Below, piece by piece: positions 1 through 64,000 of a DNA stretch of 64,000 nt. The notes beneath the pieces were generated by a model. The model ran no database searches. It was not told the DNA's origin and worked only from the letters and a program-made list of their open reading frames with translations. The DNA is from Microbacterium testaceum StLB037. GTDB taxonomy: Bacteria > Actinomycetota > Actinomycetes > Actinomycetales > Microbacteriaceae. A program made the translations under genes and the position numbers. Within the stretch, counting starts at the first letter, position 1. Each line of letters begins with the position of its first letter. The stretch covers positions 186,001 through 250,000 of the forward strand of contig NC_015125.1 of the NCBI RefSeq assembly GCF_000202635.1, written 5' to 3'.

Positions 1-1448
1 CCGCCCCCGGCCGCCTGTTCATCGACGGACGGTGGGCGGATGCCACGGACGGCGGCCGCATGGACGTCATCGCCCCGTCCACCGGCGAGAAGATCACCGA
101 CGTCGCCCGCGGCACGACCGCCGACGTCGACGCCGCCGTCGCCGCCGCGCGCCGCGCGTTCGACGAGGGACCCTGGCCGCGGATGTCGAGCCGCGAGCGT
201 GCCCGCATCCTGCAGCGCGCGTACGCCCTCATGCGGGAGCGCAGCGAAGAGCTCGCGGCCGCCGAGAGCCTCGACGTCGGCAAGCCCATCACCTTCGCCC
301 GCGTCGTCGACGTCAACAACGCCGCCGAGCTCTACGAGTACTACGCTGCCCTCGGCCACCGCCTCGACGGCGACGTGCGCGAGATCGCCGCCGACGCCCA
401 CGCGTACGTCCGGAACGAACCGCTCGGGGTGGTCGCTGCGATCACGCCGTTCAACTTCCCGCTGATCCTGTCGAGCACGAAGATCGCCCCCGCCCTCGTC
501 GCGGGCAACACCGTGGTGCACAAGCCGGCGAGCGACACCCCGTTGAGCGCCCTGCTCATGGCGGAACTGCTGCGCGACGCCGGCGTCCCCGACGGCGTGT
601 TCAACGTCGTCACCGGCCCGGGGTCGACGCTCGGCGACCACCTCGTCTCGCACCCCGACGTCGACAAGGTCGCGTTCACGGGCTCGACCGAGATCGGCGC
701 GCACGCGGCAGCCCTCGCCGGTCGGACGCTCAAGCCCTTCACCGCGGAGCTCGGCGGCAACGCGGCGAACATCCTCTTCGCCGACGCCGACCTCGACCGC
801 GCGATCCACACCGTCATCTCGGCGTTCGTGTTCAACGCGGGGCAGTTCTGCATGGCGGGACCGCGTCTGCTGGTGGAGCGTCCGATCTACGGGGTGGTGC
901 TCGGCATCCTGAAGGATGCCGTGCCGCACGTGCCGTTCGGCGACATCGACGACCCGGCCACCGTGATCGGACCGGTCGCCAGTCGCACCCAGCTCGACAA
1001 GGTCACCGCGATGGTCGACCGGGCGCGCGCCGCGGGCGCGCGGGTCGTGACGGGCGGGCACGCCGTCGAGCGCGACGGCGGGTTCTACTACGCCCCCACT
1101 GTCCTCGCCGACCTCGATCCCGACGCCGAGGTCGTCGTGGACGAGGTGTTCGGCCCGGTCCTCACCGTGCAGCCCTTCGACACCGAGGACGAGGCCATCG
1201 CCCTCGCGAACGGCACGAAGTACGGTCTCGCCAGCGGCATCCAGACCGCCGATCTCGCCCGGGCGCATCGCATCGCCGGGCGTCTGCGGGCCGGCATCAC
1301 CTGGGTGAACGGATGGGCGATCCTCGATCCGGCCGTACCGTTCGGCGGGGTGAAGGCCTCCGGCTGGGGGCGCGAGGGCGGGCCGGAAGCCCTGCAGTCG
1401 TACCAGAAGGCCCACTCGATCGTGTTCGACCTCGGCGGTGCGCAGTGA
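1..1448 (+). CDS. Aldehyde dehydrogenase, 5' end outside window
   Basis: NAD(P)-dependent aldehyde dehydrogenase oxidising an aldehyde to its acid. The frame is open to the left edge: codons from base 3 read the usual N-terminal strand LFIDGRWADATDGGR before the first ATG at base 60, so the true start lies upstream and the gene is partial. Family motifs are intact: the ITPFNFP segment, FTGSTEIG, the ELGGNAANI glutamate and the catalytic cysteine in GQFCMAG (Cys264 counted from the base-60 Met). The stop overlaps the GTG start of the downstream alcohol dehydrogenase as GTGA, so the two enzymes probably act in sequence from alcohol to aldehyde to acid. The substrate cannot be read from sequence; aromatic substrates fit the partner best. 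Confidence 0.93.
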   Translation, partial: APGRLFIDGRWADATDGGRMDVIAPSTGEKITDVARGTTADVDAAVAAARRAFDEGPWPRMSSRERARILQRAYALMRERSEELAAAESLDVGKPITFARVVDVNNAAELYEYYAALGHRLDGDVREIAADAHAYVRNEPLGVVAAITPFNFPLILSSTKIAPALVAGNTVVHKPASDTPLSALLMAELLRDAGVPDGVFNVVTGPGSTLGDHLVSHPDVDKVAFTGSTEIGAHAAALAGRTLKPFTAELGGNAANILFADADLDRAIHTVISAFVFNAGQFCMAGPRLLVERPIYGVVLGILKDAVPHVPFGDIDDPATVIGPVASRTQLDKVTAMVDRARAAGARVVTGGHAVERDGGFYYAPTVLADLDPDAEVVVDEVFGPVLTVQPFDTEDEAIALANGTKYGLASGIQTADLARAHRIAGRLRAGITWVNGWAILDPAVPFGGVKASGWGREGGPEALQSYQKAHSIVFDLGGAQ

Positions 1449-2569
1449 CCGCGGGACGAGCGGCGATCGTCGAGGAGGGCCGGGACGGCGCAGCCCTCGG
1501 GACCCGAACGATCTCGGTCGCCGACGTCGACTACGCCGAACCCGGCCACGGCGAGGTGCTCGTGCGCCTGACGGCGACCGGCCTCTGCCACACCGATCTC
1601 GGGGTGCTGGCCGGCGGCATCCCGTTCCCCACCCCGGGGATCATCGGGCACGAGGGGGCCGGGCGCGTCGAGAGCGTCGGGCCGGGTGTGCGCGGGGTGA
1701 GCCCCGGGGATGCCGTGCTCCTGAGCTTCACCTCGTGCGGGGCGTGCGCAGCCTGCGCCGGCGCGCATCCCGCGTACTGCGAGACGTGGCTGCCGCGGAA
1801 TCTCCTCGGCGGTATCCGCGAGGCGGACTCGGGCGGAATCGCCCGCGACGGGGAGCCGGTCGCGGCGCACTTCTTCGGGCAGTCCTCGTTCGGGACGTAC
1901 GCGATCGCCGACGAGCGCTCCCTCGTGCGCGTCGCCGACGACGCCGACCTCGCCGTGCTCGCCCCGCTCGGCTGCGGGGTGCTGACGGGATTCGGCTCGA
2001 TGTGGAACGTGCTCGACCCCGGTCCCTCCGACGTGGTCGCGGTGTACGGCACCGGAGCGGTCGGGCTCTCGGCCGTCATGGCCGCAGCGACCCGGGCGCC
2101 CGCGCGCCTCATCGCGATCGACCGGGTGGCCTCGCGTCTCGACCTCGCTCGAGAGCTCGGGGCGACGGACACGATCGACGCCGCGCACGAGGACGTCGCC
2201 GCGCGTCTGGCCGAGCTGACCGACGGACGCGGGGTCACGCTGAGCTTCGACACGACGGGTCACCCGGGCGTCGCACGCTCGGCCCTCGACGCCGCCGCCG
2301 CGCGCGGAACGGTGCTCGTGTGCGGCGCGCCCCCGCCCGGAACCGAGATCCCGGTCGACATCCAGGGCATCCTCACCGGGAAGATCCTCCGGGGAGTGAC
2401 GATGGGCGACGCGGATCCGCGCGAGCTGATCCCGCGCCTGGTCGCCCTGCACGCCGAGGGACGCCTGCCGCTGGAGAAGCTCGAGCGGCAGTACGCCCTC
2501 GACGACATCGCCCAGGCCATCGACGACATGCACCACGGGCGGACGGTCAAGCCGGTCATCGTGTACTGA
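1445..2569 (+). CDS. Zinc-dependent alcohol dehydrogenase (aryl/benzyl-alcohol type)
   Basis: Medium-chain Zn alcohol dehydrogenase of 374 residues, cytosolic and NAD-linked. The catalytic zinc ligands are visible as Cys48 in GLCHTD and His69/Glu70 in GHEGAG. The structural zinc lobe has Cys98, Cys101, Cys104 and Cys112. The Rossmann dinucleotide motif is VYGTGAVGLS. I chose the GTG at 1445 because it overlaps the aldehyde dehydrogenase stop (GTGA) and keeps the full N-terminal domain; no better in-frame start exists nearby. The fold resembles benzyl- or aryl-alcohol dehydrogenases, and coupling to an aldehyde dehydrogenase supports a two-step alcohol oxidation. The exact substrate is inference. 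Confidence 0.92.
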   Translation: MTAGRAAIVEEGRDGAALGTRTISVADVDYAEPGHGEVLVRLTATGLCHTDLGVLAGGIPFPTPGIIGHEGAGRVESVGPGVRGVSPGDAVLLSFTSCGACAACAGAHPAYCETWLPRNLLGGIREADSGGIARDGEPVAAHFFGQSSFGTYAIADERSLVRVADDADLAVLAPLGCGVLTGFGSMWNVLDPGPSDVVAVYGTGAVGLSAVMAAATRAPARLIAIDRVASRLDLARELGATDTIDAAHEDVAARLAELTDGRGVTLSFDTTGHPGVARSALDAAAARGTVLVCGAPPPGTEIPVDIQGILTGKILRGVTMGDADPRELIPRLVALHAEGRLPLEKLERQYALDDIAQAIDDMHHGRTVKPVIVY

Positions 2570-2646
2570 GCACCGGATGCCGTGCGCCCGGCGATTCGGC
2601 CGCTCGCCCTCGCGCGCGGCATCCGCGTTCCGGCCATAATCGCTGC

Positions 2647-3366
2647 ATGTACGGAGAACGACTCGCTCGTTGGGAGAGGACGGTGGAGTGGCCGCTGGTC
2701 ATCGCGGCGCTCCTCTTCCTCGCCGCGTACGCGGCCCAGATCCTCGCCACGCCGGAGGGCGTCGTCGAGACCGTGGCCGAGGTGGTGCTGAAAGCGACGT
2801 GGGCGCTCTTCCTGCTCGACTACGTCGTGCGCCTGGCGATCGCCGAACACCGGTGGAGGTGGTTCTGGCGGCACCTGCTCGACCTCGCGATCGTCGCCCT
2901 CCCGGTGTTCCGCCCCCTCCGGCTCATGCGGTTCTTCACGATCATCGCGCTCATCCAGCGCAATACCGGAACGATGCTGCGCGGACGCGTGGCGCTGTTC
3001 ACCATCGGAGCGACAGCCCTGACGGTGTTCGTCGCCGCGCTGGCCGTGTACGACGCCGAACAGCGCAGCGGCGGACCCATCTCGACCTTCGGCGACGCCG
3101 TGTGGTGGGCGTTCGAGACCATCACGACCGTGGGCTACGGCGACTACTACCCCGTCACGGTGACCGGACGCATCGTCGCGGTGGGCCTCATGGTGGGCGG
3201 GATCGCGCTGATCGGCGTGGTCACGGCGACCCTCGCCTCGTGGATCGTGCAGCGCGTCTCGGTCGAAGCCGAGGAGGCGTCGGCCGCCACCGAGACGCAG
3301 GTCGAGGCGCTGCGCGGAGAGATCGCCGAGCTGAAGCAGATGCTGCGGGAGGCGCCGCGGGCGTAG
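2647..3366 (+). CDS. Voltage-gated-type potassium channel subunit
   Basis: Integral membrane ion channel of 239 residues. Several hydrophobic helices precede a basic S4-like helix (RPLRLMRFFTIIALIQR). The pore loop then carries the K+ selectivity filter TTVGYGD, followed by the inner pore helix. The last 40 residues are charged with heptad character (VEALRGEIAELKQML), a likely coiled coil for tetramer assembly. A CATAAT hexamer (2635-2640) ends six bases before the ATG, so the transcript may be leaderless. It is a single gene after the dehydrogenase operon; its stop codon falls inside the first unit of a downstream tandem repeat. Confidence 0.87.
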   Translation: MYGERLARWERTVEWPLVIAALLFLAAYAAQILATPEGVVETVAEVVLKATWALFLLDYVVRLAIAEHRWRWFWRHLLDLAIVALPVFRPLRLMRFFTIIALIQRNTGTMLRGRVALFTIGATALTVFVAALAVYDAEQRSGGPISTFGDAVWWAFETITTVGYGDYYPVTVTGRIVAVGLMVGGIALIGVVTATLASWIVQRVSVEAEEASAATETQVEALRGEIAELKQMLREAPRA

Positions 3367-3488
3367 CGCCCCGGGCGTAGCGCCCGCGGGTAGCGCTCCG
3401 GGCGTAGCGCCCGCGAGTGGCGTCCCGGCCCGTAGCGTCCCGGGCGCAGCGTCCCGGGCCCTAGCGTCCCGGGCCGTAGCGCCCCGCG
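3361..3488. repeat. Degenerate GC-rich tandem repeat between convergent genes
   Basis: About nine imperfect units of 12-17 bases with consensus near GCGTAGCGYCCCGGG. They fill the whole space between the stop of the K+ channel gene and the stop of the convergent membrane-protein gene. The first unit contains the channel stop codon. The CCCGGG cores are self-complementary, so RNA from either strand can fold; a bidirectional terminator is one possible role. Confidence 0.8.
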
Positions 3489-3489
3489 T

Positions 3490-4248
3490 TTAGTCGAGCG
3501 GGCGCAGGGCGTCCGCCGCGCGATCCAGCGCGGCCTGACCGCCCCGCGCGAGGATCGCCCGCTCCTCGGGATGGTCGCGGAAGAAGCGGACGATCGCGGC
3601 GACCTGATTCGGATCGGAGCCGAGGTACCGCATCGACGCGGTGACAGGGACGTACCCGTCCTTCATCGTCAACGTGAGCGCTGCCGGCGGTCCGTCGACG
3701 CCGACCTCGCCCACCTCGTCCCACGACCACGCGAGGTCGCCGCGCGCACGGATCCCCCGGATGCCGTCGACCGTGAGCCGCAGTCCCGCGGGAACGCGCA
3801 GCCTCCAGATCATCACCGCCAGACAGATCGCCGAGAACACCGGGAGAAGGAGCGGAGAGCGGCGCGGACTGAGGGCCTCGCCCGCGTCCCCGATGACGAC
3901 GACGGCGACCGCCGGCAGGGCCAGCAGCAGGAGGATCGCGACGAGGAACGCGGTCGGCCATACCGGGGGCCGGAAGCGCAGGCCCGGACCGCGCGTGTCG
4001 ATGCGGACGACCCCGGTCTCGAGCAGTCGGCGCAGGCACCCGACGTAAGCGGCGATCGCGACGAGGAGCAGCGAGAACGCACCGAACAAGAGACGGATGC
4101 CGAGATCATCGGCGACCGCGACGATCAGGACGAGGCCCGCGGCGATCGCGATCGTCACCCCTTGCACCACGGAAAGACGCCGCGCGTCCCCCGCGAGCGG
4201 AATATGGGCGCGGCCGTCGGAAAGTCTTCTCATCAGGATCTTCTTCAT
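3490..4248 (-). CDS. Hypothetical membrane protein with C-terminal PH-like domain
   Basis: 252 residues with two pairs of hydrophobic helices (about 30-70 and 95-155). A soluble C-terminal beta-rich part follows (GLRLTVDGIRGIRARGDLAWSWDEVGEV) and ends in a helix, AAIVRFFRDHPEERAIL. The layout and the closing helix resemble the membrane protein at 17502-18401 (VLRFWREHPELRDEL), so the two are probably distant paralogues of a bacterial PH-like membrane family. The function is unknown. The start is the first Met of the frame. The gene stands alone, divergent from the iron-uptake operon. Confidence 0.75.
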   Translation of the reverse strand: MKKILMRRLSDGRAHIPLAGDARRLSVVQGVTIAIAAGLVLIVAVADDLGIRLLFGAFSLLLVAIAAYVGCLRRLLETGVVRIDTRGPGLRFRPPVWPTAFLVAILLLLALPAVAVVVIGDAGEALSPRRSPLLLPVFSAICLAVMIWRLRVPAGLRLTVDGIRGIRARGDLAWSWDEVGEVGVDGPPAALTLTMKDGYVPVTASMRYLGSDPNQVAAIVRFFRDHPEERAILARGGQAALDRAADALRPLD

Positions 4249-4371
4249 CGCAACCTGCTCCCTCCCTCCGCCGAACCGTATCGCATTCCGCTCGGGGAAT
4301 GCGGGCCCTGACCACCGACGCGGATTCGCCCCCGGGGCGCTCGATGTCGTTTCGCGGCCGAGGGTGCTTGC

Positions 4372-4390
4372 TAAGGTAACCCTTGCCTAA
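4372..4390. promoter_or_regulatory. IdeR/DtxR-like iron box
   Basis: The 19-mer TAAGGTAACCCTTGCCTAA lies 43 bases before the siderophore-binding lipoprotein start. On the reverse strand it matches the actinobacterial IdeR/DtxR consensus TTAGGTTAGGCTAACCTAA at 14 of 19 positions, with both conserved half-site ends. Position ahead of an iron-uptake operon supports Fe2+-dependent repression; the match itself is seen, the regulator binding is inferred. Confidence 0.7.
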
Positions 4391-4432
4391 GCTTCAGCTC
4401 CCGGCATCCCCCATCCGAAAGGACATCTCGCC

Positions 4433-5362
4433 ATGCCCTCACACCGTTCCTCCCGGCGCCTCGCCCTCCTCGCCGCGGCCACCGGTCTCGCGCTCGCCCT
4501 TTCCGGCTGCGCCGGTGGAGCCGACGCGTCTCTCGCCGAGAGCTCGGCGTCGACCCACGAGGTGACGCATGCCCGCGGGACGACCGCCGTCTCGACCGCG
4601 CCGCAGCGCGTCGTCACCCTCGAGCCGCTCGAACTCGACACCGCGGTGTCGGTCGGCATCACCCCGGTGGGCGCGGCCGTGGCGAACATGGTGAACGGCG
4701 TGCCGAGCTACCTCGGCGTCGAGGGCGTCACCCCCGTCGGCACGGTGAGCGAGCCCGACCTCGAGGCGATCGCCGCGCTCAAGCCCGACCTCATCCTCGG
4801 CACCGAATCGCGCCACTCCGCTCTGTACGACCAGCTCAGCGCGATCGCCCCGACGGTGTTCATCGCCACGCAGGCCGACCCGTGGCGCGACAACGCCGCG
4901 CTCATCGGCGACGCCCTCGGCCGCGAGGACGACGTGAAGAAGGCCGTGGATGCCGTGGACCAGCGCTGCGACGAGATCAAGGCCGCGCACGACCTCGCCG
5001 GGAAGACCGCCGAGATGATCCGCCCGCGCGACGAGACGACGCTGAGCCTGTACGGCCCGGTCTCGTTCGCCGGCAGCCTGCTCGAGTGCGTCGGCTACAC
5101 GATCCCCGACCACGCCTGGGAAGACGGCCTGCAGGCCGACATCTCGCCCGAGAACATCGCGAGCGCGACGGCGGACGCCGTGTTCGTCACCACCGCCGAC
5201 GTGAACGACCCCTCCACCGTTCCCGCGGCGATCTCGCAGAACGCCGCCGCGTTCCCGGTCGTGACCCTCGTCGACACGAGCACGTGGGTCGCCGGTGTCG
5301 GACCGAAGGGCGCACAGTCGGTGCTGGACGACATCGAGACCTTCCTCGCATCGGGGAAATGA
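4433..5362 (+). CDS. Iron-siderophore ABC transporter substrate-binding lipoprotein
   Basis: Extracytoplasmic lipoprotein of 309 residues that captures ferric siderophore. It has a basic n-region, a hydrophobic core and the lipobox LSGC with lipid-anchored Cys26. The rest matches the periplasmic-binding fold of the FepB/FhuD class: QRVVTLEPLELDTAVSVGITPVG, a LKPDLILGTESRH segment and a long connecting helix. It is the first gene of a five-gene operon, and its TGA overlaps the next ATG (ATGA). An IdeR-like box sits upstream, so iron repression is likely. The siderophore type cannot be deduced. Confidence 0.93.
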   Translation: MPSHRSSRRLALLAAATGLALALSGCAGGADASLAESSASTHEVTHARGTTAVSTAPQRVVTLEPLELDTAVSVGITPVGAAVANMVNGVPSYLGVEGVTPVGTVSEPDLEAIAALKPDLILGTESRHSALYDQLSAIAPTVFIATQADPWRDNAALIGDALGREDDVKKAVDAVDQRCDEIKAAHDLAGKTAEMIRPRDETTLSLYGPVSFAGSLLECVGYTIPDHAWEDGLQADISPENIASATADAVFVTTADVNDPSTVPAAISQNAAAFPVVTLVDTSTWVAGVGPKGAQSVLDDIETFLASGK

Positions 5363-6405
5363 CCTCGGTCGTCCCCCCGCGGGTGTCGGACACGGCACCC
5401 GGATCCCCACGGATCGGTCGGACCGCCATCGGCACTCTCGTGCTGGTGGCGGTCCTCGCCGTGTCCGTCGCCCTCTCGCTCATGATCGGCGCGAACCCCC
5501 TCCCCTGGCACGCGGTGTGGGCGTCGCTCACCGGGGCGGGCACACCCGACACCGACTTCGTGGTCCTGGGGCTCCGCGTCCCCCGCACGATCGCGGGGGT
5601 CGTCGCCGGAGCCGCACTCGGGGTCGCCGGGGCCCTCATGCAGGCGTTCTCGCGCAACCCGCTCGCCGACCCCGGCATCCTCGGCGTCAACGCCGGGGCC
5701 GCGTTCGCCGTCGCCCTCACGGTGGCGCTGTTCGGCATCCAGAGCTCTCTCCTGCTCATCTGGCCGGCGTTCCTCGGGGCGCTGGTCGTGACCGTCGCCG
5801 TCGCCCTGGTCGGTTCGTCGGGCCGGGGACCGGCCGATCCGATCCGCCTCACGCTCGCGGGCGTCGCCGTCGGCGCGGTGCTCTCGGGCATCACCTCGGG
5901 CATGATGCTGAGCAACCCCGACGCCTTCGACCTCATGCGCGGATGGAACGCCGGATCGCTGCTGGGACGCGGGCTCGACATCGTCCTCCCGGTCGTGCCG
6001 TTCATCGCGGCGGGCCTCGCGGTGGCGTTCGTGCTCGGGCGCCCCCTCAACGCCCTCGCGCTCGGCGACGACCTCGCCCGCGCGCAGGGCATTCCCGTCG
6101 GCGCAGTACGGGTGGCATCCATCGCCGCGATCACCGTCCTCGCGGCAGCGGCGACCGCCCTCGTCGGGCCCCTGTCGTTCGTCGGTCTCATGGTGCCGCA
6201 CGTCGTGCGGTGGATCGTCGGACCCGATCAGCGCCGCATCCTCCCCCTCAGCGCCCTCGCCGCGCCCATCGTCGTGCTGCTGGCCGACGTGCTCGGTCGC
6301 GTGATCATCGCCCCCGCCGAGGTGCCCGCGGGGATCGTGACCGCGTTCGTCGGCGCGCCCGTCCTCATCGCGCTCGCGCGGCGGCGGAGAGCGAGCACCC
6401 TGTGA
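5359..6405 (+). CDS. FecCD-family siderophore ABC transporter permease (first)
   Basis: 348-residue polytopic permease of the FecCD/BtuC family, forming half of the inner-membrane channel for ferric siderophore. Recognisable are LRVPRTIAGVVAGAALGVAGALMQAFSRNPLADPGILGVNAGA, the family signature after the first helices, and the C-terminal VGLMVPHVVRWIVGPDQRR that couples to the ATPase. I placed the start at ATG 5359, which overlaps the binding-protein stop and follows no other start. It pairs with the next gene to form a heterodimeric channel. Confidence 0.94.
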   Translation: MTSVVPPRVSDTAPGSPRIGRTAIGTLVLVAVLAVSVALSLMIGANPLPWHAVWASLTGAGTPDTDFVVLGLRVPRTIAGVVAGAALGVAGALMQAFSRNPLADPGILGVNAGAAFAVALTVALFGIQSSLLLIWPAFLGALVVTVAVALVGSSGRGPADPIRLTLAGVAVGAVLSGITSGMMLSNPDAFDLMRGWNAGSLLGRGLDIVLPVVPFIAAGLAVAFVLGRPLNALALGDDLARAQGIPVGAVRVASIAAITVLAAAATALVGPLSFVGLMVPHVVRWIVGPDQRRILPLSALAAPIVVLLADVLGRVIIAPAEVPAGIVTAFVGAPVLIALARRRRASTL

Positions 6406-7436
6406 CGGCCGTCGACGTGGGATACCGCCGGGTGCACCTCGGCGCGCTGCCGGTGCGGCTGCGGAGCATCGTCGTCGGGGCGGCGGTGCTCGCAGCCGTC
6501 GTCGTGCTCGCGGTGCTCTCGCTCGGCTGGGGCACGTATCCGGTGGCTCCGGATGCCGTCGTCCGCGCCCTCCTCGGAGCGGGCGACGCCCTCGACACCA
6601 CCGTGGTCGTCGGCTGGCGTCTCCCCCGCGTGCTCGCCGCCGTCACCCTGGGCGCGCTGCTGGCGATCGCCGGGGCCCTGTTCCAGACGGTGACGCGCAA
6701 CCCGCTCGCGAGTCCCGACATCCTGGGGCTGTCGAACGGCGCCTTCACCGGCATGCTGCTGACGCTCGTGCTCGTCTCGGCGTCGTGGCCGGCGCGGGCG
6801 GTGGGAGCGCTGATCGGATGCCTCGTGGCATCCGTCGTCATCTGGTTCCTGTCGTATCGCGGGGGCGTCCAGGGCTTCCGGCTCATCGTCGTGGGCATCG
6901 GCGTCTCGGCGATGCTCGCCTCGCTCAACACGTGGATGCTGCTGCAGGTCGAGCTCGAGACCGCGATGTTCGCGTCGGCTTGGGGGCACGGGACGCTCAA
7001 CGGCGTGACCGGCGAGGCCCTCGGCGGGGTACTGCTGTGCGCCGCGCCCTTCGCCCTCGGCGCCTTCGCGCTGGTGCGGGCGCTGCGCCAACTGGAGCTC
7101 GGTGACGACATGGCCGCCGCCTCGGGCGTGCGCCCGCACCTCGTGCGCACGCTCGCGCTCCTCGCCGGTGTCGTGCTGGTGGCCGCGGCCACCGCGATCG
7201 CCGGTCCCATCGCGTTCGTCGCCCTCGCCGCCCCGCAGATCGCGCGGCGGCTCGCCCGCACGCCGTCACTCTCGCTCGCGCTGTCGGCGCTCGTCGGGGC
7301 CCTGCTGCTCCTGGGCTCGGACGCCGTCGCGCAGCACCTGCTGCCGGTGACCCTCCCCGTCGGCGTCGTCACCGTCTCGGTGGGCGGCGCCTATCTCATC
7401 GTCATGATCGTTACGGAGATCCGCCGCCGTGTCTGA
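6402..7436 (+). CDS. FecCD-family siderophore ABC transporter permease (second)
   Basis: 344-residue second FecCD permease. It carries the same signature in slightly altered form (WRLPRVLAAVTLGALLAIAGALFQTVTRNPLASPDILGLSNGA) and the conserved FVALAAPQIARRLAR coupling region. Translation probably begins at GTG 6402, overlapping the previous stop as GTGA. Its end overlaps the ATPase start by eight bases, so the two are translationally coupled. It assembles with the first permease and the ATPase encoded next. Confidence 0.94.
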   Translation: MTAVDVGYRRVHLGALPVRLRSIVVGAAVLAAVVVLAVLSLGWGTYPVAPDAVVRALLGAGDALDTTVVVGWRLPRVLAAVTLGALLAIAGALFQTVTRNPLASPDILGLSNGAFTGMLLTLVLVSASWPARAVGALIGCLVASVVIWFLSYRGGVQGFRLIVVGIGVSAMLASLNTWMLLQVELETAMFASAWGHGTLNGVTGEALGGVLLCAAPFALGAFALVRALRQLELGDDMAAASGVRPHLVRTLALLAGVVLVAAATAIAGPIAFVALAAPQIARRLARTPSLSLALSALVGALLLLGSDAVAQHLLPVTLPVGVVTVSVGGAYLIVMIVTEIRRRV

Positions 7437-8262
7437 CCCCTCCCGCCTCGAAGCCCGCTCCGTCTCGCTCGCGTACGACGGCACCACGGTCGTCCCCGAG
7501 CTGAGCGTCGCCGTACCGCCCGGTTCGTTCACCGTGATCATCGGTCCCAACGCCTGCGGCAAATCGACGCTCCTGCGCGGACTGTCGCGCTTGCTCGCAC
7601 CGGCCGCCGGGAGCGTGGTGCTCGACGGCCGTGACATCTCGAGCTACCCCGCGAAAGAGGTGGCGCGCCGCCTCGGACTCCTTCCGCAGACAGCCCTCGC
7701 CCCCGACGGCATCACCGTCGCCGACCTCGTCGGCCGCGGCCGCTACCCGCACCAGTCGCTCCTGCGCCAGTGGTCGAGCGCCGACGAGATCGCGGTGAAG
7801 GAGGCTCTGGATGCCACGGGCACCGCCGACCTCTCCACTCGCCCGGTCGATGCCCTGTCGGGTGGGCAACGTCAGCGCGTCTGGGTCGCGATGGTGCTCG
7901 CTCAGCAGACCGACCTGCTGCTCCTCGACGAACCGACGACCTACCTCGACGTCGCGCACCAGGTCGAGCTGATGGAGCTGTTCGCCGAGCTCAACGCGCG
8001 CGGGCGCACGGTCGTCGCGGTGTTGCACGACCTCAACCACGCCGCCCGGTACGCGAGCCACATCATCGCGATGCGCGACGGCCGCATCGTCGCCGAGGGC
8101 GCCCCGCGCGAGGTCATCACGACCGAGCGCGTCGAGGAGGTCTACGGCCTCCCCAACGTCGTGATCGACGATCCGGTGACGGGCGGGCCGCTGGTCGTGC
8201 CGCTGCGGGGTGGGGCGTTCGCGGCTCGGGCCGCCGAGGCGGCGGCGGAGCTCGACGCGTGA
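7429..8262 (+). CDS. Siderophore ABC transporter ATP-binding protein (FepC-like)
   Basis: 277-residue cytoplasmic ATPase that drives the FecCD permease pair. It contains Walker A GPNACGKST, the Q-loop in LGLLPQTALAPDG, the ABC signature LSGGQRQRV, Walker B LLLLDEPT and the switch histidine in VLHDLNHA. GTG 7429 is the start and lies inside the end of the second permease gene. The C-terminal tail ends in an alanine-rich stretch, and its TGA overlaps the next GTG. Confidence 0.95.
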   Translation: MSDPSRLEARSVSLAYDGTTVVPELSVAVPPGSFTVIIGPNACGKSTLLRGLSRLLAPAAGSVVLDGRDISSYPAKEVARRLGLLPQTALAPDGITVADLVGRGRYPHQSLLRQWSSADEIAVKEALDATGTADLSTRPVDALSGGQRQRVWVAMVLAQQTDLLLLDEPTTYLDVAHQVELMELFAELNARGRTVVAVLHDLNHAARYASHIIAMRDGRIVAEGAPREVITTERVEEVYGLPNVVIDDPVTGGPLVVPLRGGAFAARAAEAAAELDA

Positions 8263-9095
8263 GCGGGGAGCGGATGCCAGGAGCCGGGACCCGTCCGTGG
8301 GAGTACAGCGCCTTCCCGGTCACCGTCGCCCGGCGCGAGATGATCTCGCCGAGCTTCCTGCGTCTCACCTTCGCCGGTGACGCGCTGCAGCACTTCGCAC
8401 CGTGGGGCGTCGACCAGCGGATCAAGCTCGTGCTGCCTCTGCCGGACGGCGGGCTCGCCGACTTCGGTCTGCTCGCCGATCCGACGCCGCACCCCTCCGC
8501 CTGGTACACCCGGTGGAAGGCGCTGCCGCCGGACGAACGCAACGTGCTCCGCACCTACACGCCCGCCGCGATCCGCCCCGAGGCCGGCGAGATCGACGTC
8601 GACATCTACCTGCACTCCCCCGACGGTCCGGCCTCTCGGTGGGCGCGCGGAGCGCGCGTGGGCGAGACGCTCGTGATCACGGGCCCCGACATCCGGAACG
8701 GGTGGACGGGGTACGGCATCCATTGGCAACCGCCCGAGGAGTACACCTCGTTCCTCCTCGTCGCGGATGAGACGGCGATCCCCGCCGTCCGGAACATCGC
8801 CCTCTCCCTGCCGCCCACCGCGCGCGGTATCGCGATCGTCGAGATCGGTGACCACGCCGACGACGTCACCGTCGCAGGCCTCAGCCCGCAGGTCGACGTG
8901 CGGGTCGTCGGGCGCGGCAAGACCGAGGACGCCGTGCGCGCCTGGGCCACGCCCGACGTCGACGTCGCCTGGCTCGCCGGGGAATCGGGTGTCGTCACGA
9001 CCTCCCGACGCGTGCTCGTCCGCGAGGTCGGCGTGCCCCGCGAGCGCGTCGCGTTCCTCGGGTACTGGCGCGAGGGCGGGGCGCTGGTCGACTGA
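8259..9095 (+). CDS. Siderophore-interacting flavoprotein (ferric-siderophore reductase)
   Basis: 278-residue protein of the SIP/ViuB family. It reduces imported ferric siderophore with FAD and NAD(P)H so that Fe2+ is released in the cytosol. The N-terminal FAD-binding barrel shows RTYTPAAIRPEAGEIDVDIYLH and the C-terminal SIP domain shows LLVADETAIPAVRNIA and VAWLAGESGVV. GTG 8259 overlaps the ATPase stop as GTGA; ATG 8274 is an alternative five codons later. As last gene of the iron operon it completes uptake and release. Confidence 0.92.
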   Translation: MSGERMPGAGTRPWEYSAFPVTVARREMISPSFLRLTFAGDALQHFAPWGVDQRIKLVLPLPDGGLADFGLLADPTPHPSAWYTRWKALPPDERNVLRTYTPAAIRPEAGEIDVDIYLHSPDGPASRWARGARVGETLVITGPDIRNGWTGYGIHWQPPEEYTSFLLVADETAIPAVRNIALSLPPTARGIAIVEIGDHADDVTVAGLSPQVDVRVVGRGKTEDAVRAWATPDVDVAWLAGESGVVTTSRRVLVREVGVPRERVAFLGYWREGGALVD

Positions 9096-9184
9096 CGCCG
9101 TACCGCTCGGGGCGGCGGGGCGTCGGGGCGGGCGGGGCTCGGGGCGGGGGCCGCGAGGCGCAAGGCGCGGGGCGCGTGGCGCGT

Positions 9185-9266
9185 GCGAAACTCCTGAGTT
9201 TCCGAGTCCTCGAACCGACGAACGGCCCCTCGCGGCCACCGCGAGCCGGATTCTCAGGAGTTTCGC
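9185..9266. repeat. 82-bp nested inverted repeat
   Basis: Perfect 14-bp arms GCGAAACTCCTGAG (9185-9198) and its complement (9253-9266) enclose a second perfect hairpin, CTCGCGG-CCA-CCGCGAG (9229-9245). It lies between the 3' ends of the siderophore-interacting protein gene and a convergent membrane-protein gene. It may act as a bidirectional terminator or be a small dispersed palindromic element. No second copy was found in the window. Confidence 0.7.
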
Positions 9267-9327
9267 GCGGCGGGTCGCCCTCCGAGCACCGCCTTCGCGC
9301 CGGCAGAACGCCGGTAGACGTCCCGCG

Positions 9328-9822
9328 TCACCGCGAAGCCCGGGCGACCAGCCCGACCACCCCGCGAACCACGCCGATCAGGACGACGAGGCCCGCCACC
9401 GCCGCGAGCACACCCACCGCCACGCCGGGCACACGTGCGCCAGTGAACAGCGCGGCGACCAGCGTCACCGCTGCCATCAGCGACAGGGCGACCCGCGACC
9501 CGGTGCTCGGGTACTCCGTGCTCGGTGCGCTGACGACCATCACGACCGTCGCGAGACTCGCCACGAGGCCACCGATCCAACAGCCGACGCGCAGCGGCCA
9601 GGCGAGCACCGCGGGGACCCGGGCAAGGGATTCGACGCCCTCGAAGGCGTCCTCGCGGCCGAGGGTGAGGATCATCGTCGCGAGAAGGAGAAGCTCGGCC
9701 GCCAGTAGCAGAACGTACGCGCCCCACGCCGCGCTCGGAGGACCGGACAGCACTCCCACGGGAATTGCGACGGCCGCCCCCACCGCGGCGAAGAGGGACG
9801 CCACGCTCCACGTCGTCGTCAT
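9328..9822 (-). CDS. Small hypothetical membrane protein
   Basis: 164 residues with four to five hydrophobic helices (VASLFAAVGAAVAIPVGVL, AYVLLLAAELLLLATMIL, VGCWIGGLVASLATVVMVV, LMAAVTLVAALFTGA, VLAAVAGLVVLIGVV). I chose ATG 9822 because a GGGAGAG ribosome site precedes it; longer in-frame upstream sequence has no such site and poor composition. No domain is recognised and no function is suggested by its neighbours. Confidence 0.75.
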   Translation of the reverse strand: MTTTWSVASLFAAVGAAVAIPVGVLSGPPSAAWGAYVLLLAAELLLLATMILTLGREDAFEGVESLARVPAVLAWPLRVGCWIGGLVASLATVVMVVSAPSTEYPSTGSRVALSLMAAVTLVAALFTGARVPGVAVGVLAAVAGLVVLIGVVRGVVGLVARASR

Positions 9823-10019
9823 TTCTCTCCCGCCGGGTCCTTCCCGCTCGGTCGCGCACGTGACGACGCCAGCATAAACGCGGAGAACGGGACGGTTCGC
9901 GTCATCAGGATGACACCCGCCAGCTCCGCAACCTCCCGGGCGTGGGCTGAGGAGCCCCGGCATCCTGAATCGATCGCGCGCCAGCGCGACGGATCCCGCG
10001 CCGACGGTCGGGGCTCGCC

Positions 10020-11885
10020 TCAGGGCGCGGGCGGCAGATCGGGGAAGAGCGGCGGCTCCTGGCGGTGATGCGTCCGCTGCTCGAACGCGTAGGCGAGACC
10101 GAAGAGCTTTTCCTCGGCGTAGGGTCCGGCGAGGAACTCCAGCCCTTCGGGGAACCCGGCGTACGCGGGCGCCTCCGGCGGGAGCGGAGCGAGCCCCATC
10201 GGGACCGTGATCGCGGGATATCCGGTGAAAGCGCTGATGATGTTGTTGCTTCCCGCGGTTCCGACGGTCCCCGAGGTGCTCGGGTAGACGATCGCATCGA
10301 GGTCGTTCTCCGCCATCAGCTGGTCGACGCGATCCCGCATCGATCGCTGCAAGACGAGGAAGTCGGCGGTGAACTTCTCGCGCTCGGCGGCCGTGGTCGA
10401 TGCCCACTCCCGGACCGTCTCTCCCGGGAAACTCGAGAGGGGGGTGCCGGCCTTCTCCGCGTCGATGATCTTCTGCGCCAGATCGAGGAAGGTGTACCCC
10501 GGCTTGTAGAACGTGTCCAGGTACATGTCCATGTCGTGCGCGAAGGACCGACTCCCGTGCACGCCGTCCAGACCGATGCCGTACTCGCCGATGTCGACGA
10601 CCGTGGCCCCGGCGGTCTCGAGGTCGGCGCGCGCCTCGGTGACGAGGGCGAGCGACCCCGGCTGCTTCTCATCCCACCCGAAGCCCGACAGATACCCGAC
10701 GCGTGCGCCCCGGAGAGCCTCCGGATCGAGCGCTTGCGCATAGGACACGGGCTTGTGTGCGTCCGCGGGGGCCGTCATCGGATCGGCGGGGTCGGTTCCC
10801 GCGAGCGCATCCAGGGCGAGAGCCGCGTCCGAGACGTTTCGGGTCATCGGGCCGATGGTGTCGCGGTACTCGTCGAGCGGGATGACGCCCTCGCGACTCA
10901 CGAGCCCGGTGGTCGGACGCAGGCCGACGAGCCCGTTGGTAGACGCAGGGACGCGGATCGAGCCGCCGGTATCGGTGCCGAGACCGACGACCCCGAGGTT
11001 CGCGGAGATGGATGCGCCGGTACCGCCGCTCGAACCGCCCGGGGGCAGAGCGAGACCGAAGGGGTTCCTCGTCGAGCCGTAGGCGCTGTCCGACACCGTG
11101 GTGTGCTGCGCGAACTCCGACAGGTTGGCCTTCGCGATCACGATGGCCCCCATCGCTTTCAGTCGCTCGATGGCGTCGGCATCCGTCGACGTGACATTGT
11201 CGGCCAGGCAGCCGCAGCCCGCGGTGGTGGCCAGGCCCGCCAGGTTGATGTTGTCTTTCGCGATGATCGGGATGCCGTGCAGGATGCTGCGCGGCCCGGT
11301 CGCCGCCCGCTCCGCGTCGAGGGCCGCCGCTTCGGCCATGGCCGTCGGATTGGTCGCGATGATGGACGCGAGCGCCGCGTCCGGCTCGAACGGATCGAGG
11401 CCCGTCGTGCGGTCGTAGGCGGCGATGCGACGCAGGTACTGCGCCGTCAGCTCCTGGGAGGTGAGCACCCCGGCCGTCATCGCCTTCTGGATCGCGACGA
11501 CGTCGGTCTCCTGCAGGTCGAAGGGGTCGTCGTCGTAGACGAACCGCTTCGAGAGCGCGGCGACGTCGGCGACCGTGATGACACCGTCCTGATCCGCGTC
11601 GGCGGGCGCGACGGCATCCCACCCGGGGTCGCCGACCTTCCGCCCGACGGCGCTCATGAGGACGGACAGGTCGTCGCGATCGACCTTCGCGTCGCCGGTG
11701 AGTTCGCCCCGCTGATACGCCGGGGCGAGGTAGCTGACCGAGTCGGTGTCGGCGTGCGCCGGCACCACCGTCCCGAACACCAGCGCGGCCGCGGTGAGTG
11801 CGGTCACCACGGTCCCGATCGTCGTCCTTCTCACGGGTGTTCCTTTCACCGCGGCCGTGGCGGGGGCGGAGCGGGGAGCGTTCAT
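10020..11885 (-). CDS. Secreted amidase with N-terminal dockerin domain
   Basis: 621-residue exported hydrolase. A signal peptide (residues 1-45, ending PAHA) is followed by a dockerin-like module (about 59-116) with two calcium loops: a degenerate one in GDAKVDRDDL and a canonical one, DADQDGVITVADV. The rest is an amidase-signature enzyme with Lys210 in IIAKDNI, the cis-Ser in GGSSGG (about 285) and the nucleophile Ser309 in TDTGGSIRVPAS, so it should cut amide bonds outside the cell. ATG 11885 overlaps the cohesin gene stop (ATGA) and has a GGAGG site; GTG 11834 with AAAGGA is an alternative. Pairing with the upstream cohesin gene suggests surface docking. Confidence 0.9.
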   Translation of the reverse strand: MNAPRSAPATAAVKGTPVRRTTIGTVVTALTAAALVFGTVVPAHADTDSVSYLAPAYQRGELTGDAKVDRDDLSVLMSAVGRKVGDPGWDAVAPADADQDGVITVADVAALSKRFVYDDDPFDLQETDVVAIQKAMTAGVLTSQELTAQYLRRIAAYDRTTGLDPFEPDAALASIIATNPTAMAEAAALDAERAATGPRSILHGIPIIAKDNINLAGLATTAGCGCLADNVTSTDADAIERLKAMGAIVIAKANLSEFAQHTTVSDSAYGSTRNPFGLALPPGGSSGGTGASISANLGVVGLGTDTGGSIRVPASTNGLVGLRPTTGLVSREGVIPLDEYRDTIGPMTRNVSDAALALDALAGTDPADPMTAPADAHKPVSYAQALDPEALRGARVGYLSGFGWDEKQPGSLALVTEARADLETAGATVVDIGEYGIGLDGVHGSRSFAHDMDMYLDTFYKPGYTFLDLAQKIIDAEKAGTPLSSFPGETVREWASTTAAEREKFTADFLVLQRSMRDRVDQLMAENDLDAIVYPSTSGTVGTAGSNNIISAFTGYPAITVPMGLAPLPPEAPAYAGFPEGLEFLAGPYAEEKLFGLAYAFEQRTHHRQEPPLFPDLPPAP

Positions 11886-13015
11886 GCCCGGCCTCCGTGA
11901 TCGCCCGCGGCACGGCGGGACCGACGTCTCATCAGCACGATCGCGGCGCCCCCGAGCACGACGACGACCGCGGCGAGCCCCCACACGAGGGCTGCGGTCG
12001 AGTCCGCGGACGTCGGCGCCGCGTCGGCGGCGGCATCCTGCGTGTCGCCGTCGGCTCCGGCGGAGGGGGTGGCCGAGGCTCGGGGAGCGGATGTCGCTCC
12101 GTCCGCCGCGCGGATCGTGATCGGGAGCGACGCCACCGCGAGCCCCCGCGCCAGGACGACGATCTCGTGCTCCCCGGTCGGCGCGGCGGCGGGGATCGTC
12201 GCCTCCAGGAGGAACGACCCCGCCTCGTCCGTCGTCGCCTCGCCCAAGAGGAGCGGGTCGGAGTGCAGTTCGACCCGGTGGGCGGCATCCGGGGTCAGTC
12301 CGCGGACCGTCAGGGTGATCGTCTCGCCGACCCGCGGGGTGAGCGACGAAGCCGTGATCCTCGGCGGCGTCGCGGTCGGGGCCGCGGACGACTGCGGAGC
12401 CGAACCGCGGAAAGTCGTGTCCCCGCCGCGCGGCACACCCGAGCCGTATCCCGTCACCGAGACGGTGGGCGGCACGGCCTGCTCGCCCGGCGCGGACGGC
12501 TCGGGCGTCGACGGCGAGGAGGCGACCGTGTACGTCAGGCCGATCGACGGCGCGAGGGTCGTGCCGACCAGGGCGGAGTCGACGAGCGTGACCTGGTCGA
12601 TACGAAGGAGCGCCTCGCCCGGCCCCTTCGCGACGAAGCCCAGCGACCCCAGGGAAAGATCACCGGTTCGGCCGCTCGAGGTCCCCAGACGCGTGACGGT
12701 GAAGTCGATCGCCCCCTCGACGCCCGAGACGCTGAACATGCCCGGGAAGTCCGAGGTCACCGCGCCGGGGTCGAGAGCGACCCGGTCGGCGTCGTAGGCG
12801 ATGCGCACCGTCGCGGCGTAGAGGTCGGTCGCCCCGGTCACGCCGAGGTCGAGTGCGAGGGTGTCTCCCGTCGCGCCTTCCTCGGCGGACAGCGTCGCCC
12901 TCAGCGTCGGGGAGGACTCGGCGGCCATCGCGGCGGGTGTCGCGGAGCCGAGGAACGTGATCGCCCCGATCATTGACAGCAGGGGAACGAGCCAGCGGCT
13001 TCGGAGTCGCGGCAT
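11882..13015 (-). CDS. Membrane-anchored cohesin-domain surface protein
   Basis: 377 residues: a signal peptide (1-32), a cohesin-like beta-sandwich (about 36-165; LALDLGVTGATDLYAATVRIAYDADRVAL and GSLGFVAKGPGEALLRIDQVTLVDS), a proline/serine linker, and an Ig-like domain (about 220-305). A low-complexity stalk follows, then a C-terminal helix with a basic tail (VWGLAAVVVVLGGAAIVL then RRRSRR). No LPXTG motif is present, so anchoring is by the helix. The next gene encodes a dockerin-bearing amidase, overlapped by four bases; cohesin-dockerin binding between the two products is a strong inference. Family assignment rests on visible pattern only. Confidence 0.82.
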   Translation of the reverse strand: MPRLRSRWLVPLLSMIGAITFLGSATPAAMAAESSPTLRATLSAEEGATGDTLALDLGVTGATDLYAATVRIAYDADRVALDPGAVTSDFPGMFSVSGVEGAIDFTVTRLGTSSGRTGDLSLGSLGFVAKGPGEALLRIDQVTLVDSALVGTTLAPSIGLTYTVASSPSTPEPSAPGEQAVPPTVSVTGYGSGVPRGGDTTFRGSAPQSSAAPTATPPRITASSLTPRVGETITLTVRGLTPDAAHRVELHSDPLLLGEATTDEAGSFLLEATIPAAAPTGEHEIVVLARGLAVASLPITIRAADGATSAPRASATPSAGADGDTQDAAADAAPTSADSTAALVWGLAAVVVVLGGAAIVLMRRRSRRAAGDHGGRA

Positions 13016-13323
13016 GCGATGGGCCTCACGGTCGGCGGGGAAAGCGCGTCGGTTTCGCCGACTTCGCCCACGATACTGTGAATCCGAGGCGCCAAGCGTG
13101 ACGGGCGATCTTGGCGCGGCTCAACGATCGGCGGACGTAAATCTGGTTTGCCGTCATCTCGACCGTCTGCGCGATTCCGCGCCGCCGACCACGAGTTATC
13201 CGACACGGTCCTTCACAACGTGTGCGCCGGACGCCGGGATCTTGGAGCTAGCTCGACCGGTCGTGTCCCCGCCAAGCGAACCTGGCGGGGACACGAAGCG
13301 ACCTGCGGACAGGCGGAGGCGGC
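13016..13323. other. Intergenic region, no gene seen
   Basis: About 300 bases between the cohesin gene start and the stop of the lipoprotein gene at 13324-13911. Apart from a strong hairpin at 13262-13295 it holds only what is presumably the promoter of the cohesin/amidase operon. Short open frames here run through the hairpin and look like chance. Confidence 0.6.
13262..13295 (-). terminator. Perfect 13-bp hairpin downstream of lipoprotein gene
   Basis: CGTGTCCCCGCCA (13262-13274) and its exact complement (13283-13295) with an 8-base loop, starting about 28 bases after the stop of the minus-strand lipoprotein gene. No T-run follows, so it is a structural terminator or RNA-stabilising hairpin rather than a classic intrinsic terminator. 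Confidence 0.6.
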
Positions 13324-13911
13324 CTACGGAGCGAGGTCCTTGATGGTCAGCGTCTCAGGCAGCGTGTCGCCCTCGTCGTAGGGGCCGTGGGTGAATGCCA
13401 GATCGCTACCGCGGGAGGCGACATCGTCGGGAGCCTCGAAGACGCCCGCCGAGCCACCCGTGACGTAGTACTGTGACGCAGCCTCACCTTCCAGCATGGA
13501 TGGGGTGAGGAACAGGAGATACTTTTCTCCGGTTTTCAGGATGGGCGCGGGGGTCTCCATCTCGGCGGTGCCCATCTGCCTTACGACGATCTGATTCCCA
13601 GGCTTCGCCGCCGTGGCCGTCACTCCCTCGGGAAGCTCGCGGGCGAGCCCTGTCGGTGCGAACGTGCTGATGAGCGAGACAGTGGACAGCGTGTAGGGGA
13701 TGTCCCTGTCGCTTGACGCCGCGAGGACTTCCTGGCCCGTCACTTCGACCGCCGCCACCAGGGAACTGTCGGCCGATATCCCTTGCACGGAGTCGTACAG
13801 TTCCGAGCGTGAGCCATCCATGTGGACGCTGCCCGTGGTACTGCATCCCACCAGGCCAACCGCGGCGGCAGCGATGATCGCGGCAGAGATTGCCGATCTG
13901 CGAATACTCAT
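13324..13911 (-). CDS. Hypothetical lipoprotein
   Basis: 195 residues beginning with a short basic segment, an alanine-rich hydrophobic core and the lipobox VGLVGC (Cys23), so it is an exported lipid-anchored protein. The mature part is acidic and beta-rich, with KTGEKYLLFLTPSM and YYVTGGSAGVFE segments; no family is recognised. It lies 12 bases after the matrixin-like protease gene and is probably co-transcribed with it, so it may be its membrane partner or inhibitor (inference). Confidence 0.75.
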   Translation of the reverse strand: MSIRRSAISAAIIAAAAVGLVGCSTTGSVHMDGSRSELYDSVQGISADSSLVAAVEVTGQEVLAASSDRDIPYTLSTVSLISTFAPTGLARELPEGVTATAAKPGNQIVVRQMGTAEMETPAPILKTGEKYLLFLTPSMLEGEAASQYYVTGGSAGVFEAPDDVASRGSDLAFTHGPYDEGDTLPETLTIKDLAP

Positions 13912-13923
13912 CTCAGACTCCTC

Positions 13924-14457
13924 TCAGTACAACGAATTGATGCCGTTGATGTCGTCCGACTGCGGCCATCCGAAGCCGGTGCACGCGGCGCACGAGTACA
14001 TGACCGCGTTCGATCCCGAATGGTTCAGCCCCAGAGCATGACCGAGTTCATGAAGCCAGACGGTCTTCTTGATCGCATAGCTCTTGCTGTCCATGTAGTG
14101 CGGGTTGAGCGTGGCGTTGGCGTACGTCGTCCTGTTGCCGTTGCAGCCCCAAGTCGTCCACCCGTCGTAACCGTTGGCGCCCTTGTTGTCGGTGTACCCG
14201 ACCAGCAGACCGTTGCTGGGAGACATTCCGTTGATGTCGGTGTTGGCTGCCCAGCTGTACCCCGCTGATGTGCCGGTGTTGTAGTAGTCGCCCGACGGTG
14301 CCTGGTTGAGCCACGTGACGTTGTTTCCGTACGGCCCCCAGGAGCAGCCTGTCAGTGTGTACGCCGATGCTGCGGCGCCGGGAACGACGATCGCTGCCGC
14401 AGCGAAAAGTAGCCCGAGCGACGACGCTATGACCTTTTCTCTTAAAGTTGACATCAT
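13924..14457 (-). CDS. Secreted matrixin-like zinc metalloprotease
   Basis: 177 residues. A signal peptide (about 1-31, ending ASA) precedes a compact catalytic domain with the metzincin motif HELGHALGLNHS, giving three zinc histidines and the catalytic Glu, and a Met-turn in NAVMYS. There is no propeptide cysteine switch, hemopexin or carbohydrate domain, so it is a minimal matrixin/M10A-like enzyme. Start ATG is 14457 or 14454, seven to ten bases after an AGGGGG site. The adjacent downstream lipoprotein gene is likely in the same transcript. Substrate unknown. Confidence 0.82.
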   Translation of the reverse strand: MMSTLREKVIASSLGLLFAAAAIVVPGAAASAYTLTGCSWGPYGNNVTWLNQAPSGDYYNTGTSAGYSWAANTDINGMSPSNGLLVGYTDNKGANGYDGWTTWGCNGNRTTYANATLNPHYMDSKSYAIKKTVWLHELGHALGLNHSGSNAVMYSCAACTGFGWPQSDDINGINSLY

Positions 14458-14841
14458 TGCAACCCCCTTGTTGCGAATACGCGTTGTCGGACCGAGAACG
14501 CCTGATCAGGAAGTTACTCCGAGTCGCTACGGGCATAGGTCACCCATATGGGGGCATAGAGTTGCGTTTTCATTACGCCCCGTCGCAAGCGATCGCCTGG
14601 ACGTTGCCTAAACCATCCTGTTCACGCAGCGGCGGCTCGATGCGACCCGGTGGGATCGGAACCATCGCTGGGGCGGCCAGACTTGCGCCGCCCGCGACAC
14701 GAGGCTTGCACAGGAGCCGGTCGACCTCACCGCGCAGCTGACCCACACGAGGCCTGGAGGGCGCGGGCGCCGAACGGCGGACACCGGCCTTCTCTACGAG
14801 CAACTCGTTGAGATGGCGATCTCCTCGCCGACTCGCCGCTC
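14458..14841. other. Intergenic region, no gene seen
   Basis: About 385 bases upstream of the protease gene, slightly richer in A+T than its surroundings. It contains a perfect 10-bp palindrome CCTGATCAGG (14501-14510) and CCCATATGGG near 14543, both candidates for regulator sites of the protease/lipoprotein operon. The rightmost 200 bases show no structure I can name. Confidence 0.5.
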
Positions 14842-15495
14842 TCAGCGCATCAGATCCAGCACCGACAGCCCGGCGCCGACCGCCCACCCCTCGGTGAGGG
14901 CCGCGAGCTCGGGCACGTCCTGCAGGGCGACTCCGCCGCCGGCGATGACCTCGACGGTGCCGTCGCGGACGACCTGCACGCTCGTGATGTTCACCTGCGC
15001 GGCCGGGTCGTATTGCCCGCCCGCGGTGAGCCCCCACGCGTCATCGGCCGCGAGTCGCGGGTCGTCGATCGTCCAGCCGAGGTCGTCGTAGTCCTTCTCG
15101 ACGTAACTCGGGTCGCGCATGATCCCGAGGCTGATCCCGCCGTAGTTGTTGATGTCGAACGACTGCTGCGCCGTCTGCGGTGTCATCCAGGTGCACGCCA
15201 ACTCGTGCCCGCTCGAGCCGTCCCTTTCCCCGTTCTCGGATTCGGGGAGCACGACGAGCTCGGCCACCTCCGGCCCCAGGGCGGCCTTCACCTCGTCGCA
15301 GGTGGGGTAGCTTCCGGATGCCGGAACGGTCGTGGCATCCGTCCCGTCCGGCGCCTCGGTCGCGGTGCCGGAGTCGACGACCTGCGGGGCGGGCTCGTCG
15401 GGGGCGTCATTGCCGGGATCGATGCCGGTGCAGCCCACGAGGGCGGTTGCGGCGAGGATGAGGACGGACAGGGCAGCCGGGCGTCGGGGGATCAC
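14842..15495 (-). CDS. Hypothetical lipoprotein
   Basis: 217 residues with a signal sequence and lipobox ALVGC, followed by a proline/threonine-rich linker (DAPDEPAPQVVDSGT) and a globular domain with two cysteines (YPTCDEVKAAL and ELACTWM) likely to form a disulphide. I chose GTG 15495 because GGAGG lies seven bases ahead; upstream sequence in the same frame would bury the lipobox. It resembles the loosely defined actinobacterial DUF3558-like lipoproteins, but I cannot assign a function. Confidence 0.78.
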   Translation of the reverse strand: MIPRRPAALSVLILAATALVGCTGIDPGNDAPDEPAPQVVDSGTATEAPDGTDATTVPASGSYPTCDEVKAALGPEVAELVVLPESENGERDGSSGHELACTWMTPQTAQQSFDINNYGGISLGIMRDPSYVEKDYDDLGWTIDDPRLAADDAWGLTAGGQYDPAAQVNITSVQVVRDGTVEVIAGGGVALQDVPELAALTEGWAVGAGLSVLDLMR

Positions 15496-15582
15496 GGGAC
15501 GGCCTCCATTCGGGGGGAAATGTCGACCGCGACATTCTGGCAGAACCGGGCGAGACACGCAGGCGAGCACCCACGCGCCTCG

Positions 15583-15641
15583 ACGAGAACAGGGCACGGT
15601 CCCGAAACAGGCCGATGCGCGCTGTATCGACCTGTTCTCGT
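15583..15641. repeat. 59-bp palindromic intergenic element, copy 1
   Basis: Terminal inverted repeats ACGAGAACAGG (15583-15593) and CCTGTTCTCGT (15631-15641). A second element with identical ends and identical total length occurs at 25983-26041; the interiors are related but diverged. It lies between a lipoprotein gene start and the pyruvate oxidase stop. Confidence 0.8.
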
Positions 15642-15673
15642 GCGCTCGCCTGTCCTCGCGACGTGCGCGCCGC

Positions 15674-17398
15674 TCAGAACAACTGCCGGAAGTTCGTCGC
15701 GGCCAGGTCGATCAGCTCGTCCCCGCGCCCCGAGAGCACCGTGCGGATCGCGTACAGCGTGAAGCCCTTGGCCTGCTCGAGCGTGACGGACGGCGGCATG
15801 GACAGCTCCTGCCGCGCGGTCTTCACCGAGACGAGCGCAGGCCCCTCGTGCGCGAGTGCTGCGGACAGCGCGCCCTCGAGGTCGTCCGCATCGTCCACGC
15901 GGAAGCCCTTCAGCCCGATCGCCTCGGCGACCGCGGCGAAGTCGGGGTTCTTCAGGTCGGTGCCGAAGGTGACGAAGCCCGCGGCCTTCATCTCGAGCTC
16001 GACGAAGTTGAGCGAGGAGTTGTCGAAGACGACGACTTTCACCGGCAGCTCGTTCTGCACGATCGTGATGAGCTCTCCGAGGAGCATCGCGAGACCGCCG
16101 TCACCGGCGAGGGCGATGACCTGCCGGTCGGGGAACGCCGACTGCGCGCCGATCGCGTGCGAGACGGCGTTGGCCATCGTGCCGTGCGAGAACGACCCGA
16201 TGAGACGACGTCCGCGCGTCATCGTGAGGTAGCGCGCGGCCCACACCACGGGCGAGCCGACGTCGGGGATGAAGACGGCGTCGTCCTCGGCGAGGCGATC
16301 GAGCGTCCGCGCGACGAACTGCGGGTGCAGCGGCTTTCCGCGACCCGTCGGCACGGCGAGGTCGTCGAGCTTCGCCCGCGTTCTGCGGTAGTGCTCGCGC
16401 GCCTCGTCGGCGTGCCGCGAGGACTTCCCCTCGGTCAGCAGAGGCAGCAGCGCCTCGACCGTGTCGTGGACGGTGCCGACCAGCCCGATGTCGACCGGAT
16501 GCCGCCGGCCCAGCTGCGCACCCCGGATGTCGACCTGGATGTGCGTGGCCTGCTGCGGGTAGAACTGCGGGTACGGGAAGTCGGTGCCGAGCATCAGCAC
16601 CACGTCGGCGTCTTCCATCGCGCGGTAGCCGGAGGAGAAACCGAGGAGTCCGGTCATCCCGACGTCGTAGGGGTTCTCCCATTCGATGTGCTCCTTGCCG
16701 CGCAGCGCGTGCACGACAGGCGCCTGCAGACGCTCGGCGAGCGCGACGACCTCGTCGTGCGCTCCCGCGACGCCCGCACCCGCGAGGATCGTGACCTTCT
16801 GGGCGGCGTTGAGCACGTCGGCGGTGCGCCGAAGCTCCTCTTCGGAGGGAAGGATGCGAGGGGTCGCGCGCTCGATCGCGACGACGCGCTCGTTTTTCGC
16901 CTTGGCGAGCAGCACGTCTCCGGGGATGACGAGCACCGCGACGCCGCGCTTCTCGATCGCCTCGCGCATCGCGATCTCGAGCAGGCGCGGCATCTGCACC
17001 GGGTCGGCGACGTACTCGACGTAGACGGAGCACTCGCGGAACAGCTCCTGCGGGTGCGTCTCCTGGAAGTAGTTCGTGCCGATCTCGGCCGTCGGGATGT
17101 GCGCGGCGATCGCCAGGACGGGAACCCGAGAGCGGTTGGCGTCGTAGAGACCGTTGATGAGGTGGAGGTTCCCCGGCCCGCAGCTCCCCGCGCACACCGT
17201 GAGGTTTCCCGTCAGCTCGGCTTCGGCGGCGGCCGCGAAGGCCGCTCCCTCCTCGTGCCGCACGTGCTGCCATCGGATCACGCCGTCGCGGCGGATGGCA
17301 TCCGTGAAACCGTTAAGCGAATCGCCCGGAAGGCCGTAGACCCGTTCGATGTTCTGGCGGCGGAGGGAGGCGACGATGTTCTCAGCGACGGTGGTCAC
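15674..17398 (-). CDS. poxB: Pyruvate dehydrogenase (quinone) / pyruvate oxidase, ThDP-dependent
   Basis: 574-residue thiamine-diphosphate enzyme of the PoxB type. It decarboxylates pyruvate to acetate and passes electrons via FAD to membrane quinone. Three domains are visible: an N-terminal pyrimidine-binding part with the catalytic Glu in HVRHEEGAAF, a central FAD-binding domain, and a C-terminal diphosphate-binding motif GDGGLAMLLGELITIVQNELPVKVVVFDNSS. The GTG start at 17398 follows an AAAGGA site by seven bases. It is monocistronic and divergent from a membrane-protein gene. Acetolactate synthase is the main alternative, but the length and C-terminal tail fit PoxB better. Confidence 0.88.
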   Translation of the reverse strand: MTTVAENIVASLRRQNIERVYGLPGDSLNGFTDAIRRDGVIRWQHVRHEEGAAFAAAAEAELTGNLTVCAGSCGPGNLHLINGLYDANRSRVPVLAIAAHIPTAEIGTNYFQETHPQELFRECSVYVEYVADPVQMPRLLEIAMREAIEKRGVAVLVIPGDVLLAKAKNERVVAIERATPRILPSEEELRRTADVLNAAQKVTILAGAGVAGAHDEVVALAERLQAPVVHALRGKEHIEWENPYDVGMTGLLGFSSGYRAMEDADVVLMLGTDFPYPQFYPQQATHIQVDIRGAQLGRRHPVDIGLVGTVHDTVEALLPLLTEGKSSRHADEAREHYRRTRAKLDDLAVPTGRGKPLHPQFVARTLDRLAEDDAVFIPDVGSPVVWAARYLTMTRGRRLIGSFSHGTMANAVSHAIGAQSAFPDRQVIALAGDGGLAMLLGELITIVQNELPVKVVVFDNSSLNFVELEMKAAGFVTFGTDLKNPDFAAVAEAIGLKGFRVDDADDLEGALSAALAHEGPALVSVKTARQELSMPPSVTLEQAKGFTLYAIRTVLSGRGDELIDLAATNFRQLF

Positions 17399-17501
17399 GG
17401 GGGGTCCTTTCCACGAACGTGCGGTACCCCTCACGCTACGCCCGTCCGCGAGAAGGGAGACGGGCCCACCGAGGGCCACGGATCGGTGCTGAGATGGACC
17501 C

Positions 17502-18401
17502 ATGAGCGTCGCGCTGGTCCCGTACCCGCTGCCGCCCGGCTGGAACCTCCGCCCGGCGCGGCCGCGGTCGCGGCTCACCACCGGGGTGCTCGTCGTGAGC
17601 TGCATCGTCCTCGCGGCCGCGCTGTGGGGCGCCGTCGTCGCCGGACAGACCATCCTCGCGATGGTCGTCGCGCTGGTGCTCCTCGGGTTCATCGCCGTGG
17701 TCGCGGTCGGGGGCGAGCGCGCGGGCGGAGAGCGCGCGCTGCCCGAGTTCGTCAACGCCCTCGCTCTCACGCGCGCCGAGACGCGGCCCGTCGATTCGTG
17801 GGTGTCGTTCTTCCGACAGCGCGCCCCCACGCTGTGGTCGTGCCTGTGGCTGCTCGGGGGAGGGTCCGCGACGACGGCGGCTTGCGGCATCCTGATCGTC
17901 CGCTGCGTCGTCGAGGGCGGCCAGGCGCTGCTCGGGCTCGTCTTCCTCGTGCCGCTGACGCTGGCCGCGGCGATCGTCGCTCTCGCCGGCGCGAACTCGC
18001 TCGCGGTGCGCGGGCGTGCGCGGTGGTTCGCGCGGCGTCCGCGCGGCCTGGTGGTGGGCCGCTCCGGCGTCACGCTGTACTCGTTCGATCGCGGCGACTA
18101 TGACCGCTCGTGGTCGTGGGACGTGATCGTCGACGTCGTACCGAGCGGGCTCGTCGACGCACGGCGGGGGAACACGGTGCCCGAGCTGAAGCTCCACGTC
18201 GTGGGCACCGACGGGGCGGCGGAGGAACACCATGTCCCCGTCGACTCCCTCGCGTCGCACGCGTGGCTCGTCTACGCGGTGCTCCGGTTCTGGAGAGAGC
18301 ACCCGGAGCTGCGCGACGAGCTCGACACCAGCACGGCGCAAGAGCGCATGGAGTCCTGGATGACGGGGCTGTCGAAGGCCGCCGACGCGCAAGGCGCTTA
18401 G
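17502..18401 (+). CDS. Hypothetical membrane protein with PH-like C-terminal domain
   Basis: 299 residues with paired hydrophobic helices at about 25-70 and 110-165, then a soluble domain (PRGLVVGRSGVTLYSFDRGDYDRSWSWDVIVDVVPSG) ending in a helix FWREHPELRDEL. The tail and overall plan match the protein at 3490-4248, which suggests paralogy. The domain could be a bacterial PH-like fold, common in actinobacterial membrane proteins of unknown role. Its stop overlaps the stop of the convergent AraC-type gene. Confidence 0.75.
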   Translation: MSVALVPYPLPPGWNLRPARPRSRLTTGVLVVSCIVLAAALWGAVVAGQTILAMVVALVLLGFIAVVAVGGERAGGERALPEFVNALALTRAETRPVDSWVSFFRQRAPTLWSCLWLLGGGSATTAACGILIVRCVVEGGQALLGLVFLVPLTLAAAIVALAGANSLAVRGRARWFARRPRGLVVGRSGVTLYSFDRGDYDRSWSWDVIVDVVPSGLVDARRGNTVPELKLHVVGTDGAAEEHHVPVDSLASHAWLVYAVLRFWREHPELRDELDTSTAQERMESWMTGLSKAADAQGA

Positions 18402-19174
18402 GCCGCGCGGATCGCGCCCGGCGTCACACCCCACACGCGGCGGAAGTGTCGCGCGAGGTGCGCCTGGTCGTGGAAGCCGGTGCGCGCCGCGACGTCGGCC
18501 GGACGGCATCCCTCCCCCAACAGACGCCGCGCGGCGTCGACCCGACGGCCCACGAGGTAGCGGTGCGGCGCGATCCCGTACGCACTCGAGAACACGCGGA
18601 CGAGGTGATCGGGGTGCGCACCGAGGAGGGCGGCGGCCTCGGCGATCGTGAACGACTCGGTGTAGCGGTCGTCGAGCATCGCGCGGAGGCGCCGCGCGAG
18701 AGGTGCATCGCGGCGGGCGGGTGCGGTCGAACCCGCGTGCACGAGCACGGCGTCGCGGACGGTCAGCAGCCAGTGCTCCGCGGCCATCTCGTCGCCGGGG
18801 TGGGCGAGCGCCGCGTGCACACGGTGCGCCGCTGTCTGCGCCGGGGCGTTCGTGAGCGTCGGTCGATCCGCGATCCGCGCCGCGATGCCCGGGTCGAGCC
18901 AGTCACCGCGAAGGTAGAGCACACGCTTGCGGTAGCCCGAGCCGTCGACCGCCGGTCGCCCGTCGTGCGCGATCCCGGGCGGCAGAAGCGTCACCGCGGT
19001 CGGCGTCGCCTGGTGCTCGGCGCGGTCGAGGGCGTAGGTCACGGCCCCGCGGTCGACGAGCATCACGGCCCAGTCGTCGTGCGTGTGCGGCGGATAGCTG
19101 TGGGCGAAGCTCGCGTGATAGACCTCGCGCAGCATCGGGACGGCGGGATGCCACGCCCGCACCCGATCATCCAT
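18398..19174 (-). CDS. AraC-family transcriptional regulator
   Basis: 258 residues. The N-terminal cupin-type sensing domain shows HASFAHSYPPHTHDDWAVMLVDRG. The C-terminal double helix-turn-helix runs from FTIAEAAALLGAHPDHLVRVFSSAYG to PADVAARTGFHDQAHLARHFRRVWGVTPG, the standard AraC signature. I chose ATG 19174; longer in-frame sequence upstream overlaps the divergent DUF2000 gene. The divergent arrangement suggests this regulator controls DUF2000 expression. Effector unknown. Confidence 0.9.
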   Translation of the reverse strand: MDDRVRAWHPAVPMLREVYHASFAHSYPPHTHDDWAVMLVDRGAVTYALDRAEHQATPTAVTLLPPGIAHDGRPAVDGSGYRKRVLYLRGDWLDPGIAARIADRPTLTNAPAQTAAHRVHAALAHPGDEMAAEHWLLTVRDAVLVHAGSTAPARRDAPLARRLRAMLDDRYTESFTIAEAAALLGAHPDHLVRVFSSAYGIAPHRYLVGRRVDAARRLLGEGCRPADVAARTGFHDQAHLARHFRRVWGVTPGAIRAA

Positions 19175-19223
19175 GCAAGAAACGTACAAGACACGCCGGA
19201 CACCGGGGGCCGAGGCTGGAGCC

Positions 19224-19658
19224 ATGACCGACGCCTCTCCCGCTCCCCTGTTCGACACGAAGGTGGTTGTGGTCCTCGGCGACGACCTCGCGCCGTGGCA
19301 GGAGCTCAACGTCACCGCCTTCCTCATGACCGGGATCGCCACCAGCGCCCCCGACCTCGTCGGCGAGCCCTACCGCGACGGCGACGGCACGACCTATCTC
19401 CCCATGCTCCGCCAGCCCGTCATGGTGATGACGGCGGATGCCGAGACCCTGGCCCGCGCCCGGGCGAAGGCCGCTGCGCGCGACGATGTCGCCCTCGCCC
19501 TCTACACGCGGGAGCTGTTCACCACCTCGCACGACGCCGCGAACCGCGCCGCCGTCGCCGCGGTGGCCGCCGCGGACCTCGACCTCGTGGGCGTCGCCCT
19601 GCGCGGGCCGCGCAACGCGGTGGACCGGATCACGAAGGGGGCGCGGTTCCACGTGTGA
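19224..19658 (+). CDS. DUF2000 domain protein
   Basis: 144 residues matching the DUF2000 family along its length: KVVVVLGDDLAPWQELNVTAFLMTG at the start, YLPMLRQPVMVM, the YTRELFTTSHDAANR segment and the closing LVGVALRGPRNAVDRITKGARFHV. The structure is known to be peptidyl-tRNA-hydrolase-like but the biochemical role is not established. ATG 19224 follows a GGAG site. It is transcribed divergently from an AraC regulator 49 bases away, which is probably its controller. Confidence 0.85.
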   Translation: MTDASPAPLFDTKVVVVLGDDLAPWQELNVTAFLMTGIATSAPDLVGEPYRDGDGTTYLPMLRQPVMVMTADAETLARARAKAAARDDVALALYTRELFTTSHDAANRAAVAAVAAADLDLVGVALRGPRNAVDRITKGARFHV

Positions 19659-19693
19659 GGCGAGGTCTCGCCCGGCCCCGTCGCGCGCACCCG

Positions 19694-20359
19694 TCACCGC
19701 CCCGGCGCGAGCAACCCGCTCTCGTAGGCCGCGATGACGAGCTGCGCGCGGTCGTGCGCGCCGAGCTTGAGCATCGTGTTCTTCACGTGCGTCTTCGCGG
19801 TGTGCGGGGAGATGTAGAGGTGCGCGGCGATCTCGTCGTTCGAACGTCCGCGCGCGACGTGCAGCAGCACCTCGCGCTCGCGGTCGGTGAGAGCGTCCAG
19901 CGACACGGGGCTCGGCACGTCCGCCGCGCCCGTGGTCCGCACGTACTTCTCGATCAGCGCGCGGGTCGCCGCGGGTGAGAGCAGCGCGCCGCCCTCGTGC
20001 ACCGACAGCACGGCCCGCACGATGTCCTCGGGCTCGGCGCCCTTGCCGATGAAGCCGCTCGCGCCGGCGCGGAGGGCGGCGACGACGTAGTCGTCCTCCT
20101 CGAAGGTGGTGAGGATCAGCACCCGGGTCTCGGTCAGCGCCGGGTCGTCGCAGACGAGCGCGGTCAGCTCGATGCCGTCCCGGCGCGGCATCCGGATGTC
20201 CGACACCACGACGTCGGGGCGGAGCCTCCGCGCGAGGTCGACTCCGGCCTCGCCGTCGGCCGCCTCCCCCACGACCGAGATCCCCTCGGCGGCATCCAGG
20301 AGGTCGCGCACCGCCGTCCGGATGAGCGCCTGATCGTCGACGACGATGACGGTCGTCAC
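19694..20359 (-). CDS. NarL/LuxR-type response regulator
   Basis: 221 residues. The receiver domain has the acidic pocket VDD near the start, the phosphoacceptor Asp in VVVSDIRMP and Lys in FIGKGAEP. The C-terminal LuxR helix-turn-helix is LTDREREVLLHVARGRSNDEIAAHLYISPHTAKTHV. The GTG start overlaps the kinase stop as GTGA, so kinase and regulator are one operon. The divergent neighbour is a MacB-type ABC exporter, which this system likely controls, as in many Gram-positive peptide-resistance modules (inference). Confidence 0.93.
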   Translation of the reverse strand: MTTVIVVDDQALIRTAVRDLLDAAEGISVVGEAADGEAGVDLARRLRPDVVVSDIRMPRRDGIELTALVCDDPALTETRVLILTTFEEDDYVVAALRAGASGFIGKGAEPEDIVRAVLSVHEGGALLSPAATRALIEKYVRTTGAADVPSPVSLDALTDREREVLLHVARGRSNDEIAAHLYISPHTAKTHVKNTMLKLGAHDRAQLVIAAYESGLLAPGR

Positions 20360-21654
20360 GATGCCCGCTCCGGCGAGGGTACGGACGACGGCGCGGTCGG
20401 GGCCGGCGGGGCCGCGGGCATGGCCGGGATCTCGCCGTGCGCGGGCGTGCGCGCGGGCGGGGCCGTGCGCGCGGTCAGCGGAAGCCGCGCCGCGAGACGG
20501 TACCCGCCGGGGGCGAGCCCCGCCTCGAGGGTTCCCCGCACCGCGTCGACGCGCTCGCGCAGTCCCACCAGACCGAAGCCCGAGGGCGGCAGGTCCTCGG
20601 CGGACGCCTCGGGCACCCGCTCGATCGGATTGGTCACGACCACCTCCAGGTCTTCTCCGTCGCGGCGCAGCAGCACGTGCGCGCGCCGGGTGGTGCCGTG
20701 CTTGAGCGCGTTCGTGAGCCCCTCCTGCACGACGCGGTAGGCCACGATGTCGACGCCGAGCGGGATGCCGGCGGCCTCGGCATCCGTCCCGATCTCGTCG
20801 CGCACCACGACGTCCCAGCCGGCGACGCGCACCGACTCGACGATCTCGGGCACCCGCGCGAGCCCCGGCTGGATGCGGACCGGAGCGTCATCGGGCGCGC
20901 GCAGCACGCTCATCATCGTGCCGATCTCGCCGAGCACGTCGCGCGAGGCGGTGCGGATGGTCGCGAGGGCGTCGCGCGCCCGGTCGGGACGGGCTTCGAG
21001 CATCGAGGTCGCGACCCCGGCGTTCAAGCTGATCACCGAGATGCGGTGGGCGACGGCGTCGTGCAGGTCGCGCGCGATGCGCAGGCGCTCCTCGGTGACG
21101 CGTCGGCTCGCCTCGGACTCGCGCGTCTCCTCGGCGCGGCGTGCCCGCTCCACCACGGCTTCGACGTACGCGCGACGCGAGCGTGCCGCATCGCCCAGCG
21201 CCCCCGCGAGAGCGAGAGAGAGCGCGACCTGGAGGACGCGGGTGTCCATGCCCGTCACGAGAGAGACGATCACGCCCGTCGTCAGGATCACGAGCACGGC
21301 GGCGGTCGTCGCGATGATCGAGGAGCGACGCGGGGTACGGTGCGCGACGCCGTACGTCGCGACGACCATGGCCACCGCCCCACCCGGGGAGAGCGTCCCG
21401 AGCGTCAGCGCCATCGCCCAGGCGGCGACGCAGACGGCAAGCACCGTCCGCGGTAGGCGTCGCCGCAGGGGCAGGGCGAGCGCGGGCAGCAGCACGAGGA
21501 CGAACGCGAGCGGGCTCGAGGGCCGCATCTCGGCGAAGGGAATCGGCGCGAACGCGGGCCCGGCGACGAGCACCACGACGAAGACGTCGATCAGCCACGG
21601 GCGGCCGGCCCACGGCCAGCGCGGCACCGCATCGCTCGTCTCGTCGGGCCTCAC
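20356..21654 (-). CDS. Sensor histidine kinase (HisKA_3 type)
   Basis: About 432 residues. Five to six N-terminal membrane helices make up the sensor, followed by a dimerisation/phosphoacceptor helix with RIARDLHDAVAHRISVISLNAG and a HATPase domain (VVQEGLTNALKHG and PSGFGLVGLRERV). The N-box and G-box are intact. A proline/alanine-rich tail follows. The start is uncertain: GTG 21654 lies just behind a GGAGG, and ATG 21690 is an in-frame alternative. It forms an operon with the response regulator downstream and faces the ABC exporter operon. Confidence 0.9.
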   Translation of the reverse strand: MRPDETSDAVPRWPWAGRPWLIDVFVVVLVAGPAFAPIPFAEMRPSSPLAFVLVLLPALALPLRRRLPRTVLAVCVAAWAMALTLGTLSPGGAVAMVVATYGVAHRTPRRSSIIATTAAVLVILTTGVIVSLVTGMDTRVLQVALSLALAGALGDAARSRRAYVEAVVERARRAEETRESEASRRVTEERLRIARDLHDAVAHRISVISLNAGVATSMLEARPDRARDALATIRTASRDVLGEIGTMMSVLRAPDDAPVRIQPGLARVPEIVESVRVAGWDVVVRDEIGTDAEAAGIPLGVDIVAYRVVQEGLTNALKHGTTRRAHVLLRRDGEDLEVVVTNPIERVPEASAEDLPPSGFGLVGLRERVDAVRGTLEAGLAPGGYRLAARLPLTARTAPPARTPAHGEIPAMPAAPPAPTAPSSVPSPERAS

Positions 21655-21786
21655 CCCTCCAGTCTCGCGCGTCCGACCGCCCCCGGCCATCGCCCGCCGG
21701 GGGCATCCGCGAATCCCCCACCCGGGGTAGACGGGTGCCCCGCCCGCGGGACGCGCGGCGCCCCGCCGTCGAGCGAGGGTGAGGGC

Positions 21787-22494
21787 ATGGCATCCGACCC
21801 TCCTCCCCCGCTCCTCTCCGTCACCGATCTGCACAAGTCGTACGGACGCGGCTCCGCGCGCTTCGACGCCCTCCGCGGCGTCGACCTCGACATCCATCGC
21901 GGCGAGAGCATCGCGATCATCGGCAAGAGCGGATCGGGCAAGTCGACGCTCATGCACCTGCTCGCCCTCATGGACGCCCCGACGCAGGGCACCGTTCGCC
22001 TGGACGGAGTGGATGCCACGACCCTGCGCGGCCGTCGCCTCAACCGCACGCGCAACCAGACATTCGGGTTCGTGTTCCAGCAGTTCTTCCTCACGCCCAG
22101 CGCGTCGGTGTTCGACAACGTCGTGCTGCCGCTGAAGATCGCGGGCGTGGGCCGCGCCGAGCGCGCCCGGCGCGGGAAGGCGGCGCTCGCCGAGCTCGAC
22201 ATGGCCGACAAGGCGCGCAACAAGGCCACCGCGCTCTCGGGTGGACAGAAGCAGCGCGCGGTGATCGCACGGGCCCTGGTGAACGATCCGCAGGTGATCT
22301 TCGCCGACGAACCCACGGGCAACCTCGACACGGCCACCGGCGCCGTCGTCGAGGACATCCTCTTCCGCCTGAACCGCGAGCACGGCATCACCCTCATCGT
22401 CGTCACCCACGACGAAGACCTCGCCGCGCGCTGCGATCGGCGCGTGCAGATCCGCGACGGCCTGATCGTCGCCGACGAACGGAGCGCCGCATGA
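21787..22494 (+). CDS. ABC transporter ATP-binding protein (MacB/LolD type)
   Basis: 235-residue ATPase with Walker A GKSGSGKST, Q-loop FGFVFQQFF, the signature LSGGQKQRA, Walker B VIFADEPTGNLD and the H-loop VVTHDEDLA. The ADEPTGNLD form is typical of the MacB/LolD/FtsE branch that powers extrusion rather than import. The stop overlaps the start of the permease gene (ATGA). Divergent from a two-component system that probably induces it. Cargo could be an antimicrobial peptide or lipoprotein; not determinable here. Confidence 0.94.
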   Translation: MASDPPPPLLSVTDLHKSYGRGSARFDALRGVDLDIHRGESIAIIGKSGSGKSTLMHLLALMDAPTQGTVRLDGVDATTLRGRRLNRTRNQTFGFVFQQFFLTPSASVFDNVVLPLKIAGVGRAERARRGKAALAELDMADKARNKATALSGGQKQRAVIARALVNDPQVIFADEPTGNLDTATGAVVEDILFRLNREHGITLIVVTHDEDLAARCDRRVQIRDGLIVADERSAA

Positions 22495-23789
22495 GAACCG
22501 TCGACCTCGTCTCCACCGCCGTCGCGAACACCTTCCGCTCGAAGACCCGCACGATCCTCACCGTGCTCGCGATCTTCGTCGGAGCCTTCACCCTCACGAT
22601 CACGAACGGCCTCGGCACCGGCATCAACGCGTTCATCGACAGCACCGTGTCGTCGATGGGCGCGTCGGACGTGCTGACGGTGACGAAGACCACCGCCGCC
22701 ACCTCGACCGGGCCGCAGAAGTACGATCCGGATGCCGTGGCCTCCGCGCAGCAGACCGGGGGCCGCCCCGGGGGCGCGGGGGAAGTGACCGCGCTCACCG
22801 ACCAGGACATCGCCGACATCTCCGCGATCGCGGGGGTGGAGAAGGTCGTTCCCGTGACCTCGGTGTCGATCGACTACGTCGAGGCCGCGGGCGGAGACCC
22901 GTACGTGGCCCAGGTGGGCAGCCTCGTCGCCGGGCAGACCCCCCAGATCGCCGACGGGGCGGCGCCCGACGACGGCTCCGACGCGCTGCAGGTGGCGCTC
23001 CCCTCGGCGCTGGTGACCCCGCTCGGCTTCGCCGACGCGGCGGACGCCGTGGGCGCGACCGTGACGATCGCGGTGACCGACCCGGTTCGCACGCAGCACC
23101 TCGTCGAGGCGACGGTCAGCGGAGTGACGGAGGACGCCTTCGGCGGAACGACCTCGCTCACGACGAACTCCGCGCTCGAGAAGACCCTGTTCACGCTGCA
23201 GAACACCGGAGTGCCCGCCGATCAGCTCGACCGGTACGCGTCGGCGAGCGCGACGGTGTCGTCGTCGGCCACGCCCGCGGAGATCGACCAGGTGAAGGCG
23301 GCGCTGACCGACGCGGGATACACGGGGACGACGGTCGAGGATCAGCTCGGTACGTTCGAGTCGGTGATCAACGGCATCGTGCTGGTGCTGAACGCGTTCG
23401 CGATCATCGCGCTGCTGGCGGCGAGCTTCGGCATCGTGAACACCCTGCTCATGTCCGTGCAGGAGCGCACCCGCGAGATCGGCCTGATGAAGGCGATGGG
23501 CATGGGAAGCGGGCGTGTCTTCTCGCTGTTCAGCCTCGAGGCGATCTTCATCGGATTCCTCGGCAGCGCTCTCGGTGCGGTCATCGCGATCGGTGTCGGC
23601 ACGGCGGTGAGCGCCCAGCTCGCGGCGAGCCTGTTCAGCGACCTGCCCGGACTCCAGCTGATCGCGTTCGACCCGGTGTCGATCCTGGTGACGACCCTCG
23701 CGGTGATGGGGATCGCGTTCCTCGCGGGGACGCTCCCGGCGGCACGGGCGGCGCGGGCCGACCCGGTGGAGTCGCTCCGCTACGAGTGA
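22491..23789 (+). CDS. MacB/FtsX-type ABC transporter permease
   Basis: 432 residues with one N-terminal helix after a basic leader, a large extracytoplasmic MacB-like domain (about 50-285) and three C-terminal helices. These include the family motif NTLLMSVQERTREIGLMKAMGMGSGRVFSLF. It ends PAARAARADPVESLRYE, the usual coupling tail. Together with the ATPase it forms a mechanotransmission-type exporter. Neighbouring sensor kinase and regulator point to stress-induced export. Confidence 0.93.
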   Translation: MRTVDLVSTAVANTFRSKTRTILTVLAIFVGAFTLTITNGLGTGINAFIDSTVSSMGASDVLTVTKTTAATSTGPQKYDPDAVASAQQTGGRPGGAGEVTALTDQDIADISAIAGVEKVVPVTSVSIDYVEAAGGDPYVAQVGSLVAGQTPQIADGAAPDDGSDALQVALPSALVTPLGFADAADAVGATVTIAVTDPVRTQHLVEATVSGVTEDAFGGTTSLTTNSALEKTLFTLQNTGVPADQLDRYASASATVSSSATPAEIDQVKAALTDAGYTGTTVEDQLGTFESVINGIVLVLNAFAIIALLAASFGIVNTLLMSVQERTREIGLMKAMGMGSGRVFSLFSLEAIFIGFLGSALGAVIAIGVGTAVSAQLAASLFSDLPGLQLIAFDPVSILVTTLAVMGIAFLAGTLPAARAARADPVESLRYE

Positions 23790-23859
23790 GGGCCGGGCGG
23801 GCGGTGGACTTCGGGGTCTGCCGTCCCGCCCGTCACGGGCCGTCGGGTCATGGCATCCC

Positions 23860-24213
23860 TCACGAGATCTCCCCCGCCGTCGTCTGCCCCGGAGCGAACA
23901 TGATGATCGCCGCACCCACGAGCGCGATCGCCGAGCCGACATAGTCCCAGGTCGTGGGGCGGAACCCGTCGACGACGATCCCCCACGCGAGCGACCCGGC
24001 GATGAACACTCCCCCATAGGCGGCGAGCACCCGCCCGAAGTTCGCCTCCGGCTGCAGGGCCGCGAAGAACCCGTACGCCCCGAGCGCGACGATGCCGAGC
24101 AGCGCGAACCACCACCCGCGGTTCTCGCGCACGGCCTGCCAGATGAGCCACGCCCCGCCGATCTCGGCCAGGGCGGCGACGATGAAGAGGACGACGATCC
24201 GGGCGGTGGTCAT
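23860..24213 (-). CDS. YnfA/UPF0060 family small membrane protein
   Basis: 117 residues and four membrane helices. It matches the YnfA family through [15 protein letters not shown], the [44 protein letters not shown] signature and total length. Some family members behave as small multidrug-resistance-like efflux proteins, but this is not established generally. It is followed closely by a Pr6Pr membrane-protein gene on the same strand upstream. Confidence 0.92.
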
Positions 24214-24220
24214 TCCGCCA

Positions 24221-24913
24221 TTATCCGGGTGAGCGCAGCCGGAACGGCTTCGCCCGGTCGCCGAGGATGTACCCGCCGCCGATGACCACCAGCAGCACGA
24301 AGACGAACGCGATCGAGCCCACCACCTCGGTCATCGGCACCTCGGTGACGTCGAGGAACGGGTAGGGGTAGTCGCTCGGCTTCGGGGTGAACCCGGTGAA
24401 CTGGGGGTGGAAGTACGCCCCGCGCACCATCGTGTACACGAGCCACAGCACCGGCCACGCCAGGAAGGCGTAGTCGCGCCACACGAATCGCTGCTTCGGC
24501 TCGATGACGAGGAATCCGACCAGCGACAGGAACGGCGAGGCGTGGTGGAACATCTGGTTGTACACCGACGCGAGTCCCGTGAGGTGGATGGACCGCGCGA
24601 GGAAGAGGACGTAGACGATCCCCGTCACCGTGATCCCGACGAGCGCCGCGAGGCGCAGAATCCGCCACCACGCGCCGGTCAGCTCCGCGGGACGCCACGC
24701 GATCAGGGCCGAGGAGACCAGCACGAGCACGTTCGACTGGATCGTGAAGAAGCTGAACGTGTTCGCGAGGCTGCGGCCCTCCGACGCGGTGAGGATGCAC
24801 TGCCCGATGAGGGCCGCCAGCAACGCCGCCGCGAGGAGCCCGTAGTACCCCCGCACCACGCTCCGGCGACGGGCGCTCAGCCTCGGCCACCGCTCGTCTG
24901 CCGTCGTCGCCAT
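24221..24913 (-). CDS. Pr6Pr family membrane protein
   Basis: 230 residues with six predicted membrane helices. Family hallmarks are [23 protein letters not shown] in helix 2, the conserved [16 protein letters not shown] histidine/proline motif, and [21 protein letters not shown] near the end. Related eukaryotic FAR-17a/AIG1 proteins are hydrolases of fatty-acid esters, but the bacterial function is unproven. ATG 24913 begins a plausible cytosolic N-terminus; upstream in-frame sequence belongs to the neighbouring gene's antisense. Confidence 0.85.
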
Positions 24914-24945
24914 CGGCCCAGCATAGAAGCGACCCGCGCGCGGCG

Positions 24946-25923
24946 TCACGCCCGCTCGAACGCCCGTTCGCCCGCCCGCGCGCGCCGCCCCGCGACCGCC
25001 CTGAGCCCCGCCGCCTCGAGCGCGTGCTGCAACCGCCGCGGAAGCTCGGGGACCGTCGCCGCGGCCCCCTTCGGCCGACGCGCCATGCCCACCAGCAGCA
25101 CGAGCCCCGGCCCCTCGACCGGGCGCACGACGACCCGCGTGGGCGGGTTGCGCGACGACACGAACAGGGTCCGGATGCCATCGGTCCCGGCATCCATCAG
25201 CGTGTCGCCGCCGATGGTCCGCACACGCACGCGCTCGGCGCTGAGGCACAGATCCACCGCGGTCGTGCGCGCCCGCGCGAGAGCGCGGACGACGAGGTAC
25301 ACCGGAAAACCGACCGTCCAACCGAGCACGAGAAGCATGGCCATCGGCCCGAGCCGCTGGGCGAGGTCGGTGAAGACCACGACGAAGGTCCCCATCGCGC
25401 CGGCCGCCAGCACGCCGAGCACCGCGCCGATCGCGAGATACGACGAGCGTCGGAGCGGCACCACGGGGAGCCGGAGCGTCCACTCACTGCCGGACCGTTC
25501 CCACGCGGGCTCGACGAGCTCGGCGGCGCGCCGCTCGGAGCCCGCCTGCACCGCACCGGTCACCCGACCGATCAGCGAGAGCCAGATCCAGCCCGAGAAC
25601 GTGAGCGCGGCGAACGAGAGGGCCGAGCGCACCGTCGGCGGCACGGGCCACTCCCCCGGTTGAGCGACGGCGAACAACGCCAGTCCCGCGACGGCCGCCA
25701 GCGTGACGTGCGCCGCCACCGAGACGCCACGGGGCCGCAGCAGAGCGAGGCCGTGCAGCACCGTCTGGGCGAAAGCCCATCCGGCGACGAGTGAGAGCAG
25801 GAAGCCCCAGAACTCCTGCGCGACGCCGAACAGCAGCAGCGCGCCCGCGAAGCTCACGATCGCCCAGGGCAACGGATGCCACAGCACCCGTCGCGCGAGG
25901 GGTCCGGCCGGGGTGCGGGTCAC
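24946..25923 (-). CDS. Hypothetical multi-pass membrane protein
   Basis: 325 residues with four N-terminal helices in two pairs, a soluble middle, two more helices at about 150-205, and a basic C-terminal domain (DLCLSAERVRVRTIGGDTLMDAG and the tail AGERAFERA). The helix-pair/soluble layout resembles the PH-like membrane proteins elsewhere in the window but sequence identity is not obvious. No family recognised. Alone on this strand between Pr6Pr and a palindromic repeat. Confidence 0.7.
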   Translation of the reverse strand: MTRTPAGPLARRVLWHPLPWAIVSFAGALLLFGVAQEFWGFLLSLVAGWAFAQTVLHGLALLRPRGVSVAAHVTLAAVAGLALFAVAQPGEWPVPPTVRSALSFAALTFSGWIWLSLIGRVTGAVQAGSERRAAELVEPAWERSGSEWTLRLPVVPLRRSSYLAIGAVLGVLAAGAMGTFVVVFTDLAQRLGPMAMLLVLGWTVGFPVYLVVRALARARTTAVDLCLSAERVRVRTIGGDTLMDAGTDGIRTLFVSSRNPPTRVVVRPVEGPGLVLLVGMARRPKGAAATVPELPRRLQHALEAAGLRAVAGRRARAGERAFERA

Positions 25924-25982
25924 GGGGGGTCCTCTCGATGGGCGACCTCACGATTCTAGGAAGCCGCGCGCCGCGCGCTCGC

Positions 25983-26041
25983 ACGAGAACAGGGCGGGCA
26001 CCCAGAACAGGGCAATCCGCCGCTCTGTGGCCTGTTCTCGT
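25983..26041. repeat. 59-bp palindromic intergenic element, copy 2
   Basis: Ends ACGAGAACAGG (25983-25993) and CCTGTTCTCGT (26031-26041) are identical to copy 1 at 15583-15641, and the length is the same. It lies upstream of the metallopeptidase gene and of the divergent membrane-protein gene, so it could also carry regulatory function. Confidence 0.8.
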
Positions 26042-26122
26042 TCCATCCCCTGCACTCGTGACGTACCCACCCGCGCGCGCAACCCACCCCGCGTGAGGGC
26101 GCCGCTCTGTCAGGCTCGACCG

Positions 26123-27148
26123 ATGAAGTCCTTCCGCTGCCGCGTGTGCAGGAACGCGCTCACGTTCGAGAACTCGGTCTGCGTCTCGTGCCACACCCCT
26201 CTCGGCTTCTCGCGCGACGAGGCCGAGATCGTCCCGGTCGACGAGAACGGCCGGTACGTCGACGCGGAGGAACGAACCTGGCACGTCTGCCGCAACCTGA
26301 ACCTGTCCGGTTGCACGTGGCTCGCGCCGGTGGAAGGAGGGCAGTGCTCCGCCTGCGACCTGACGCGCGTGCGCCCGAACGACGCCGACGCGAAGGGCCT
26401 CTCGCAGTACCCCGTCGCCGAACGCGCGAAGCGCTGGCTACTCGTCGACCTCGACCGTCTCGGGTTTCCCGTCGTGGGCAAGGCCGAAGACCCCGAGCGC
26501 GGCCTGTGCTTCGACCTGCTGTCGAGCGTCGCCGAGGATGTCACGATCGGCCACGCCGACGGGGTGATCACGATCGACCTCGCCGAGAGCGACGACGCCT
26601 ACCGCGTCCGGGTACAGGAGCAACTGGGCGAGCCGTACCGCACGATGCTCGGACACTTCCGCCACGAGAGCGGGCACTATTTCGAGTGGATCCTCGTCGA
26701 AGGAACCGACCGCCTCGCCGAGGCACGCGCGCTCTTCGGCGACGAGACCGCCGACTACCAGGCCGAGATCGACCGCCACTACTCCGAGGGGCCGCCCGCC
26801 GACTGGCCGGAGCGCTTCATCTCGACGTACGCGACCATGCATCCCTACGAGGACTTCGCCGAGACCTGGGCGCACTACCTTCACATCACCGACACCGTTG
26901 AGACGGCCACCGTCTACGGCCTCTCGCGCGTCGACGACGCGCCGGCATCCGCCCGCTTCCGTGAGTTCGTGACCGAGGTCTGGATGCCGCTGGCGAACGC
27001 GCTCAACATGGTCAACCGGTCGATGGGCAAGGACGACCTCTACCCCTTCCTCCTCCCGGATCCGGTGCTCGACAAGCTCGACTTCGTGGCGTCCCTCCGG
27101 GAGAGCGGGAGCGGCGAACCACTCCGCGGCGACGGCGAGACCCCGTAA
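26123..27148 (+). CDS. Putative zinc-binding metallopeptidase with N-terminal zinc ribbons
   Basis: 341 residues. The N-terminus holds two cysteine pairs (CRVCRNALTFENSVCVSC) and a further CTW..CSAC cluster, a rubredoxin-like or zinc-ribbon region. The body shows the HFRHESGHYFEW zinc motif (HExxH-type, HESGH) and the conserved YEDFAETWAHYLHI helix, which match the Peptidase_Mx family of putative metallopeptidases. ATG 26123 starts directly with the ribbon. Cytosolic by lack of signal. Substrate unknown; monocistronic. Confidence 0.85.
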   Translation: MKSFRCRVCRNALTFENSVCVSCHTPLGFSRDEAEIVPVDENGRYVDAEERTWHVCRNLNLSGCTWLAPVEGGQCSACDLTRVRPNDADAKGLSQYPVAERAKRWLLVDLDRLGFPVVGKAEDPERGLCFDLLSSVAEDVTIGHADGVITIDLAESDDAYRVRVQEQLGEPYRTMLGHFRHESGHYFEWILVEGTDRLAEARALFGDETADYQAEIDRHYSEGPPADWPERFISTYATMHPYEDFAETWAHYLHITDTVETATVYGLSRVDDAPASARFREFVTEVWMPLANALNMVNRSMGKDDLYPFLLPDPVLDKLDFVASLRESGSGEPLRGDGETP

Positions 27149-27179
27149 CGAGGTCGTCTCCTCGAAGCTCGGCCGGGCG

Positions 27180-27836
27180 TCAGCGCCGAGCCAGCGCCAC
27201 CGCCGCGCGACGGTCCCGCACGCCGAGTTTGGCGAACAGGGCGATCACGTGCGTCTTCACGGTCGACACCTCGACGAACAGGCGCTCCGCGATCTCGGCG
27301 TTCGTGCACCCCTCGACCAGCAGGGCGAGCACGTCGATCTCGCGCCGGGTGAGCCGGGGGAAGCGTGCGGCGAGCCCCTCCCCCGGAGACGTCGTGGGCC
27401 GCGGACGGGTCAGGGAGTCCACGATGGTCGCGCCCACCTCGGCGCTGAAGATCGCCTGCCCGCGGGCGACCGACCGCACCGCCGCCGCCAGCTCAGCGCG
27501 ACCGGCATCCTTCGTCAGATATCCCTTCGCGCCCGCAGTGAGCGCGGCGACGATGGACTCGTCGTCGGCGAACGTCGTCAGCACGAGCACCGCCGCGCTC
27601 GGAACATCGACGACGAGCCGGGCGGTGGCCGCGACGCCGTCCAGGCGTGGCATCCGAAGATCCATGAGGACGACGTCCGGATGCCGTTGCACGGCCAGCG
27701 CGACGGCTTCTTCGCCGTCCGCGGCGGTGCCGACGACCTCCACGTCGGGCAGGAGCGCGAGAACCGTGGCCAGTCCCTCCCGAACGATCGCCTGATCGTC
27801 CGCGACGAGCACGCGGATCGGTGGCTCTTCCCTCAC
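27180..27836 (-). CDS. NarL/LuxR-type response regulator
   Basis: 218 residues: a receiver domain with VADDQAIVREG, phosphoacceptor Asp in VVLMDLRMPRLDG and Lys in YLTKDAG, and a LuxR DNA-binding domain LTRREIDVLALLVEGCTNAEIAERLFVEVSTVKTHV. GTG 27836 overlaps the kinase stop as GTGA. It forms an operon with the kinase and a small membrane protein encoded further upstream, so the membrane protein may be sensed or controlled by the system. Target genes unknown. Confidence 0.93.
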   Translation of the reverse strand: MREEPPIRVLVADDQAIVREGLATVLALLPDVEVVGTAADGEEAVALAVQRHPDVVLMDLRMPRLDGVAATARLVVDVPSAAVLVLTTFADDESIVAALTAGAKGYLTKDAGRAELAAAVRSVARGQAIFSAEVGATIVDSLTRPRPTTSPGEGLAARFPRLTRREIDVLALLVEGCTNAEIAERLFVEVSTVKTHVIALFAKLGVRDRRAAVALARR

Positions 27837-28984
27837 GCGAGCACCTCCTCGACCGTGACGACGAAGGATCCTGCCTGGGGCCCGGCCGTGACCGTACCGC
27901 CGAGTGCGAGCGCGTTCACACGCTCCCGCATGCCGCGGAGGCCGAAGCCCTCCGTGGCGCTCGGCGCGGATTGCCGCGACGGCGGCAACGGGTTCTCGAT
28001 GCTGAGGCGCACGGCGCGCGGTCGCCACGCGAGACGCGCGGTGACCGCGCACCCCGGGGCGTGTCGTCGGACATTGCTCAGCGCTTCCTGAAGGGCGCGG
28101 TGCAGGGCGTCCGCCTGGGCCCGGTCGAGGGGCGCGGGGACGCCCGAACGCTCCCAGGCGATCTCGCCCCCGAGCGCGCGGTGCATCTCGACCAGCTCGT
28201 CGAGGCGACGGTCGAGATCGACCGATGCGACCGGGTCGCGGTGAGCGGCTTCGGCTCCCGGCTCCCGCGGTTGGCGGAGGGCGGTGACGGCGCGACGCGC
28301 CTCGCCGAGACCGGATGCCGCGAGCTCACGCGCCGAGGTCACCCGACGGTGGGCGGACGACGCGTCTCCCGCCTCGAGGAGCGCCTCGGCGGCATCCAAC
28401 TGCACGACCAGCCCACCGAGCGTGTGCGCGAGGACGTCGTGGAGATCGCGCGCGAGCTCGTTGCGCCCGGCCTCCTCGCGAAGGGCACGCTCTCGTTCTG
28501 CGAGGAGCGCTTCGCGCCGCCGGGCCTGCGCGCCCTGTCGACGGCTGAAACCGGCGAGTGCTCCGACCAGCACCGCAGCGACCATCCCGGCGAAAGCCGG
28601 CACCGACGTCGGCCACAGGACGGCGCCCACCGCGACCAGTGCCACACCCCCACCCGCCGTCACCGCCGCGGCGACGACCGACACCGTTTGATCGGCGACG
28701 AGCACCATGGCACACACGGTCGCGGGAATCAGCGAATTGGCGCCGGTCGATGTCCCCGCGAGGGCACCCGCGCCGACGGCGCACAGCGCGGCGACGCGCG
28801 CGGCCCGCGCCGCGACCGGCTGCGGCACGAAGACGAGAGCGGTGCGCACGACCCACGCCGCGAGAGCGAGGAGCGCCAGCGCCAGGGCCCACGGCGGGCG
28901 CGATGCGCTGAACAGACCCCAGGTGCACAGCGCCGCACCGAAGACGGTCAGTGCCGCTCCGAGGGCGGTGGGGCGGGGAGTCAC
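27833..28984 (-). CDS. Sensor histidine kinase (HisKA_3 type)
   Basis: 383 residues. Five to six N-terminal membrane helices, a short coiled-coil linker with RREALLAERERALREEAG, the phosphoacceptor helix NELARDLHDVLAHTLGGLVVQLD, and a HATPase domain with ALQEALSNVRRHA and GFGLRGMRERV. GTG 28984 begins just after the stop of the upstream membrane-protein gene. Partner is the response regulator overlapping its end. Signal unknown. Confidence 0.91.
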   Translation of the reverse strand: MTPRPTALGAALTVFGAALCTWGLFSASRPPWALALALLALAAWVVRTALVFVPQPVAARAARVAALCAVGAGALAGTSTGANSLIPATVCAMVLVADQTVSVVAAAVTAGGGVALVAVGAVLWPTSVPAFAGMVAAVLVGALAGFSRRQGAQARRREALLAERERALREEAGRNELARDLHDVLAHTLGGLVVQLDAAEALLEAGDASSAHRRVTSARELAASGLGEARRAVTALRQPREPGAEAAHRDPVASVDLDRRLDELVEMHRALGGEIAWERSGVPAPLDRAQADALHRALQEALSNVRRHAPGCAVTARLAWRPRAVRLSIENPLPPSRQSAPSATEGFGLRGMRERVNALALGGTVTAGPQAGSFVVTVEEVLA

Positions 28985-28991
28985 GGCACCA

Positions 28992-29522
28992 TCATCGCGC
29001 GGTGATGCGCGGAGGGCGCGCACCGCCGACGGGAAGGTCTCCGAGACGGGCACCGAGGATGAGGTTGCGAGCGGCGCGGTTCGCGGCGAAGACGAGCAGG
29101 ATGACTCCGGCGCCAGTGACCGCGTGGGCGCCCATCGCCGTCGCGGCGACATCGAGACCGACGCGGACGAGGAGGAGCGCCGCCCAGAGGGCGAGCCCCC
29201 ACCCCCCGGTGCGGGATTCGACGACCGCCCCCTCGCCGCCGCGGCCGGTGACGCGTTGCTCCAGCGGGCGGAAGTGCGCGAGCGCACCCATCCACGCGCC
29301 GACGCCGAGGGCGAGGACGAGTTCGATCACGAGGACAGCGACGTCGAGGCCGCTGATCGAGAGGTCTCCCCGCGCCAGGTTGACGACGCCAAGGGCCGCG
29401 AGGATGAGCGGCGTGCGCCACAGTTTCGCCGGGGAAACCGGACGCCACGTGGTCTGTCGGTACCCGAGCCAGCCGACGAGCAGGACGATGAGGACGATGT
29501 CCGCGAGCGTTTCGAGGTTCAT
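28992..29522 (-). CDS. Hypothetical membrane protein in two-component operon
   Basis: 176 residues with four to five helices: LADIVLIVLLVGWLGYR, TPLILAALGVVNLARG, VAVLVIELVLALGVGAWMGALA, GLALWAALLLVRVGLDVAA and GAGVILLVFAANRA. The first helix followed by RQTTWRPVSP recalls CcdC/DUF1453-type proteins, but I am not certain. It ends eight bases before the kinase start, making it the first gene of the kinase/regulator operon. Confidence 0.75.
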   Translation of the reverse strand: MNLETLADIVLIVLLVGWLGYRQTTWRPVSPAKLWRTPLILAALGVVNLARGDLSISGLDVAVLVIELVLALGVGAWMGALAHFRPLEQRVTGRGGEGAVVESRTGGWGLALWAALLLVRVGLDVAATAMGAHAVTGAGVILLVFAANRAARNLILGARLGDLPVGGARPPRITAR

Positions 29523-29593
29523 ACGTCGAGACTCGTCTCCGCGCGCTCGCTCGGCCTCCTCCGCCGGGGTGGAGAAAGGGTGGAGATCGCGCG

Positions 29594-30262
29594 TCAGGCG
29601 AACCCCGCCCTCAACGCGTCCAGGTGCGCCCGGGTCGCCGCGGCGGCGACATCGGCCCGGCGCTCGGCGATCGCGGCGACGACGTCCGCGTGGGCATCCT
29701 GGTCGGCGGCCTCGTCCGCGGCGGGTCGGAGGCGGAGCATGTCGACCATCGCGCGGCGCACGCGCGGGACGAAGCCGTCGAACATCTCGGCGAGCACCTC
29801 GTTGTGCGCGGCGACGACGATCGCGCGGTGCAGCACCATGTCGGCATCCACGTGCTCTTCGATGCTCTGACCCGGGGCCGTGCGTTCCGCGAGCGCGCGC
29901 TTCATTGCGCGCAGGTCGGCCGGGGTGCGCCGCGCGGCGGCGAGCGCGGCGGCCTCGACTTCGATCGCGGCACGGGCTTCGAGCACGGTGACGATATGGG
30001 CGCGGCGGAGCACTCGGTCCCAGTCCTCGGGGGCATCGAGCGCTGTCACGTAGACGCCCGATCCCTGCCGCGCGTCCAGCACGCCCCGACCGGCCAGCTG
30101 GCGGATCGCCTCGCGGACGGTCGAGCGTCCCACCCCCAGCTGCGGCGCGAGCGTCGTCTCCCCGGGGAGCTTGGCGCCCAGCGCCCACTCCCCCGCACGG
30201 ATGCGCTCGAGCAGCACGTCGGCCGCCTGATCGGCGAGGGGTACGCGTCTGAGGTCCGGCAT
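29594..30262 (-). CDS. GntR-family (FCD/FadR subgroup) transcriptional regulator
   Basis: 222 residues. The N-terminal winged helix-turn-helix carries the GntR signature (LPGETTLAPQLGVGRSTVREAIRQLAGRGVLDARQGSGVYV). The C-terminal all-helical FCD domain has the expected metal/ligand residues in DADMVLHRAIVVAAHNEVL and ADQDAHADVVAAI. Divergent from leuA with a short shared region holding an inverted repeat, so it may control itself and possibly leuA or a distant catabolic target. Ligand unknown, probably a small organic acid. Confidence 0.9.
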   Translation of the reverse strand: MPDLRRVPLADQAADVLLERIRAGEWALGAKLPGETTLAPQLGVGRSTVREAIRQLAGRGVLDARQGSGVYVTALDAPEDWDRVLRRAHIVTVLEARAAIEVEAAALAAARRTPADLRAMKRALAERTAPGQSIEEHVDADMVLHRAIVVAAHNEVLAEMFDGFVPRVRRAMVDMLRLRPAADEAADQDAHADVVAAIAERRADVAAAATRAHLDALRAGFA

Positions 30263-30268
30263 CCTGAC

Positions 30269-30287
30269 TCCTCAACTTGTCTGAGGA
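30269..30287. promoter_or_regulatory. Candidate GntR-type operator
   Basis: Inverted repeat TCCTCA-N7-TGAGGA directly before the GntR start and at the beginning of the leuA leader region. Size and position fit an FCD-type autoregulatory operator; no experimental consensus is available for this protein. Confidence 0.45.
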
Positions 30288-30306
30288 CTTATGCTACCGT
30301 CTCCCC

Positions 30307-30354
30307 GTGTCCTCCCGCGGATTCCTCCTTCTTCGTCGCCACGACGGGGCCTGA
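30307..30354 (+). CDS. Leucine-rich leader peptide of leuA
   Basis: A 15-residue frame starting at [18 protein letters not shown], then TGA. Three consecutive Leu codons (CTC CTT CTT) sit in the middle, and the stop lies 71 bases before leuA. This is the layout of a ribosome-mediated attenuator in which scarce leucyl-tRNA stalls the ribosome. Leader peptides with Leu runs are known before actinobacterial leuA genes. Confidence 0.75.
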
Positions 30355-30356
30355 TC

Positions 30357-30396
30357 AGACCGGCTCCCCGTCGTGGAGCCGAACACTGCGCCGGTC
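30357..30396 (+). promoter_or_regulatory. leuA attenuator hairpins
   Basis: CGGCTCC (30361-30367) pairs with GGAGCCG (30375-30381). The overlapping GACCGG (30358-30363) can instead pair with CCGGTC (30391-30396). Two structures sharing the CGG at 30361-30363 are the expected basis for alternate folding controlled by the leader peptide. No clear U-run is visible. Confidence 0.5.
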
Positions 30397-30425
30397 CCCT
30401 CGCGACACCCTGCGGAACCGAGAAC

Positions 30426-32147
30426 ATGACCACCTGGAACCGGCAGCGCCCCTCGCGCATGCCCTCGCACCGCTACACCGACGTCTACTCGCGGGTCGAC
30501 ATCCCGCTGGCCGACACCGAACGGCGGTGGCCGACACGCCGCATCACCGAAGCCCCGCTCTGGGTCCCCGTCGACCTGCGCGACGGCAACCAAGCCCTCT
30601 CCGAGCCCATGGACCCCGACCGCAAGCGCCTGTTCTTCGATCTCATGGTCCGGATGGGTTACACCGAGATCGAGGTCGGCTACCCCTCCGCCTCGCAGAC
30701 CGACTTCGACTTCGTCCGGCTCATCGCCGAGCGCGACATCGCCCCCGACGACGTCACGATCGTCGTCTTCACCCCGGCCCGCCGCGACCTCATCGAACGC
30801 ACCGTGGCCTCGATCGACGGCATCCGGAACGACGTCGTCATCCACCTCTACACGGCGACGGCTCCCACCTGGCGCGACACGGTGCTCGGCAAGGACCGCG
30901 ACGAGCTGCGCGAGCTCATCCTCGCCGGGGGCCGCGACGTCCGGGAGCTCGCGGGGCACCTCCCGAACGTGCGGTTCGAGTTCTCGCCCGAGGTGTTCAC
31001 CCTGACCGAGCCCGACTACGTCCTCGAGGTCTGCGACGCGATGACGGAGCTGTGGGATGCCACCCCCGAGCGTCCCGTCATCCTGAATCTGCCCGCGACG
31101 GTCGAGGTCGCCACCCCGAACGTGTACGCCGACCAGATCGAGTACATGCACACCCACCTCGCCCGCCGCGACGCGGTGATCCTGTCGGTGCACCCTCACA
31201 ACGACCGCGGCACGGGCGTCGCGTGCGCGGAGCTGGCCGTGCTCGCCGGCGCGCAGCGAGTGGAAGGCTGCCTCTTCGGCAACGGGGAACGCACCGGCAA
31301 TGTCGACCTCGTGACCCTCGCCCTGAACCTGCACGCGCAGGGCGTCGACCCGATGATCGATTTCTCCGACATCGACGCGATCCGCCGGACCGTGGAGCAC
31401 TGCAACCGTCTCGAGGTCCCCGCGCGGCATCCCTATGTCGGAGATCTCGTGCACACGGCCTTCAGCGGCACGCACCAGGATGCCATCCGCAAGGGCTTCG
31501 CCGAGCACCGCGCCCGCGCTCTCGCCGAGGGGCGCGACGAGCGGGACATCGCCTGGCGGGTGCCCTACCTGCCCATCGATCCGGCCGACATCGGCCGCAC
31601 CTACGACGCCGTGATCCGCGTGAACTCCCAGTCGGGGAAGGGCGGCATCGCCTACCTGCTCGAGACGGAGTACGGCCTGGAGCTGCCCCGCCGCCTGCAG
31701 ATCGACCTGTCGCACCAGGTGCAGCGGCACACCGACCGCACGGGCGACGAGGCCACGGCCGACGACATCTGGGCGATCTTCACCGGGGCGTACCTGTCCG
31801 TCCCCGAGGGCGCCGTACGGGTGTCGTCGCTGCACGTCGGCACGGGAGCGGACGTGACGGTCGAGGTCGACGGCACCGCGTACCACGGCGTCTCCGAGAC
31901 GGGCCCGGTCGGCGCTCTCGTCGGCGCGCTGGCCCTCGGCGGTATCGAACTCGAGATCCTGTCGCTGCACCAGAGCTCGCTGCGGGCGGGAGCGGATGCC
32001 GAGGCCCTCACCCTCCTCGAGTACCGCGGCCCCGCCGGCCCCGCGTGGGCGGCCGGGCGCGACGGATCCGTCCTCTCGGCCACGGTGGACGCGGTGGTGC
32101 GCGCGGCGAACGCGGTGGCGGCGGCGCGAGAGGTGGTCGGATCGTGA
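30426..32147 (+). CDS. leuA: 2-isopropylmalate synthase
   Basis: 573 residues, the long actinobacterial LeuA form. It condenses acetyl-CoA with 2-oxoisovalerate in the first committed step of leucine synthesis. The catalytic TIM barrel shows [12 protein letters not shown] (metal and catalytic Arg/Asp), [11 protein letters not shown] (metal histidines) and [12 protein letters not shown]. The C-terminal part (about 430-570) is the LeuA regulatory dimer domain where leucine binds for feedback inhibition. ATG 30426 follows a leader peptide and hairpins, so leucine attenuation is probable. Its stop overlaps the next small gene. Confidence 0.95.
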
Positions 32148-32494
32148 TGACCGTCGTCCACCTCTTCCACGACGACCCCGACTCGCTCCTGATCGGCAGC
32201 AGGCTCCCCCGCCGGATGGCCGAGGCAGCGAGCCCCGACGATCCGCCCCTCGAGGTCTTCGTGTTCGGTGCCGCGCAGCGGCGTCTCGGGCGAGACGACA
32301 CTGACCTCGACCGACGCTTCAACGCGCAGGTCGACGATCTGCTCGCCGCCGGGATCCCCGTCGGCGCGTGCCTCACGCTCGCGCGGGCCGACGGCCTCGA
32401 AGACGCCCTGACAACCCGCGGGCTGACGCTGACCGTGGCACGCGACGCCTTCCTCCGTTATGCGAGGGAGGGGGCCACGGTCATCGGCTTCTGA
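32147..32494 (+). CDS. DsrE-like small protein
   Basis: 115 residues: [17 protein letters not shown], then VFVFGAAQRRLG, FNAQVDDLLAAGIPVGACLTLARADG and a closing EGATVIGF. The alternating strand/helix pattern is that of the DsrE/DsrF fold, whose members handle sulphur or serve as uncharacterised partners. The ATG shares a base with the leuA stop, so it is co-translated with leuA. A GTG one codon earlier is also possible. No known link to leucine synthesis. Confidence 0.65.
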   Translation: MTVVHLFHDDPDSLLIGSRLPRRMAEAASPDDPPLEVFVFGAAQRRLGRDDTDLDRRFNAQVDDLLAAGIPVGACLTLARADGLEDALTTRGLTLTVARDAFLRYAREGATVIGF

Positions 32495-32522
32495 CCGCTC
32501 CCGCGGGGCGGCGGGAGGAGCG

Positions 32523-33362
32523 TCATCGCCCGAAGCCGTCCCGCCAGGTCGGATACCGCAGGTCGAGTCCCCACGCCCGAGCGCGCGCGTTGCTCACGGG
32601 GCGACCGATGTCACCGCTCTCGCGGGCCTCGGGGGCGGGCGCTCCGACGGCGCGCGCGAACACCGGGGCCCACTCGATACCGGTGGCCGGCTCGTCGTCG
32701 ACGATGTTCCAGGTTCCGGCAGGCCCATCGAGAGCGAGCAGCGCCGCACGCGCCGCGTCGCAGACATGGATGAAGGACGCCACCGTCTCGGTCGCGGGGA
32801 GCACCCCATCGCGCGCGGCTTGCCCGAAACGCCCCGCGGGAGAAAACCACGTCCCATCTCCGTACAGCTGACCGAACCGCAGCACGACGCTCCGGGGGAT
32901 CTGCCGCACGGTCTCTTCGAGCGTCTGGATGGCCTGGATCGTCGTGCGGCGGGGCTCGGCGGCATCGATATCCAGCGGGGTGTCCTCCGTGGCGATGTCG
33001 GGATGCGACGGATAGACCCACGAGATGCTCTCCGCGACGACGGAATCCACCCCCGCGGCGCGCGCCGCGTCGACGAGGTTGCGCGTGCCGATGGTCCGGA
33101 GGCGGGCGTTGCTCGCCGAGTCGCCGCCGGCGAGGTCGGTGAGCAGGTCGACGATCGCGTCGGGGCGAGCTTCCCCCACCGCTCGCGTGAGCATCGCCGC
33201 ATCGAACGCGTCGGCGACGACCGGCGTAGCGCCGAGCGCGCGGATCGCATCGGCTCCCCGATCGGTCCTCGTCATTCCGACGACGTCATGGCCGACGGCT
33301 GACGCCTCCGCGAGGAAGGCCCTCCCGAGCACACCGGATGCGCCCGCAACGAAGATCCTCAC
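32523..33362 (-). CDS. NAD(P)-dependent epimerase/dehydratase family protein
   Basis: 279-residue atypical short-chain dehydrogenase. The N-terminal Rossmann motif is VAGASGVLGRAF (GxxGxxG), followed by an extended-SDR body (NLVDAARAAGVDSVVAESISWVYPS) with a conserved Tyr in QLYGDGTWFSPAG. The classical YxxxK pair is not obvious, so it may be an isomerase-like or regulatory NmrA/epimerase relative. It lies 65 bases from the TetR gene on the same strand. Confidence 0.85.
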   Translation of the reverse strand: MRIFVAGASGVLGRAFLAEASAVGHDVVGMTRTDRGADAIRALGATPVVADAFDAAMLTRAVGEARPDAIVDLLTDLAGGDSASNARLRTIGTRNLVDAARAAGVDSVVAESISWVYPSHPDIATEDTPLDIDAAEPRRTTIQAIQTLEETVRQIPRSVVLRFGQLYGDGTWFSPAGRFGQAARDGVLPATETVASFIHVCDAARAALLALDGPAGTWNIVDDEPATGIEWAPVFARAVGAPAPEARESGDIGRPVSNARARAWGLDLRYPTWRDGFGR

Positions 33363-33426
33363 CGTGCGTCCTGCCTTTCTCCGCGCCCGCGAACCGCGCG
33401 CACGTCGAGCGCCGTGATCACCGCGA

Positions 33427-34032
33427 TCATGTCGAGGGCTCCCGCGTCGCCCTCACGTGCGTCGCGAGGTGCAGGCTCGCCAGAGCGGCGCGGGCGTGTG
33501 CGATCGACTCCACCTCGTCGGGCGCGGCTTGCAGCCCGAGGAGGCGTCGTCGGTGCGCTTCGCCGAGCAGGAGCGCGAAGAGGGCTTCGGCCCGCGCCTC
33601 GTCCCGTCCCGGCAGCCGCTCGGCGAGAGCGGTGATGTAACGGCGCGGTCCCCGGGCGTAGAAACGCTCGGCGAGGTCGGGCCGACGGCGCGACTCCGCG
33701 ATGACAAGCCGGTGCAGCCCGACCGCGTCGTCGGCGTGCAGGGTCCGGACGATGGTCGATGCCCGTTCCTCCAGCCCGTCTTCCGGCGAGAGGTCGAGCA
33801 GGGCCGTCTCCCCCAGGCGTTCGACGGCGGCGAGGAACACCTCGGTGCGGTCGCCGATGTACGAGTAGATCGTGCGCTTGGTGACGCGGGCGGCGGCGGC
33901 GATGGCATCCAGGGTCACCGCTTCGAAGCCCAGGTCGAGGAACAAGCGAACGGCTGCGTCGAGGATGTCGTCGCGACGCTGCGCGCGCTCGCCCTCCGTG
34001 GGGCGGCCACGCTTTCGAGCAGTGTCCGGCAT
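33427..34032 (-). CDS. TetR-family transcriptional regulator
   Basis: 201 residues. The N-terminal helix-turn-helix reads AVTLDAIAAAARVTKRTIYSYIGDRTEVF, preceded by RKRGRPTEGERAQRRDDILDAAVRLF; the ligand domain is helical and unassigned. ATG 34032 has AAGGAGG nine bases ahead. Divergent from the pyruvate dehydrogenase operon with a near-perfect inverted repeat between them, so it most likely represses that operon and itself. Confidence 0.92.
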   Translation of the reverse strand: MPDTARKRGRPTEGERAQRRDDILDAAVRLFLDLGFEAVTLDAIAAAARVTKRTIYSYIGDRTEVFLAAVERLGETALLDLSPEDGLEERASTIVRTLHADDAVGLHRLVIAESRRRPDLAERFYARGPRRYITALAERLPGRDEARAEALFALLLGEAHRRRLLGLQAAPDEVESIAHARAALASLHLATHVRATREPST

Positions 34033-34067
34033 CAGCGGTCCTCCTTGCGTCGAGTCTCCTCCATCAT

Positions 34068-34094
34068 AGAATGACACGCATTCCGTATCATTCT
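34068..34094. promoter_or_regulatory. TetR-type operator between regulator and PDH operon
   Basis: AGAATGACAC (34068-34077) and GTATCATTCT (34085-34094) form a 27-bp inverted repeat with one mismatch per arm and a 7-base spacer. It lies 35 bases from the TetR start and 36 from the E1 alpha start, where it would cover both promoters. Confidence 0.7.
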
Positions 34095-34130
34095 TGCGAC
34101 AGGCGATCCCTGCGCGACGAGGAGACCCCC

Positions 34131-35228
34131 ATGCCCACACCCCGCCCTCCCCGCTCCACCGCCCGGCGCGCCACGAAGCGACCGACCGCCGTCGAGTTGC
34201 GCGCCCTCTACCGCGAGATGCTGCTGATCCGACGATTCGAAGAACGCGCCGCGCGCGCCTACTCCGAGGCGAAGATCGGCGGCTACTGCCATCTCAACCT
34301 CGGCGAGGAAGCGACGGTGGTGGGGCTCATGGCGGCCCTCGAGCCCGGCGATTACCTCTACGCCAATTACCGCGAACACGGCTACGCCCTGGCGCGCGGC
34401 ATCTCCCCCGAACGAGCGATGGCCGAGCTCTACGGCCGCACGGACGGGGTCTCGAAGGGGTGGGGCGGCTCGATGCACATGTTCGACCTCGACGCGCGCT
34501 TCATGGGCGGGTACGGGATCGTCGGCGGCCAGGTGCCGCTCGCCACCGGCACCGCCCTCGCGATCCACTACCGGGGAGAAGACGATGTCGTCATGTGCCT
34601 CATGGGCGACGGCACCACCAACATCGGCGCGTTCCACGAGTCGCTCAACATCGCCGCCCTCTGGAACCTGCCGATCGTGTACGTCGTCAACAACAACGGC
34701 CTCGGGATGGGCACGACCGTCGAGCAGTCCTCCGCCGAACCGGAGCTTCACCGCCGCGCCTCGTCCTACCGGATGCCGTCCGCCCGCGTCGACGGCTTCG
34801 ACCCGGGCGCCGTGCGCGAGGCCGCTCGCATCGCCCGCGACAGCGCGCGAGCGGGAACGCCGTACCTGCTCGAGACCATGACCGGGCGCATGAAGGGTCA
34901 CTCCGTCGTCGACCCGGCGCGCTACCGCACGGCGGAGGAGGCCGCCGCCGCCAAGGCCGCCGACCCCGTCGCGGCCTTCGCCGCGCGTCTGCGCGCGGAC
35001 GACGTGCTGAGCGCCGACGACCTCGACGCCCTCGACCGCGAGGTCACCGCCGAAGTGACGGCGGCCGCGGCGTTCGCCGACGCCAGCCCTCACCCGGACG
35101 TCTCCACGCTCTTCGACTACACCTACGCCACCCCCGTCCCCAACGACGCGAGACGACTCCCCGGCGAGGCGCTGTTCCCCGCCGCCCCGAGACCGGCCCG
35201 GTCCCTGCCTGAGGAGGTGTCCGCGTGA
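34131..35228 (+). CDS. pdhA: Pyruvate dehydrogenase E1 component, alpha subunit
   Basis: 365 residues of the heterotetrameric (alpha2beta2) E1 class, ThDP-dependent. The order matches PDH alpha: YANYREHGYALARGI, KGWGGSMHMF, GIVGGQVPLATGTALA and the ThDP motif MGDGTTNIGAFHESLNIAALWNLPIVYVVNNNG (GDG to NN). A phosphorylation-loop-like YRMPS follows. The start at ATG 34131 has GAGGAGA upstream. First gene of pdhABC, with the stop overlapping E1 beta. Acetoin dehydrogenase is a possible alternative, because E3 is absent and a dedicated repressor is present. Confidence 0.9.
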   Translation: MPTPRPPRSTARRATKRPTAVELRALYREMLLIRRFEERAARAYSEAKIGGYCHLNLGEEATVVGLMAALEPGDYLYANYREHGYALARGISPERAMAELYGRTDGVSKGWGGSMHMFDLDARFMGGYGIVGGQVPLATGTALAIHYRGEDDVVMCLMGDGTTNIGAFHESLNIAALWNLPIVYVVNNNGLGMGTTVEQSSAEPELHRRASSYRMPSARVDGFDPGAVREAARIARDSARAGTPYLLETMTGRMKGHSVVDPARYRTAEEAAAAKAADPVAAFAARLRADDVLSADDLDALDREVTAEVTAAAAFADASPHPDVSTLFDYTYATPVPNDARRLPGEALFPAAPRPARSLPEEVSA

Positions 35229-36217
35229 GCGTCATCAGCTACCGGCAGGCCCTGCACGACGCACTCCGCTCCGAGATGCAGCGCGACGCCGATGTGTTCC
35301 TCCTCGGCGAGGAGATCGGCCTGTTCGAGGGGTCCTACAAGATCACCGCCGGACTCCTCGCCGAGTTCGGGCCGACGCGCGTCCGCGACACGCCCATCGC
35401 CGAGGAGGGCTTCACCGGAGCCGCGATCGGCGCCGCCATGGTCGGGCTGCGTCCGGTCGTCGAGATCATGACCATCAACTTCTCCCTCCTCGCCCTCGAT
35501 CAGATCGTCAACCACGCCGCCAAGATCTACGGCATGTTCGGCGGGCAGGCCCGCGTGCCCCTCGTCATCCGGACACCCGGCGGCGGCGGGCAACAACTCG
35601 GCGCGACCCACTCGCAGAACATCGAGCTGTACTACGCGTTCGTCCCCGGCATGAAGGTGGTCGCCCCCGCGACCCCCGCCGACGCCAAGGCCCTCATGCT
35701 CGCCGCGATTCGCGACGACGACCCCGTGCTCGTGCTCGAGAACCTCGCGCTCTACAACACCACGGGCGAGGTTCCCGACGACATCGCTCCGGCCGAGATC
35801 GGTCGCGCTGCGGTCACGCGCCAGGGCACCGACATCACCGTCGTCGCATACTCGCGCATGGCTGTCGTCGCCCTCGAGGCCGCCGATCGCCTCGCGGCGG
35901 AGGGGATCGACGTCGAAGTGGTCGATCTCCGCAGTCTCCGACCTCTCGACCGCGACACGATCATCGCCTCGGTGAAGAAGACGACCTGCGCCGTGACGCT
36001 CGAGGACGACTGGCTCACGTACGGCATCGGCGCGGAGATCGCCGCCACCATCAGCGACGGGGCGTTCGACTGGCTCGATGCCCCGGTCCGCCGGGTCGCG
36101 ATGGCCGAGGTCCCCATGCCCTACGCCAAGACCCTCGAGACGGCCGCCCTGCCGTCCGTGGACGACGCCGTGACGGCGATCCGCGAGACCCTCGACGCCG
36201 TCGCCCGGCGCCGCTGA
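35225..36217 (+). CDS. pdhB: Pyruvate dehydrogenase E1 component, beta subunit
   Basis: 330 residues. The N-terminal pyrimidine-binding half has DVFLLGEEIGLFEGSYKIT and RVRDTPIAEEGFTGAAIGAAMVGLRPVVEIM. The C-terminal transketolase half shows DITVVAYSRM and EVVDLRSLRPLDRDTI. The conserved Glu and His needed for ThDP activation are present. GTG 35225 overlaps the alpha subunit stop. It pairs with the alpha subunit to decarboxylate the 2-oxoacid and acylate the E2 lipoyl arm. Confidence 0.93.
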   Translation: MSVISYRQALHDALRSEMQRDADVFLLGEEIGLFEGSYKITAGLLAEFGPTRVRDTPIAEEGFTGAAIGAAMVGLRPVVEIMTINFSLLALDQIVNHAAKIYGMFGGQARVPLVIRTPGGGGQQLGATHSQNIELYYAFVPGMKVVAPATPADAKALMLAAIRDDDPVLVLENLALYNTTGEVPDDIAPAEIGRAAVTRQGTDITVVAYSRMAVVALEAADRLAAEGIDVEVVDLRSLRPLDRDTIIASVKKTTCAVTLEDDWLTYGIGAEIAATISDGAFDWLDAPVRRVAMAEVPMPYAKTLETAALPSVDDAVTAIRETLDAVARRR

Positions 36218-36238
36218 ACCCCCGAAGCGAGACGAACC

Positions 36239-37429
36239 ATGATCGACATCCTCATGCCGCGCCTGTCCGACACCATGACGGAAGGCGCGATCGCCGTCTG
36301 GCGGAAGAAGCCCGGCGATCCCGTCGCCCCCGGGGACGTGCTCCTCGAGATCGAGACCGACAAAGCCCTCATGGAGCAGGAGGCCTACGACGCCGGCACC
36401 CTCGTCGAGATCCTCGTCCCCGAGGGAGAGAACGTCGCGATCGGCACCCCCATCGCACGGCTGGACGACGGGAAGGAGCCCGCTCCGCTCGCGTCGTCCG
36501 AGCGCGCGGACCTCCCGGCGCCCGCAGCGCCACGGGCTCCGGAACCGGATGCCACGCCGCCCGCGCCCCCGCACGGTCGGGCCACCCCGCTGGTCCGGCG
36601 TCTCGCCAAGGAACAGGGCATCGATCTGTCGTCGCTCACGGGATCCGGTCCGGGCGGACGCATCGTGCGCGCCGATCTCGACGCCGCGGCCGAGGCACCG
36701 GCATCCCCCGTTCCGTCCGGCGAGGGTGCGGAGTCGCCCGCCGACATCACGCGCATCCCCTTCGACGGCATCCGCCGGGCGATCGCGACACGTCTCAGCG
36801 ACAGCGCCGCGACGATCCCGGTGTTCCACGCCACCGCCGCGGCCGACGTCACCGATCTGCTCGCACTGCGCACCCAGCTCAATGCGGTGGGAGACACGCG
36901 GATCTCGGTCAACGATCTCGTCGTGAAAGCCGTCGCGCTCGCCCTCCGCGACCACCCCGGGATCAACGCCGCGTACTCGCCCGACGACGGCGGGCAGACC
37001 GTCATCCACCACGGCATCCACGTCGGTGTCGCCGTCGCCGCCCCCTCGGGCCTCGTGGTGCCCGTCGTCCGCGACGCCGACCGCTCGAGCATCTCCACGA
37101 TCGCGCGACGGACCCGCGAGCTCGCCGACCGCGCCGCCGCACGCACCCTCACCGTCGACGAGATGAACGGCGGCACCTTCACCGTCAGCAATCTCGGCAT
37201 GTTCGGCGTCGAGCACTTCACCGCCATCATCAACCCGCCGCAGGGCGCGATCCTCGCCGTGGGTGGCATCACCGACGAGCTCGCCCTCGTCGACGAGGGC
37301 GTGGTCGCGCGTCGCCGCCTGCGCGTCACGCTCACCTGCGACCATCGCATCATCGACGGCGCCGCGGCGGGGCGGTTCCTCGCCGGGCTGACGGCGGTGC
37401 TGGAGGCGCCGTTGCGGGTGCTCACGTGA
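36239..37429 (+). CDS. pdhC: Dihydrolipoamide acetyltransferase (E2)
   Basis: 396 residues. A single lipoyl domain (1-78) carries Lys42 in IETDKALMEQ. A proline/alanine linker leads to the peripheral subunit-binding domain (RATPLVRRLAKEQGIDLSSLTGSGPGGRIVRADLD), then the trimer-forming catalytic domain with the active-site motif CDHRIIDGAAAGRF (His369, Asp373). This is the swinging-arm core of a PDH-type complex. The E3 dihydrolipoamide dehydrogenase is not in the operon and is presumably supplied elsewhere. Confidence 0.93.
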   Translation: MIDILMPRLSDTMTEGAIAVWRKKPGDPVAPGDVLLEIETDKALMEQEAYDAGTLVEILVPEGENVAIGTPIARLDDGKEPAPLASSERADLPAPAAPRAPEPDATPPAPPHGRATPLVRRLAKEQGIDLSSLTGSGPGGRIVRADLDAAAEAPASPVPSGEGAESPADITRIPFDGIRRAIATRLSDSAATIPVFHATAAADVTDLLALRTQLNAVGDTRISVNDLVVKAVALALRDHPGINAAYSPDDGGQTVIHHGIHVGVAVAAPSGLVVPVVRDADRSSISTIARRTRELADRAAARTLTVDEMNGGTFTVSNLGMFGVEHFTAIINPPQGAILAVGGITDELALVDEGVVARRRLRVTLTCDHRIIDGAAAGRFLAGLTAVLEAPLRVLT

Positions 37430-37530
37430 AGCCGCCGAGCCCCCGGACGCGGCGGGAATCTGCTGTCGGCTTCCGTGCCGCGAGCGGAGACCCGCCGAGA
37501 GGCGGTCGGAGCCCCGCATAGCATCGACAT

Positions 37531-40251
37531 ATGGGGGACAAAGGTCGACGCCGGAACATCTTGTACCGCACGAGATGGATGGTGCCCGCGGTCGCGGTCG
37601 CCCTCGCCGCGCTGTCCGCCGGGCTGGGCCAGGTGGCGCAGGCGCACATCCTCGCTCAGCCGGACAAGCCGATCACGTTCGTCGTCGACGGGGATCTGCC
37701 GTTCGGCATCACCCAGGAGACCATGGATGCCGCGGCCCGGGGCCGCGCCCTGAGCTACGAGCCGTTCACGGTGCTGGTCGTCGAGCGCGACCTCACCTGG
37801 GACGAGTACGAGAACGGCGAACTCCCCCGTGGTGCGGACGTCATGGTCTCCGTGGGGATCGACCCCGAGGATCCCGACCTCGTCCTCCCCGACGCCTCGC
37901 GCGCCTCGGTGGCGAAACGTCTCAAGGGAGACGGCTGGAACCCGAACTACTCGGCGGCCGTCGACATCCGGGAGGCCTTCCTCAACAACGTGACGCAGGG
38001 CCAGGGGCCGGGCGCCGTCGTCGGGGCGGCGCTGACCGCGGCGTCGCGGGCGTTCGACGGAGGCCCCCGGTCGCCCGTGCTCTGGGTCTCCCTCGCGGCG
38101 CTGCCGCTGCTCGTCGGGCTCTTCATGATGGTGCTGTGGGCGCGCTACCTCGCGCGAGAGCGGAACCGCCGGAGGACGTTCTCCCGGGCGCGACTCGAGC
38201 TCGCCCGCGTCGTGCTCGAGCTCGACCTCCTCGAGGCGCACGTCGACATCGCCGGTGCCGAGCTCGATCGCGGGGCGCGGGGCCGCGCGCGCGATGCAGC
38301 GAAGGACGTCAAGGGGAAACTGCAGAAGGACTGGGCGGCGATCCGCAAGGAGAGCCTGAAACTCGCCCACGAGGAGCAGGTGCTCGCGCGCGAGCTCCTC
38401 GACCCGTCGACCCGCGTACACGAGCGGGGCGCCCCCGAGAAGCCGCTGGATCTCGCGACGTTCGCGAAGCGCACCGCTGCCCTCCGGCGTCGCGCGGACG
38501 CGCTCGTCGCCGCCTCGTCGCTGCGGGTGGGGCATGCCGCGGGCGGGACGATCCTCGGCCGGATCGCTCTGACGTCGACCCTCGCCGTGGACGACGTGCT
38601 CGCCCGCCCCGATCTCCTCTCGCCCGCAGAGACGGAGACGCTCAGCCGGCAACGGGGCGATCTTCTCGCCCTCGTCCGCGAGGCGGACACCACCTTCGGC
38701 GCCGACAACGGACCCGAGGTCGTCGTCCGCCACGTGGACCTGATGACGAGGTGGCGGGAAGCCGAACGCCGGTTGGCGGTCACACTGACGCGGATCGAGC
38801 ACCGCCTCGAGAAGAAGCTCCCCCGCGGGACGACGTCGCACATCGCCGCCGGGGCATTGGATCGGCGTCTCCAAGATCGGGCGCGCATCGCCACGGGAGG
38901 CGCCGCCGAATCGCTGGACGAGCTCCGCTCGTCGCTCGATCTCACGCCGCGCAAAGGTCTTCCCCCGGCCCCCCACGCCGAACGGATCCTCCTCATCGCC
39001 GACGCGCTCGTCGCCGCGAAACGCGGCGCCACTCCCCCGCGACGGGCGGGTTCCGGCATCCCCGTCGACAGGCTCGCACCGGACTTCATCCCTCTCGCCG
39101 TCGCCGGAATCCCCCTGGTGGCGGCCCTGATCGCCGGCTTCCTGGCAACGTCCGCCATGGAACGCGGCGACGCCACGTACGGACGCGAGCTGACCGGCGA
39201 CGTCCCCCTCGCCAGCCTCGAGATCGTGGGCGACCCCGCCCTCCTCCCGGCCTTCACCAACGCCGAGGATGCCGAGCGCGACGGCCCCAACATCGACACG
39301 CTGACGCTGGACTTCGTGCGGGATGCCATGGAGCGCACCGCGCAGCGCAGCGACGACGACGCCCTTCTTCCGGAGCGGATCGACCTGGTCGTCCCTCTTC
39401 TCGCGATCGACGACTACGTCACGGTCCGCCCGAATCCCGAGGTCGAAGACGGCGTGAAGCTCGATTACTTCGAGGTGCTGGGGGCCTACGCCCGCATCAA
39501 GGCGGAGGTCGAGGCCGAGGTGCCGGGGACGCTCGACCCGGCGACCGGTGACGTGCGAGCCGGACACGCGATCCTTCCTCTCTGGATACAGAAGGACGGC
39601 TCGTACGGGGTCGGTCTCGCCCTGACGGGAACGCTCAGCACCGGGACGGAGAGCCGGCTCGGAGCATACGACTTCCTCGCGACGGAGCCCCGCTTCACGA
39701 ACGAACCCGGCGAGGACTGGGCCAATCCAGCGGGCTGGGTCGTGGCATCCGAGATGATCAAGCTCGGCCGACAGCTGGAGTACAACGACCTGCGCGTCAG
39801 CTCCCTGTCCCCCGCGGCGCTGTTCTGGGTCGTCGCCCTCGCGACGTGGACCGGCGTCCAGACCCTCGCGATGATCGTGTGGTCGCTCGCCCAGCTGCTC
39901 CTGCGCGGCGCCGGATCCCGCCGAACGCGCGCTCAGCTGCGGGAGCTGCGCGACAAGCTCAACGCGCTCGCGATGGGGCTCGACCTGTCGAGACTGGATG
40001 CCGTCGCCGTCCTGGGAACCGCCGACGGCCACCGCGGCCAGGCGGCCGAGGCCGACCAGCAGCTCTCCGAGACCGTGCTGTTCACCGCATGGCGCGAGGT
40101 TCAGGCGCTCGAGGCTCTGCCCCGGCGCGAGCAGCGCGGCCCGGAGTGGCGCCAGCGCGTCGAGCGGATGGGCACTGTCATCGACGCGCTCGCCGTCCGC
40201 GAGGCCGGGGTCGCCGAGCGGGCGTTGGTGCTGGTCCGGTCGTACAGCTGA
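37531..40251 (+). CDS. Large membrane protein of unknown function
   Basis: 906 residues. One N-terminal helix, an extracytoplasmic segment (about 40-180), a second helix at about 190-205, a long charged region (about 210-520) rich in helices and arginine/glutamate, and another helix pair. An outer domain with DYVTVRPNPEVEDGVKLDYFEVLGAYARIK and a last helix near 765 follow, before a cytosolic tail. The plan recalls actinobacterial DUF5129-type proteins, but I cannot confirm it. No catalytic motif seen. A CATAGC hexamer 11 bases ahead of the ATG may give a nearly leaderless transcript. Confidence 0.8.
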   Translation: MGDKGRRRNILYRTRWMVPAVAVALAALSAGLGQVAQAHILAQPDKPITFVVDGDLPFGITQETMDAAARGRALSYEPFTVLVVERDLTWDEYENGELPRGADVMVSVGIDPEDPDLVLPDASRASVAKRLKGDGWNPNYSAAVDIREAFLNNVTQGQGPGAVVGAALTAASRAFDGGPRSPVLWVSLAALPLLVGLFMMVLWARYLARERNRRRTFSRARLELARVVLELDLLEAHVDIAGAELDRGARGRARDAAKDVKGKLQKDWAAIRKESLKLAHEEQVLARELLDPSTRVHERGAPEKPLDLATFAKRTAALRRRADALVAASSLRVGHAAGGTILGRIALTSTLAVDDVLARPDLLSPAETETLSRQRGDLLALVREADTTFGADNGPEVVVRHVDLMTRWREAERRLAVTLTRIEHRLEKKLPRGTTSHIAAGALDRRLQDRARIATGGAAESLDELRSSLDLTPRKGLPPAPHAERILLIADALVAAKRGATPPRRAGSGIPVDRLAPDFIPLAVAGIPLVAALIAGFLATSAMERGDATYGRELTGDVPLASLEIVGDPALLPAFTNAEDAERDGPNIDTLTLDFVRDAMERTAQRSDDDALLPERIDLVVPLLAIDDYVTVRPNPEVEDGVKLDYFEVLGAYARIKAEVEAEVPGTLDPATGDVRAGHAILPLWIQKDGSYGVGLALTGTLSTGTESRLGAYDFLATEPRFTNEPGEDWANPAGWVVASEMIKLGRQLEYNDLRVSSLSPAALFWVVALATWTGVQTLAMIVWSLAQLLLRGAGSRRTRAQLRELRDKLNALAMGLDLSRLDAVAVLGTADGHRGQAAEADQQLSETVLFTAWREVQALEALPRREQRGPEWRQRVERMGTVIDALAVREAGVAERALVLVRSYS

Positions 40252-40268
40252 GTCGACGGCCCTGCTGT

Positions 40269-40736
40269 TCAGAACGAGGCCGCGTCGCGGAGCCCCTCCT
40301 CGATCTGGTTCGTCGCGGTGACGATCGCGTCCTGGTCGGGGTGACCGAACAACCCCGACAGCGCCCGGCCGTACAGGCTGCGGAGCTGCTCGACCACCTG
40401 GACCCCGCGGAGTTCGAGGTGCAGCAGGGTGCTTCGGCGGTCCTGCGGATTCGGCGCGCGATGGATGAACTGCCGAGACTCCAGCCGTTCGATCACCGCA
40501 CTGACGAGGCTGCTGCCGACCTGGAGAAAGGTGGCGAGTTCTTTCGGTGTCCGCGGAGATTCATCCACGCCGAGGAACTTCAGTGCGCGCAGGTCGATGG
40601 GGTTGAGTTCGTGCTCCACCGCCAGACGCTGGAGGAGGTGCGCGTTCTGCACCTGCATCCGGTACCACGCCGAGACGAGTGCTTCCGAAGCCGCCGAGGG
40701 GAGTGATTCCCTCGCGGGATTGTGCTCATACCCCAT
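40269..40736 (-). CDS. MarR-family transcriptional regulator
   Basis: 155 residues with the MarR winged helix-turn-helix: NPIDLRALKFLGVDESPRTPKELATFLQVGSSLVSAVIERLESRQFIHRAPNPQDRRSTLLHL, where the wing Asp-Arg-Arg is conserved. I chose ATG 40736; a TATTCT hexamer ends six bases ahead, so the message may be leaderless. GTG codons at 40751 and 40766 are possible earlier starts. Divergent from the TasA-like/SipW operon, which it probably regulates. Ligand unknown. Confidence 0.88.
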   Translation of the reverse strand: MGYEHNPARESLPSAASEALVSAWYRMQVQNAHLLQRLAVEHELNPIDLRALKFLGVDESPRTPKELATFLQVGSSLVSAVIERLESRQFIHRAPNPQDRRSTLLHLELRGVQVVEQLRSLYGRALSGLFGHPDQDAIVTATNQIEEGLRDAASF

Positions 40737-40770
40737 CGAAAAAGAATAGTCCACACTATCCCTCACTTTT

Positions 40771-40799
40771 TGAGTTACTAGTTTGACTTACTTATAGTT
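40771..40799 (+). promoter_or_regulatory. Promoter of TasA-like/SipW operon
   Basis: TTGAGT (40771-40776), a 17-base spacer, then TATAGT (40794-40799): a good sigma-A promoter. It starts a 5' untranslated region of about 135 bases before the TasA-like start. An ACTAGT palindrome lies within the spacer, a possible target for the divergent MarR protein. Confidence 0.65.
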
Positions 40800-40940
40800 C
40801 CGCTAGGCACCTTCAGAACGGTGCCGAGAGAGCATGTCCCGTCGACCTCGTCGATGGCGTTTGAAGAACCACCCCGTCTGCACCACGCATGCATCACGCA
40901 CTTCATACCCACTCGCCCTCCCCGTGAAGGACTCATCCTC

Positions 40941-41555
40941 ATGCGCAAAGCACCCGCCACCCCCTCGCGCCGTCTCGGCAAGATCGCGACCATCGCGGTG
41001 ATCCCCCTCTCCCTGATCGCCGCGGGAGCGCTGGTCTCCACCGCGTCGTACTCGGCCTTCTCCGCGACGACCTCGAATCCCTCGAACAACTGGTCGGCGG
41101 GCTCGGTCGGGCTCTCGAACAGCTCCCCCAACAGCGCGGCGTTCGACGCGACGAACCTGAAGCCGGGATCGACAGGCACGACGTGCGTCGCCGTCACCTC
41201 CACCGGCACCCTGCCGTCCGCGGTCAAGCTCTACGCCACGGATGCCTCGCAGAGCCAGGGCATCGGTGACTGGCTCAACCTCACGGTCACCCAGGGCACG
41301 GGCGGTGGCAACGGCAGCTGCAACGGCTTCTCGCCGATCGCCTCCGGCGCGTCGGTCTATGACAACACCCTGACCGCATTCGTGAACGACGCCACGGACT
41401 ACCGCAGCGGAGTGGGCAGCTGGGCACCCGCGGGCGGGGACTCCCCCGAGACGCGCACCTTCCAGATCACCTACTCGGTGTCGTCGAACGCCCCCTCCTC
41501 CATCATGGGCGCGACCGCCAACGTCAACTTCACCTGGGAAGCCCAAAATCAGTGA
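40941..41555 (+). CDS. TasA/camelysin-like secreted surface protein
   Basis: 204 residues. A long basic n-region, a helix (IATIAVIPLSLIAAGALVSTASYS) and the camelysin-type junction AFSATTSNPSNNWSAGSVGLS are followed by a beta-rich domain with one cysteine pair. Such proteins are cut by SipW-type signal peptidases and can form surface fibres. The gene lies directly before a SipW-type peptidase, which supports the assignment. ATG 40941 begins the signal. Homology is recognised from pattern, not search, so TasA fibre formation remains inference. Confidence 0.75.
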   Translation: MRKAPATPSRRLGKIATIAVIPLSLIAAGALVSTASYSAFSATTSNPSNNWSAGSVGLSNSSPNSAAFDATNLKPGSTGTTCVAVTSTGTLPSAVKLYATDASQSQGIGDWLNLTVTQGTGGGNGSCNGFSPIASGASVYDNTLTAFVNDATDYRSGVGSWAPAGGDSPETRTFQITYSVSSNAPSSIMGATANVNFTWEAQNQ

Positions 41556-41643
41556 GCTGAGGAGTCGCTCCACCGACGGCGCGGGCGGGTCATCCTCGAC
41601 GGATCCCGCCCGCCCGCTGCGGGCCTGGCTGCGCTTCGGCACG

Positions 41644-42609
41644 GTGATCACCGCACGAGCCGCCCTCGCCGTCGTCTTCGGCATGACGTTCTGGGCGGTC
41701 GCACCGTTGGTCATCGGATGGCAGACGACCACGGTGATGACCGGCTCAATGGAACCCGCCATCCAGCCGGGCGACCTCGTCGTCAGCCGGCCCATCGATC
41801 CTGCCGAGCTGCGTCCCGGTCAGGTGATCCTCGTCACCGACCCGGACCACCCCGGGCGACTCCGCCTCCACCGCCTCCACGCCGTCGACGGCGACGAGCT
41901 CATCACCAAAGGAGACGCCAACCCCGAGGCCGACTCCTCGCCGGTGCTCCGGTCTGATGTCCTGGGCGTCGGAGCCCTCCGGGTCCCCTGGATCGGCATC
42001 CCCATCCAACAAGCTCGCGACGGCGACGCCGTGGGTCTCACCTCGACGGTTCTCGGTCTCGTCGCCATCATCGGCATCGCACTCGCGCCCGCCATCGCAA
42101 GCGGCGCGGGCGATCCGCCGGAACCAGACCCCGAGCTGCCCGAGAGAACACCTTCGCGGGATGCCGAAACAAGGCGCGTCAGATCTCGCACGGCCGCGTT
42201 CGTCGTCGCCGTCACGGTCGCCGCCGTCGTGGCGGCCTCGCCGGCTCACGCGGCGGCCTTCTCCGCCCGCACGCAGACCTCCGGATCCCTGCAAGCGGCG
42301 ACGCCGGTGGCGCCGTCGGACCTCACGTGCGCGAACAACTTCGACGGCTCGGTGACCATCGGGTGGGCCTACGACGCCGAGAGGCCTTACAACTTCGAGA
42401 TCCTCGTCGACGGCCGCGGCTCCATCGCCACCCTCGGACCCGACGCCCGCTCCATCCAGCTCCGGGCGAACACCCCGTTCTCGTTCGGCCGAACCTCGGT
42501 GGTCCGCGTGCGCACCAACCTCACCCAGACGTGGGGCGCGACGAGCTCGGACTCCCGCAGCGTCACGACCGTGACGATTCTGTGGGTCGGGGTGGCGCGG
42601 TGCGCATGA
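41644..42609 (+). CDS. SipW-type signal peptidase with C-terminal secreted-domain fusion
   Basis: 321 residues. The N-terminal half is a SipW/ER-type signal peptidase I: a helix, catalytic Ser35 in MTGSMEPAIQPGD, a His-type second residue around His76 in RLRLHRLHAV, and TKGDANPEAD. The C-terminal half adds a second helix (about 184-200, AAFVVAVTVAAVVAA), then SPAHAAAFSARTQTSGSLQA, which resembles the cleavage junction of TasA-type substrates, and a fibronectin-like region. GTG 41644 is the first usable start; 88 bases separate it from the TasA-like stop. It should process the neighbouring protein. Confidence 0.82.
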   Translation: MITARAALAVVFGMTFWAVAPLVIGWQTTTVMTGSMEPAIQPGDLVVSRPIDPAELRPGQVILVTDPDHPGRLRLHRLHAVDGDELITKGDANPEADSSPVLRSDVLGVGALRVPWIGIPIQQARDGDAVGLTSTVLGLVAIIGIALAPAIASGAGDPPEPDPELPERTPSRDAETRRVRSRTAAFVVAVTVAAVVAASPAHAAAFSARTQTSGSLQAATPVAPSDLTCANNFDGSVTIGWAYDAERPYNFEILVDGRGSIATLGPDARSIQLRANTPFSFGRTSVVRVRTNLTQTWGATSSDSRSVTTVTILWVGVARCA

Positions 42610-42636
42610 GCCTCGGGCTCCCGCTGCTTGTTCTTG

Positions 42637-43698
42637 TCACACGCCGCGGAATTCTGCCCGTAAATCAGCGAACGCTTGGCGGTACCCGTCTCGCCCGTGG
42701 ACGTATGCCAGGCACACGACGCTTTGCAGGGCGGAGATGAGGGAGTCTCGTCCCGTGGAGTACTGCAGGGCGCGGATCGCCCACTCCTCCGGCGAGTCGC
42801 GGCTCGCGCCGTCGGGAGGCGCCGGAACGCTCGTGCGCCGCACCCGCGACCACTCGAGGACGTCCCAGCCGTACCGGAGCTCGTCAAACGGCGGAGGCGC
42901 CGATTCGCCTCTGCGCAAAGCATCCACCGCCGGTTCGAGGAGAGACTCCCCACTCAGCCCGGAAGCCTCCAGGCACCGCAGCGCCGCCCACGCCGCAATC
43001 TGACGCTGAGTGATCTCGTCGGCGTCGGCGATCGCGAACTCAAGATCCACATCGAGCTCGGTCAGCACGTCCAATGGCGAGCCCGCGTCGACGAGTTCCA
43101 TCAGACGATCGTTCGGGACACGGTCCCCCCACCGCGCGCGGGCTCGGTCCCTGCGTTCGGCTGCGTCGAGGATCTCCTGCTCGTCCATCTCCTCGGGCAC
43201 GATGGTTCGCCGCGCGCGATGCCAGGCCTCGGCTCGCTCACTGGTCTGAACCAGGATGCGACCCGGCGCCGGAGGAGCCGGCCAGAACTGCAGCAGATAG
43301 GAGTCAGTGCCGTCGTCGCTGACCATCGCCTCGTCGAATCCGGAGGCGCAGTAGCGAACCCGATAGTCCCCGCGAGGAAGGTCGAACGGGAATTCCTCAC
43401 CCATGAGACCGGTGAGGAACGCCTCGTCGGACTCCGACTGGAAGGAGACCTCGACGACCTCTTCCCACGCCGGGTCCACCGCCGGCGCGGACTCGTGCAA
43501 CTCGATACGGAACGGCACGTATCCCGTGTGCGTTCCCGTGATGAGTTCGAGCATGCCCGGGACGCCCGCGCCACACAGACCGTTGGTCTCGTCGGCCCAC
43601 GGCGCGCTGAGATCGTAGCCGTCGGCTTCCTCGTCGGTCGTGATGGTCGCCATCGAAGAGGACACGTCGACGCGGGGGTGATCGAGGAGGATTCGCAC
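42637..43698 (-). CDS. Hypothetical protein
   Basis: 353 residues, cytosolic, acidic and rich in Asp/Glu/Trp. The N-terminal half is beta-rich (VDVSSSMATITTDEEADGYDLSAP, GYVPFRIELHESAP, FDLPRGDYRVRYCASGFD). The C-terminal half is helical and Arg/Glu-rich (ITQRQIAAWAALRCLEASG). No domain recognised; possibly an immunity or contact-system-type protein, which is a guess. GTG 43698 is the start. Its GC and codon use fit the native chromosome, so it is the last native-looking gene before the insertion junction. Confidence 0.75.
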   Translation of the reverse strand: MRILLDHPRVDVSSSMATITTDEEADGYDLSAPWADETNGLCGAGVPGMLELITGTHTGYVPFRIELHESAPAVDPAWEEVVEVSFQSESDEAFLTGLMGEEFPFDLPRGDYRVRYCASGFDEAMVSDDGTDSYLLQFWPAPPAPGRILVQTSERAEAWHRARRTIVPEEMDEQEILDAAERRDRARARWGDRVPNDRLMELVDAGSPLDVLTELDVDLEFAIADADEITQRQIAAWAALRCLEASGLSGESLLEPAVDALRRGESAPPPFDELRYGWDVLEWSRVRRTSVPAPPDGASRDSPEEWAIRALQYSTGRDSLISALQSVVCLAYVHGRDGYRQAFADLRAEFRGV

Positions 43699-43778
43699 TC
43701 ACGGATGCTATCGGGGCAAGCGCGAGCGCTCGGGGTGCCACCTCGACGCGTGCAGGGCGCGTCGCGTGGAACGACGAA

Positions 43779-43806
43779 GGGCCGGAATCTCGTGAGATTC
43801 CGACCC
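43779..43806 (-). terminator. Terminator hairpin beside tRNA fragment A
   Basis: GGGCCGGAATCT-CGTG-AGATTCCGACCC folds into a long stem with one mismatch; on the minus strand it is followed by TTCGTCGTT. It begins six bases after the 3' end of the tRNA fragment, as expected for the original tRNA terminator. Confidence 0.75.
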
Positions 43807-43812
43807 TGATCT

Positions 43813-43855
43813 GTCCAGATGACACGATATGAACCTGTGAACCCTTGACCCCCAG
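43813..43855 (-). pseudogene. tRNA-Pro(GGG) 3' fragment A (att-like site)
   Basis: 43 bases running from the anticodon loop to the discriminator base, on the minus strand. It shares 37 of 43 positions with fragment B at 47106-47148. T-arm and acceptor pairing are partly broken here, and no 5' half precedes it. This is the usual footprint left by integration of an element into a tRNA 3' end, later decayed. Confidence 0.75.
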
Positions 43856-44116
43856 TTTGCCGTATCAGACTCGTCCGGCGTTCGTGGGCCCGGCCACGGC
43901 ACGGGGGAGAGCCGTCATGCCAGACGTTGCATACATCAGGTTCCGGCGCTTAGGAGCTGGGGGCGGATTGATGCCGACATCGACTACGTCCAGGTGCGCG
44001 ACGAGCACGAGCTTCTCAAGTGATCAGCCTGCCTGACGGCCACGTTGGATCAGACGAACGGTGCACATGGCAGACCCTGCCACGAACGTCGGCCGCCCGC
44101 CGCCCTGGAGGCCGGT
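43856..44116. other. Junction region with possible gene remnant
   Basis: About 260 bases after fragment A. One plus-strand frame ends DIDYVQVRDEHELLK before a stop near 44024 and looks like the C-terminus of a lost protein, but no start or full domain exists. Nothing else is seen. Confidence 0.35.
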
Positions 44117-44956
44117 TCAGCGAATCGGCTGACGTGACGCTGTGTCTAGTCTGCGGTGCACGTAAGAGAAGAGGCTAAACGCGTCATAGAAGTCCGGCAG
44201 GAGTTCAGTGTTGTCGACGCGATTGGAGTGGGCTCGGGGGTTTCGATAGTGCCCGTGAATCCCGAGGAGCAAATTCTTAAACCCCCGATGTTCGCTGATG
44301 TCGGAATCGTTCTCGTATCGGTTCATGTAGAGCAAGGGTTCGTCCTGACGGGTCCCGAAGACCCCGTTGTACAGGGCATCACCATCACCAGCGAGGCCAG
44401 TGATCTGACGAACTCGAGTCGGGATGCTCTTCGAGGCTTCGGAGATTGCGTGAAAGAGCGAGCGAGTCACAAACTCCTCTGCACAGTAACGGAAGAGTTC
44501 GTCGTGGGTTCCGCGACGACGAAGCTCCGCGTGGAGTGTTCCTGCTAGCTCTGCCGCTTCAGATAGCGTGCTGGCTCTTGTACCGCGAGCGAGTTGACCT
44601 CGGTCATTGATCCTGTATCCGTAGTGGACGAGAAACTCGGAAAGCTGGTCACTCAACTGTGCGAATCGATTGGGGTCGCGCATATATCTGGCTGGGGACA
44701 TGGCCATGTTAATGAACACGACGACGGAGTTACCGAGGCCCTGCTTGTACTGCTTGTTGTTGAGCGTGATGTACAGGCTTTCGCGCTTGTTTCGTCCCGC
44801 TTCACGTTGCAAGATCCCCGCCATCGGCAACAAGGCGTCAATCTCCGAGTTACTCAGGCCAGGGTACTCGGTTTGGGCGAGAATGTCTGCAACACCTTTG
44901 ATGAAGTCCATGGGGAACGGTTCGACCCGCTTGGGGCCGGAGAGTGATGTAGCCAT
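44117..44956 (-). CDS. Ymh/TIGR02391-type protein, predicted defence
   Basis: 279 residues. The C-terminal domain shows the TIGR02391/Hypoth_Ymh pattern: SLFHAISEASKSIPTRVRQITGLAGDGDALYNGVF, then PLLYMNRYENDSDISEHRGFKNLLLGIHGHYRNPRAH. Such domains are found in phage-associated and abortive-infection loci, and their NPRAH segment resembles HEPN-like motifs. The N-terminal half is helical and unassigned. ATG 44956 follows AGAGGA; an earlier in-frame start at 44989 lacks a ribosome site. GC is markedly lower than in the chromosome. Confidence 0.78.
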   Translation of the reverse strand: MATSLSGPKRVEPFPMDFIKGVADILAQTEYPGLSNSEIDALLPMAGILQREAGRNKRESLYITLNNKQYKQGLGNSVVVFINMAMSPARYMRDPNRFAQLSDQLSEFLVHYGYRINDRGQLARGTRASTLSEAAELAGTLHAELRRRGTHDELFRYCAEEFVTRSLFHAISEASKSIPTRVRQITGLAGDGDALYNGVFGTRQDEPLLYMNRYENDSDISEHRGFKNLLLGIHGHYRNPRAHSNRVDNTELLPDFYDAFSLFSYVHRRLDTASRQPIR

Positions 44957-45300
44957 GTGTCCAAGTATCCTCTTCTGCGAGGCAGACACTGGGTACTGTC
45001 ATTGCCTCGCTGCTCGGACGCGGGCGATCCCGCGGAGGCGACGTGCGAACTGGAACGCACCAAGTGAGGCAAACTATCCCAAACTCCGATAGGGCGCTTC
45101 CCAATCCATCTCGCCGAGTTCATCGGTGTCGATGGTTAGCACAGAGCGAAATGAGGTGCATTGTGGCTTCATTACTGAAGGAGGGGAAAATAGCCGGTCT
45201 ACGCCCGCGCCAGGGAATGAAGCATCAGTTTTTGGCCGAGTGACTGTGCGAGGACATCCGGACGAAGGCGGCGCAGGAAGTTTCTCGGCGAGTGCCCGTA
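44957..45300. other. Intergenic region, no gene seen
   Basis: About 340 bases of lower-GC sequence between two minus-strand genes. Short open frames on both strands lack ribosome sites and recognisable content. It presumably holds the promoter of the Ymh-type gene. Confidence 0.5.
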
Positions 45301-46302
45301 CTACCGCCCAGTGCGGACGAGAACTACGCCGCGATCGGTAACCATAACGCCGAGGGCATCATCGAACGTCACGCAGTTACGCGCCAGGCCTCTGTACTCC
45401 TGTGGCGTACATCGGTCTACGCGAAGTGGCTTCAGCCGTGATGGCACTTGTGCAAATACCGCAAGTAGCGCGGTGCTAATGGAAGCGATGTTTACGATAC
45501 TACGCGGGCCGACGACCGGCGCGACCCCGGTGATGAGTGCTTGGGCAATTGATGCAACAACATTGCCTTCCTCGTCCTCACGGTGGAGACCGGCAAGCAA
45601 CGGTAGTTTGTGCTGGTAGGGGGCCAGGATTTCGTGGATCTGTTGGTAGCTGGCATCCATGTACATGATCTGCCAGAGTTCACTATCTGACTCGAGCAGC
45701 GACTTCTTTAGGTCGTCAAGACCGGCGGGGTTCAGCGTGTACGACGGCAGAGCAGCGAGCCGGGCCTCAATTTCACTTGTGTGCCGGTTCTCCACTTGGA
45801 ATTCATCGATCCCGTCCGCCGTGAGCCAAGAGTCTGTCTCGTCGGCAGCAAGAAACGAGTAGACCGTTTCGCCCGCGTGATACACCTCGTACACGGCACA
45901 CACCAGCCTGCGCACACGGAGAGTCGCAGGGAGCTCGTTTAGAAGGGCCGGCGTGACCACGGCGAGCGTGTCGAGGCTGCTGCCGAGAACGTCCAACGCA
46001 CTCAGTAGTTGGTCGTACTCATGATTGGGACTTGCGTCGTGCTTGTCGTTGTTCGCCGCTTGCCGTATAACGTCTAACGATGCTGCGCCTTGCCAACCGG
46101 CCGCCTGAATCAACTGCGTAATCGCAAAGAGATGTTTCCCAGTCCAGCTCAAATCTGCCGCCTTGAGCGACCGCTCCCACAATGCGGCCACATCGCGCGC
46201 AACGGAGCCGATATCCTCCTGCTCGTAGCCATTGCGGCCGAACGCTTTCATCCGTCGCGCCGCATTCAACGTTCCTGTCTCGAGTGAGTCGATAATGCGC
46301 AT
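45301..46302 (-). CDS. Hypothetical accessory protein
   Basis: 333 residues, soluble, with a helical N-terminal half (LNAARRMKAFGRNGYEQEDIGSVARDVAALWERSL and DVIRQAANNDKHDAS) and a mixed C-terminal half containing a hydrophobic stretch (SIVNIASISTALLAVFAQV). The NNDKH segment is reminiscent of HEPN-like helices that keep N..KH, but the R-x4-6-H spacing is wrong, so I do not claim it. ATG 46302 has GGAGG eight bases upstream. GC is about half, typical of acquired cargo. Neighbours suggest a defence role (inference only). Confidence 0.75.
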   Translation of the reverse strand: MRIIDSLETGTLNAARRMKAFGRNGYEQEDIGSVARDVAALWERSLKAADLSWTGKHLFAITQLIQAAGWQGAASLDVIRQAANNDKHDASPNHEYDQLLSALDVLGSSLDTLAVVTPALLNELPATLRVRRLVCAVYEVYHAGETVYSFLAADETDSWLTADGIDEFQVENRHTSEIEARLAALPSYTLNPAGLDDLKKSLLESDSELWQIMYMDASYQQIHEILAPYQHKLPLLAGLHREDEEGNVVASIAQALITGVAPVVGPRSIVNIASISTALLAVFAQVPSRLKPLRVDRCTPQEYRGLARNCVTFDDALGVMVTDRGVVLVRTGR

Positions 46303-46607
46303 TCACCAATCCTCCCATTGCGGTCTGTGCCGTCCTAGCGGCAGGTCTGTCGCGTCTTTCATGCTGGCTGAGCTGGTTCAAACGTAGCGCTCGATGTCGG
46401 ATCTCACCTCCAGATTGATTTAGCGAACGCAACCAGACGAGCCCCCGAAATGGAATACTTCTCTTCTTCATTCAGGTCTTCACGAGGGAGTGTTCACCGC
46501 GGGAGGCGAGCCGCATTGCGTGTTCGCGACCGATAGCTCCCTCCACGTCGGCAACTACTTGGGGCCACGTCTTCTTTCTCGACAAATTTGAGGGGACTGA
46601 TGCACGG
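46303..46607. other. Intergenic region, no gene seen
   Basis: About 300 bases between the hypothetical gene start and the integrase remnant. No domain, repeat or hairpin stands out; probably the promoter of the minus-strand gene plus integrase debris. Confidence 0.5.
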
Positions 46608-47057
46608 TTGAGTGCCGATGCGTTGTCACGCAGCCAGTGCGGCTGGCGTGTTCATGATGACCTCGAACTCGACGGGCGTCAATCAGCCGCGGCGGAGCTG
46701 GCGTCGGTTGTCGGTCAGCTCGAGTACGTCACGCGGGTGTTCGAGACGCTGCGCGGCACCGCGAACACCGGCATCGCGGTGGCGAACGTCGAAAGGATCG
46801 AGCGCGGCGAGCAGCCGCTGCTGCCCGAAATGACGCTGCACGGCCTGCGACACATGCACGCGTCGCTACTGCTCGCGAGCGGCGCCGACATCGCGCTCGC
46901 GTCGAAGCGGCTCGGACGTTCGTCAATCTCGATCACGAGTGACCTCTGCACGCACCTCATCGGCGACGCTGCACGGCGGGCCGCCGAGGGCTCTTCGGCT
47001 CGTTCCGCGAGCGAGTGCACAACCCGTGCACAACGAGCCTGCCCGGGGCGGGCCTGA
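46608..47057 (+). pseudogene. Tyrosine recombinase (integrase) remnant
   Basis: The C-terminal part reads MTLHGLRHMHASLLLASGADIALASKRLGRSSISITSDLCTHLIGDAARRAAE, clearly the end of an actinobacterial phage-type integrase. Arg and His of the HxLRH box are present, but the catalytic Tyr expected in DTYSHL is Cys (DLCTHL) and LGH has become LGR. The upstream 220 bases no longer resemble an integrase. It is therefore truncated and inactive. It converges on tRNA fragment B, the expected place for an integrase gene. Confidence 0.8.
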
Positions 47058-47100
47058 AAAAAGCCCCGGAACCTCGCATTTCTGCGTGATCCCGGGGCTT
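47055..47100 (-). terminator. Strong intrinsic terminator beside tRNA fragment B
   Basis: AAGCCCCGG (47061-47069) pairs with CCGGGGCTT (47092-47100), and on the minus strand the stem is followed by TTTTTT. It lies five bases from the 3' end of the tRNA fragment and also faces the end of the integrase remnant. Confidence 0.85.
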
Positions 47101-47105
47101 CTCCA

Positions 47106-47148
47106 GTCGGGATGACAGGATTTGAACCTGCGACCCCTTGACCCCCAG
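47106..47148 (-). pseudogene. tRNA-Pro(GGG) 3' fragment B (att-like site)
   Basis: Minus-strand sequence from anticodon loop CTGGGGG through a well-paired T-arm (GCAGG-TTCAAAT-CCTGT) to the acceptor end CATCCCGA. Anticodon GGG with G37 identifies tRNA-Pro. The 5' half (acceptor, D-arm, anticodon 5' strand) is absent from the adjoining sequence, so this is an att remnant and not a working tRNA. Confidence 0.8.
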
Positions 47149-47240
47149 GCGTCCAGACGGGGTCGACGAGGCGAGATTCTGCGTGATTCCGGGCGTCAGA
47201 TCATGCAGAGCGCCGCGCGAGATGCATAGTTTGCATGATT

Positions 47241-47260
47241 CTGGTCCCCTTCTGGTCCCC
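47241..47260. repeat. Paired CTGGTCCCC repeats near tRNA fragment B
   Basis: CTGGTCCCC occurs at 47241-47249 and 47252-47260, and again at 51037-51045 followed by CGTCCCC. Short direct repeats of this kind beside a tRNA site resemble integrase arm-type sites; this is inference. Confidence 0.45.
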
Positions 47261-47285
47261 GCGCGAAAGCTGATCAACTCAGTGA

Positions 47286-47963
47286 CTATGCTCGTCCGAG
47301 CCGAAGGACGCTTGCGAAGTCTCGTTCCCAGATGTAGACGTCTCCCACTTGGTCCTCGAACTCAAGCTGAATCGCGAACACTTGTAGAGCGTTGGAGCCT
47401 CTCTCGCTCAGCGTGAACATTTCCAGACCGTCGGCAATGCCCATGGATGGCTTCATGGCGAAGCCAGGAGAGATCTCATGCAGGTCGAAATCCACGCCCG
47501 GCCTCAGGCCGAGCATCGCCAGATTGTCTCGCGCCTCAGGCACGGGCCACCACAACCAACCCTCGACTGCCGCTGGCACAATGCCGTACCGGACGCTACG
47601 AACCCGAGCAACACCTGCACCAACATTCTGCAGGATGAGGGTCCATGCTCTCCGACGTCGCACACGGATCCAGCCCTTGCTGTGCCCCGAGATGTACGGC
47701 CTCGAAACTCGCGCGTACTGCGTGCGAGCAAGTAGCAGCGTGGTCATCGCCGCGACAAGTGTCGCCGCTGGCGCCACTCCCAGGATCGTTGGCGCGAACG
47801 GGAGGCTAGATACAGTGGCCGCGTCGAGGTTGGAACGAACGATCTCCCAGACAAGCACCAACGATGCAATGCTCAAAAGGAGAAGAGGGATCACGTAGAA
47901 GCTAGCGCTCCGTCCAATGCGCCGTTGAACCGCGCGGTCGGCTGGAGGCTGAGGACTTCTCAA
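47286..47963 (-). CDS. Two-helix membrane protein in radical-SAM peptide operon
   Basis: 225 residues. Two N-terminal helices (FYVIPLLLLSIASLVLVWEIV and TILGVAPAATLVAAMTTLLLA) are followed by a cytosolic beta-rich domain (WIRVRRRRAWTLILQNVGAGVARVRSVRYGI, ALQVFAIQLEFEDQVGDVYIWERDF). The TTG start at 47963 overlaps the radical SAM stop by four bases, so it is translated with the enzyme. No family recognised. Possible roles are export, immunity or a membrane effector whose action depends on the modified peptide; none is shown by the sequence. Confidence 0.75.
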   Translation of the reverse strand: MRSPQPPADRAVQRRIGRSASFYVIPLLLLSIASLVLVWEIVRSNLDAATVSSLPFAPTILGVAPAATLVAAMTTLLLARTQYARVSRPYISGHSKGWIRVRRRRAWTLILQNVGAGVARVRSVRYGIVPAAVEGWLWWPVPEARDNLAMLGLRPGVDFDLHEISPGFAMKPSMGIADGLEMFTLSERGSNALQVFAIQLEFEDQVGDVYIWERDFASVLRLGRA

Positions 47964-49102
47964 GCACCCGTCCTCGTCAAATCGCGAACTCGCTCGTAGA
48001 GAGGCATCAAAGCAGAGCAGTAGACGGACGGATTATCCAAACCGTGATCTGTCGAGTATCTGTGAGCGATATGCCCTCCACCGCAGAGGCTGAGGTTGTC
48101 GCATCCCGCACACCTGGAGTGAAGAAATGATCCCTTGTCCATCATCGCCCGCATCCCCGGCAACTCGGCAATCTCGGAAATCTCCCTCTGTCCAGCGACC
48201 CGGTTCGTTGAGTTGACCTCGTACGAAGCGGTTCGTAGCACGTCATGCAGTACGTACCTTCCGTCCGTCTCGACGATCAGCGTTCCCGCGGAACGTAGCC
48301 CCAGGCTATCTGAGCCCCAGACGCCACCAAGCGCGAGCTTGAAGACCGTTTGAAACCATCGAATTTGAAACGTACGTGGAGTGGAAACGTAGAGGTCAAA
48401 GAGTTCGAGGAGCCAGGGGCCATAGGTCGCAGCAAGTTCAGCTTCATCCGCAGAATCCCAGTTCTCATCGGGGAGCAAGACATCGACGAACGGAAAGCCA
48501 AGCGACTCGATCCGCTCAAGTGCAGCCTTCGGCTCGACGGACGGATCAATAACGAAAAGGCCACCCTGCGGTTCGCTGTTTGCTGAAGCGTCGCGAATCG
48601 CAGAGATCCCCAATCTTACCCGCGCCATCGATCCCCGACCCATCTTGTCTACGCGATGGGAGTCGTGCGAGGCATCTGAGAGGTCAGCGCTCACACCAAA
48701 CCCGACCTGGGCATCAAGTAGGGCGCTCAGCGTCTCTTTCCTCAAGATGGTTGCGTTTGTCTGTATGGACAGATTCGCGGTCACACCCACGGATGTCAGC
48801 TCGGAATCGATGAGTTTAAGGAGCTCCCGGTAGGCGGATGCGGGAAACAACATCGGCTCGCCGCCGTGGAAGACAATAGACACGCTTCCCAACCCGACCT
48901 CGTCCGCGTACTGGGCTATGTCCTGCAACACGGCCCGGGCGGTCTCCACGCTCATGAACACAGGCAAGTCGCGCCAACTCTGATCGGGGCCGGTGTACAT
49001 ATAGCAATATGTGCACGCCAAATTGCACCTGCTGGCGACCTTGAAGATGTAGGTCGTGATCGCGGTCCGAGCCTCATGCCCAGACGCCGCAGGATTACTC
49101 AC
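47960..49102 (-). CDS. Radical SAM/SPASM peptide maturase, FxsB-like
   Basis: 380 residues. The radical SAM cluster motif CxxxCxxC is Cys26, Cys30 and Cys33 in RCNLACTYCYMY, followed by TGPDQSWRDLP, the signature stretch of FxsB-type enzymes. SAM-binding VFHGGEPML follows. The C-terminal SPASM domain supplies further iron-sulphur cysteines (RCAGCDNLSLCGGG and VYCSA). FxsB relatives link an aromatic ring to the beta-carbon two residues on, making three-residue cyclophanes in ribosomal peptides. GTG 49102 overlaps the stop of a 47-residue peptide gene by eight bases, which makes that peptide the obvious substrate. Confidence 0.9.
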   Translation of the reverse strand: MSNPAASGHEARTAITTYIFKVASRCNLACTYCYMYTGPDQSWRDLPVFMSVETARAVLQDIAQYADEVGLGSVSIVFHGGEPMLFPASAYRELLKLIDSELTSVGVTANLSIQTNATILRKETLSALLDAQVGFGVSADLSDASHDSHRVDKMGRGSMARVRLGISAIRDASANSEPQGGLFVIDPSVEPKAALERIESLGFPFVDVLLPDENWDSADEAELAATYGPWLLELFDLYVSTPRTFQIRWFQTVFKLALGGVWGSDSLGLRSAGTLIVETDGRYVLHDVLRTASYEVNSTNRVAGQREISEIAELPGMRAMMDKGSFLHSRCAGCDNLSLCGGGHIAHRYSTDHGLDNPSVYCSALMPLYERVRDLTRTGA

Positions 49103-49238
49103 TAGTCGCGGGCATGACTCCGCTGCGTGTCCACGACGACCACTGCGTCTGGATTGTCATCCCGCTCTCCGCAGCACTTGCCTCGGCGACGGCCCGCGAC
49201 GCGGCTTCCTCTAGATCTGACTTCAACTTGTCGGACAT
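49095..49238 (-). CDS. Predicted RiPP precursor peptide
   Basis: 47 residues. A charged helical leader (MSDKLKSDLEEAASRAVAEA) precedes a serine-rich hinge and the core TIQTQWSSWTRSGVMPATSE. The core has two aromatic-X-X units, W33-S-S35 and W36-T-R38, the type of site cyclised by cyclophane-forming radical SAM enzymes. It does not end in the FxSxx motif of the known FxsA peptides. ATG 49238 has a GGGGGG stretch six bases before it. Its stop overlaps the maturase start. The length, overlap and composition support a real gene despite its size. Confidence 0.75.
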   Translation of the reverse strand: MSDKLKSDLEEAASRAVAEASAAESGMTIQTQWSSWTRSGVMPATSE

Positions 49239-49367
49239 CTGAACCCCCCCAGTGCGCTCTTGCACGATGAAACTATGTTCGCGCGTCCGCGACGACAGTG
49301 CAAGGACGATGGCCGATGGGAGCAGGGGCCCCATGAAGGCGTCGGGCGCGATACGGGCCGCGGTGCT

Positions 49368-50708
49368 CTACGACGTTCTTTTCTCATAGGGGATCGCTTG
49401 GCGATCCTCAGCCAGCCGTCGAGTTAGTTCCGTTTGGTCCGCACCAAGCTCCAGCGCGACCCATGCGCGGACGACCAGAACGGCTTGGCGCCAGACATTC
49501 AAGATGTCGACGATGTCGGGGGCGGCGCGATTGGCGTGCTTGACGCCGTTGTATACGCGCACGGTGTCGTCCGCCCACGTCGGACCGTCGAACGGCAGAC
49601 ACTCACCGACGTTGTCAAGGATTCGATTGAGCCGCTCGTTGAGGGGTTGCTGGCCGGCCTTTCTCTCTGTCATGCCGTCTCGTACGGCGAGGAGATACCC
49701 GAGCGCTTCAAGTCCAGGGCCGGTGTGGGCCAATCTCGTGAATGGTGTCGCGCCGGGAAGGTCGATACTGCTGATGACCGGGTCGAGGGCACGCGCGAAG
49801 TCGTCGCGTAGGGCCAGCCACGACGCGACGCCCGACTCGCCAAGTTCGGAGTATGGGATGAGATGCTGCCTGTAGGTGCGAGGTGGCTTCTTTCGTTCGT
49901 CATTCGGCACAACCACCTCGCGCCATTGAATCCCGTGGGTCCGGCCGTCCAAGGTTCGCATGGGATCGTCGTTGCGGGTCGCTCTGACAGGAACGCAGGA
50001 CTCCTCCCACCAGCGCGAGAGGACAAGGAGATCTCGCACACCCTTGTGCACTTGCAGGTGGGCGTCCCACTGCTGAGCAGAGGCGCTCTCGGTGGTGCAG
50101 CGCACGAGGTCGTTCAGCACCACGCGGTCCTCGCCCTGTTCGATCTTGATTCCACGGCCCGGTCTGAACTGCAGTGTGAGACCGTGCACGGTTCCCACCG
50201 TGATCATGGGATTCTCGACCGAGTCGATCGATACTTGCACTCGGCTCTCGCGCAGGTCGATGTCCTGAGTTCGCGCCCACGATGAGATGCCGAGCCACTC
50301 ACGCAGGCCTGAGATCTCGGACTGAAGGCCGTGCGGTTCGTCGAAGGCAACGATCTCTTCAACGCCCATGATCGCCGCACGAGCCCACAGGCGACCTGTG
50401 CCAGGGCCCCATATGTTCGCGTGGAAGCCTCGCGGGTAGCATCCGACGAGCAGCACGGAGCCGTGCGAGTCGTGGAAGAGGACGCGCTTCGGCGCGTCTT
50501 TCGGTTCTGGCGGCTGTGCGGGCGGGAGTTCCAGACCCGTCTTCCCGACGAACCACCGAGCGTATGGAGATTCCCGCGTTGACCAGCCCACCTCGATGCT
50601 GATGCCTTCGTCGGAGCGTTCCAGGGCGACTCTCGTCGTCGGCGTATCTGGGTCGTTATCGAAGAAATCACCCGTCCGCCGGGTACCAGTGAGGAGTTCG
50701 TTCGGCAT
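49368..50708 (-). CDS. ApeA-like HEPN defence protein
   Basis: 446 residues. The N-terminal half is beta-rich (RVALERSDEGISIEVGW, KRVLFHDSHGSVLLVG) as in ApeA N-terminal domains. The C-terminal half is helical and contains RVYNGVKHANR, a HEPN-type R-x6-H motif typical of ApeA-like ribonuclease domains. ApeA is a known anti-phage protein thought to act by abortive infection. ATG 50708 follows AAGGGA; a TTG codon precedes it. Located just upstream of the peptide operon on the same strand, with 130 bases between. Confidence 0.75.
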   Translation of the reverse strand: MPNELLTGTRRTGDFFDNDPDTPTTRVALERSDEGISIEVGWSTRESPYARWFVGKTGLELPPAQPPEPKDAPKRVLFHDSHGSVLLVGCYPRGFHANIWGPGTGRLWARAAIMGVEEIVAFDEPHGLQSEISGLREWLGISSWARTQDIDLRESRVQVSIDSVENPMITVGTVHGLTLQFRPGRGIKIEQGEDRVVLNDLVRCTTESASAQQWDAHLQVHKGVRDLLVLSRWWEESCVPVRATRNDDPMRTLDGRTHGIQWREVVVPNDERKKPPRTYRQHLIPYSELGESGVASWLALRDDFARALDPVISSIDLPGATPFTRLAHTGPGLEALGYLLAVRDGMTERKAGQQPLNERLNRILDNVGECLPFDGPTWADDTVRVYNGVKHANRAAPDIVDILNVWRQAVLVVRAWVALELGADQTELTRRLAEDRQAIPYEKRTS

Positions 50709-51315
50709 CAACTATCCCTTCAATGGAGCCGGCCGATGCCGGAGTCTCACGGTAACGCTCCCCCGGTGCTTCCAGCCCGAGTCTTGCGGATCTCGGACAC
50801 AGACGCGCCTTCGGCCTCTCCGCATGAGTAGCGGCCACGGTAGCCGCGATGGGTGTCTCTTTGATGAAGCCCACTAGCGCCTCACGGGGAACGTACTCGC
50901 GAGTTCCGATGCTCGTCCACTTGATGTCACCCTTGTCAGCCAGACGCACGGGATGAGACGAGAACGTTGATTTTCCGCGGTCTCTGAGCTGAGCCGAGGC
51001 AGATTTCACGCCCTGGAACGCATCAAATCCATGGTTCTGGTCCCCTTTTCGTCCCCCTTGCGGAGTCATTCCACGAACACCTCTCGGAGCGGCTTGACAC
51101 CGTAGCGGTACTCAAGCCCCAAGCGAACGTCGCATTTTCCGTCGTTCGCAAGGTCCGAAGTGAGCGGTCAAGCGTGTGGAGCGGCGCTCGACGCGCGGCT
51201 GACGACCTCCTCCGCGACACTGCAAGGCTGGCCAGTGCTTCCCGCTCCGGTCTGCTCGCTCACAAGTCGGCGAAGACCTGCCCGGGCGTCACAGCCGATC
51301 GAAGCAGGCGTGCGA
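50709..51315. other. Intergenic region with possible excisionase-like remnant
   Basis: About 600 bases. A minus-strand frame (50668-51069) contains DIKWTSIGTREYVPREALVGFIKE, similar to the end of excisionase-type winged helices, but it overlaps the ApeA-like start and lacks the N-terminal helix-turn-helix, so I treat it as debris. A CTGGTCCCC repeat at 51037-51045 may mark another insertion junction. No intact gene seen. Confidence 0.4.
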
Positions 51316-52932
51316 ATGAACCGAGATGACTACCGGTCAGACCGCACAGATGCTCCCGCGAGTGTCAGCGGGAATGTCGGTCCCCCGCGGGACACTTTGC
51401 CTATGGATCTCTCACCAGAGAAGCCGGCCGTCGAGCGAAGCGCCGTCGTGCTTCTATCGCGACTCGGCGAGCGCTGGAGCCAAGCTGAGTACGCACAGTT
51501 GGCTGAGGAGCTGCGCTTGGGCCTGACCGTTTCCGAGATCGCCGAGGCCCATGGCAGACCGGCGGGTGCTATCTCCGCTGCATGCAACCGCCTGCTTCCA
51601 GCGGAGGAGCAGCCACGAAGTCGCCGACACGCCCCCGCCGCGCTGACTCGCTACCTCGCCGAACATCCCGATGAGCGTCTCGTGATTCAACGCACGGCAT
51701 CCGGTAGGTCTCGTCGAGGCTCTGACGATGCAATCCTGCTCGTGCGACCGTCAGCCGGTCTTCTGCCCGTTACTGAGGCTCTACTTGAACCTGGAGATGC
51801 CGCTGCTCTTCTCTCCGAAGCCCTCGCGGGCCTTGAGGGGAAGCCACGCGAGCAGAAGATTCTTCGGATGCGCGTCGGCTTCGAAGGAGCACCCCGCACG
51901 CTCGCGGAGATAGCGAGAGAGTTCGACCTCAGTCGTGAACGCATCCGCCAGATCGAGTCCAGAGCGCGGAACATTCTAGTGCATCAGGCGCGTACACCTG
52001 GCAGCCCAGGGTCAGTGCTCGCCTCGCTCCTGCATCTGCCCAGCGCGGACTTGGTCGATGAGGCATTCGCTGGACGCATCGCCACAATAGCCATGTCTGA
52101 GTTCGAAGCTCCGTCCCGCGTGACGATCCCGCTCCTGCTGTCTGCTGCTGGGGTCACGTCGCCGATTGCCCGTCAGCTCGCCGTTCTCGCCCGCGCTACG
52201 GAAGACCGTTTTCAGGAGCTCGAGAGGGAACGCCGCCGAGTAGAAGCCGCTGAGCGACGCCTCGCTGCTGTGGTCCAACGAGCTGATTCGGCGGTCGCCC
52301 GTTGGAATGAGCACGCGTCCTGGCCAGTCACCCTGAACCCTCCGCCCGTGCGTGGGACGCTCCGCGCGTTGCGGCTCGGCGGATCCGGTGAGGCCGCGGG
52401 CAGCTTCCATTTCGACAAGCTACGCCGCGAGGTGTTCTACGAATCGTCCCTTGAACTCACCGCGCTCAGTTTCCTGGAGAACAGCACCGACATCGCCTGG
52501 TACCAGGAGCAGCCGCTCGCCATTCCGTACACGTGGAGAGGGCGTCCGCACGTCTACTATCCCGACGTCCTCGCCGCGACTCGCACAGGTCAGTGCTTGA
52601 TCATCGAGGTCAAACCGCTGGTGAACATGCCGATCGCTCTGAACCTCGCTAAAGCCGCCGCCGCGCGGGTCTACGCGCACCGGCACGGCTGGGGGTGGGT
52701 GACCGTCGACGGCGCGCTCACTTCGCGCGACCTTGACACATACGTCATCCCCACCCACAAGGTTCGCGCCATCAACGCTCGTCTTGAAACTCACGGCCAT
52801 CTCGATTGGGGCGACATCCTCGAGTTGCGGGTGAAGCACCAGGTCCGTTCGCGGGACATTGCTGCGTTTGTCGCCCAGACCGGCGCCCGACTCACGCTCG
52901 AGTCGTACTACCGCATCACCGGGTCGCGATGA
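51316..52932 (+). CDS. Sigma-70 region 4 / TnsA-like nuclease fusion protein
   Basis: 538 residues. A SANT/Myb-like helix-turn-helix lies at about 50-95 (RWSQAEYAQLAEELRLGLTVSEIAEAHGRPAGAISAACNRL). A sigma-70 region 4 domain lies at about 175-222 (RTLAEIAREFDLSRERIRQIESRARNIL). A coiled coil follows (about 295-325), then a TnsA-like PD-(D/E)xK nuclease (about 370-470) with Glu in FYESSLE, Asp in YYPDV and ExK in IIEVKP (E431, K433). All predicted catalytic residues are present. The start is uncertain among 51310, 51316 and 51403. It may be a restriction- or transposition-like defence effector with promoter-like DNA recognition. Confidence 0.82.
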   Translation: MNRDDYRSDRTDAPASVSGNVGPPRDTLPMDLSPEKPAVERSAVVLLSRLGERWSQAEYAQLAEELRLGLTVSEIAEAHGRPAGAISAACNRLLPAEEQPRSRRHAPAALTRYLAEHPDERLVIQRTASGRSRRGSDDAILLVRPSAGLLPVTEALLEPGDAAALLSEALAGLEGKPREQKILRMRVGFEGAPRTLAEIAREFDLSRERIRQIESRARNILVHQARTPGSPGSVLASLLHLPSADLVDEAFAGRIATIAMSEFEAPSRVTIPLLLSAAGVTSPIARQLAVLARATEDRFQELERERRRVEAAERRLAAVVQRADSAVARWNEHASWPVTLNPPPVRGTLRALRLGGSGEAAGSFHFDKLRREVFYESSLELTALSFLENSTDIAWYQEQPLAIPYTWRGRPHVYYPDVLAATRTGQCLIIEVKPLVNMPIALNLAKAAAARVYAHRHGWGWVTVDGALTSRDLDTYVIPTHKVRAINARLETHGHLDWGDILELRVKHQVRSRDIAAFVAQTGARLTLESYYRITGSR

Positions 52933-53270
52933 CTGCAGAGCGACCCGCCGACCGTGCGGACAGCCATCCCGCCACGCTTTGGTTGCGCAGCCACATCGCC
53001 CTCAATGCGCTCCAGCGCCGGCCTGGCAGTGACCAGGCAGCCGAAGCGACAGGCGCCGCGAGCGGAGCCCACCTCAAGGTGACCCGCGGTTTGCTGACAG
53101 CAGCGCAATTTGCGCGACGCGTTCTGCGGAGTTCGCTGGCTGCTACTCACCTGCGCGGTCGCTCGCGCTGCCTTCGGAAGCATCCCCGCCCATGCATGCG
53201 GCTTCAGCGGGCGCCGGGCAATGAAAGGAGATTGTCGGAGAGCACGCCGTCCGCGCGTGTGCGCAGGTAA
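52929..53270 (+). CDS. Small hypothetical protein coupled to nuclease fusion
   Basis: 113 residues from an ATG that overlaps the nuclease stop (ATGA). The first part, DSHPATLWLRSHIALNALQRRPG, is plausible as protein. The second half is basic, low in hydrophobics and overlaps a convergent DUF3892 gene by 66 bases, so the real protein may be shorter, truncated or absent. Not recognisable as TnsB, TnsC or TniQ. Confidence 0.35.
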   Translation: MTAERPADRADSHPATLWLRSHIALNALQRRPGSDQAAEATGAASGAHLKVTRGLLTAAQFARRVLRSSLAATHLRGRSRCLRKHPRPCMRLQRAPGNERRLSESTPSARVRR

Positions 53271-53488
53271 GGCGCGCCGCCGGGATTCTCGACGACTTCC
53301 ACCCATGCGGACTTCACGGGTCCACCCACCCATGCCTGGTTGGGGTTACGCCGCACCCAGTCAACCATCGACGCTTTGTCTGCCCAGTTGCTCGAACCGT
53401 TCTCCAGGTCCTTCCACTGGTAATGACTGATCGCTTCGTGGCCGCTGCCGGATGCCGCCATCCTGACGTCAATGATCTGCACGCTCAT
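53204..53488 (-). CDS. DUF3892 domain protein
   Basis: 94 residues matching DUF3892: MSVQIIDVRMAASGSGHEAISHYQW at the start, the central MVDWVRRNPNQAWVGG, and the closing PYLRTRADGVLSDNLLSLPG, which is the family's most conserved part. The function of the family is unknown and members are scattered in mobile and defence-rich regions. ATG 53488 overlaps the stop of a tiny upstream frame. Confidence 0.85.
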   Translation of the reverse strand: MSVQIIDVRMAASGSGHEAISHYQWKDLENGSSNWADKASMVDWVRRNPNQAWVGGPVKSAWVEVVENPGGAPYLRTRADGVLSDNLLSLPGAR

Positions 53489-53682
53489 ACCGACAGTCCC
53501 TCCTCATGCCTACGATCGAGAATCACCAGCATCTTCCCCATCGAGACTACGTGTCGAAGCACGTACGCGGTCAAGTCTCGTGTTGCGGCCCCAGCGTTCG
53601 TGAATCTTCTGCCACGTGCGAGGCTTGCGGCGACCTCTACATGAGGTCCTCGCGGATATGGTCCGGCGAGGCGTGCCGTCAT
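53485..53682 (-). CDS. Possible small protein upstream of DUF3892 gene
   Basis: 65 residues ending with an ATGA overlap into the DUF3892 start. The C-terminal part, LTAYVLRHVVSMGKMLVILDRRHEEG, has a plausible helix/strand pattern. No homologue recognised and no clear ribosome site, so it could be chance. Confidence 0.3.
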   Translation of the reverse strand: MTARLAGPYPRGPHVEVAASLARGRRFTNAGAATRDLTAYVLRHVVSMGKMLVILDRRHEEGLSV

Positions 53683-53792
53683 TCTCCCCGTGAGACCGCG
53701 CCCCGCGCGAACACGGCGCGATGCTGACCGGACACAGTGTCGGACTCGGCCGCCTGTTCATTCACCACCATGCAGCCCGTCGGGAAGAAATA

Positions 53793-53824
53793 ATACTTCA
53801 TTAGTATCCATTGGGTGATACAAT
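53793..53824 (+). promoter_or_regulatory. AbiE promoter/operator
   Basis: Overlapping inverted repeats ATACT-TCATT-AGTAT (53793-53807) and GTATC (53804-53808) with GATAC (53817-53821), ending in a TACAAT -10 hexamer (53819-53824) seven bases before the AbiEi ATG. This suggests a leaderless transcript and an autorepressor site; AbiEi antitoxins are known to bind inverted repeats in their promoters. Confidence 0.6.
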
Positions 53825-53831
53825 CGCAGTC

Positions 53832-54866
53832 ATGGGAGTGGCAAGCGTCGCGGCGAGGGTGTCGGAACTGGCGGCCCGGCAGTGGGGCCTGCTCACTACC
53901 TCTCAGGCCGAAGCCGAAGGCATCACTCGACTGCAGCTCGCTCGCCTCGCGGATGCAGGCGTGATCGAACGCCTGGACCGTGGAATCTACGCAGCGTCGG
54001 CGGCGGTCGATGAGCGCACGCCGCTTCGCGCCGCGTGGCTGTCGCTCGAGCCTTCAAAGCTGGCCGAGGAGCGACTTGCTGACCCCGCGTCATCCGGCGT
54101 GCTGTCGCATACGTCTGCAGCTACCCTCCACCGTGTGGGTGACCTCCTCGACGATGTGCCAGAGATCACGATGCCGGACAGGAAGCAGAGTCGTCGGGGC
54201 ATTCGCCTTCACCGCAGTGCCCTAGAGGCTGGCGATGTGACGATCGTCGAAGGCCTGCCGGCGACGACCCCCGCGCGCACGGTCGCGGACCTTCTTCGTG
54301 ACGGGCATGATCCCTCCCATGTTGCGGAGATCGCAGGCGACGCGCTCCGACGGGATCTCGCCTCACGGCAAGACATGGCGGCGGCACTGGATCCCCTTGC
54401 GCGCAGGAACGGACAACCGCACGGTGCCGCGCTGCTGGAGCACCTGCTTGACCTGGTCGGGCTAAGCAGCGCGGCACTTGTCACGCAACTCACAGCGAGC
54501 GACCTAGGAAAAGCGCTTGTCAATGCAGGGCACCTGGCGGCGATCCGAAGCATCATCGAGGCCGTCTCGAAGATCGATGTCCCAGAGAACCTTCTGGGAT
54601 CGAAGGACTCCGAGGCGATGGCGGCGTTCACGAAGAACGTCGTACTCCCCCATCTCCCCGCCGGCGTGCTTCCCAAGATCGACATGTCCGCGATCGTCAA
54701 GGCCGTGAGCCCGTCCATCCCCATCGACACCACCGCGTTCCGAGAAGCTCTGCGTGCAGGCATTCCTACGTGGCTGCCCGAAGTCATCCGAACCCTGCCT
54801 GCTGATTCGTGGCCCCCGTCCGCGCTGACGACTATATCTGCCACGCGAGAAGGGGCATCAGAGTGA
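53832..54866 (+). CDS. AbiEi-type antitoxin/repressor
   Basis: 344 residues. The N-terminal winged helix-turn-helix (RQWGLLTTSQAEAEGITRLQLARLADAGVIERLDRGIYA) and the following AbiEi C-terminal domain (LSHTSAATLHRVGDLLDDVPEITMP, TPARTVADLL) fit the type IV antitoxin family. A long helical extension follows. It neutralises the toxin without a direct complex and represses its own operon. ATG 53832 lies seven bases after a TACAAT hexamer. Its stop overlaps the toxin start as GTGA. Confidence 0.88.
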   Translation: MGVASVAARVSELAARQWGLLTTSQAEAEGITRLQLARLADAGVIERLDRGIYAASAAVDERTPLRAAWLSLEPSKLAEERLADPASSGVLSHTSAATLHRVGDLLDDVPEITMPDRKQSRRGIRLHRSALEAGDVTIVEGLPATTPARTVADLLRDGHDPSHVAEIAGDALRRDLASRQDMAAALDPLARRNGQPHGAALLEHLLDLVGLSSAALVTQLTASDLGKALVNAGHLAAIRSIIEAVSKIDVPENLLGSKDSEAMAAFTKNVVLPHLPAGVLPKIDMSAIVKAVSPSIPIDTTAFREALRAGIPTWLPEVIRTLPADSWPPSALTTISATREGASE

Positions 54867-55777
54867 CAGACGAGATCCCCTACAAAGACGGCACCGCTCT
54901 CTGGGCCGCAGTGAAGACGCGAGCGAAGACCGAGGCGGCGGTCTCTGGGCTGCCAGCTGGCGCGCTGCTCAGGCGGTTCGTCGTGGACCGGTTCCTGGCG
55001 CGGGTGTTCGCTCTTCCCGGGAACAAGTGGGTTCTGAAGGGCGGCAACGCTGTCCTCACGCGCGTGCACGATGCGCGTACGACGAAAGACATCGATCTGC
55101 TCGCCGAGCTCGCTGACCTCGATGCGGCCGTAGAACGGCTCCGTGAAGCGATCCAGATCGATCTCGGCGATCACTTCCGTTTCGCAATCACCGATACCCG
55201 CGCGGCGTCGGGAGGCACTATGCAACCCGATGTCGATGGATACAAGGTATCAATCGACGCGTACTGCGGGGTCACGCCCCGCCACCGCTTCAGCGTCGAC
55301 ATCGTCACGGGTTCTCTGATGACCACCGAGCCCGATACTCAGACTCGGCCCGGTCTGGTGCCCGCTATCCCGGCAACGAGCGTGCGCCTCTACCCGGTGG
55401 TCGATCACATCGCCGACAAGCTTTGCGCAACGCAGAGCACCTACGGCACGGCCGGCGACCAGCCGTCGAGCCGCGTCCGCGACCTCGTCGACCTCGTCGT
55501 CTTCGCGCGCACGCAACGCATCGACGGAACCGAGCTCGCCGATGCCATTGCCGCCGAGTGTGCACACCGGGGCCTTCCCGGCGTGCCGGTCTTCTCACCG
55601 CCTGAAGCGTGGCGACGCCTTTACCCGACGCAGGCCAGGGCCGTGCCCGCATGCGGCGACGTTCTCACCTTCGACGGCGCCGTCGACCTCACCCGCGCAC
55701 TTCTCGACCCCGCGCTCGACAGAACCGCCACCGGTCGGCAGTGGTCACCAGACGCCCTTACATGGGCACGCGCCTGA
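54863..55777 (+). CDS. AbiEii-type nucleotidyltransferase toxin
   Basis: 304 residues with the AbiEii/AbiGii nucleotidyltransferase core: KWVLKGGNAVLTRVHDARTTKDIDLLAEL contains the GG..R.T.DiD catalytic motif, and the later PVVDHIADKLCATQSTYG plus RVRDLVDLVVFA are family hallmarks. Such toxins transfer nucleotides to tRNA or other targets and cause abortive infection or bacteriostasis. GTG 54863 overlaps the antitoxin stop. Length agrees with known members, so it appears intact. Confidence 0.9.
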   Translation: MTDEIPYKDGTALWAAVKTRAKTEAAVSGLPAGALLRRFVVDRFLARVFALPGNKWVLKGGNAVLTRVHDARTTKDIDLLAELADLDAAVERLREAIQIDLGDHFRFAITDTRAASGGTMQPDVDGYKVSIDAYCGVTPRHRFSVDIVTGSLMTTEPDTQTRPGLVPAIPATSVRLYPVVDHIADKLCATQSTYGTAGDQPSSRVRDLVDLVVFARTQRIDGTELADAIAAECAHRGLPGVPVFSPPEAWRRLYPTQARAVPACGDVLTFDGAVDLTRALLDPALDRTATGRQWSPDALTWARA

Positions 55778-55960
55778 GGACCTTCGCCTGGCCAGCGAGC
55801 TTCACTTGTACGACGATTTCCCACTCTTCTTCCCTGCGATGCACCGAGAGCCCGCTCAGTGACGCTCGGCGACATGCATGATCAAGACGGCGCTCATCCC
55901 CTTTACCGCCTTTCAGCATGGTCATTTCCGCACCGCGGTGTCGGCGGTGGAGGCGATACT

Positions 55961-56749
55961 TTGACGGTGAGCAAACGGCGAGCAGATCTCATGGCGCAGA
56001 TCGAACGTGACCTTCTCGATGAGAAGCCGCTCGACACTCTGCTCCGCAAGCTCATCCTGCTCGGCGGGAACGCGGGCTCACCCGAACTCCGCGACTGGGC
56101 GTCGCTGGAGCTGCGCGGCTACGAGCGGGACGCTGAGCTGCCCCCGTACAGGACTGTGCCCGCTCCGCTGCAGATCGACGGCGCCGTCCGCGACGGGATC
56201 GTGCGCCACGAGACCATCGGCGCGATGGACATTCCCGACTTCGCTCGCGATGAGATCAGCGAGCAAGTCCCATTGCGGATGGGCGTGAGCGAGATCCACA
56301 GCATGGTGGACCAGCACCGGAACGACAGAATGGTCCAGCTTCAACCACCGGGTGCTGCTGACCTCGTGACCTACATGAACGGCACCCGGCAGATGAACGG
56401 CCACATCACTGCGCTCTACTGGAGCGTCAGCACCATCGCCCTCGCCGGTGTGCTGGACCAGATTCGCACTCGGTTGGCGGAGCTCATCGCCGAACTGCGC
56501 TCCGCGACCCCACCGGGCCAGAACCTCCCCACCCGGACGCAGGCAGCCAACGCCGTGAGCCTCGTGATCAACGGACGCGGGAACCGAGTGAGCATCGCAC
56601 AGGCCGCGGACGGCAGCACGATCGCTGCCGCCCCGGAAGAAGCCAAGCCGCGCTTCTGGACGGTGGCGAAGATCGTCGGCGCAGCAGTTGTTGGGCTCGC
56701 CACGATCGCGGGAACGGTCATCGCGGCACTCCAGCTGCCGACCTGGTGA
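55961..56749 (+). CDS. AbiTii domain membrane-associated protein
   Basis: 262 residues. The N-terminal 90 residues (MAQIERDLLDEKPLDTLLRKLILLGGNAGSPELRDWASLELRGYERDAELPPYR) match the AbiTii family seen in abortive-infection loci. A helical middle follows, then a C-terminal membrane helix (IVGAAVVGLATIAGTVIAAL). TTG 55961 is seven bases after GGAGG; GTG 55967 is a second option but too far from it. It starts a three-gene plus-strand cluster. The mechanism of AbiTii proteins is not established. Confidence 0.8.
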   Translation: MTVSKRRADLMAQIERDLLDEKPLDTLLRKLILLGGNAGSPELRDWASLELRGYERDAELPPYRTVPAPLQIDGAVRDGIVRHETIGAMDIPDFARDEISEQVPLRMGVSEIHSMVDQHRNDRMVQLQPPGAADLVTYMNGTRQMNGHITALYWSVSTIALAGVLDQIRTRLAELIAELRSATPPGQNLPTRTQAANAVSLVINGRGNRVSIAQAADGSTIAAAPEEAKPRFWTVAKIVGAAVVGLATIAGTVIAALQLPTW

Positions 56750-56767
56750 AGTAACCGAAAGGAAGCC

Positions 56768-57157
56768 ATGACCACGCACGCACCACGAACAGTAACTTCA
56801 GTACTGTCCGAGGTAGGAATAGATAGCGTCAGCGTCACATGGGGGCTCGGGGAGCCAGTTCACGCCAATGATGTCGAGTTCTTCGGCTACGGCGTCTACT
56901 ACTACGATCCGACCGGTAACGGCGGAAAGCGGCTCGGCGTCCGATTCGGCGACGCGACCACGGCGTGGGTGTTCGACAACGCCAGCGCCACCCAGGCAAA
57001 CTACGCAGCCTCCGCCGTCACGGCCACGAACGAAGCCGTCACAGCCCACTTCCACGACGCAAGTCTGGGCCTCGAGGCGGTAGGCACGATCGAGGCATAC
57101 GCACACGTCAACGGTCACGACACGCAGGTCGACCTGCCTGTCACGCTTCTCCGTTGA
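56768..57157 (+). CDS. Small hypothetical protein in AbiTii cluster
   Basis: 129 residues, soluble and beta-rich: VTWGLGEPVHANDVEFFGYGVYYYDPTG, GVRFGDATTAWVFDNASATQANYAA, AVGTIEAYAHVNGHDTQVDLPVTLL. No family recognised. ATG 56768 follows AAAGGA. It sits 18 bases after the AbiTii-type gene, and its stop is one base from the next start, so it belongs to the same transcript. Confidence 0.75.
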   Translation: MTTHAPRTVTSVLSEVGIDSVSVTWGLGEPVHANDVEFFGYGVYYYDPTGNGGKRLGVRFGDATTAWVFDNASATQANYAASAVTATNEAVTAHFHDASLGLEAVGTIEAYAHVNGHDTQVDLPVTLLR

Positions 57158-57158
57158 C

Positions 57159-57941
57159 ATGAGCGATCTCCAACCGGCCGTCGGCGAAGGAACATTCGGC
57201 GAGCATCTCGTCGAGAACCTCTTCGCAACATGGATCGATCGTGACCTCAAGCAGCGCGCGTCCGGGCTCACCCGCGCACATGTCTACCGCGCTGTCGTTG
57301 AACTCCCGCCCTCGGGTGAAGCAGGGATCGTCCGGATCAACGACGAGGTGTCGCTGCAGGCACGGGCAGTCGCATCGGCACCCATCAAGAAAGGAGAGCC
57401 GGTCACTGCCGAGAACATCAGCAGCCTTGAAGCCTTCTGGCCCGTCGACGTCGACCCGAACAGCGGGTGGCTCGCATACATCGTCGTCGGAGAGTCCGCG
57501 CACGTTGCCTTCGACCTGCGCTACAACAAACAGCGAAACGCCGAACTCCTCAGTCTCGCCGACGACTACCTCGACACAGTCGAAGCGGTCCAGGATTTCG
57601 CACTCCGACCAGCCATCGACAACCTCCTCTCCGCAGCCGAACTCACCGTGCAGGCCCAGATGCTCGCGCAAACACAAACGACGAAGCTCCACAACGTTCG
57701 CGACCGGTGGCTACGAGAGAACGAACGGCTGGGCAACGCGCCAGAAGGTTTCCTCGCCACGCTCCAGCGGCTTCGGCGAGAACGCGCGGCCGCGAGATAC
57801 GGCGACGGTGTCCTCCGCGTGACCGCTGACGAGATGCCAGCTTTGATCGCAGCCGTCCGCTCGATGGTCCAGCACGCAGCCGATCAGATTGGACTGGTCG
57901 CGGCCGACTCCACCCGGGACGAGGATGGCGCCGAGGGCTGA
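57159..57941 (+). CDS. Hypothetical protein in AbiTii cluster
   Basis: 260 residues. The N-terminal half is mixed (FGEHLVENLFATWIDRDLKQR, HVYRAVVELPPSGEAGIVRINDEV). The C-terminal half is helical (LLSLADDYLDTVEAVQDFALRPAIDNLLSAAELTVQAQMLAQTQTTKLHNVRDRWLRENERLG), resembling HEPN-like bundles though no R-x4-6-H motif is certain. Start ATG lies one base after the upstream stop. Likely an effector or partner of the AbiTii-domain protein (inference). Confidence 0.75.
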   Translation: MSDLQPAVGEGTFGEHLVENLFATWIDRDLKQRASGLTRAHVYRAVVELPPSGEAGIVRINDEVSLQARAVASAPIKKGEPVTAENISSLEAFWPVDVDPNSGWLAYIVVGESAHVAFDLRYNKQRNAELLSLADDYLDTVEAVQDFALRPAIDNLLSAAELTVQAQMLAQTQTTKLHNVRDRWLRENERLGNAPEGFLATLQRLRRERAAARYGDGVLRVTADEMPALIAAVRSMVQHAADQIGLVAADSTRDEDGAEG

Positions 57942-58139
57942 GACCACGACGTCTTCGAGGAAGGCATGAGCGGCGAATACACCGCCAAGTTCATCGGCCG
58001 GCTCAACAACGGGCCGTCGGGCCGCGGCCGCGAGGCGCAGCGGGGCTAACATCATCACGCACTCGGCCCGACCGACGTTACGAACCGTACGCTGCTTGTC
58101 ACAAGCCCCGGCTGAACCGTCTGCGGGCAGACTTGATCC
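57942..58139 (+). other. Short region with a 27-residue frame
   Basis: About 200 bases. A plus-strand frame from ATG 57966 reads MSGEYTAKFIGRLNNG and ends at TAA 58049; it could be the tail of a lost gene (upstream codons DHDVFEEG are in frame) or chance. Otherwise nothing is seen. Confidence 0.3.
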
Positions 58140-59382
58140 GTGGATCTCACCCTCAACGACACGCAACTCGCCGTACTGAGATGGGTCGCCGCGGGCGCCG
58201 ACCTTGAGAACCCTCCGACACCGACGTTCAAGACATCCGCGGTCGCCCTGCGCAGCCGCGGACTGATCGAACTAGACAAGCGCAAAGGCCGGTAGAACGC
58301 CCAGCTCGCGGACAAAGGGAGCTTTTACCTCGAGCACGGACATCACCCGGACACGCAGAATCGAGCGGAGCGGACCACTCCACCCAAACCGAGCAAGCCC
58401 TCGAAGGCATCACCACCGAAGTCACCCCCGGCTATCGACGAGCCTGCAGAACCGGCAGCGCCTCCGGCGTCTGACGCCCCGAAGAACGACACAGCGACCG
58501 GCATCCCGATCCCGTCCCAGATCCGGCACCCGCACGCCGCCATCCGTGAGCTGGTCGATCACAAGTCGCGTGTCGCGGTCCCCGCGGACACCCTACGCCG
58601 CTCCCACCTCATCCTGCACGCGCTCGTTCAGGAGGCGCTGAGGCGTGGCTGGATAGTCACGCCGGTGCTGTCCAGCATGCGAGCCGACCCTTGGACGGGC
58701 ACTCGCACACGGGTCTGGCCGAGCGAGAACCTGTTCAGCATCGACGCCGGAAGCGTACGGGTCGCTGGTCATCGAGGACACCGTGGCCACGCGCATTGAG
58801 GACAAGCTGGAGCGCGCCTTTGCCCGTATCCAGTCCATGACAGATGCGGCGATCGCACGGGCCGAAGCCCAACGGCAGCACGCGATCGCGGAAGCGGAAC
58901 GGAGGCGACGTGCGGAAGCGCTACGGCCGCGCGCCGTGCACTACGGCAATTGGGTGGCTGCCCTCGACGAACTCCACGCCGCCTTCACCAAGCACCGAGA
59001 AGTGAGCGCACTCATCGAGTCGCTTCGCGGCCTCGCGCCCGACACAGAGGACGCGGAGCGGCGCACGCAGTTCGATCGCTACGTGCAATGGGCGGCGCAG
59101 CACCTGAAGGAGTCCGACCCGTTCCTCGCCTTCACGCTTCCGGACGGCGACACCCCCGACCTATCATTCCCGCAGTGGCAGCGATGGCGGGCACAGAACC
59201 AGCACCCGTTCACGATCGGGCGCTTCGGATGGGTCCCCTGGGTCGCGTCTCTCGCTCCCCGTTCCAAATCCCTGATGCGGAGTGGAGGCGGGTCGATCCA
59301 CCAACGTCAGTCGGACAAGGCGTCAAGGACCTCTGCGACGCGGGTGAGGTTCTTGTTCTTTTCGATGTACTCAGAGTACTGA
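58140..59382 (+). pseudogene. Winged-helix actinobacterial hypothetical gene broken by nonsense and frameshift
   Basis: The frame from GTG 58140 reads MDLTLNDTQLAVLRWVAAG and continues through a TAG at 58293-58295 where this family has Trp (KGR-stop-NAQLADKGSFYLEHG). It then runs to FSIDAG near 58750, after which the sense continues in another frame (EAYGSLVIEDTVATRIEDKLERAF); one missing G near 58749 restores it. The second half (ARIQSMTDAAIARAEAQRQHAI and onward) is a long coiled-coil-like region. The end overlaps the convergent ATPase gene by 76 bases. Role of intact relatives unknown. Confidence 0.75.
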
Positions 59383-61454
59383 GCCCGAGCTTTGTGGATG
59401 AGTTCCTGGTATCGGAAGACACGCCCGTTGAGCTCCGCGACACGCTCTCGGCTGTAGTCGTCCGGGTTCTTCGACGGGGGCGACTTCTTGGCGCCGGGCT
59501 TCTGCCCCACAACGAAGATCACCTCGTACGGCTCATCTGAGCGTCCGGTCTCTTCGAGAATCTGGGTCAACGCTCGTATGTAGGTCAGTCCCTGGTCGTA
59601 GAGGACGTCAATGTCCGGCTTCACGCCGGGACGTTTGAGCTCGATGATGACGTGTCGATTCTGGACGTTGCAGTAGCGCAGGTCAATGCGCTTCAGCGCG
59701 TCTTCCTCGGGTCGCTCGGCACCGAAGGTCTCCGCAAGCTCGAAGACGCGCTCCTCCATGGAGACGTCTTGCGAGATACGGTCCCAGGCAGGATCGAGAA
59801 GCCAAAGGTTGGCGTGCAGCTTCTCTTGGAGCACTTTCTCCAGGACGTTCTCCGCCACGTCGTCCTTGAAGCTCTGGATGGTCTCGATCCGCGCTCTGAT
59901 GAGATCGAGGTACATCGCGGATTCGTAGCTATCCAGCGTTGCGAGGACAGTCAGGATGTCGTCGGTCTGCATCGTCGAGAGCTGGTTCAGCCTTTCGACG
60001 TCCTCTCTGAGCCCGATCCGCTCGAACGCGATGATTCCCGACTGAAACAGTCGACGTCGGTCTTTCGCCGCGTCTGTGCTCTCCGGGATCGACAAAGATT
60101 CGATGGTCCCCATGAGTTTCGTGGCCGGGTCTTGCTGGTACTTCGGCAACGACTCGATCCAGTCCTTGATGGGCTTGTTGTTGGCGAGGACCTCCTTCGC
60201 CTTCCTCTTCGGTCGCCACTCCGACCATTGGTCCGAAGCTCTCAAGAGTGCAGCGCGAAGGAAGTCTCGAAGGGCGACGACCCGTGGGTCATCTTCCATG
60301 AGGCGTTGACGGTCGCTGGTCGCGATATCGTCCTGGTCGTCGGTGTCCAGGAAGTCTGCCCGGATCTGCCCGGTCGTGTAGCTGACGAAGAGTCGGCTGA
60401 AGTCGAGGCGCTCAAGGATACTTTCCTGGATCGGACGTCCTCGTGAGAGCACCATGATGTTCTTGAGCGATCCCGCCTCATCATCTTCGACGAGCTGATC
60501 GGGTCGCGCGGTAGTCCCGAACCAGCCGGACACGAGCCAAGTGCTGTCGCCAGGGACGGACGCGGGCAGCACCGTTCGAACAGCATCGGCAGCGAGGCTC
60601 TCAGCCGGGATCCGCTCAGCGCCGAACTCCCAGAGGTATTCGAGCTTCTTCAACTCGATTCGGTCGTCGAAGGAGATCGGCGCGCCGTTCAAGGTGACGT
60701 AGAAGAGGCCCGCGAGCGCATTCGATGCAGTCGTATCGGCGGGGTCAGCTTCAATCATCCGACGAAGATCACTGATCTGCGACTTGACGGCGTCGAGCGG
60801 GGTCTCGCCGTCAGCGGCCTTGGGTGCGACGAGCGTAAGGACGTCGAATCGCCGTGCCACTCGTTTCCGAAGCGCATTAAGTGCGACGTCAATCCGGCGG
60901 CGACGGAGATTGGTGAGCCGGATGATCGTGCCGTGCGCCCCAAGCGCGGGCAGGACGTCGATCGGTTCAGGATGATAGGCCTTATCATCCTCGATGCGCT
61001 TCTTGAGCTCGTCGACCTCGATGCGAAAGGCGTTGCGTTCTCCATTTCGCGCTGAGTGGACCTCGACGGTGTCGGCGATCGAGAAGACAGACAGCTTCCC
61101 GATGCCCTTCCGGCCCATGAACGGCCGCTTGTAGCCGTCACTGAGGCCACCTTCCGTGGTGCGCTTCGAGTAGCCGACCGTGAGGAACTTCCGCTTCAGC
61201 TCCTCCCGCGTCATCCCTCGACCGTCGTCGCTGATCTCGACGAACGCGTCATCGCCACCCGCATTCCAGTTAATCTCAACGAGATTGGCGTCGGCATCCC
61301 ACGCGTTCGCGACCAGCTCGGATACCACTGCCGCTGCATTGCTGTAGAGGTTGATGCCGAGCGCCTCCAGCACCGACATGCTGATCTTCATCTCATAGGT
61401 CTCGTCCGGAGCACCTTCTTCCGCGCTCGATACCTCGACTGCGTTGTCGCTCAT
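59307..61454 (-). CDS. GHKL ATPase of MutL/MORC-like restriction system
   Basis: 715 residues. The N-terminal GHKL ATPase has Glu46/Asn50 in ELVANAWDAD, DDGRGM (76-81) and GRKGIGKLSVFSIA (114 onward), followed by an S5-like domain. A long helical region leads to a C-terminal part with IDLRYCNVQNRHVIIELKRPG (ELK at about 605-607), a likely PD-(D/E)xK nuclease motif. Such MutL/MORC-like ATPases accompany Dcm-type methyltransferases and Vsr nucleases in restriction-modification operons. It lies 42 bases after the methyltransferase gene on the same strand. Confidence 0.88.
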   Translation of the reverse strand: MSDNAVEVSSAEEGAPDETYEMKISMSVLEALGINLYSNAAAVVSELVANAWDADANLVEINWNAGGDDAFVEISDDGRGMTREELKRKFLTVGYSKRTTEGGLSDGYKRPFMGRKGIGKLSVFSIADTVEVHSARNGERNAFRIEVDELKKRIEDDKAYHPEPIDVLPALGAHGTIIRLTNLRRRRIDVALNALRKRVARRFDVLTLVAPKAADGETPLDAVKSQISDLRRMIEADPADTTASNALAGLFYVTLNGAPISFDDRIELKKLEYLWEFGAERIPAESLAADAVRTVLPASVPGDSTWLVSGWFGTTARPDQLVEDDEAGSLKNIMVLSRGRPIQESILERLDFSRLFVSYTTGQIRADFLDTDDQDDIATSDRQRLMEDDPRVVALRDFLRAALLRASDQWSEWRPKRKAKEVLANNKPIKDWIESLPKYQQDPATKLMGTIESLSIPESTDAAKDRRRLFQSGIIAFERIGLREDVERLNQLSTMQTDDILTVLATLDSYESAMYLDLIRARIETIQSFKDDVAENVLEKVLQEKLHANLWLLDPAWDRISQDVSMEERVFELAETFGAERPEEDALKRIDLRYCNVQNRHVIIELKRPGVKPDIDVLYDQGLTYIRALTQILEETGRSDEPYEVIFVVGQKPGAKKSPPSKNPDDYSRERVAELNGRVFRYQELIHKARAQYSEYIEKNKNLTRVAEVLDALSD

Positions 61455-61496
61455 CTGGCCCCCATGTTCGTGAGTAACGAAGAAACGAATCAGCTT

Positions 61497-62579
61497 CTAC
61501 TGGTGCGCTCGAGACGCCTCATCAGTTGCTTGCTGAGCTTCGAGCATCTTCAGGAAAGTCTCGCCAACCGCTCGACCGAACGCCGGCGGAACAGCGTTTC
61601 CGATGAGACGCCCCACCGCCTGCATCGAAGGCTTCTCCTTGCCCTTCACAAAGCGGTAGCTCCTTGGGAAGCCTTGAAGCATGGCCGCTTCGCGAAGGGT
61701 GAGGCTCCGGTCCTGTTCTGGATGGCCAAAGCGTCCGGTCCCGAAGTTGAAGGATTGGGTGGTGATGGTCGGCGAAGGCGCGTCCCAGGTCATGCGTCCA
61801 TAGAACGCCTGGAAGCTCGCGCCGCTGGACCTGGTGTGGCAGGGAGCGAGAAGCTCCACAGGCCAGTCTCGCCACGTCCCGCCAGGTGCGGAGGCCTTCA
61901 TGCGTCGCAGGTTCAATGGCGTCAGTCGGCGGGCCGTGTGGAGCAAGTCCTTCGGGTCAGACTCACCGTGCTCAAGCTTCGGAAGTCTCGATATGGTCTG
62001 CTTGACCGTCTTGAACTTGCTCTTGTCCTTGTTCCCCTTCGGCAAGGAGACGTTGCCTTTGCGCGATGCCATGAGGACAAGGCGGCGACGCTCCTGCGGG
62101 AGGCCGAACTCCGGGCCGTAGAGAGTGCCGAAGTCGACCTCATAGTCAAGCTCTTCAAGCTTTGCGACGAAGTTCTCGAACACAGGCATCTTGCCGAGAC
62201 GAGTGACGTTCTCCATCGTCACGAACTCAGGGAGCGACTCTTCCACTAGTCGCGCGAAGTGCGATAGAAGATCCCAGTTCTCTTCATCTCGGGTATCGGC
62301 TCCGCGACGATGACTTGAGAACGGTTGGCAGGGTGCGCACCCGGCCAGGAGACGAAGCTTGCCCTCTGGCCACAAGGCCTGAAGGTCAACGCCTTTGACG
62401 TCGCCAACGTCCTTCAGGATGAACTGGGCCTTCAAGTTCTGTTCATACGGATACTGACAGGCAGGGTCGAGGTCTATCCCCGCGACGACGTCGATCCCAG
62501 CCTGTTTGAGGCCGAGCGACAAGCCTCCGGCACCGCAGAACAGGTCGATGGCAGCGATCGTAGGCGACGGAGAACTCAC
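61497..62579 (-). CDS. DNA (cytosine-5) methyltransferase
   Basis: 360 residues with the ordered C5-methylase motifs: AIDLFCGAGGLSLGLKQAG (I, SAM binding), the catalytic Cys84 in APCQPFS (IV), Glu123 in TMENVTRLG (VI), and LTLREAAMLQGFPRSYRF plus AVGRLIGNAVPPAFGRAV (IX and X). A target-recognition region lies between motifs VIII and IX. Complete length. It should protect host sites for the neighbouring ATPase/nuclease, with Vsr repairing deamination. Recognition sequence not deducible. Confidence 0.95.
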   Translation of the reverse strand: MSSPSPTIAAIDLFCGAGGLSLGLKQAGIDVVAGIDLDPACQYPYEQNLKAQFILKDVGDVKGVDLQALWPEGKLRLLAGCAPCQPFSSHRRGADTRDEENWDLLSHFARLVEESLPEFVTMENVTRLGKMPVFENFVAKLEELDYEVDFGTLYGPEFGLPQERRRLVLMASRKGNVSLPKGNKDKSKFKTVKQTISRLPKLEHGESDPKDLLHTARRLTPLNLRRMKASAPGGTWRDWPVELLAPCHTRSSGASFQAFYGRMTWDAPSPTITTQSFNFGTGRFGHPEQDRSLTLREAAMLQGFPRSYRFVKGKEKPSMQAVGRLIGNAVPPAFGRAVGETFLKMLEAQQATDEASRAHQ

Positions 62580-62674
62580 GGATCATACGCTATCTGCTCG
62601 ACGGCACGACGTCGACGGCGACACGTCCCTGTTGGGCGTGTCGGGCGGGGCGTGCTCGCTAGCCTAAACGAGCA

Positions 62675-63118
62675 TCAGGGAGCAGCCCGGTCGTTGGGCT
62701 GGATGCGACTTGCGTTCACAGCTTGGATGATCTGGTCAGCGGCATGAGACGGCGTCTCGTGCTCCCAGAACCGCAGGACGAGCCAGCCGCGTGCCTCAAG
62801 GTGAGTTGTCGTCTCCACGTCGCGAACCCGATTCCGTTCGATCTTCGCGCTCCAGTAGTCGAGATTCGTGGCGGGCATGCTGAAGTGCTGCGGGCAGCCG
62901 TGCCAGTAGCAGCCGTCAATGAACACGGCGATCCGCACACGAGTGAACAGCATGTCTGCGGTGCGGCGAAGGTCCTTCTCTGGGCGCGCGTTCACTCGAT
63001 AGCGCAGGCCGGCTGCGTGCACGAGCCGTCGCACGGCAAGCTCGGCCTTTGTGTCGCGCCCTCGATTGCCTTGCATGGTCTTGCGCGCGGCGTCGCTGGA
63101 TGCCCACGGCGTGTACAT
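62675..63118 (-). CDS. vsr: Very short patch repair endonuclease
   Basis: 147 residues matching Vsr: RDTKAELAVRRLVHAAGLRYRVN, the catalytic Asp in RRTADMLF, FIDGCYWHGCP with the conserved His and zinc cysteines, and YWSAKIERNRVRD followed by RFWEHE. Vsr nicks T:G mismatches created by deamination of 5-methylcytosine, so its place ahead of a C5-methyltransferase gene is expected. Nine bases separate it from the upstream HEPN-like gene. Confidence 0.95.
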   Translation of the reverse strand: MYTPWASSDAARKTMQGNRGRDTKAELAVRRLVHAAGLRYRVNARPEKDLRRTADMLFTRVRIAVFIDGCYWHGCPQHFSMPATNLDYWSAKIERNRVRDVETTTHLEARGWLVLRFWEHETPSHAADQIIQAVNASRIQPNDRAAP

Positions 63119-63127
63119 GGCTCGAGA

Positions 63128-63697
63128 CTACGGCTCCCGCGTTGAAACGTCCGGTGATGCCTCGACACCCGCGATCTGGAGGAGGTACGTCAGGAGCGCG
63201 CCGGAGCCACTGACAATGTGGTCGCGGTCGAGGTCGACGCCGTCGAAGTCGGGATTGGTGTCGACGTTGACGCCGCCCCAGAAGCGATCGAGGGAGCGCA
63301 TGATCTCTTGCAGCTCCGCGAGTCTGTCGACGCTGACGTCGGCATCGGGGTCGACGATGAATCGTGCGAGCTCGTGCGCGATCTCGTGGCGGTGGGATCG
63401 GATCGCTTCGAGCGCGTCGACCTGTTTCTGGGTGAGCGCGTCGATCTGGATCAGCCAGTTCACGGACGCGTCGAATACGTTTCGGCCGAGAGTCAGCACG
63501 CTCTGCTCGTAGTGCTCCGAGTAGATCAGCCCATCTTCGGAGGAACCTTGGAGGAAAAAGCCTTTGACCTCATCCACGATGGCGGTCTTGACGAGCTCGT
63601 ATCCGGTGAGGAGGGCGCCGGCGCGAACGAGGGCGGCGACGACGTTGTCGGGTTGAATCTTGTCATGGAGCCTTTTGGCGTAGGCGTCATCAACCAT
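63128..63697 (-). CDS. HEPN-like protein in restriction operon
   Basis: 189 residues, mostly helical. The central AIRSHRHEIAHELARFIVD carries R-x4-H (RHEIAH), the HEPN ribonuclease motif, flanked by long helices (VNWLIQIDALTQKQVDALE and LAELQEIMRSLDRFWGG). ATG 63697 follows AGAGGGGG. It ends nine bases before vsr, so it belongs to the same operon and may be an auxiliary effector. RNase activity is inference from the motif. Confidence 0.75.
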   Translation of the reverse strand: MVDDAYAKRLHDKIQPDNVVAALVRAGALLTGYELVKTAIVDEVKGFFLQGSSEDGLIYSEHYEQSVLTLGRNVFDASVNWLIQIDALTQKQVDALEAIRSHRHEIAHELARFIVDPDADVSVDRLAELQEIMRSLDRFWGGVNVDTNPDFDGVDLDRDHIVSGSGALLTYLLQIAGVEASPDVSTREP

Positions 63698-63710
63698 GGT
63701 CGCCCCCTCT

Positions 63711-64000
63711 CTACCCGTGTAGCAGGATGCGTCGTCTGCCGATCCTAGGACCGAAGTCGACGGTGACGACGGTCCCGTGTCGGGTGGTGGCCAATTCCAG
63801 GATCTGTCCTTCCCCAAACGTCTCGTGTCGGAGTGTCCCTCCGACGTCTGCCACCGCGGGCCTTCGCACGCCCAGCTCCTGTGGCGATATGGACGGCGCG
63901 CCGGCTTGGGCCTCCCAGCTCTCGATGAGGTAGACGACCGTGGGCAGCACGACTCCGACAGCCATTCGAGCGAGGGAGGGATCGACGAGATCGGATCCGC
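63711..64000 (-). CDS. C-terminal part of protein with UvrD-type Tudor domain, cut by window edge
   Basis: The frame is open to the right edge, reading SDLVDPSLARMAVGVVLPTVVYLIESWE before the ATG at 63965, so the true start is outside. The last 45 residues (GGTLRHETFGEGQILELATTRHGTVVTVDFGPRIGRRRILLHG) resemble the Tudor-like domain at the end of UvrD/PcrA helicases. Whether a helicase domain precedes it cannot be seen. It ends 13 bases before the HEPN-like gene and is probably in the same operon. Confidence 0.65.
   Translation of the reverse strand, partial: GSDLVDPSLARMAVGVVLPTVVYLIESWEAQAGAPSISPQELGVRRPAVADVGGTLRHETFGEGQILELATTRHGTVVTVDFGPRIGRRRILLHG

Follow-up and report, generated by a model that had tools for sequence, protein, structure and literature searches.

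Several enzymes that close three-residue cyclophanes have been assigned a linkage. The sections of PMC11002830 drawn on here report Phe-Ser for MscB, Trp-Arg for XncB, and both Tyr-Arg and His-Arg for YhhB, and Trp-x-Arg is a triceptide unit reported there. In addition, genes for FxSxx peptides, a metallopeptidase and radical SAM/SPASM enzymes have been tied to conflict systems in which the peptide is predicted to be a toxin or a signal (PMC7159879); the section of that source on FxSxx conflict systems names no membrane partner. The locus described here lies in a 64,000-nucleotide stretch of the Microbacterium testaceum StLB037 genome (the window). It is reasonably likely to be a three-gene triceptide-type (Fxs-like) cassette in which a crosslinked peptide and a membrane protein work together within the cell.

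The cassette is encoded on the minus strand in the order peptide, enzyme, membrane protein, with each gene overlapping the next. The first gene (49095–49238) encodes a candidate precursor peptide of 47 residues with an acidic/Ala-rich leader and a core (QWSSWTRSGVMPATSE). The second (47960–49102, GTG start) encodes a 380-residue FxsB/YhhB-like radical SAM/SPASM enzyme, and the third (47286–47963, TTG start) a two-helix membrane protein of 225 residues with a predicted C-terminal Ig-like β-sandwich. The peptide stop and the enzyme start share 8 nt (GTGAGTAA); between the enzyme stop and the start of the membrane gene the overlap is 4 nt (TTGA). The GTG at 49102 is the sole ATG, GTG or TTG of the enzyme open frame upstream of CxxxCxxC. 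A G-rich stretch (GGGGGGG, 49244–49250, minus strand), 5 nt before the peptide ATG, may serve as a ribosome-binding site. The promoter scan gave no promoter-like site and nothing above shuffled sequence, and the single terminator-like site lies inside the enzyme gene and is within chance when compared to shuffles. Given their homologues, the enzyme and the membrane protein are judged to exceed what chance ORFs would give.

The cysteines of the radical SAM cluster form a CxxxCxxC motif (C26, C30 and C33; 49004–49027, minus strand), identified from the sequence and alignment, and the SPASM cysteines C331, C334, C340 (CGGGH) and C362 (48017–48112, minus strand) are invariant in 16 related sequences. 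The seven cysteines of the enzyme domain are these three plus four; the enzymes of loci L163, L177 and L007 have the same seven and one or two more. Since four SPASM cysteines suffice, one auxiliary cluster is possible. Pfam identifies Radical_SAM, and the best NCBIfam model is YhhB (NF041707, 297.5 bits, under its cut-off of 445), with FxsB (TIGR04269) at 282 bits, under its cut-off of 370. The three overlapping minus-strand genes, the complete CxxxCxxC and SPASM cysteines and the FxsB-like enzyme proposed in the earlier note are all upheld, by the ORF coordinates, the alignment and these two model matches, respectively. The enzyme profile also matches the solved radical SAM domain of ChlB (PDB id: 9gm3, E 2.9e-103). 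PADLOC viperin models match the enzyme too, and this identity was rejected because the YhhB and FxsB models score far higher. As far as its residues tell, the enzyme is an intact, FxsB/YhhB-like radical SAM/SPASM protein of the three-residue-cyclophane type. Both hallmarks of a triceptide pathway are found side by side: a SPASM radical SAM enzyme with CxxxCxxC and auxiliary-cluster cysteines, and an adjacent precursor with an aromatic-x-x core, here WSS and WTR in the overlapping candidate ORF.

Close relatives of the enzyme are scarce. The protein search reported 401 proteins, and among the best 120 of these the nearest relatives share 69, 60, 58, 60, 58, 56, 55, 48 and 46% identity. Their sources are jgi, ena and lgn, and since most of their contigs are short they are probably metagenomic; the contig of P0003 measures 1.86 Mb. 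The 46% relative is from Micromonospora sp. NPDC127501. In a FastTree tree of 254 enzymes, the window enzyme, P0002–P0011 and P0016 make up a 12-member clade (support 100), and the nodes deeper than this clade are weak (support 25 and 32). At E ≤ 1e-40 and with the own genome counted, an FxsB-like enzyme turns up in 2 of the 295 genus genomes (30% identity in the second one), in 1 of 398 genomes from the family and in 5 of 396 from the order. In the class sample, relatives occur in 79 of 394 genomes and, own gene aside, share at most 36% identity (E ≤ 1e-40). A scan of genome contigs gave 156 confirmed enzyme loci, and identity is at most 40% among the 80 of 156 listed. The Micromonospora relative was sought in two genera: none of 40 genomes of genus g132 matches at E ≤ 1e-62, and 23 of 160 genomes of genus g156 match at up to 37% identity (E ≤ 1e-58). 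None of the 88 viral contig stretches that fit a pattern codes for a relative. Phage records contain five distant enzyme matches (at most 31.5% identity), of which the annotated one is a sulfatase maturase.

The C-terminal part of the peptide reads TQWSSWTRSGVMPATSE and ends ...VMPATSE. Its core, WSSWTR (residues 33–38; 49125–49142, minus strand), is made up of two adjacent aromatic-x-x units, W33–S35 and W36–R38. That this is a cyclophane-type core, as the earlier note had it, gains support from the resemblance of WSS and WTR to the Phe-x-Ser and Trp-x-Arg units reported in the above sections of PMC11002830. No NCBIfam model matches the peptide, and the FxSxx-COOH ending of FxsA (TIGR04268) is indeed absent; this absence, which had been taken to set the peptide apart, is less distinctive than it seemed, as W-S-S is an aromatic-x-Ser unit like the F-S-S of FxsA-like and cyanobacterial ORFs. 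The peptide is single-copy in its own genome. Of the 144 window ORFs of 40–60 residues, 44 equal or exceed its codon score of −0.075, so ORF length and codon use are uninformative on whether the peptide is real. The ORF is nonetheless credible from its position, the G-rich ribosome-binding-like stretch and the core motif.

Small ORFs with comparable units are found next to many related enzymes. Upstream ORFs were listed for 17 of 80 enzyme loci, and 12 of the 17 have a candidate precursor, one of them weak. In L002–L006, L008 and L009 (cyanobacteria, 34–38% identity), one or two upstream ORFs of 52–58 residues carry W-x-D-F-S-S-H plus a short tail; such an ORF is found in seven of the eight loci titled photosynthetic cyanobacteria, the exception being L016 (30%). 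Two similar precursor-like ORFs of this kind stand in tandem before one enzyme in L003, L006, L008 and L009. The upstream ORF of L007 (Actinoplanes, 40%) has an FNS unit (AFNSYAF), the candidates of L010 and L015 have HSS, that of L018 has repeated FST and FSS, and L022 has a weak YTS candidate. No clear precursor was seen among the upstream ORFs inspected in the other five loci (L011–L013, L016 and L021). In four plasmid loci, too, a small gene directly precedes that of the enzyme; three of these small genes are annotated YhhA and contain YDR and HHR or HNR units, and the fourth is a hypothetical gene ending APFNSFIAPVK. One YhhA/YhhB pair, in L176, is on a conjugative Novosphingobium plasmid near Piwi- and SMEK-domain genes, a defence-like setting. 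Because of these small upstream ORFs in listed and plasmid loci, enzymes of the FxsB/YhhB-like group often adjoin a precursor, and aromatic-x-Ser and aromatic-x-Arg, which are seen across the precursors of relatives, are recurrent units.

These loci bear on whether the peptide ORF could be spurious, with the enzyme acting on some other or distant substrate or being an island-borne remnant. The protein search returned only the peptide itself, and no homologue was found in the loci searched; both results, the uninformative codon use and the rarity of the enzyme in the genus would suit such an explanation. It is nevertheless very unlikely, because the peptide stop overlaps the only available enzyme start, the core contains two motifs that fit, the enzyme has kept its invariant residues and is intact, and a candidate precursor precedes the enzyme in 12 of 17 relatives (one weak) and in four annotated loci. 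The assignment of the peptide as the enzyme substrate is likely. The enzyme would bond Trp33 to Ser35 and probably also Trp36 to Arg38, in each case at the β-carbon of the latter residue, which would give two adjacent three-residue cyclophanes.

The membrane protein belongs to a small family. AlphaFold2 predicts two membrane helices and an Ig-like sandwich (mean pLDDT of 79.1). No NCBIfam model matches the three family members scanned (window, L162 and L163) and no Pfam model the four scanned (window, L163, L169 and L173), and phage records contain no relative. A Kir-type K+ channel identity was considered and not accepted, as the scores are weak and no filter motif is seen. Besides the protein itself, the protein search found two relatives, P0123 (54%), on a contig of length 2874, and P0124 (42%). 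The latter probably shares one contig with the enzyme relative P0004 (58%), since both come from jgi contigs of length 7993. Two Streptomyces plasmids carry a relative at 32–33% identity, with no FxsB-like enzyme in the 12.6 kb around it on either plasmid. A five-row family profile matches 18 of 159 genomes of one genus (g117, presumably Streptomyces) as well as, with the own genome counted, 4 of 148 genomes of the class. Loci were fetched for 18 of the 19 non-own genomes matched, a 50-residue fragment (G1708) being left out, and 17 of the 18 are from one genus, taken as Streptomyces.

In 9 of the 18 fetched loci an FxsB-like enzyme lies downstream of the membrane gene on the same strand, and in all nine an FxsA-like frame ending F-[SN]-S-x-L lies between the two. 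The membrane gene comes first, followed by the FxsA-like and FxsB-like genes, which is the opposite of the order in the window. The open frames of the membrane gene and the enzyme are 535–695 bases apart in eight of the nine; in L162 the spacing is larger and a 286-residue ORF on the opposite strand lies between the membrane gene and FxsA. Both Fxs-linked enzymes that were scanned pass the FxsB and FxsBH cut-offs. In L163, FxsC follows the FxsB-like enzyme, the FxsA candidate scores 22.4 bits (under the cut-off of 28), and a double-SLATT protein on the opposite strand adjoins the membrane gene. This double-SLATT membrane protein and a small gene with no NCBIfam or Pfam match occupy L163:3083–4639. 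The nine Fxs-linked enzymes form one clade of the 254-enzyme tree, separate from that of the window enzyme, and the nine loci may therefore represent one event.

The remaining nine fetched loci have no FxsB-like enzyme near the membrane gene, and in L158 and L161 the flanks look similar by eye and the nearest 5 kb or so contain no Fxs enzyme. On account of these two loci and the two plasmids, the membrane gene may be independent, and the window protein could be a mere neighbour in a defence island, unrelated to the peptide pathway. We consider this doubtful in view of the 4-nt overlap with the enzyme gene, the probable presence of a relative on the same contig as the 58% enzyme relative, and the position upstream of FxsA/FxsB-like genes, albeit in opposite order, in half of the fetched loci. 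A 23-row family profile matched no further FxsB-like locus among the others searched, with most of these loci having only about 1.5 kb of flank. The partnership proposed in the earlier note gains from the family's recurrence beside Fxs genes, and an association of the membrane protein with the peptide pathway is probable.

The cassette sits in a mobile region. An att-like, exact 43-bp copy (47106–47148) of the 3′ end of tRNA-Pro(GGG) (G000:C1:254304–254378, L135:5305–5379; the match covers G000:C1:254304–254346) marks the left border of a roughly 21-kb island, with the cassette immediately inside it. Left of the cassette, at 43818–43855, there is a degraded second att copy (89% over 38 bp); the two copies suggest tandem island insertions. 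Between them, 46608–47057 matches a phage integrase at 24.1 bits, short of the cut-off of 27.1. The cassette operon has 59% G+C, compared to 71% in window positions 1–40000. The cassette is real, intact, rare and mobile.

Its neighbours bear out the earlier description of a defence-rich island with an ApeA-like gene: the ApeA-like protein (49368–50711) has a Pfam match and no PADLOC match, and the scanned part of the island contains AbiEi/AbiEii, AbiTii, a sub-threshold HEPN match, a C5 cytosine methylase and Vsr. At 53811–56749 the AbiEi/AbiEii pair is followed by the AbiTii-like protein, and a HATPase-domain protein, the C5 methylase and the Vsr endonuclease stand in series at 59307–63118. 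At 51160–52932 a 590-residue protein combines sigma-70 region 4 with a TnsA-like endonuclease domain, a pairing that looks unusual. On the other side of the cassette, 44117–44989 encodes a TIGR02391/Hypoth_ymh protein with a PADLOC PD-Lambda-3_B match (3.5e-54); one of the Streptomyces plasmids (L126) likewise carries an annotated TIGR02391 protein, roughly 1.2 kb away from its membrane-protein relative. Judging by the neighbouring genes, the cassette probably has a role in conflict or defence.

Many RiPPs are antibiotics, and a small membrane protein beside a toxic peptide often confers immunity. The product could accordingly be an antimicrobial triceptide that is secreted, the membrane protein serving as an immunity factor or export helper. 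This is unlikely: none of the window proteins scanned (7 + 9, several without any match) matches a transporter or protease family, and in L163 the membrane family stands beside FxsC (TIR-like) and SLATT, the setting of a conflict system. The positive-inside rule would place both termini of the membrane protein in the cytoplasm, and the Ig-like sandwich would then face the compartment in which the peptide is synthesised. From this topology and the lack of exporter or protease matches among the scanned neighbours, we infer intracellular action. In the reading that we prefer, the 225-residue protein would be a dedicated partner, and the crosslinked peptide an intracellular ligand or brake of it in a conflict or defence system.

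A more speculative reading, which we consider unlikely, is that the two-helix Ig-sandwich protein is an as yet unnamed core part of cyclophane-peptide conflict systems in general; it would bind the crosslinked peptide through its cytoplasmic domain and act as a membrane effector or a channel-like switch. If so, the window would hold a minimal, mobile three-gene version inside an anti-phage island, with the peptide itself as the switch. A mobile cassette this small, with one peptide, one enzyme and one membrane partner, narrows the question of the host role of Fxs- and YhhB-type cyclophane peptides to three genes, and the recurrence of the membrane family beside FxsA/FxsB-like genes provides a concrete candidate for the target of the peptide.

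A literature search, covering few subscription journals, found no description of the peptide or of the two-helix membrane partner. Within the scope of the searches, the claim that the locus is undescribed holds for the peptide sequence and for the enzyme clade; the kind of locus, triceptide/Fxs, is known. The best solved relative of the enzyme profile is the ChlB radical SAM domain (PDB ids: 9gm3, 9gmc), known here from the PDB listing alone. XncB, OscB and MscB compare with the window cassette through their units, the Trp-x-Arg of XncB resembling WTR and the Phe-x-Ser of MscB resembling WSS. They differ in that the crosslinks in the window peptide are predicted, and Trp-x-Ser is absent from the linkages reported in the sections of PMC11002830 drawn on here; two adjacent Trp units would give a bis-cyclophane. 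YhhB is the closest NCBIfam model, and YhhA, like the window peptide, is a short precursor encoded directly before the enzyme. However, the window enzyme scores below the 445-bit cut-off, the three YhhA sequences contain YDR and HHR or HNR whereas the window peptide has WSSWTR, and YhhC has no match among the seven window proteins scanned with NCBIfam. Compared to the FxsA/FxsB systems of actinobacteria, which include FxsC, the window enzyme falls under the FxsB cut-off, belongs to a separate clade and, at 380 residues, lacks the HExxH-derived extension; the precursor has no FxSxx end, the gene order is reversed, and FxsC has no match among the same seven proteins (44.1–50.7 kb). Unlike these features, four others are common to both: a related radical SAM/SPASM enzyme, an adjoining precursor, an aromatic-x-Ser unit and a membrane protein of the same family, which stands upstream of the FxsA/FxsB-like genes in nine of the 18 fetched loci.
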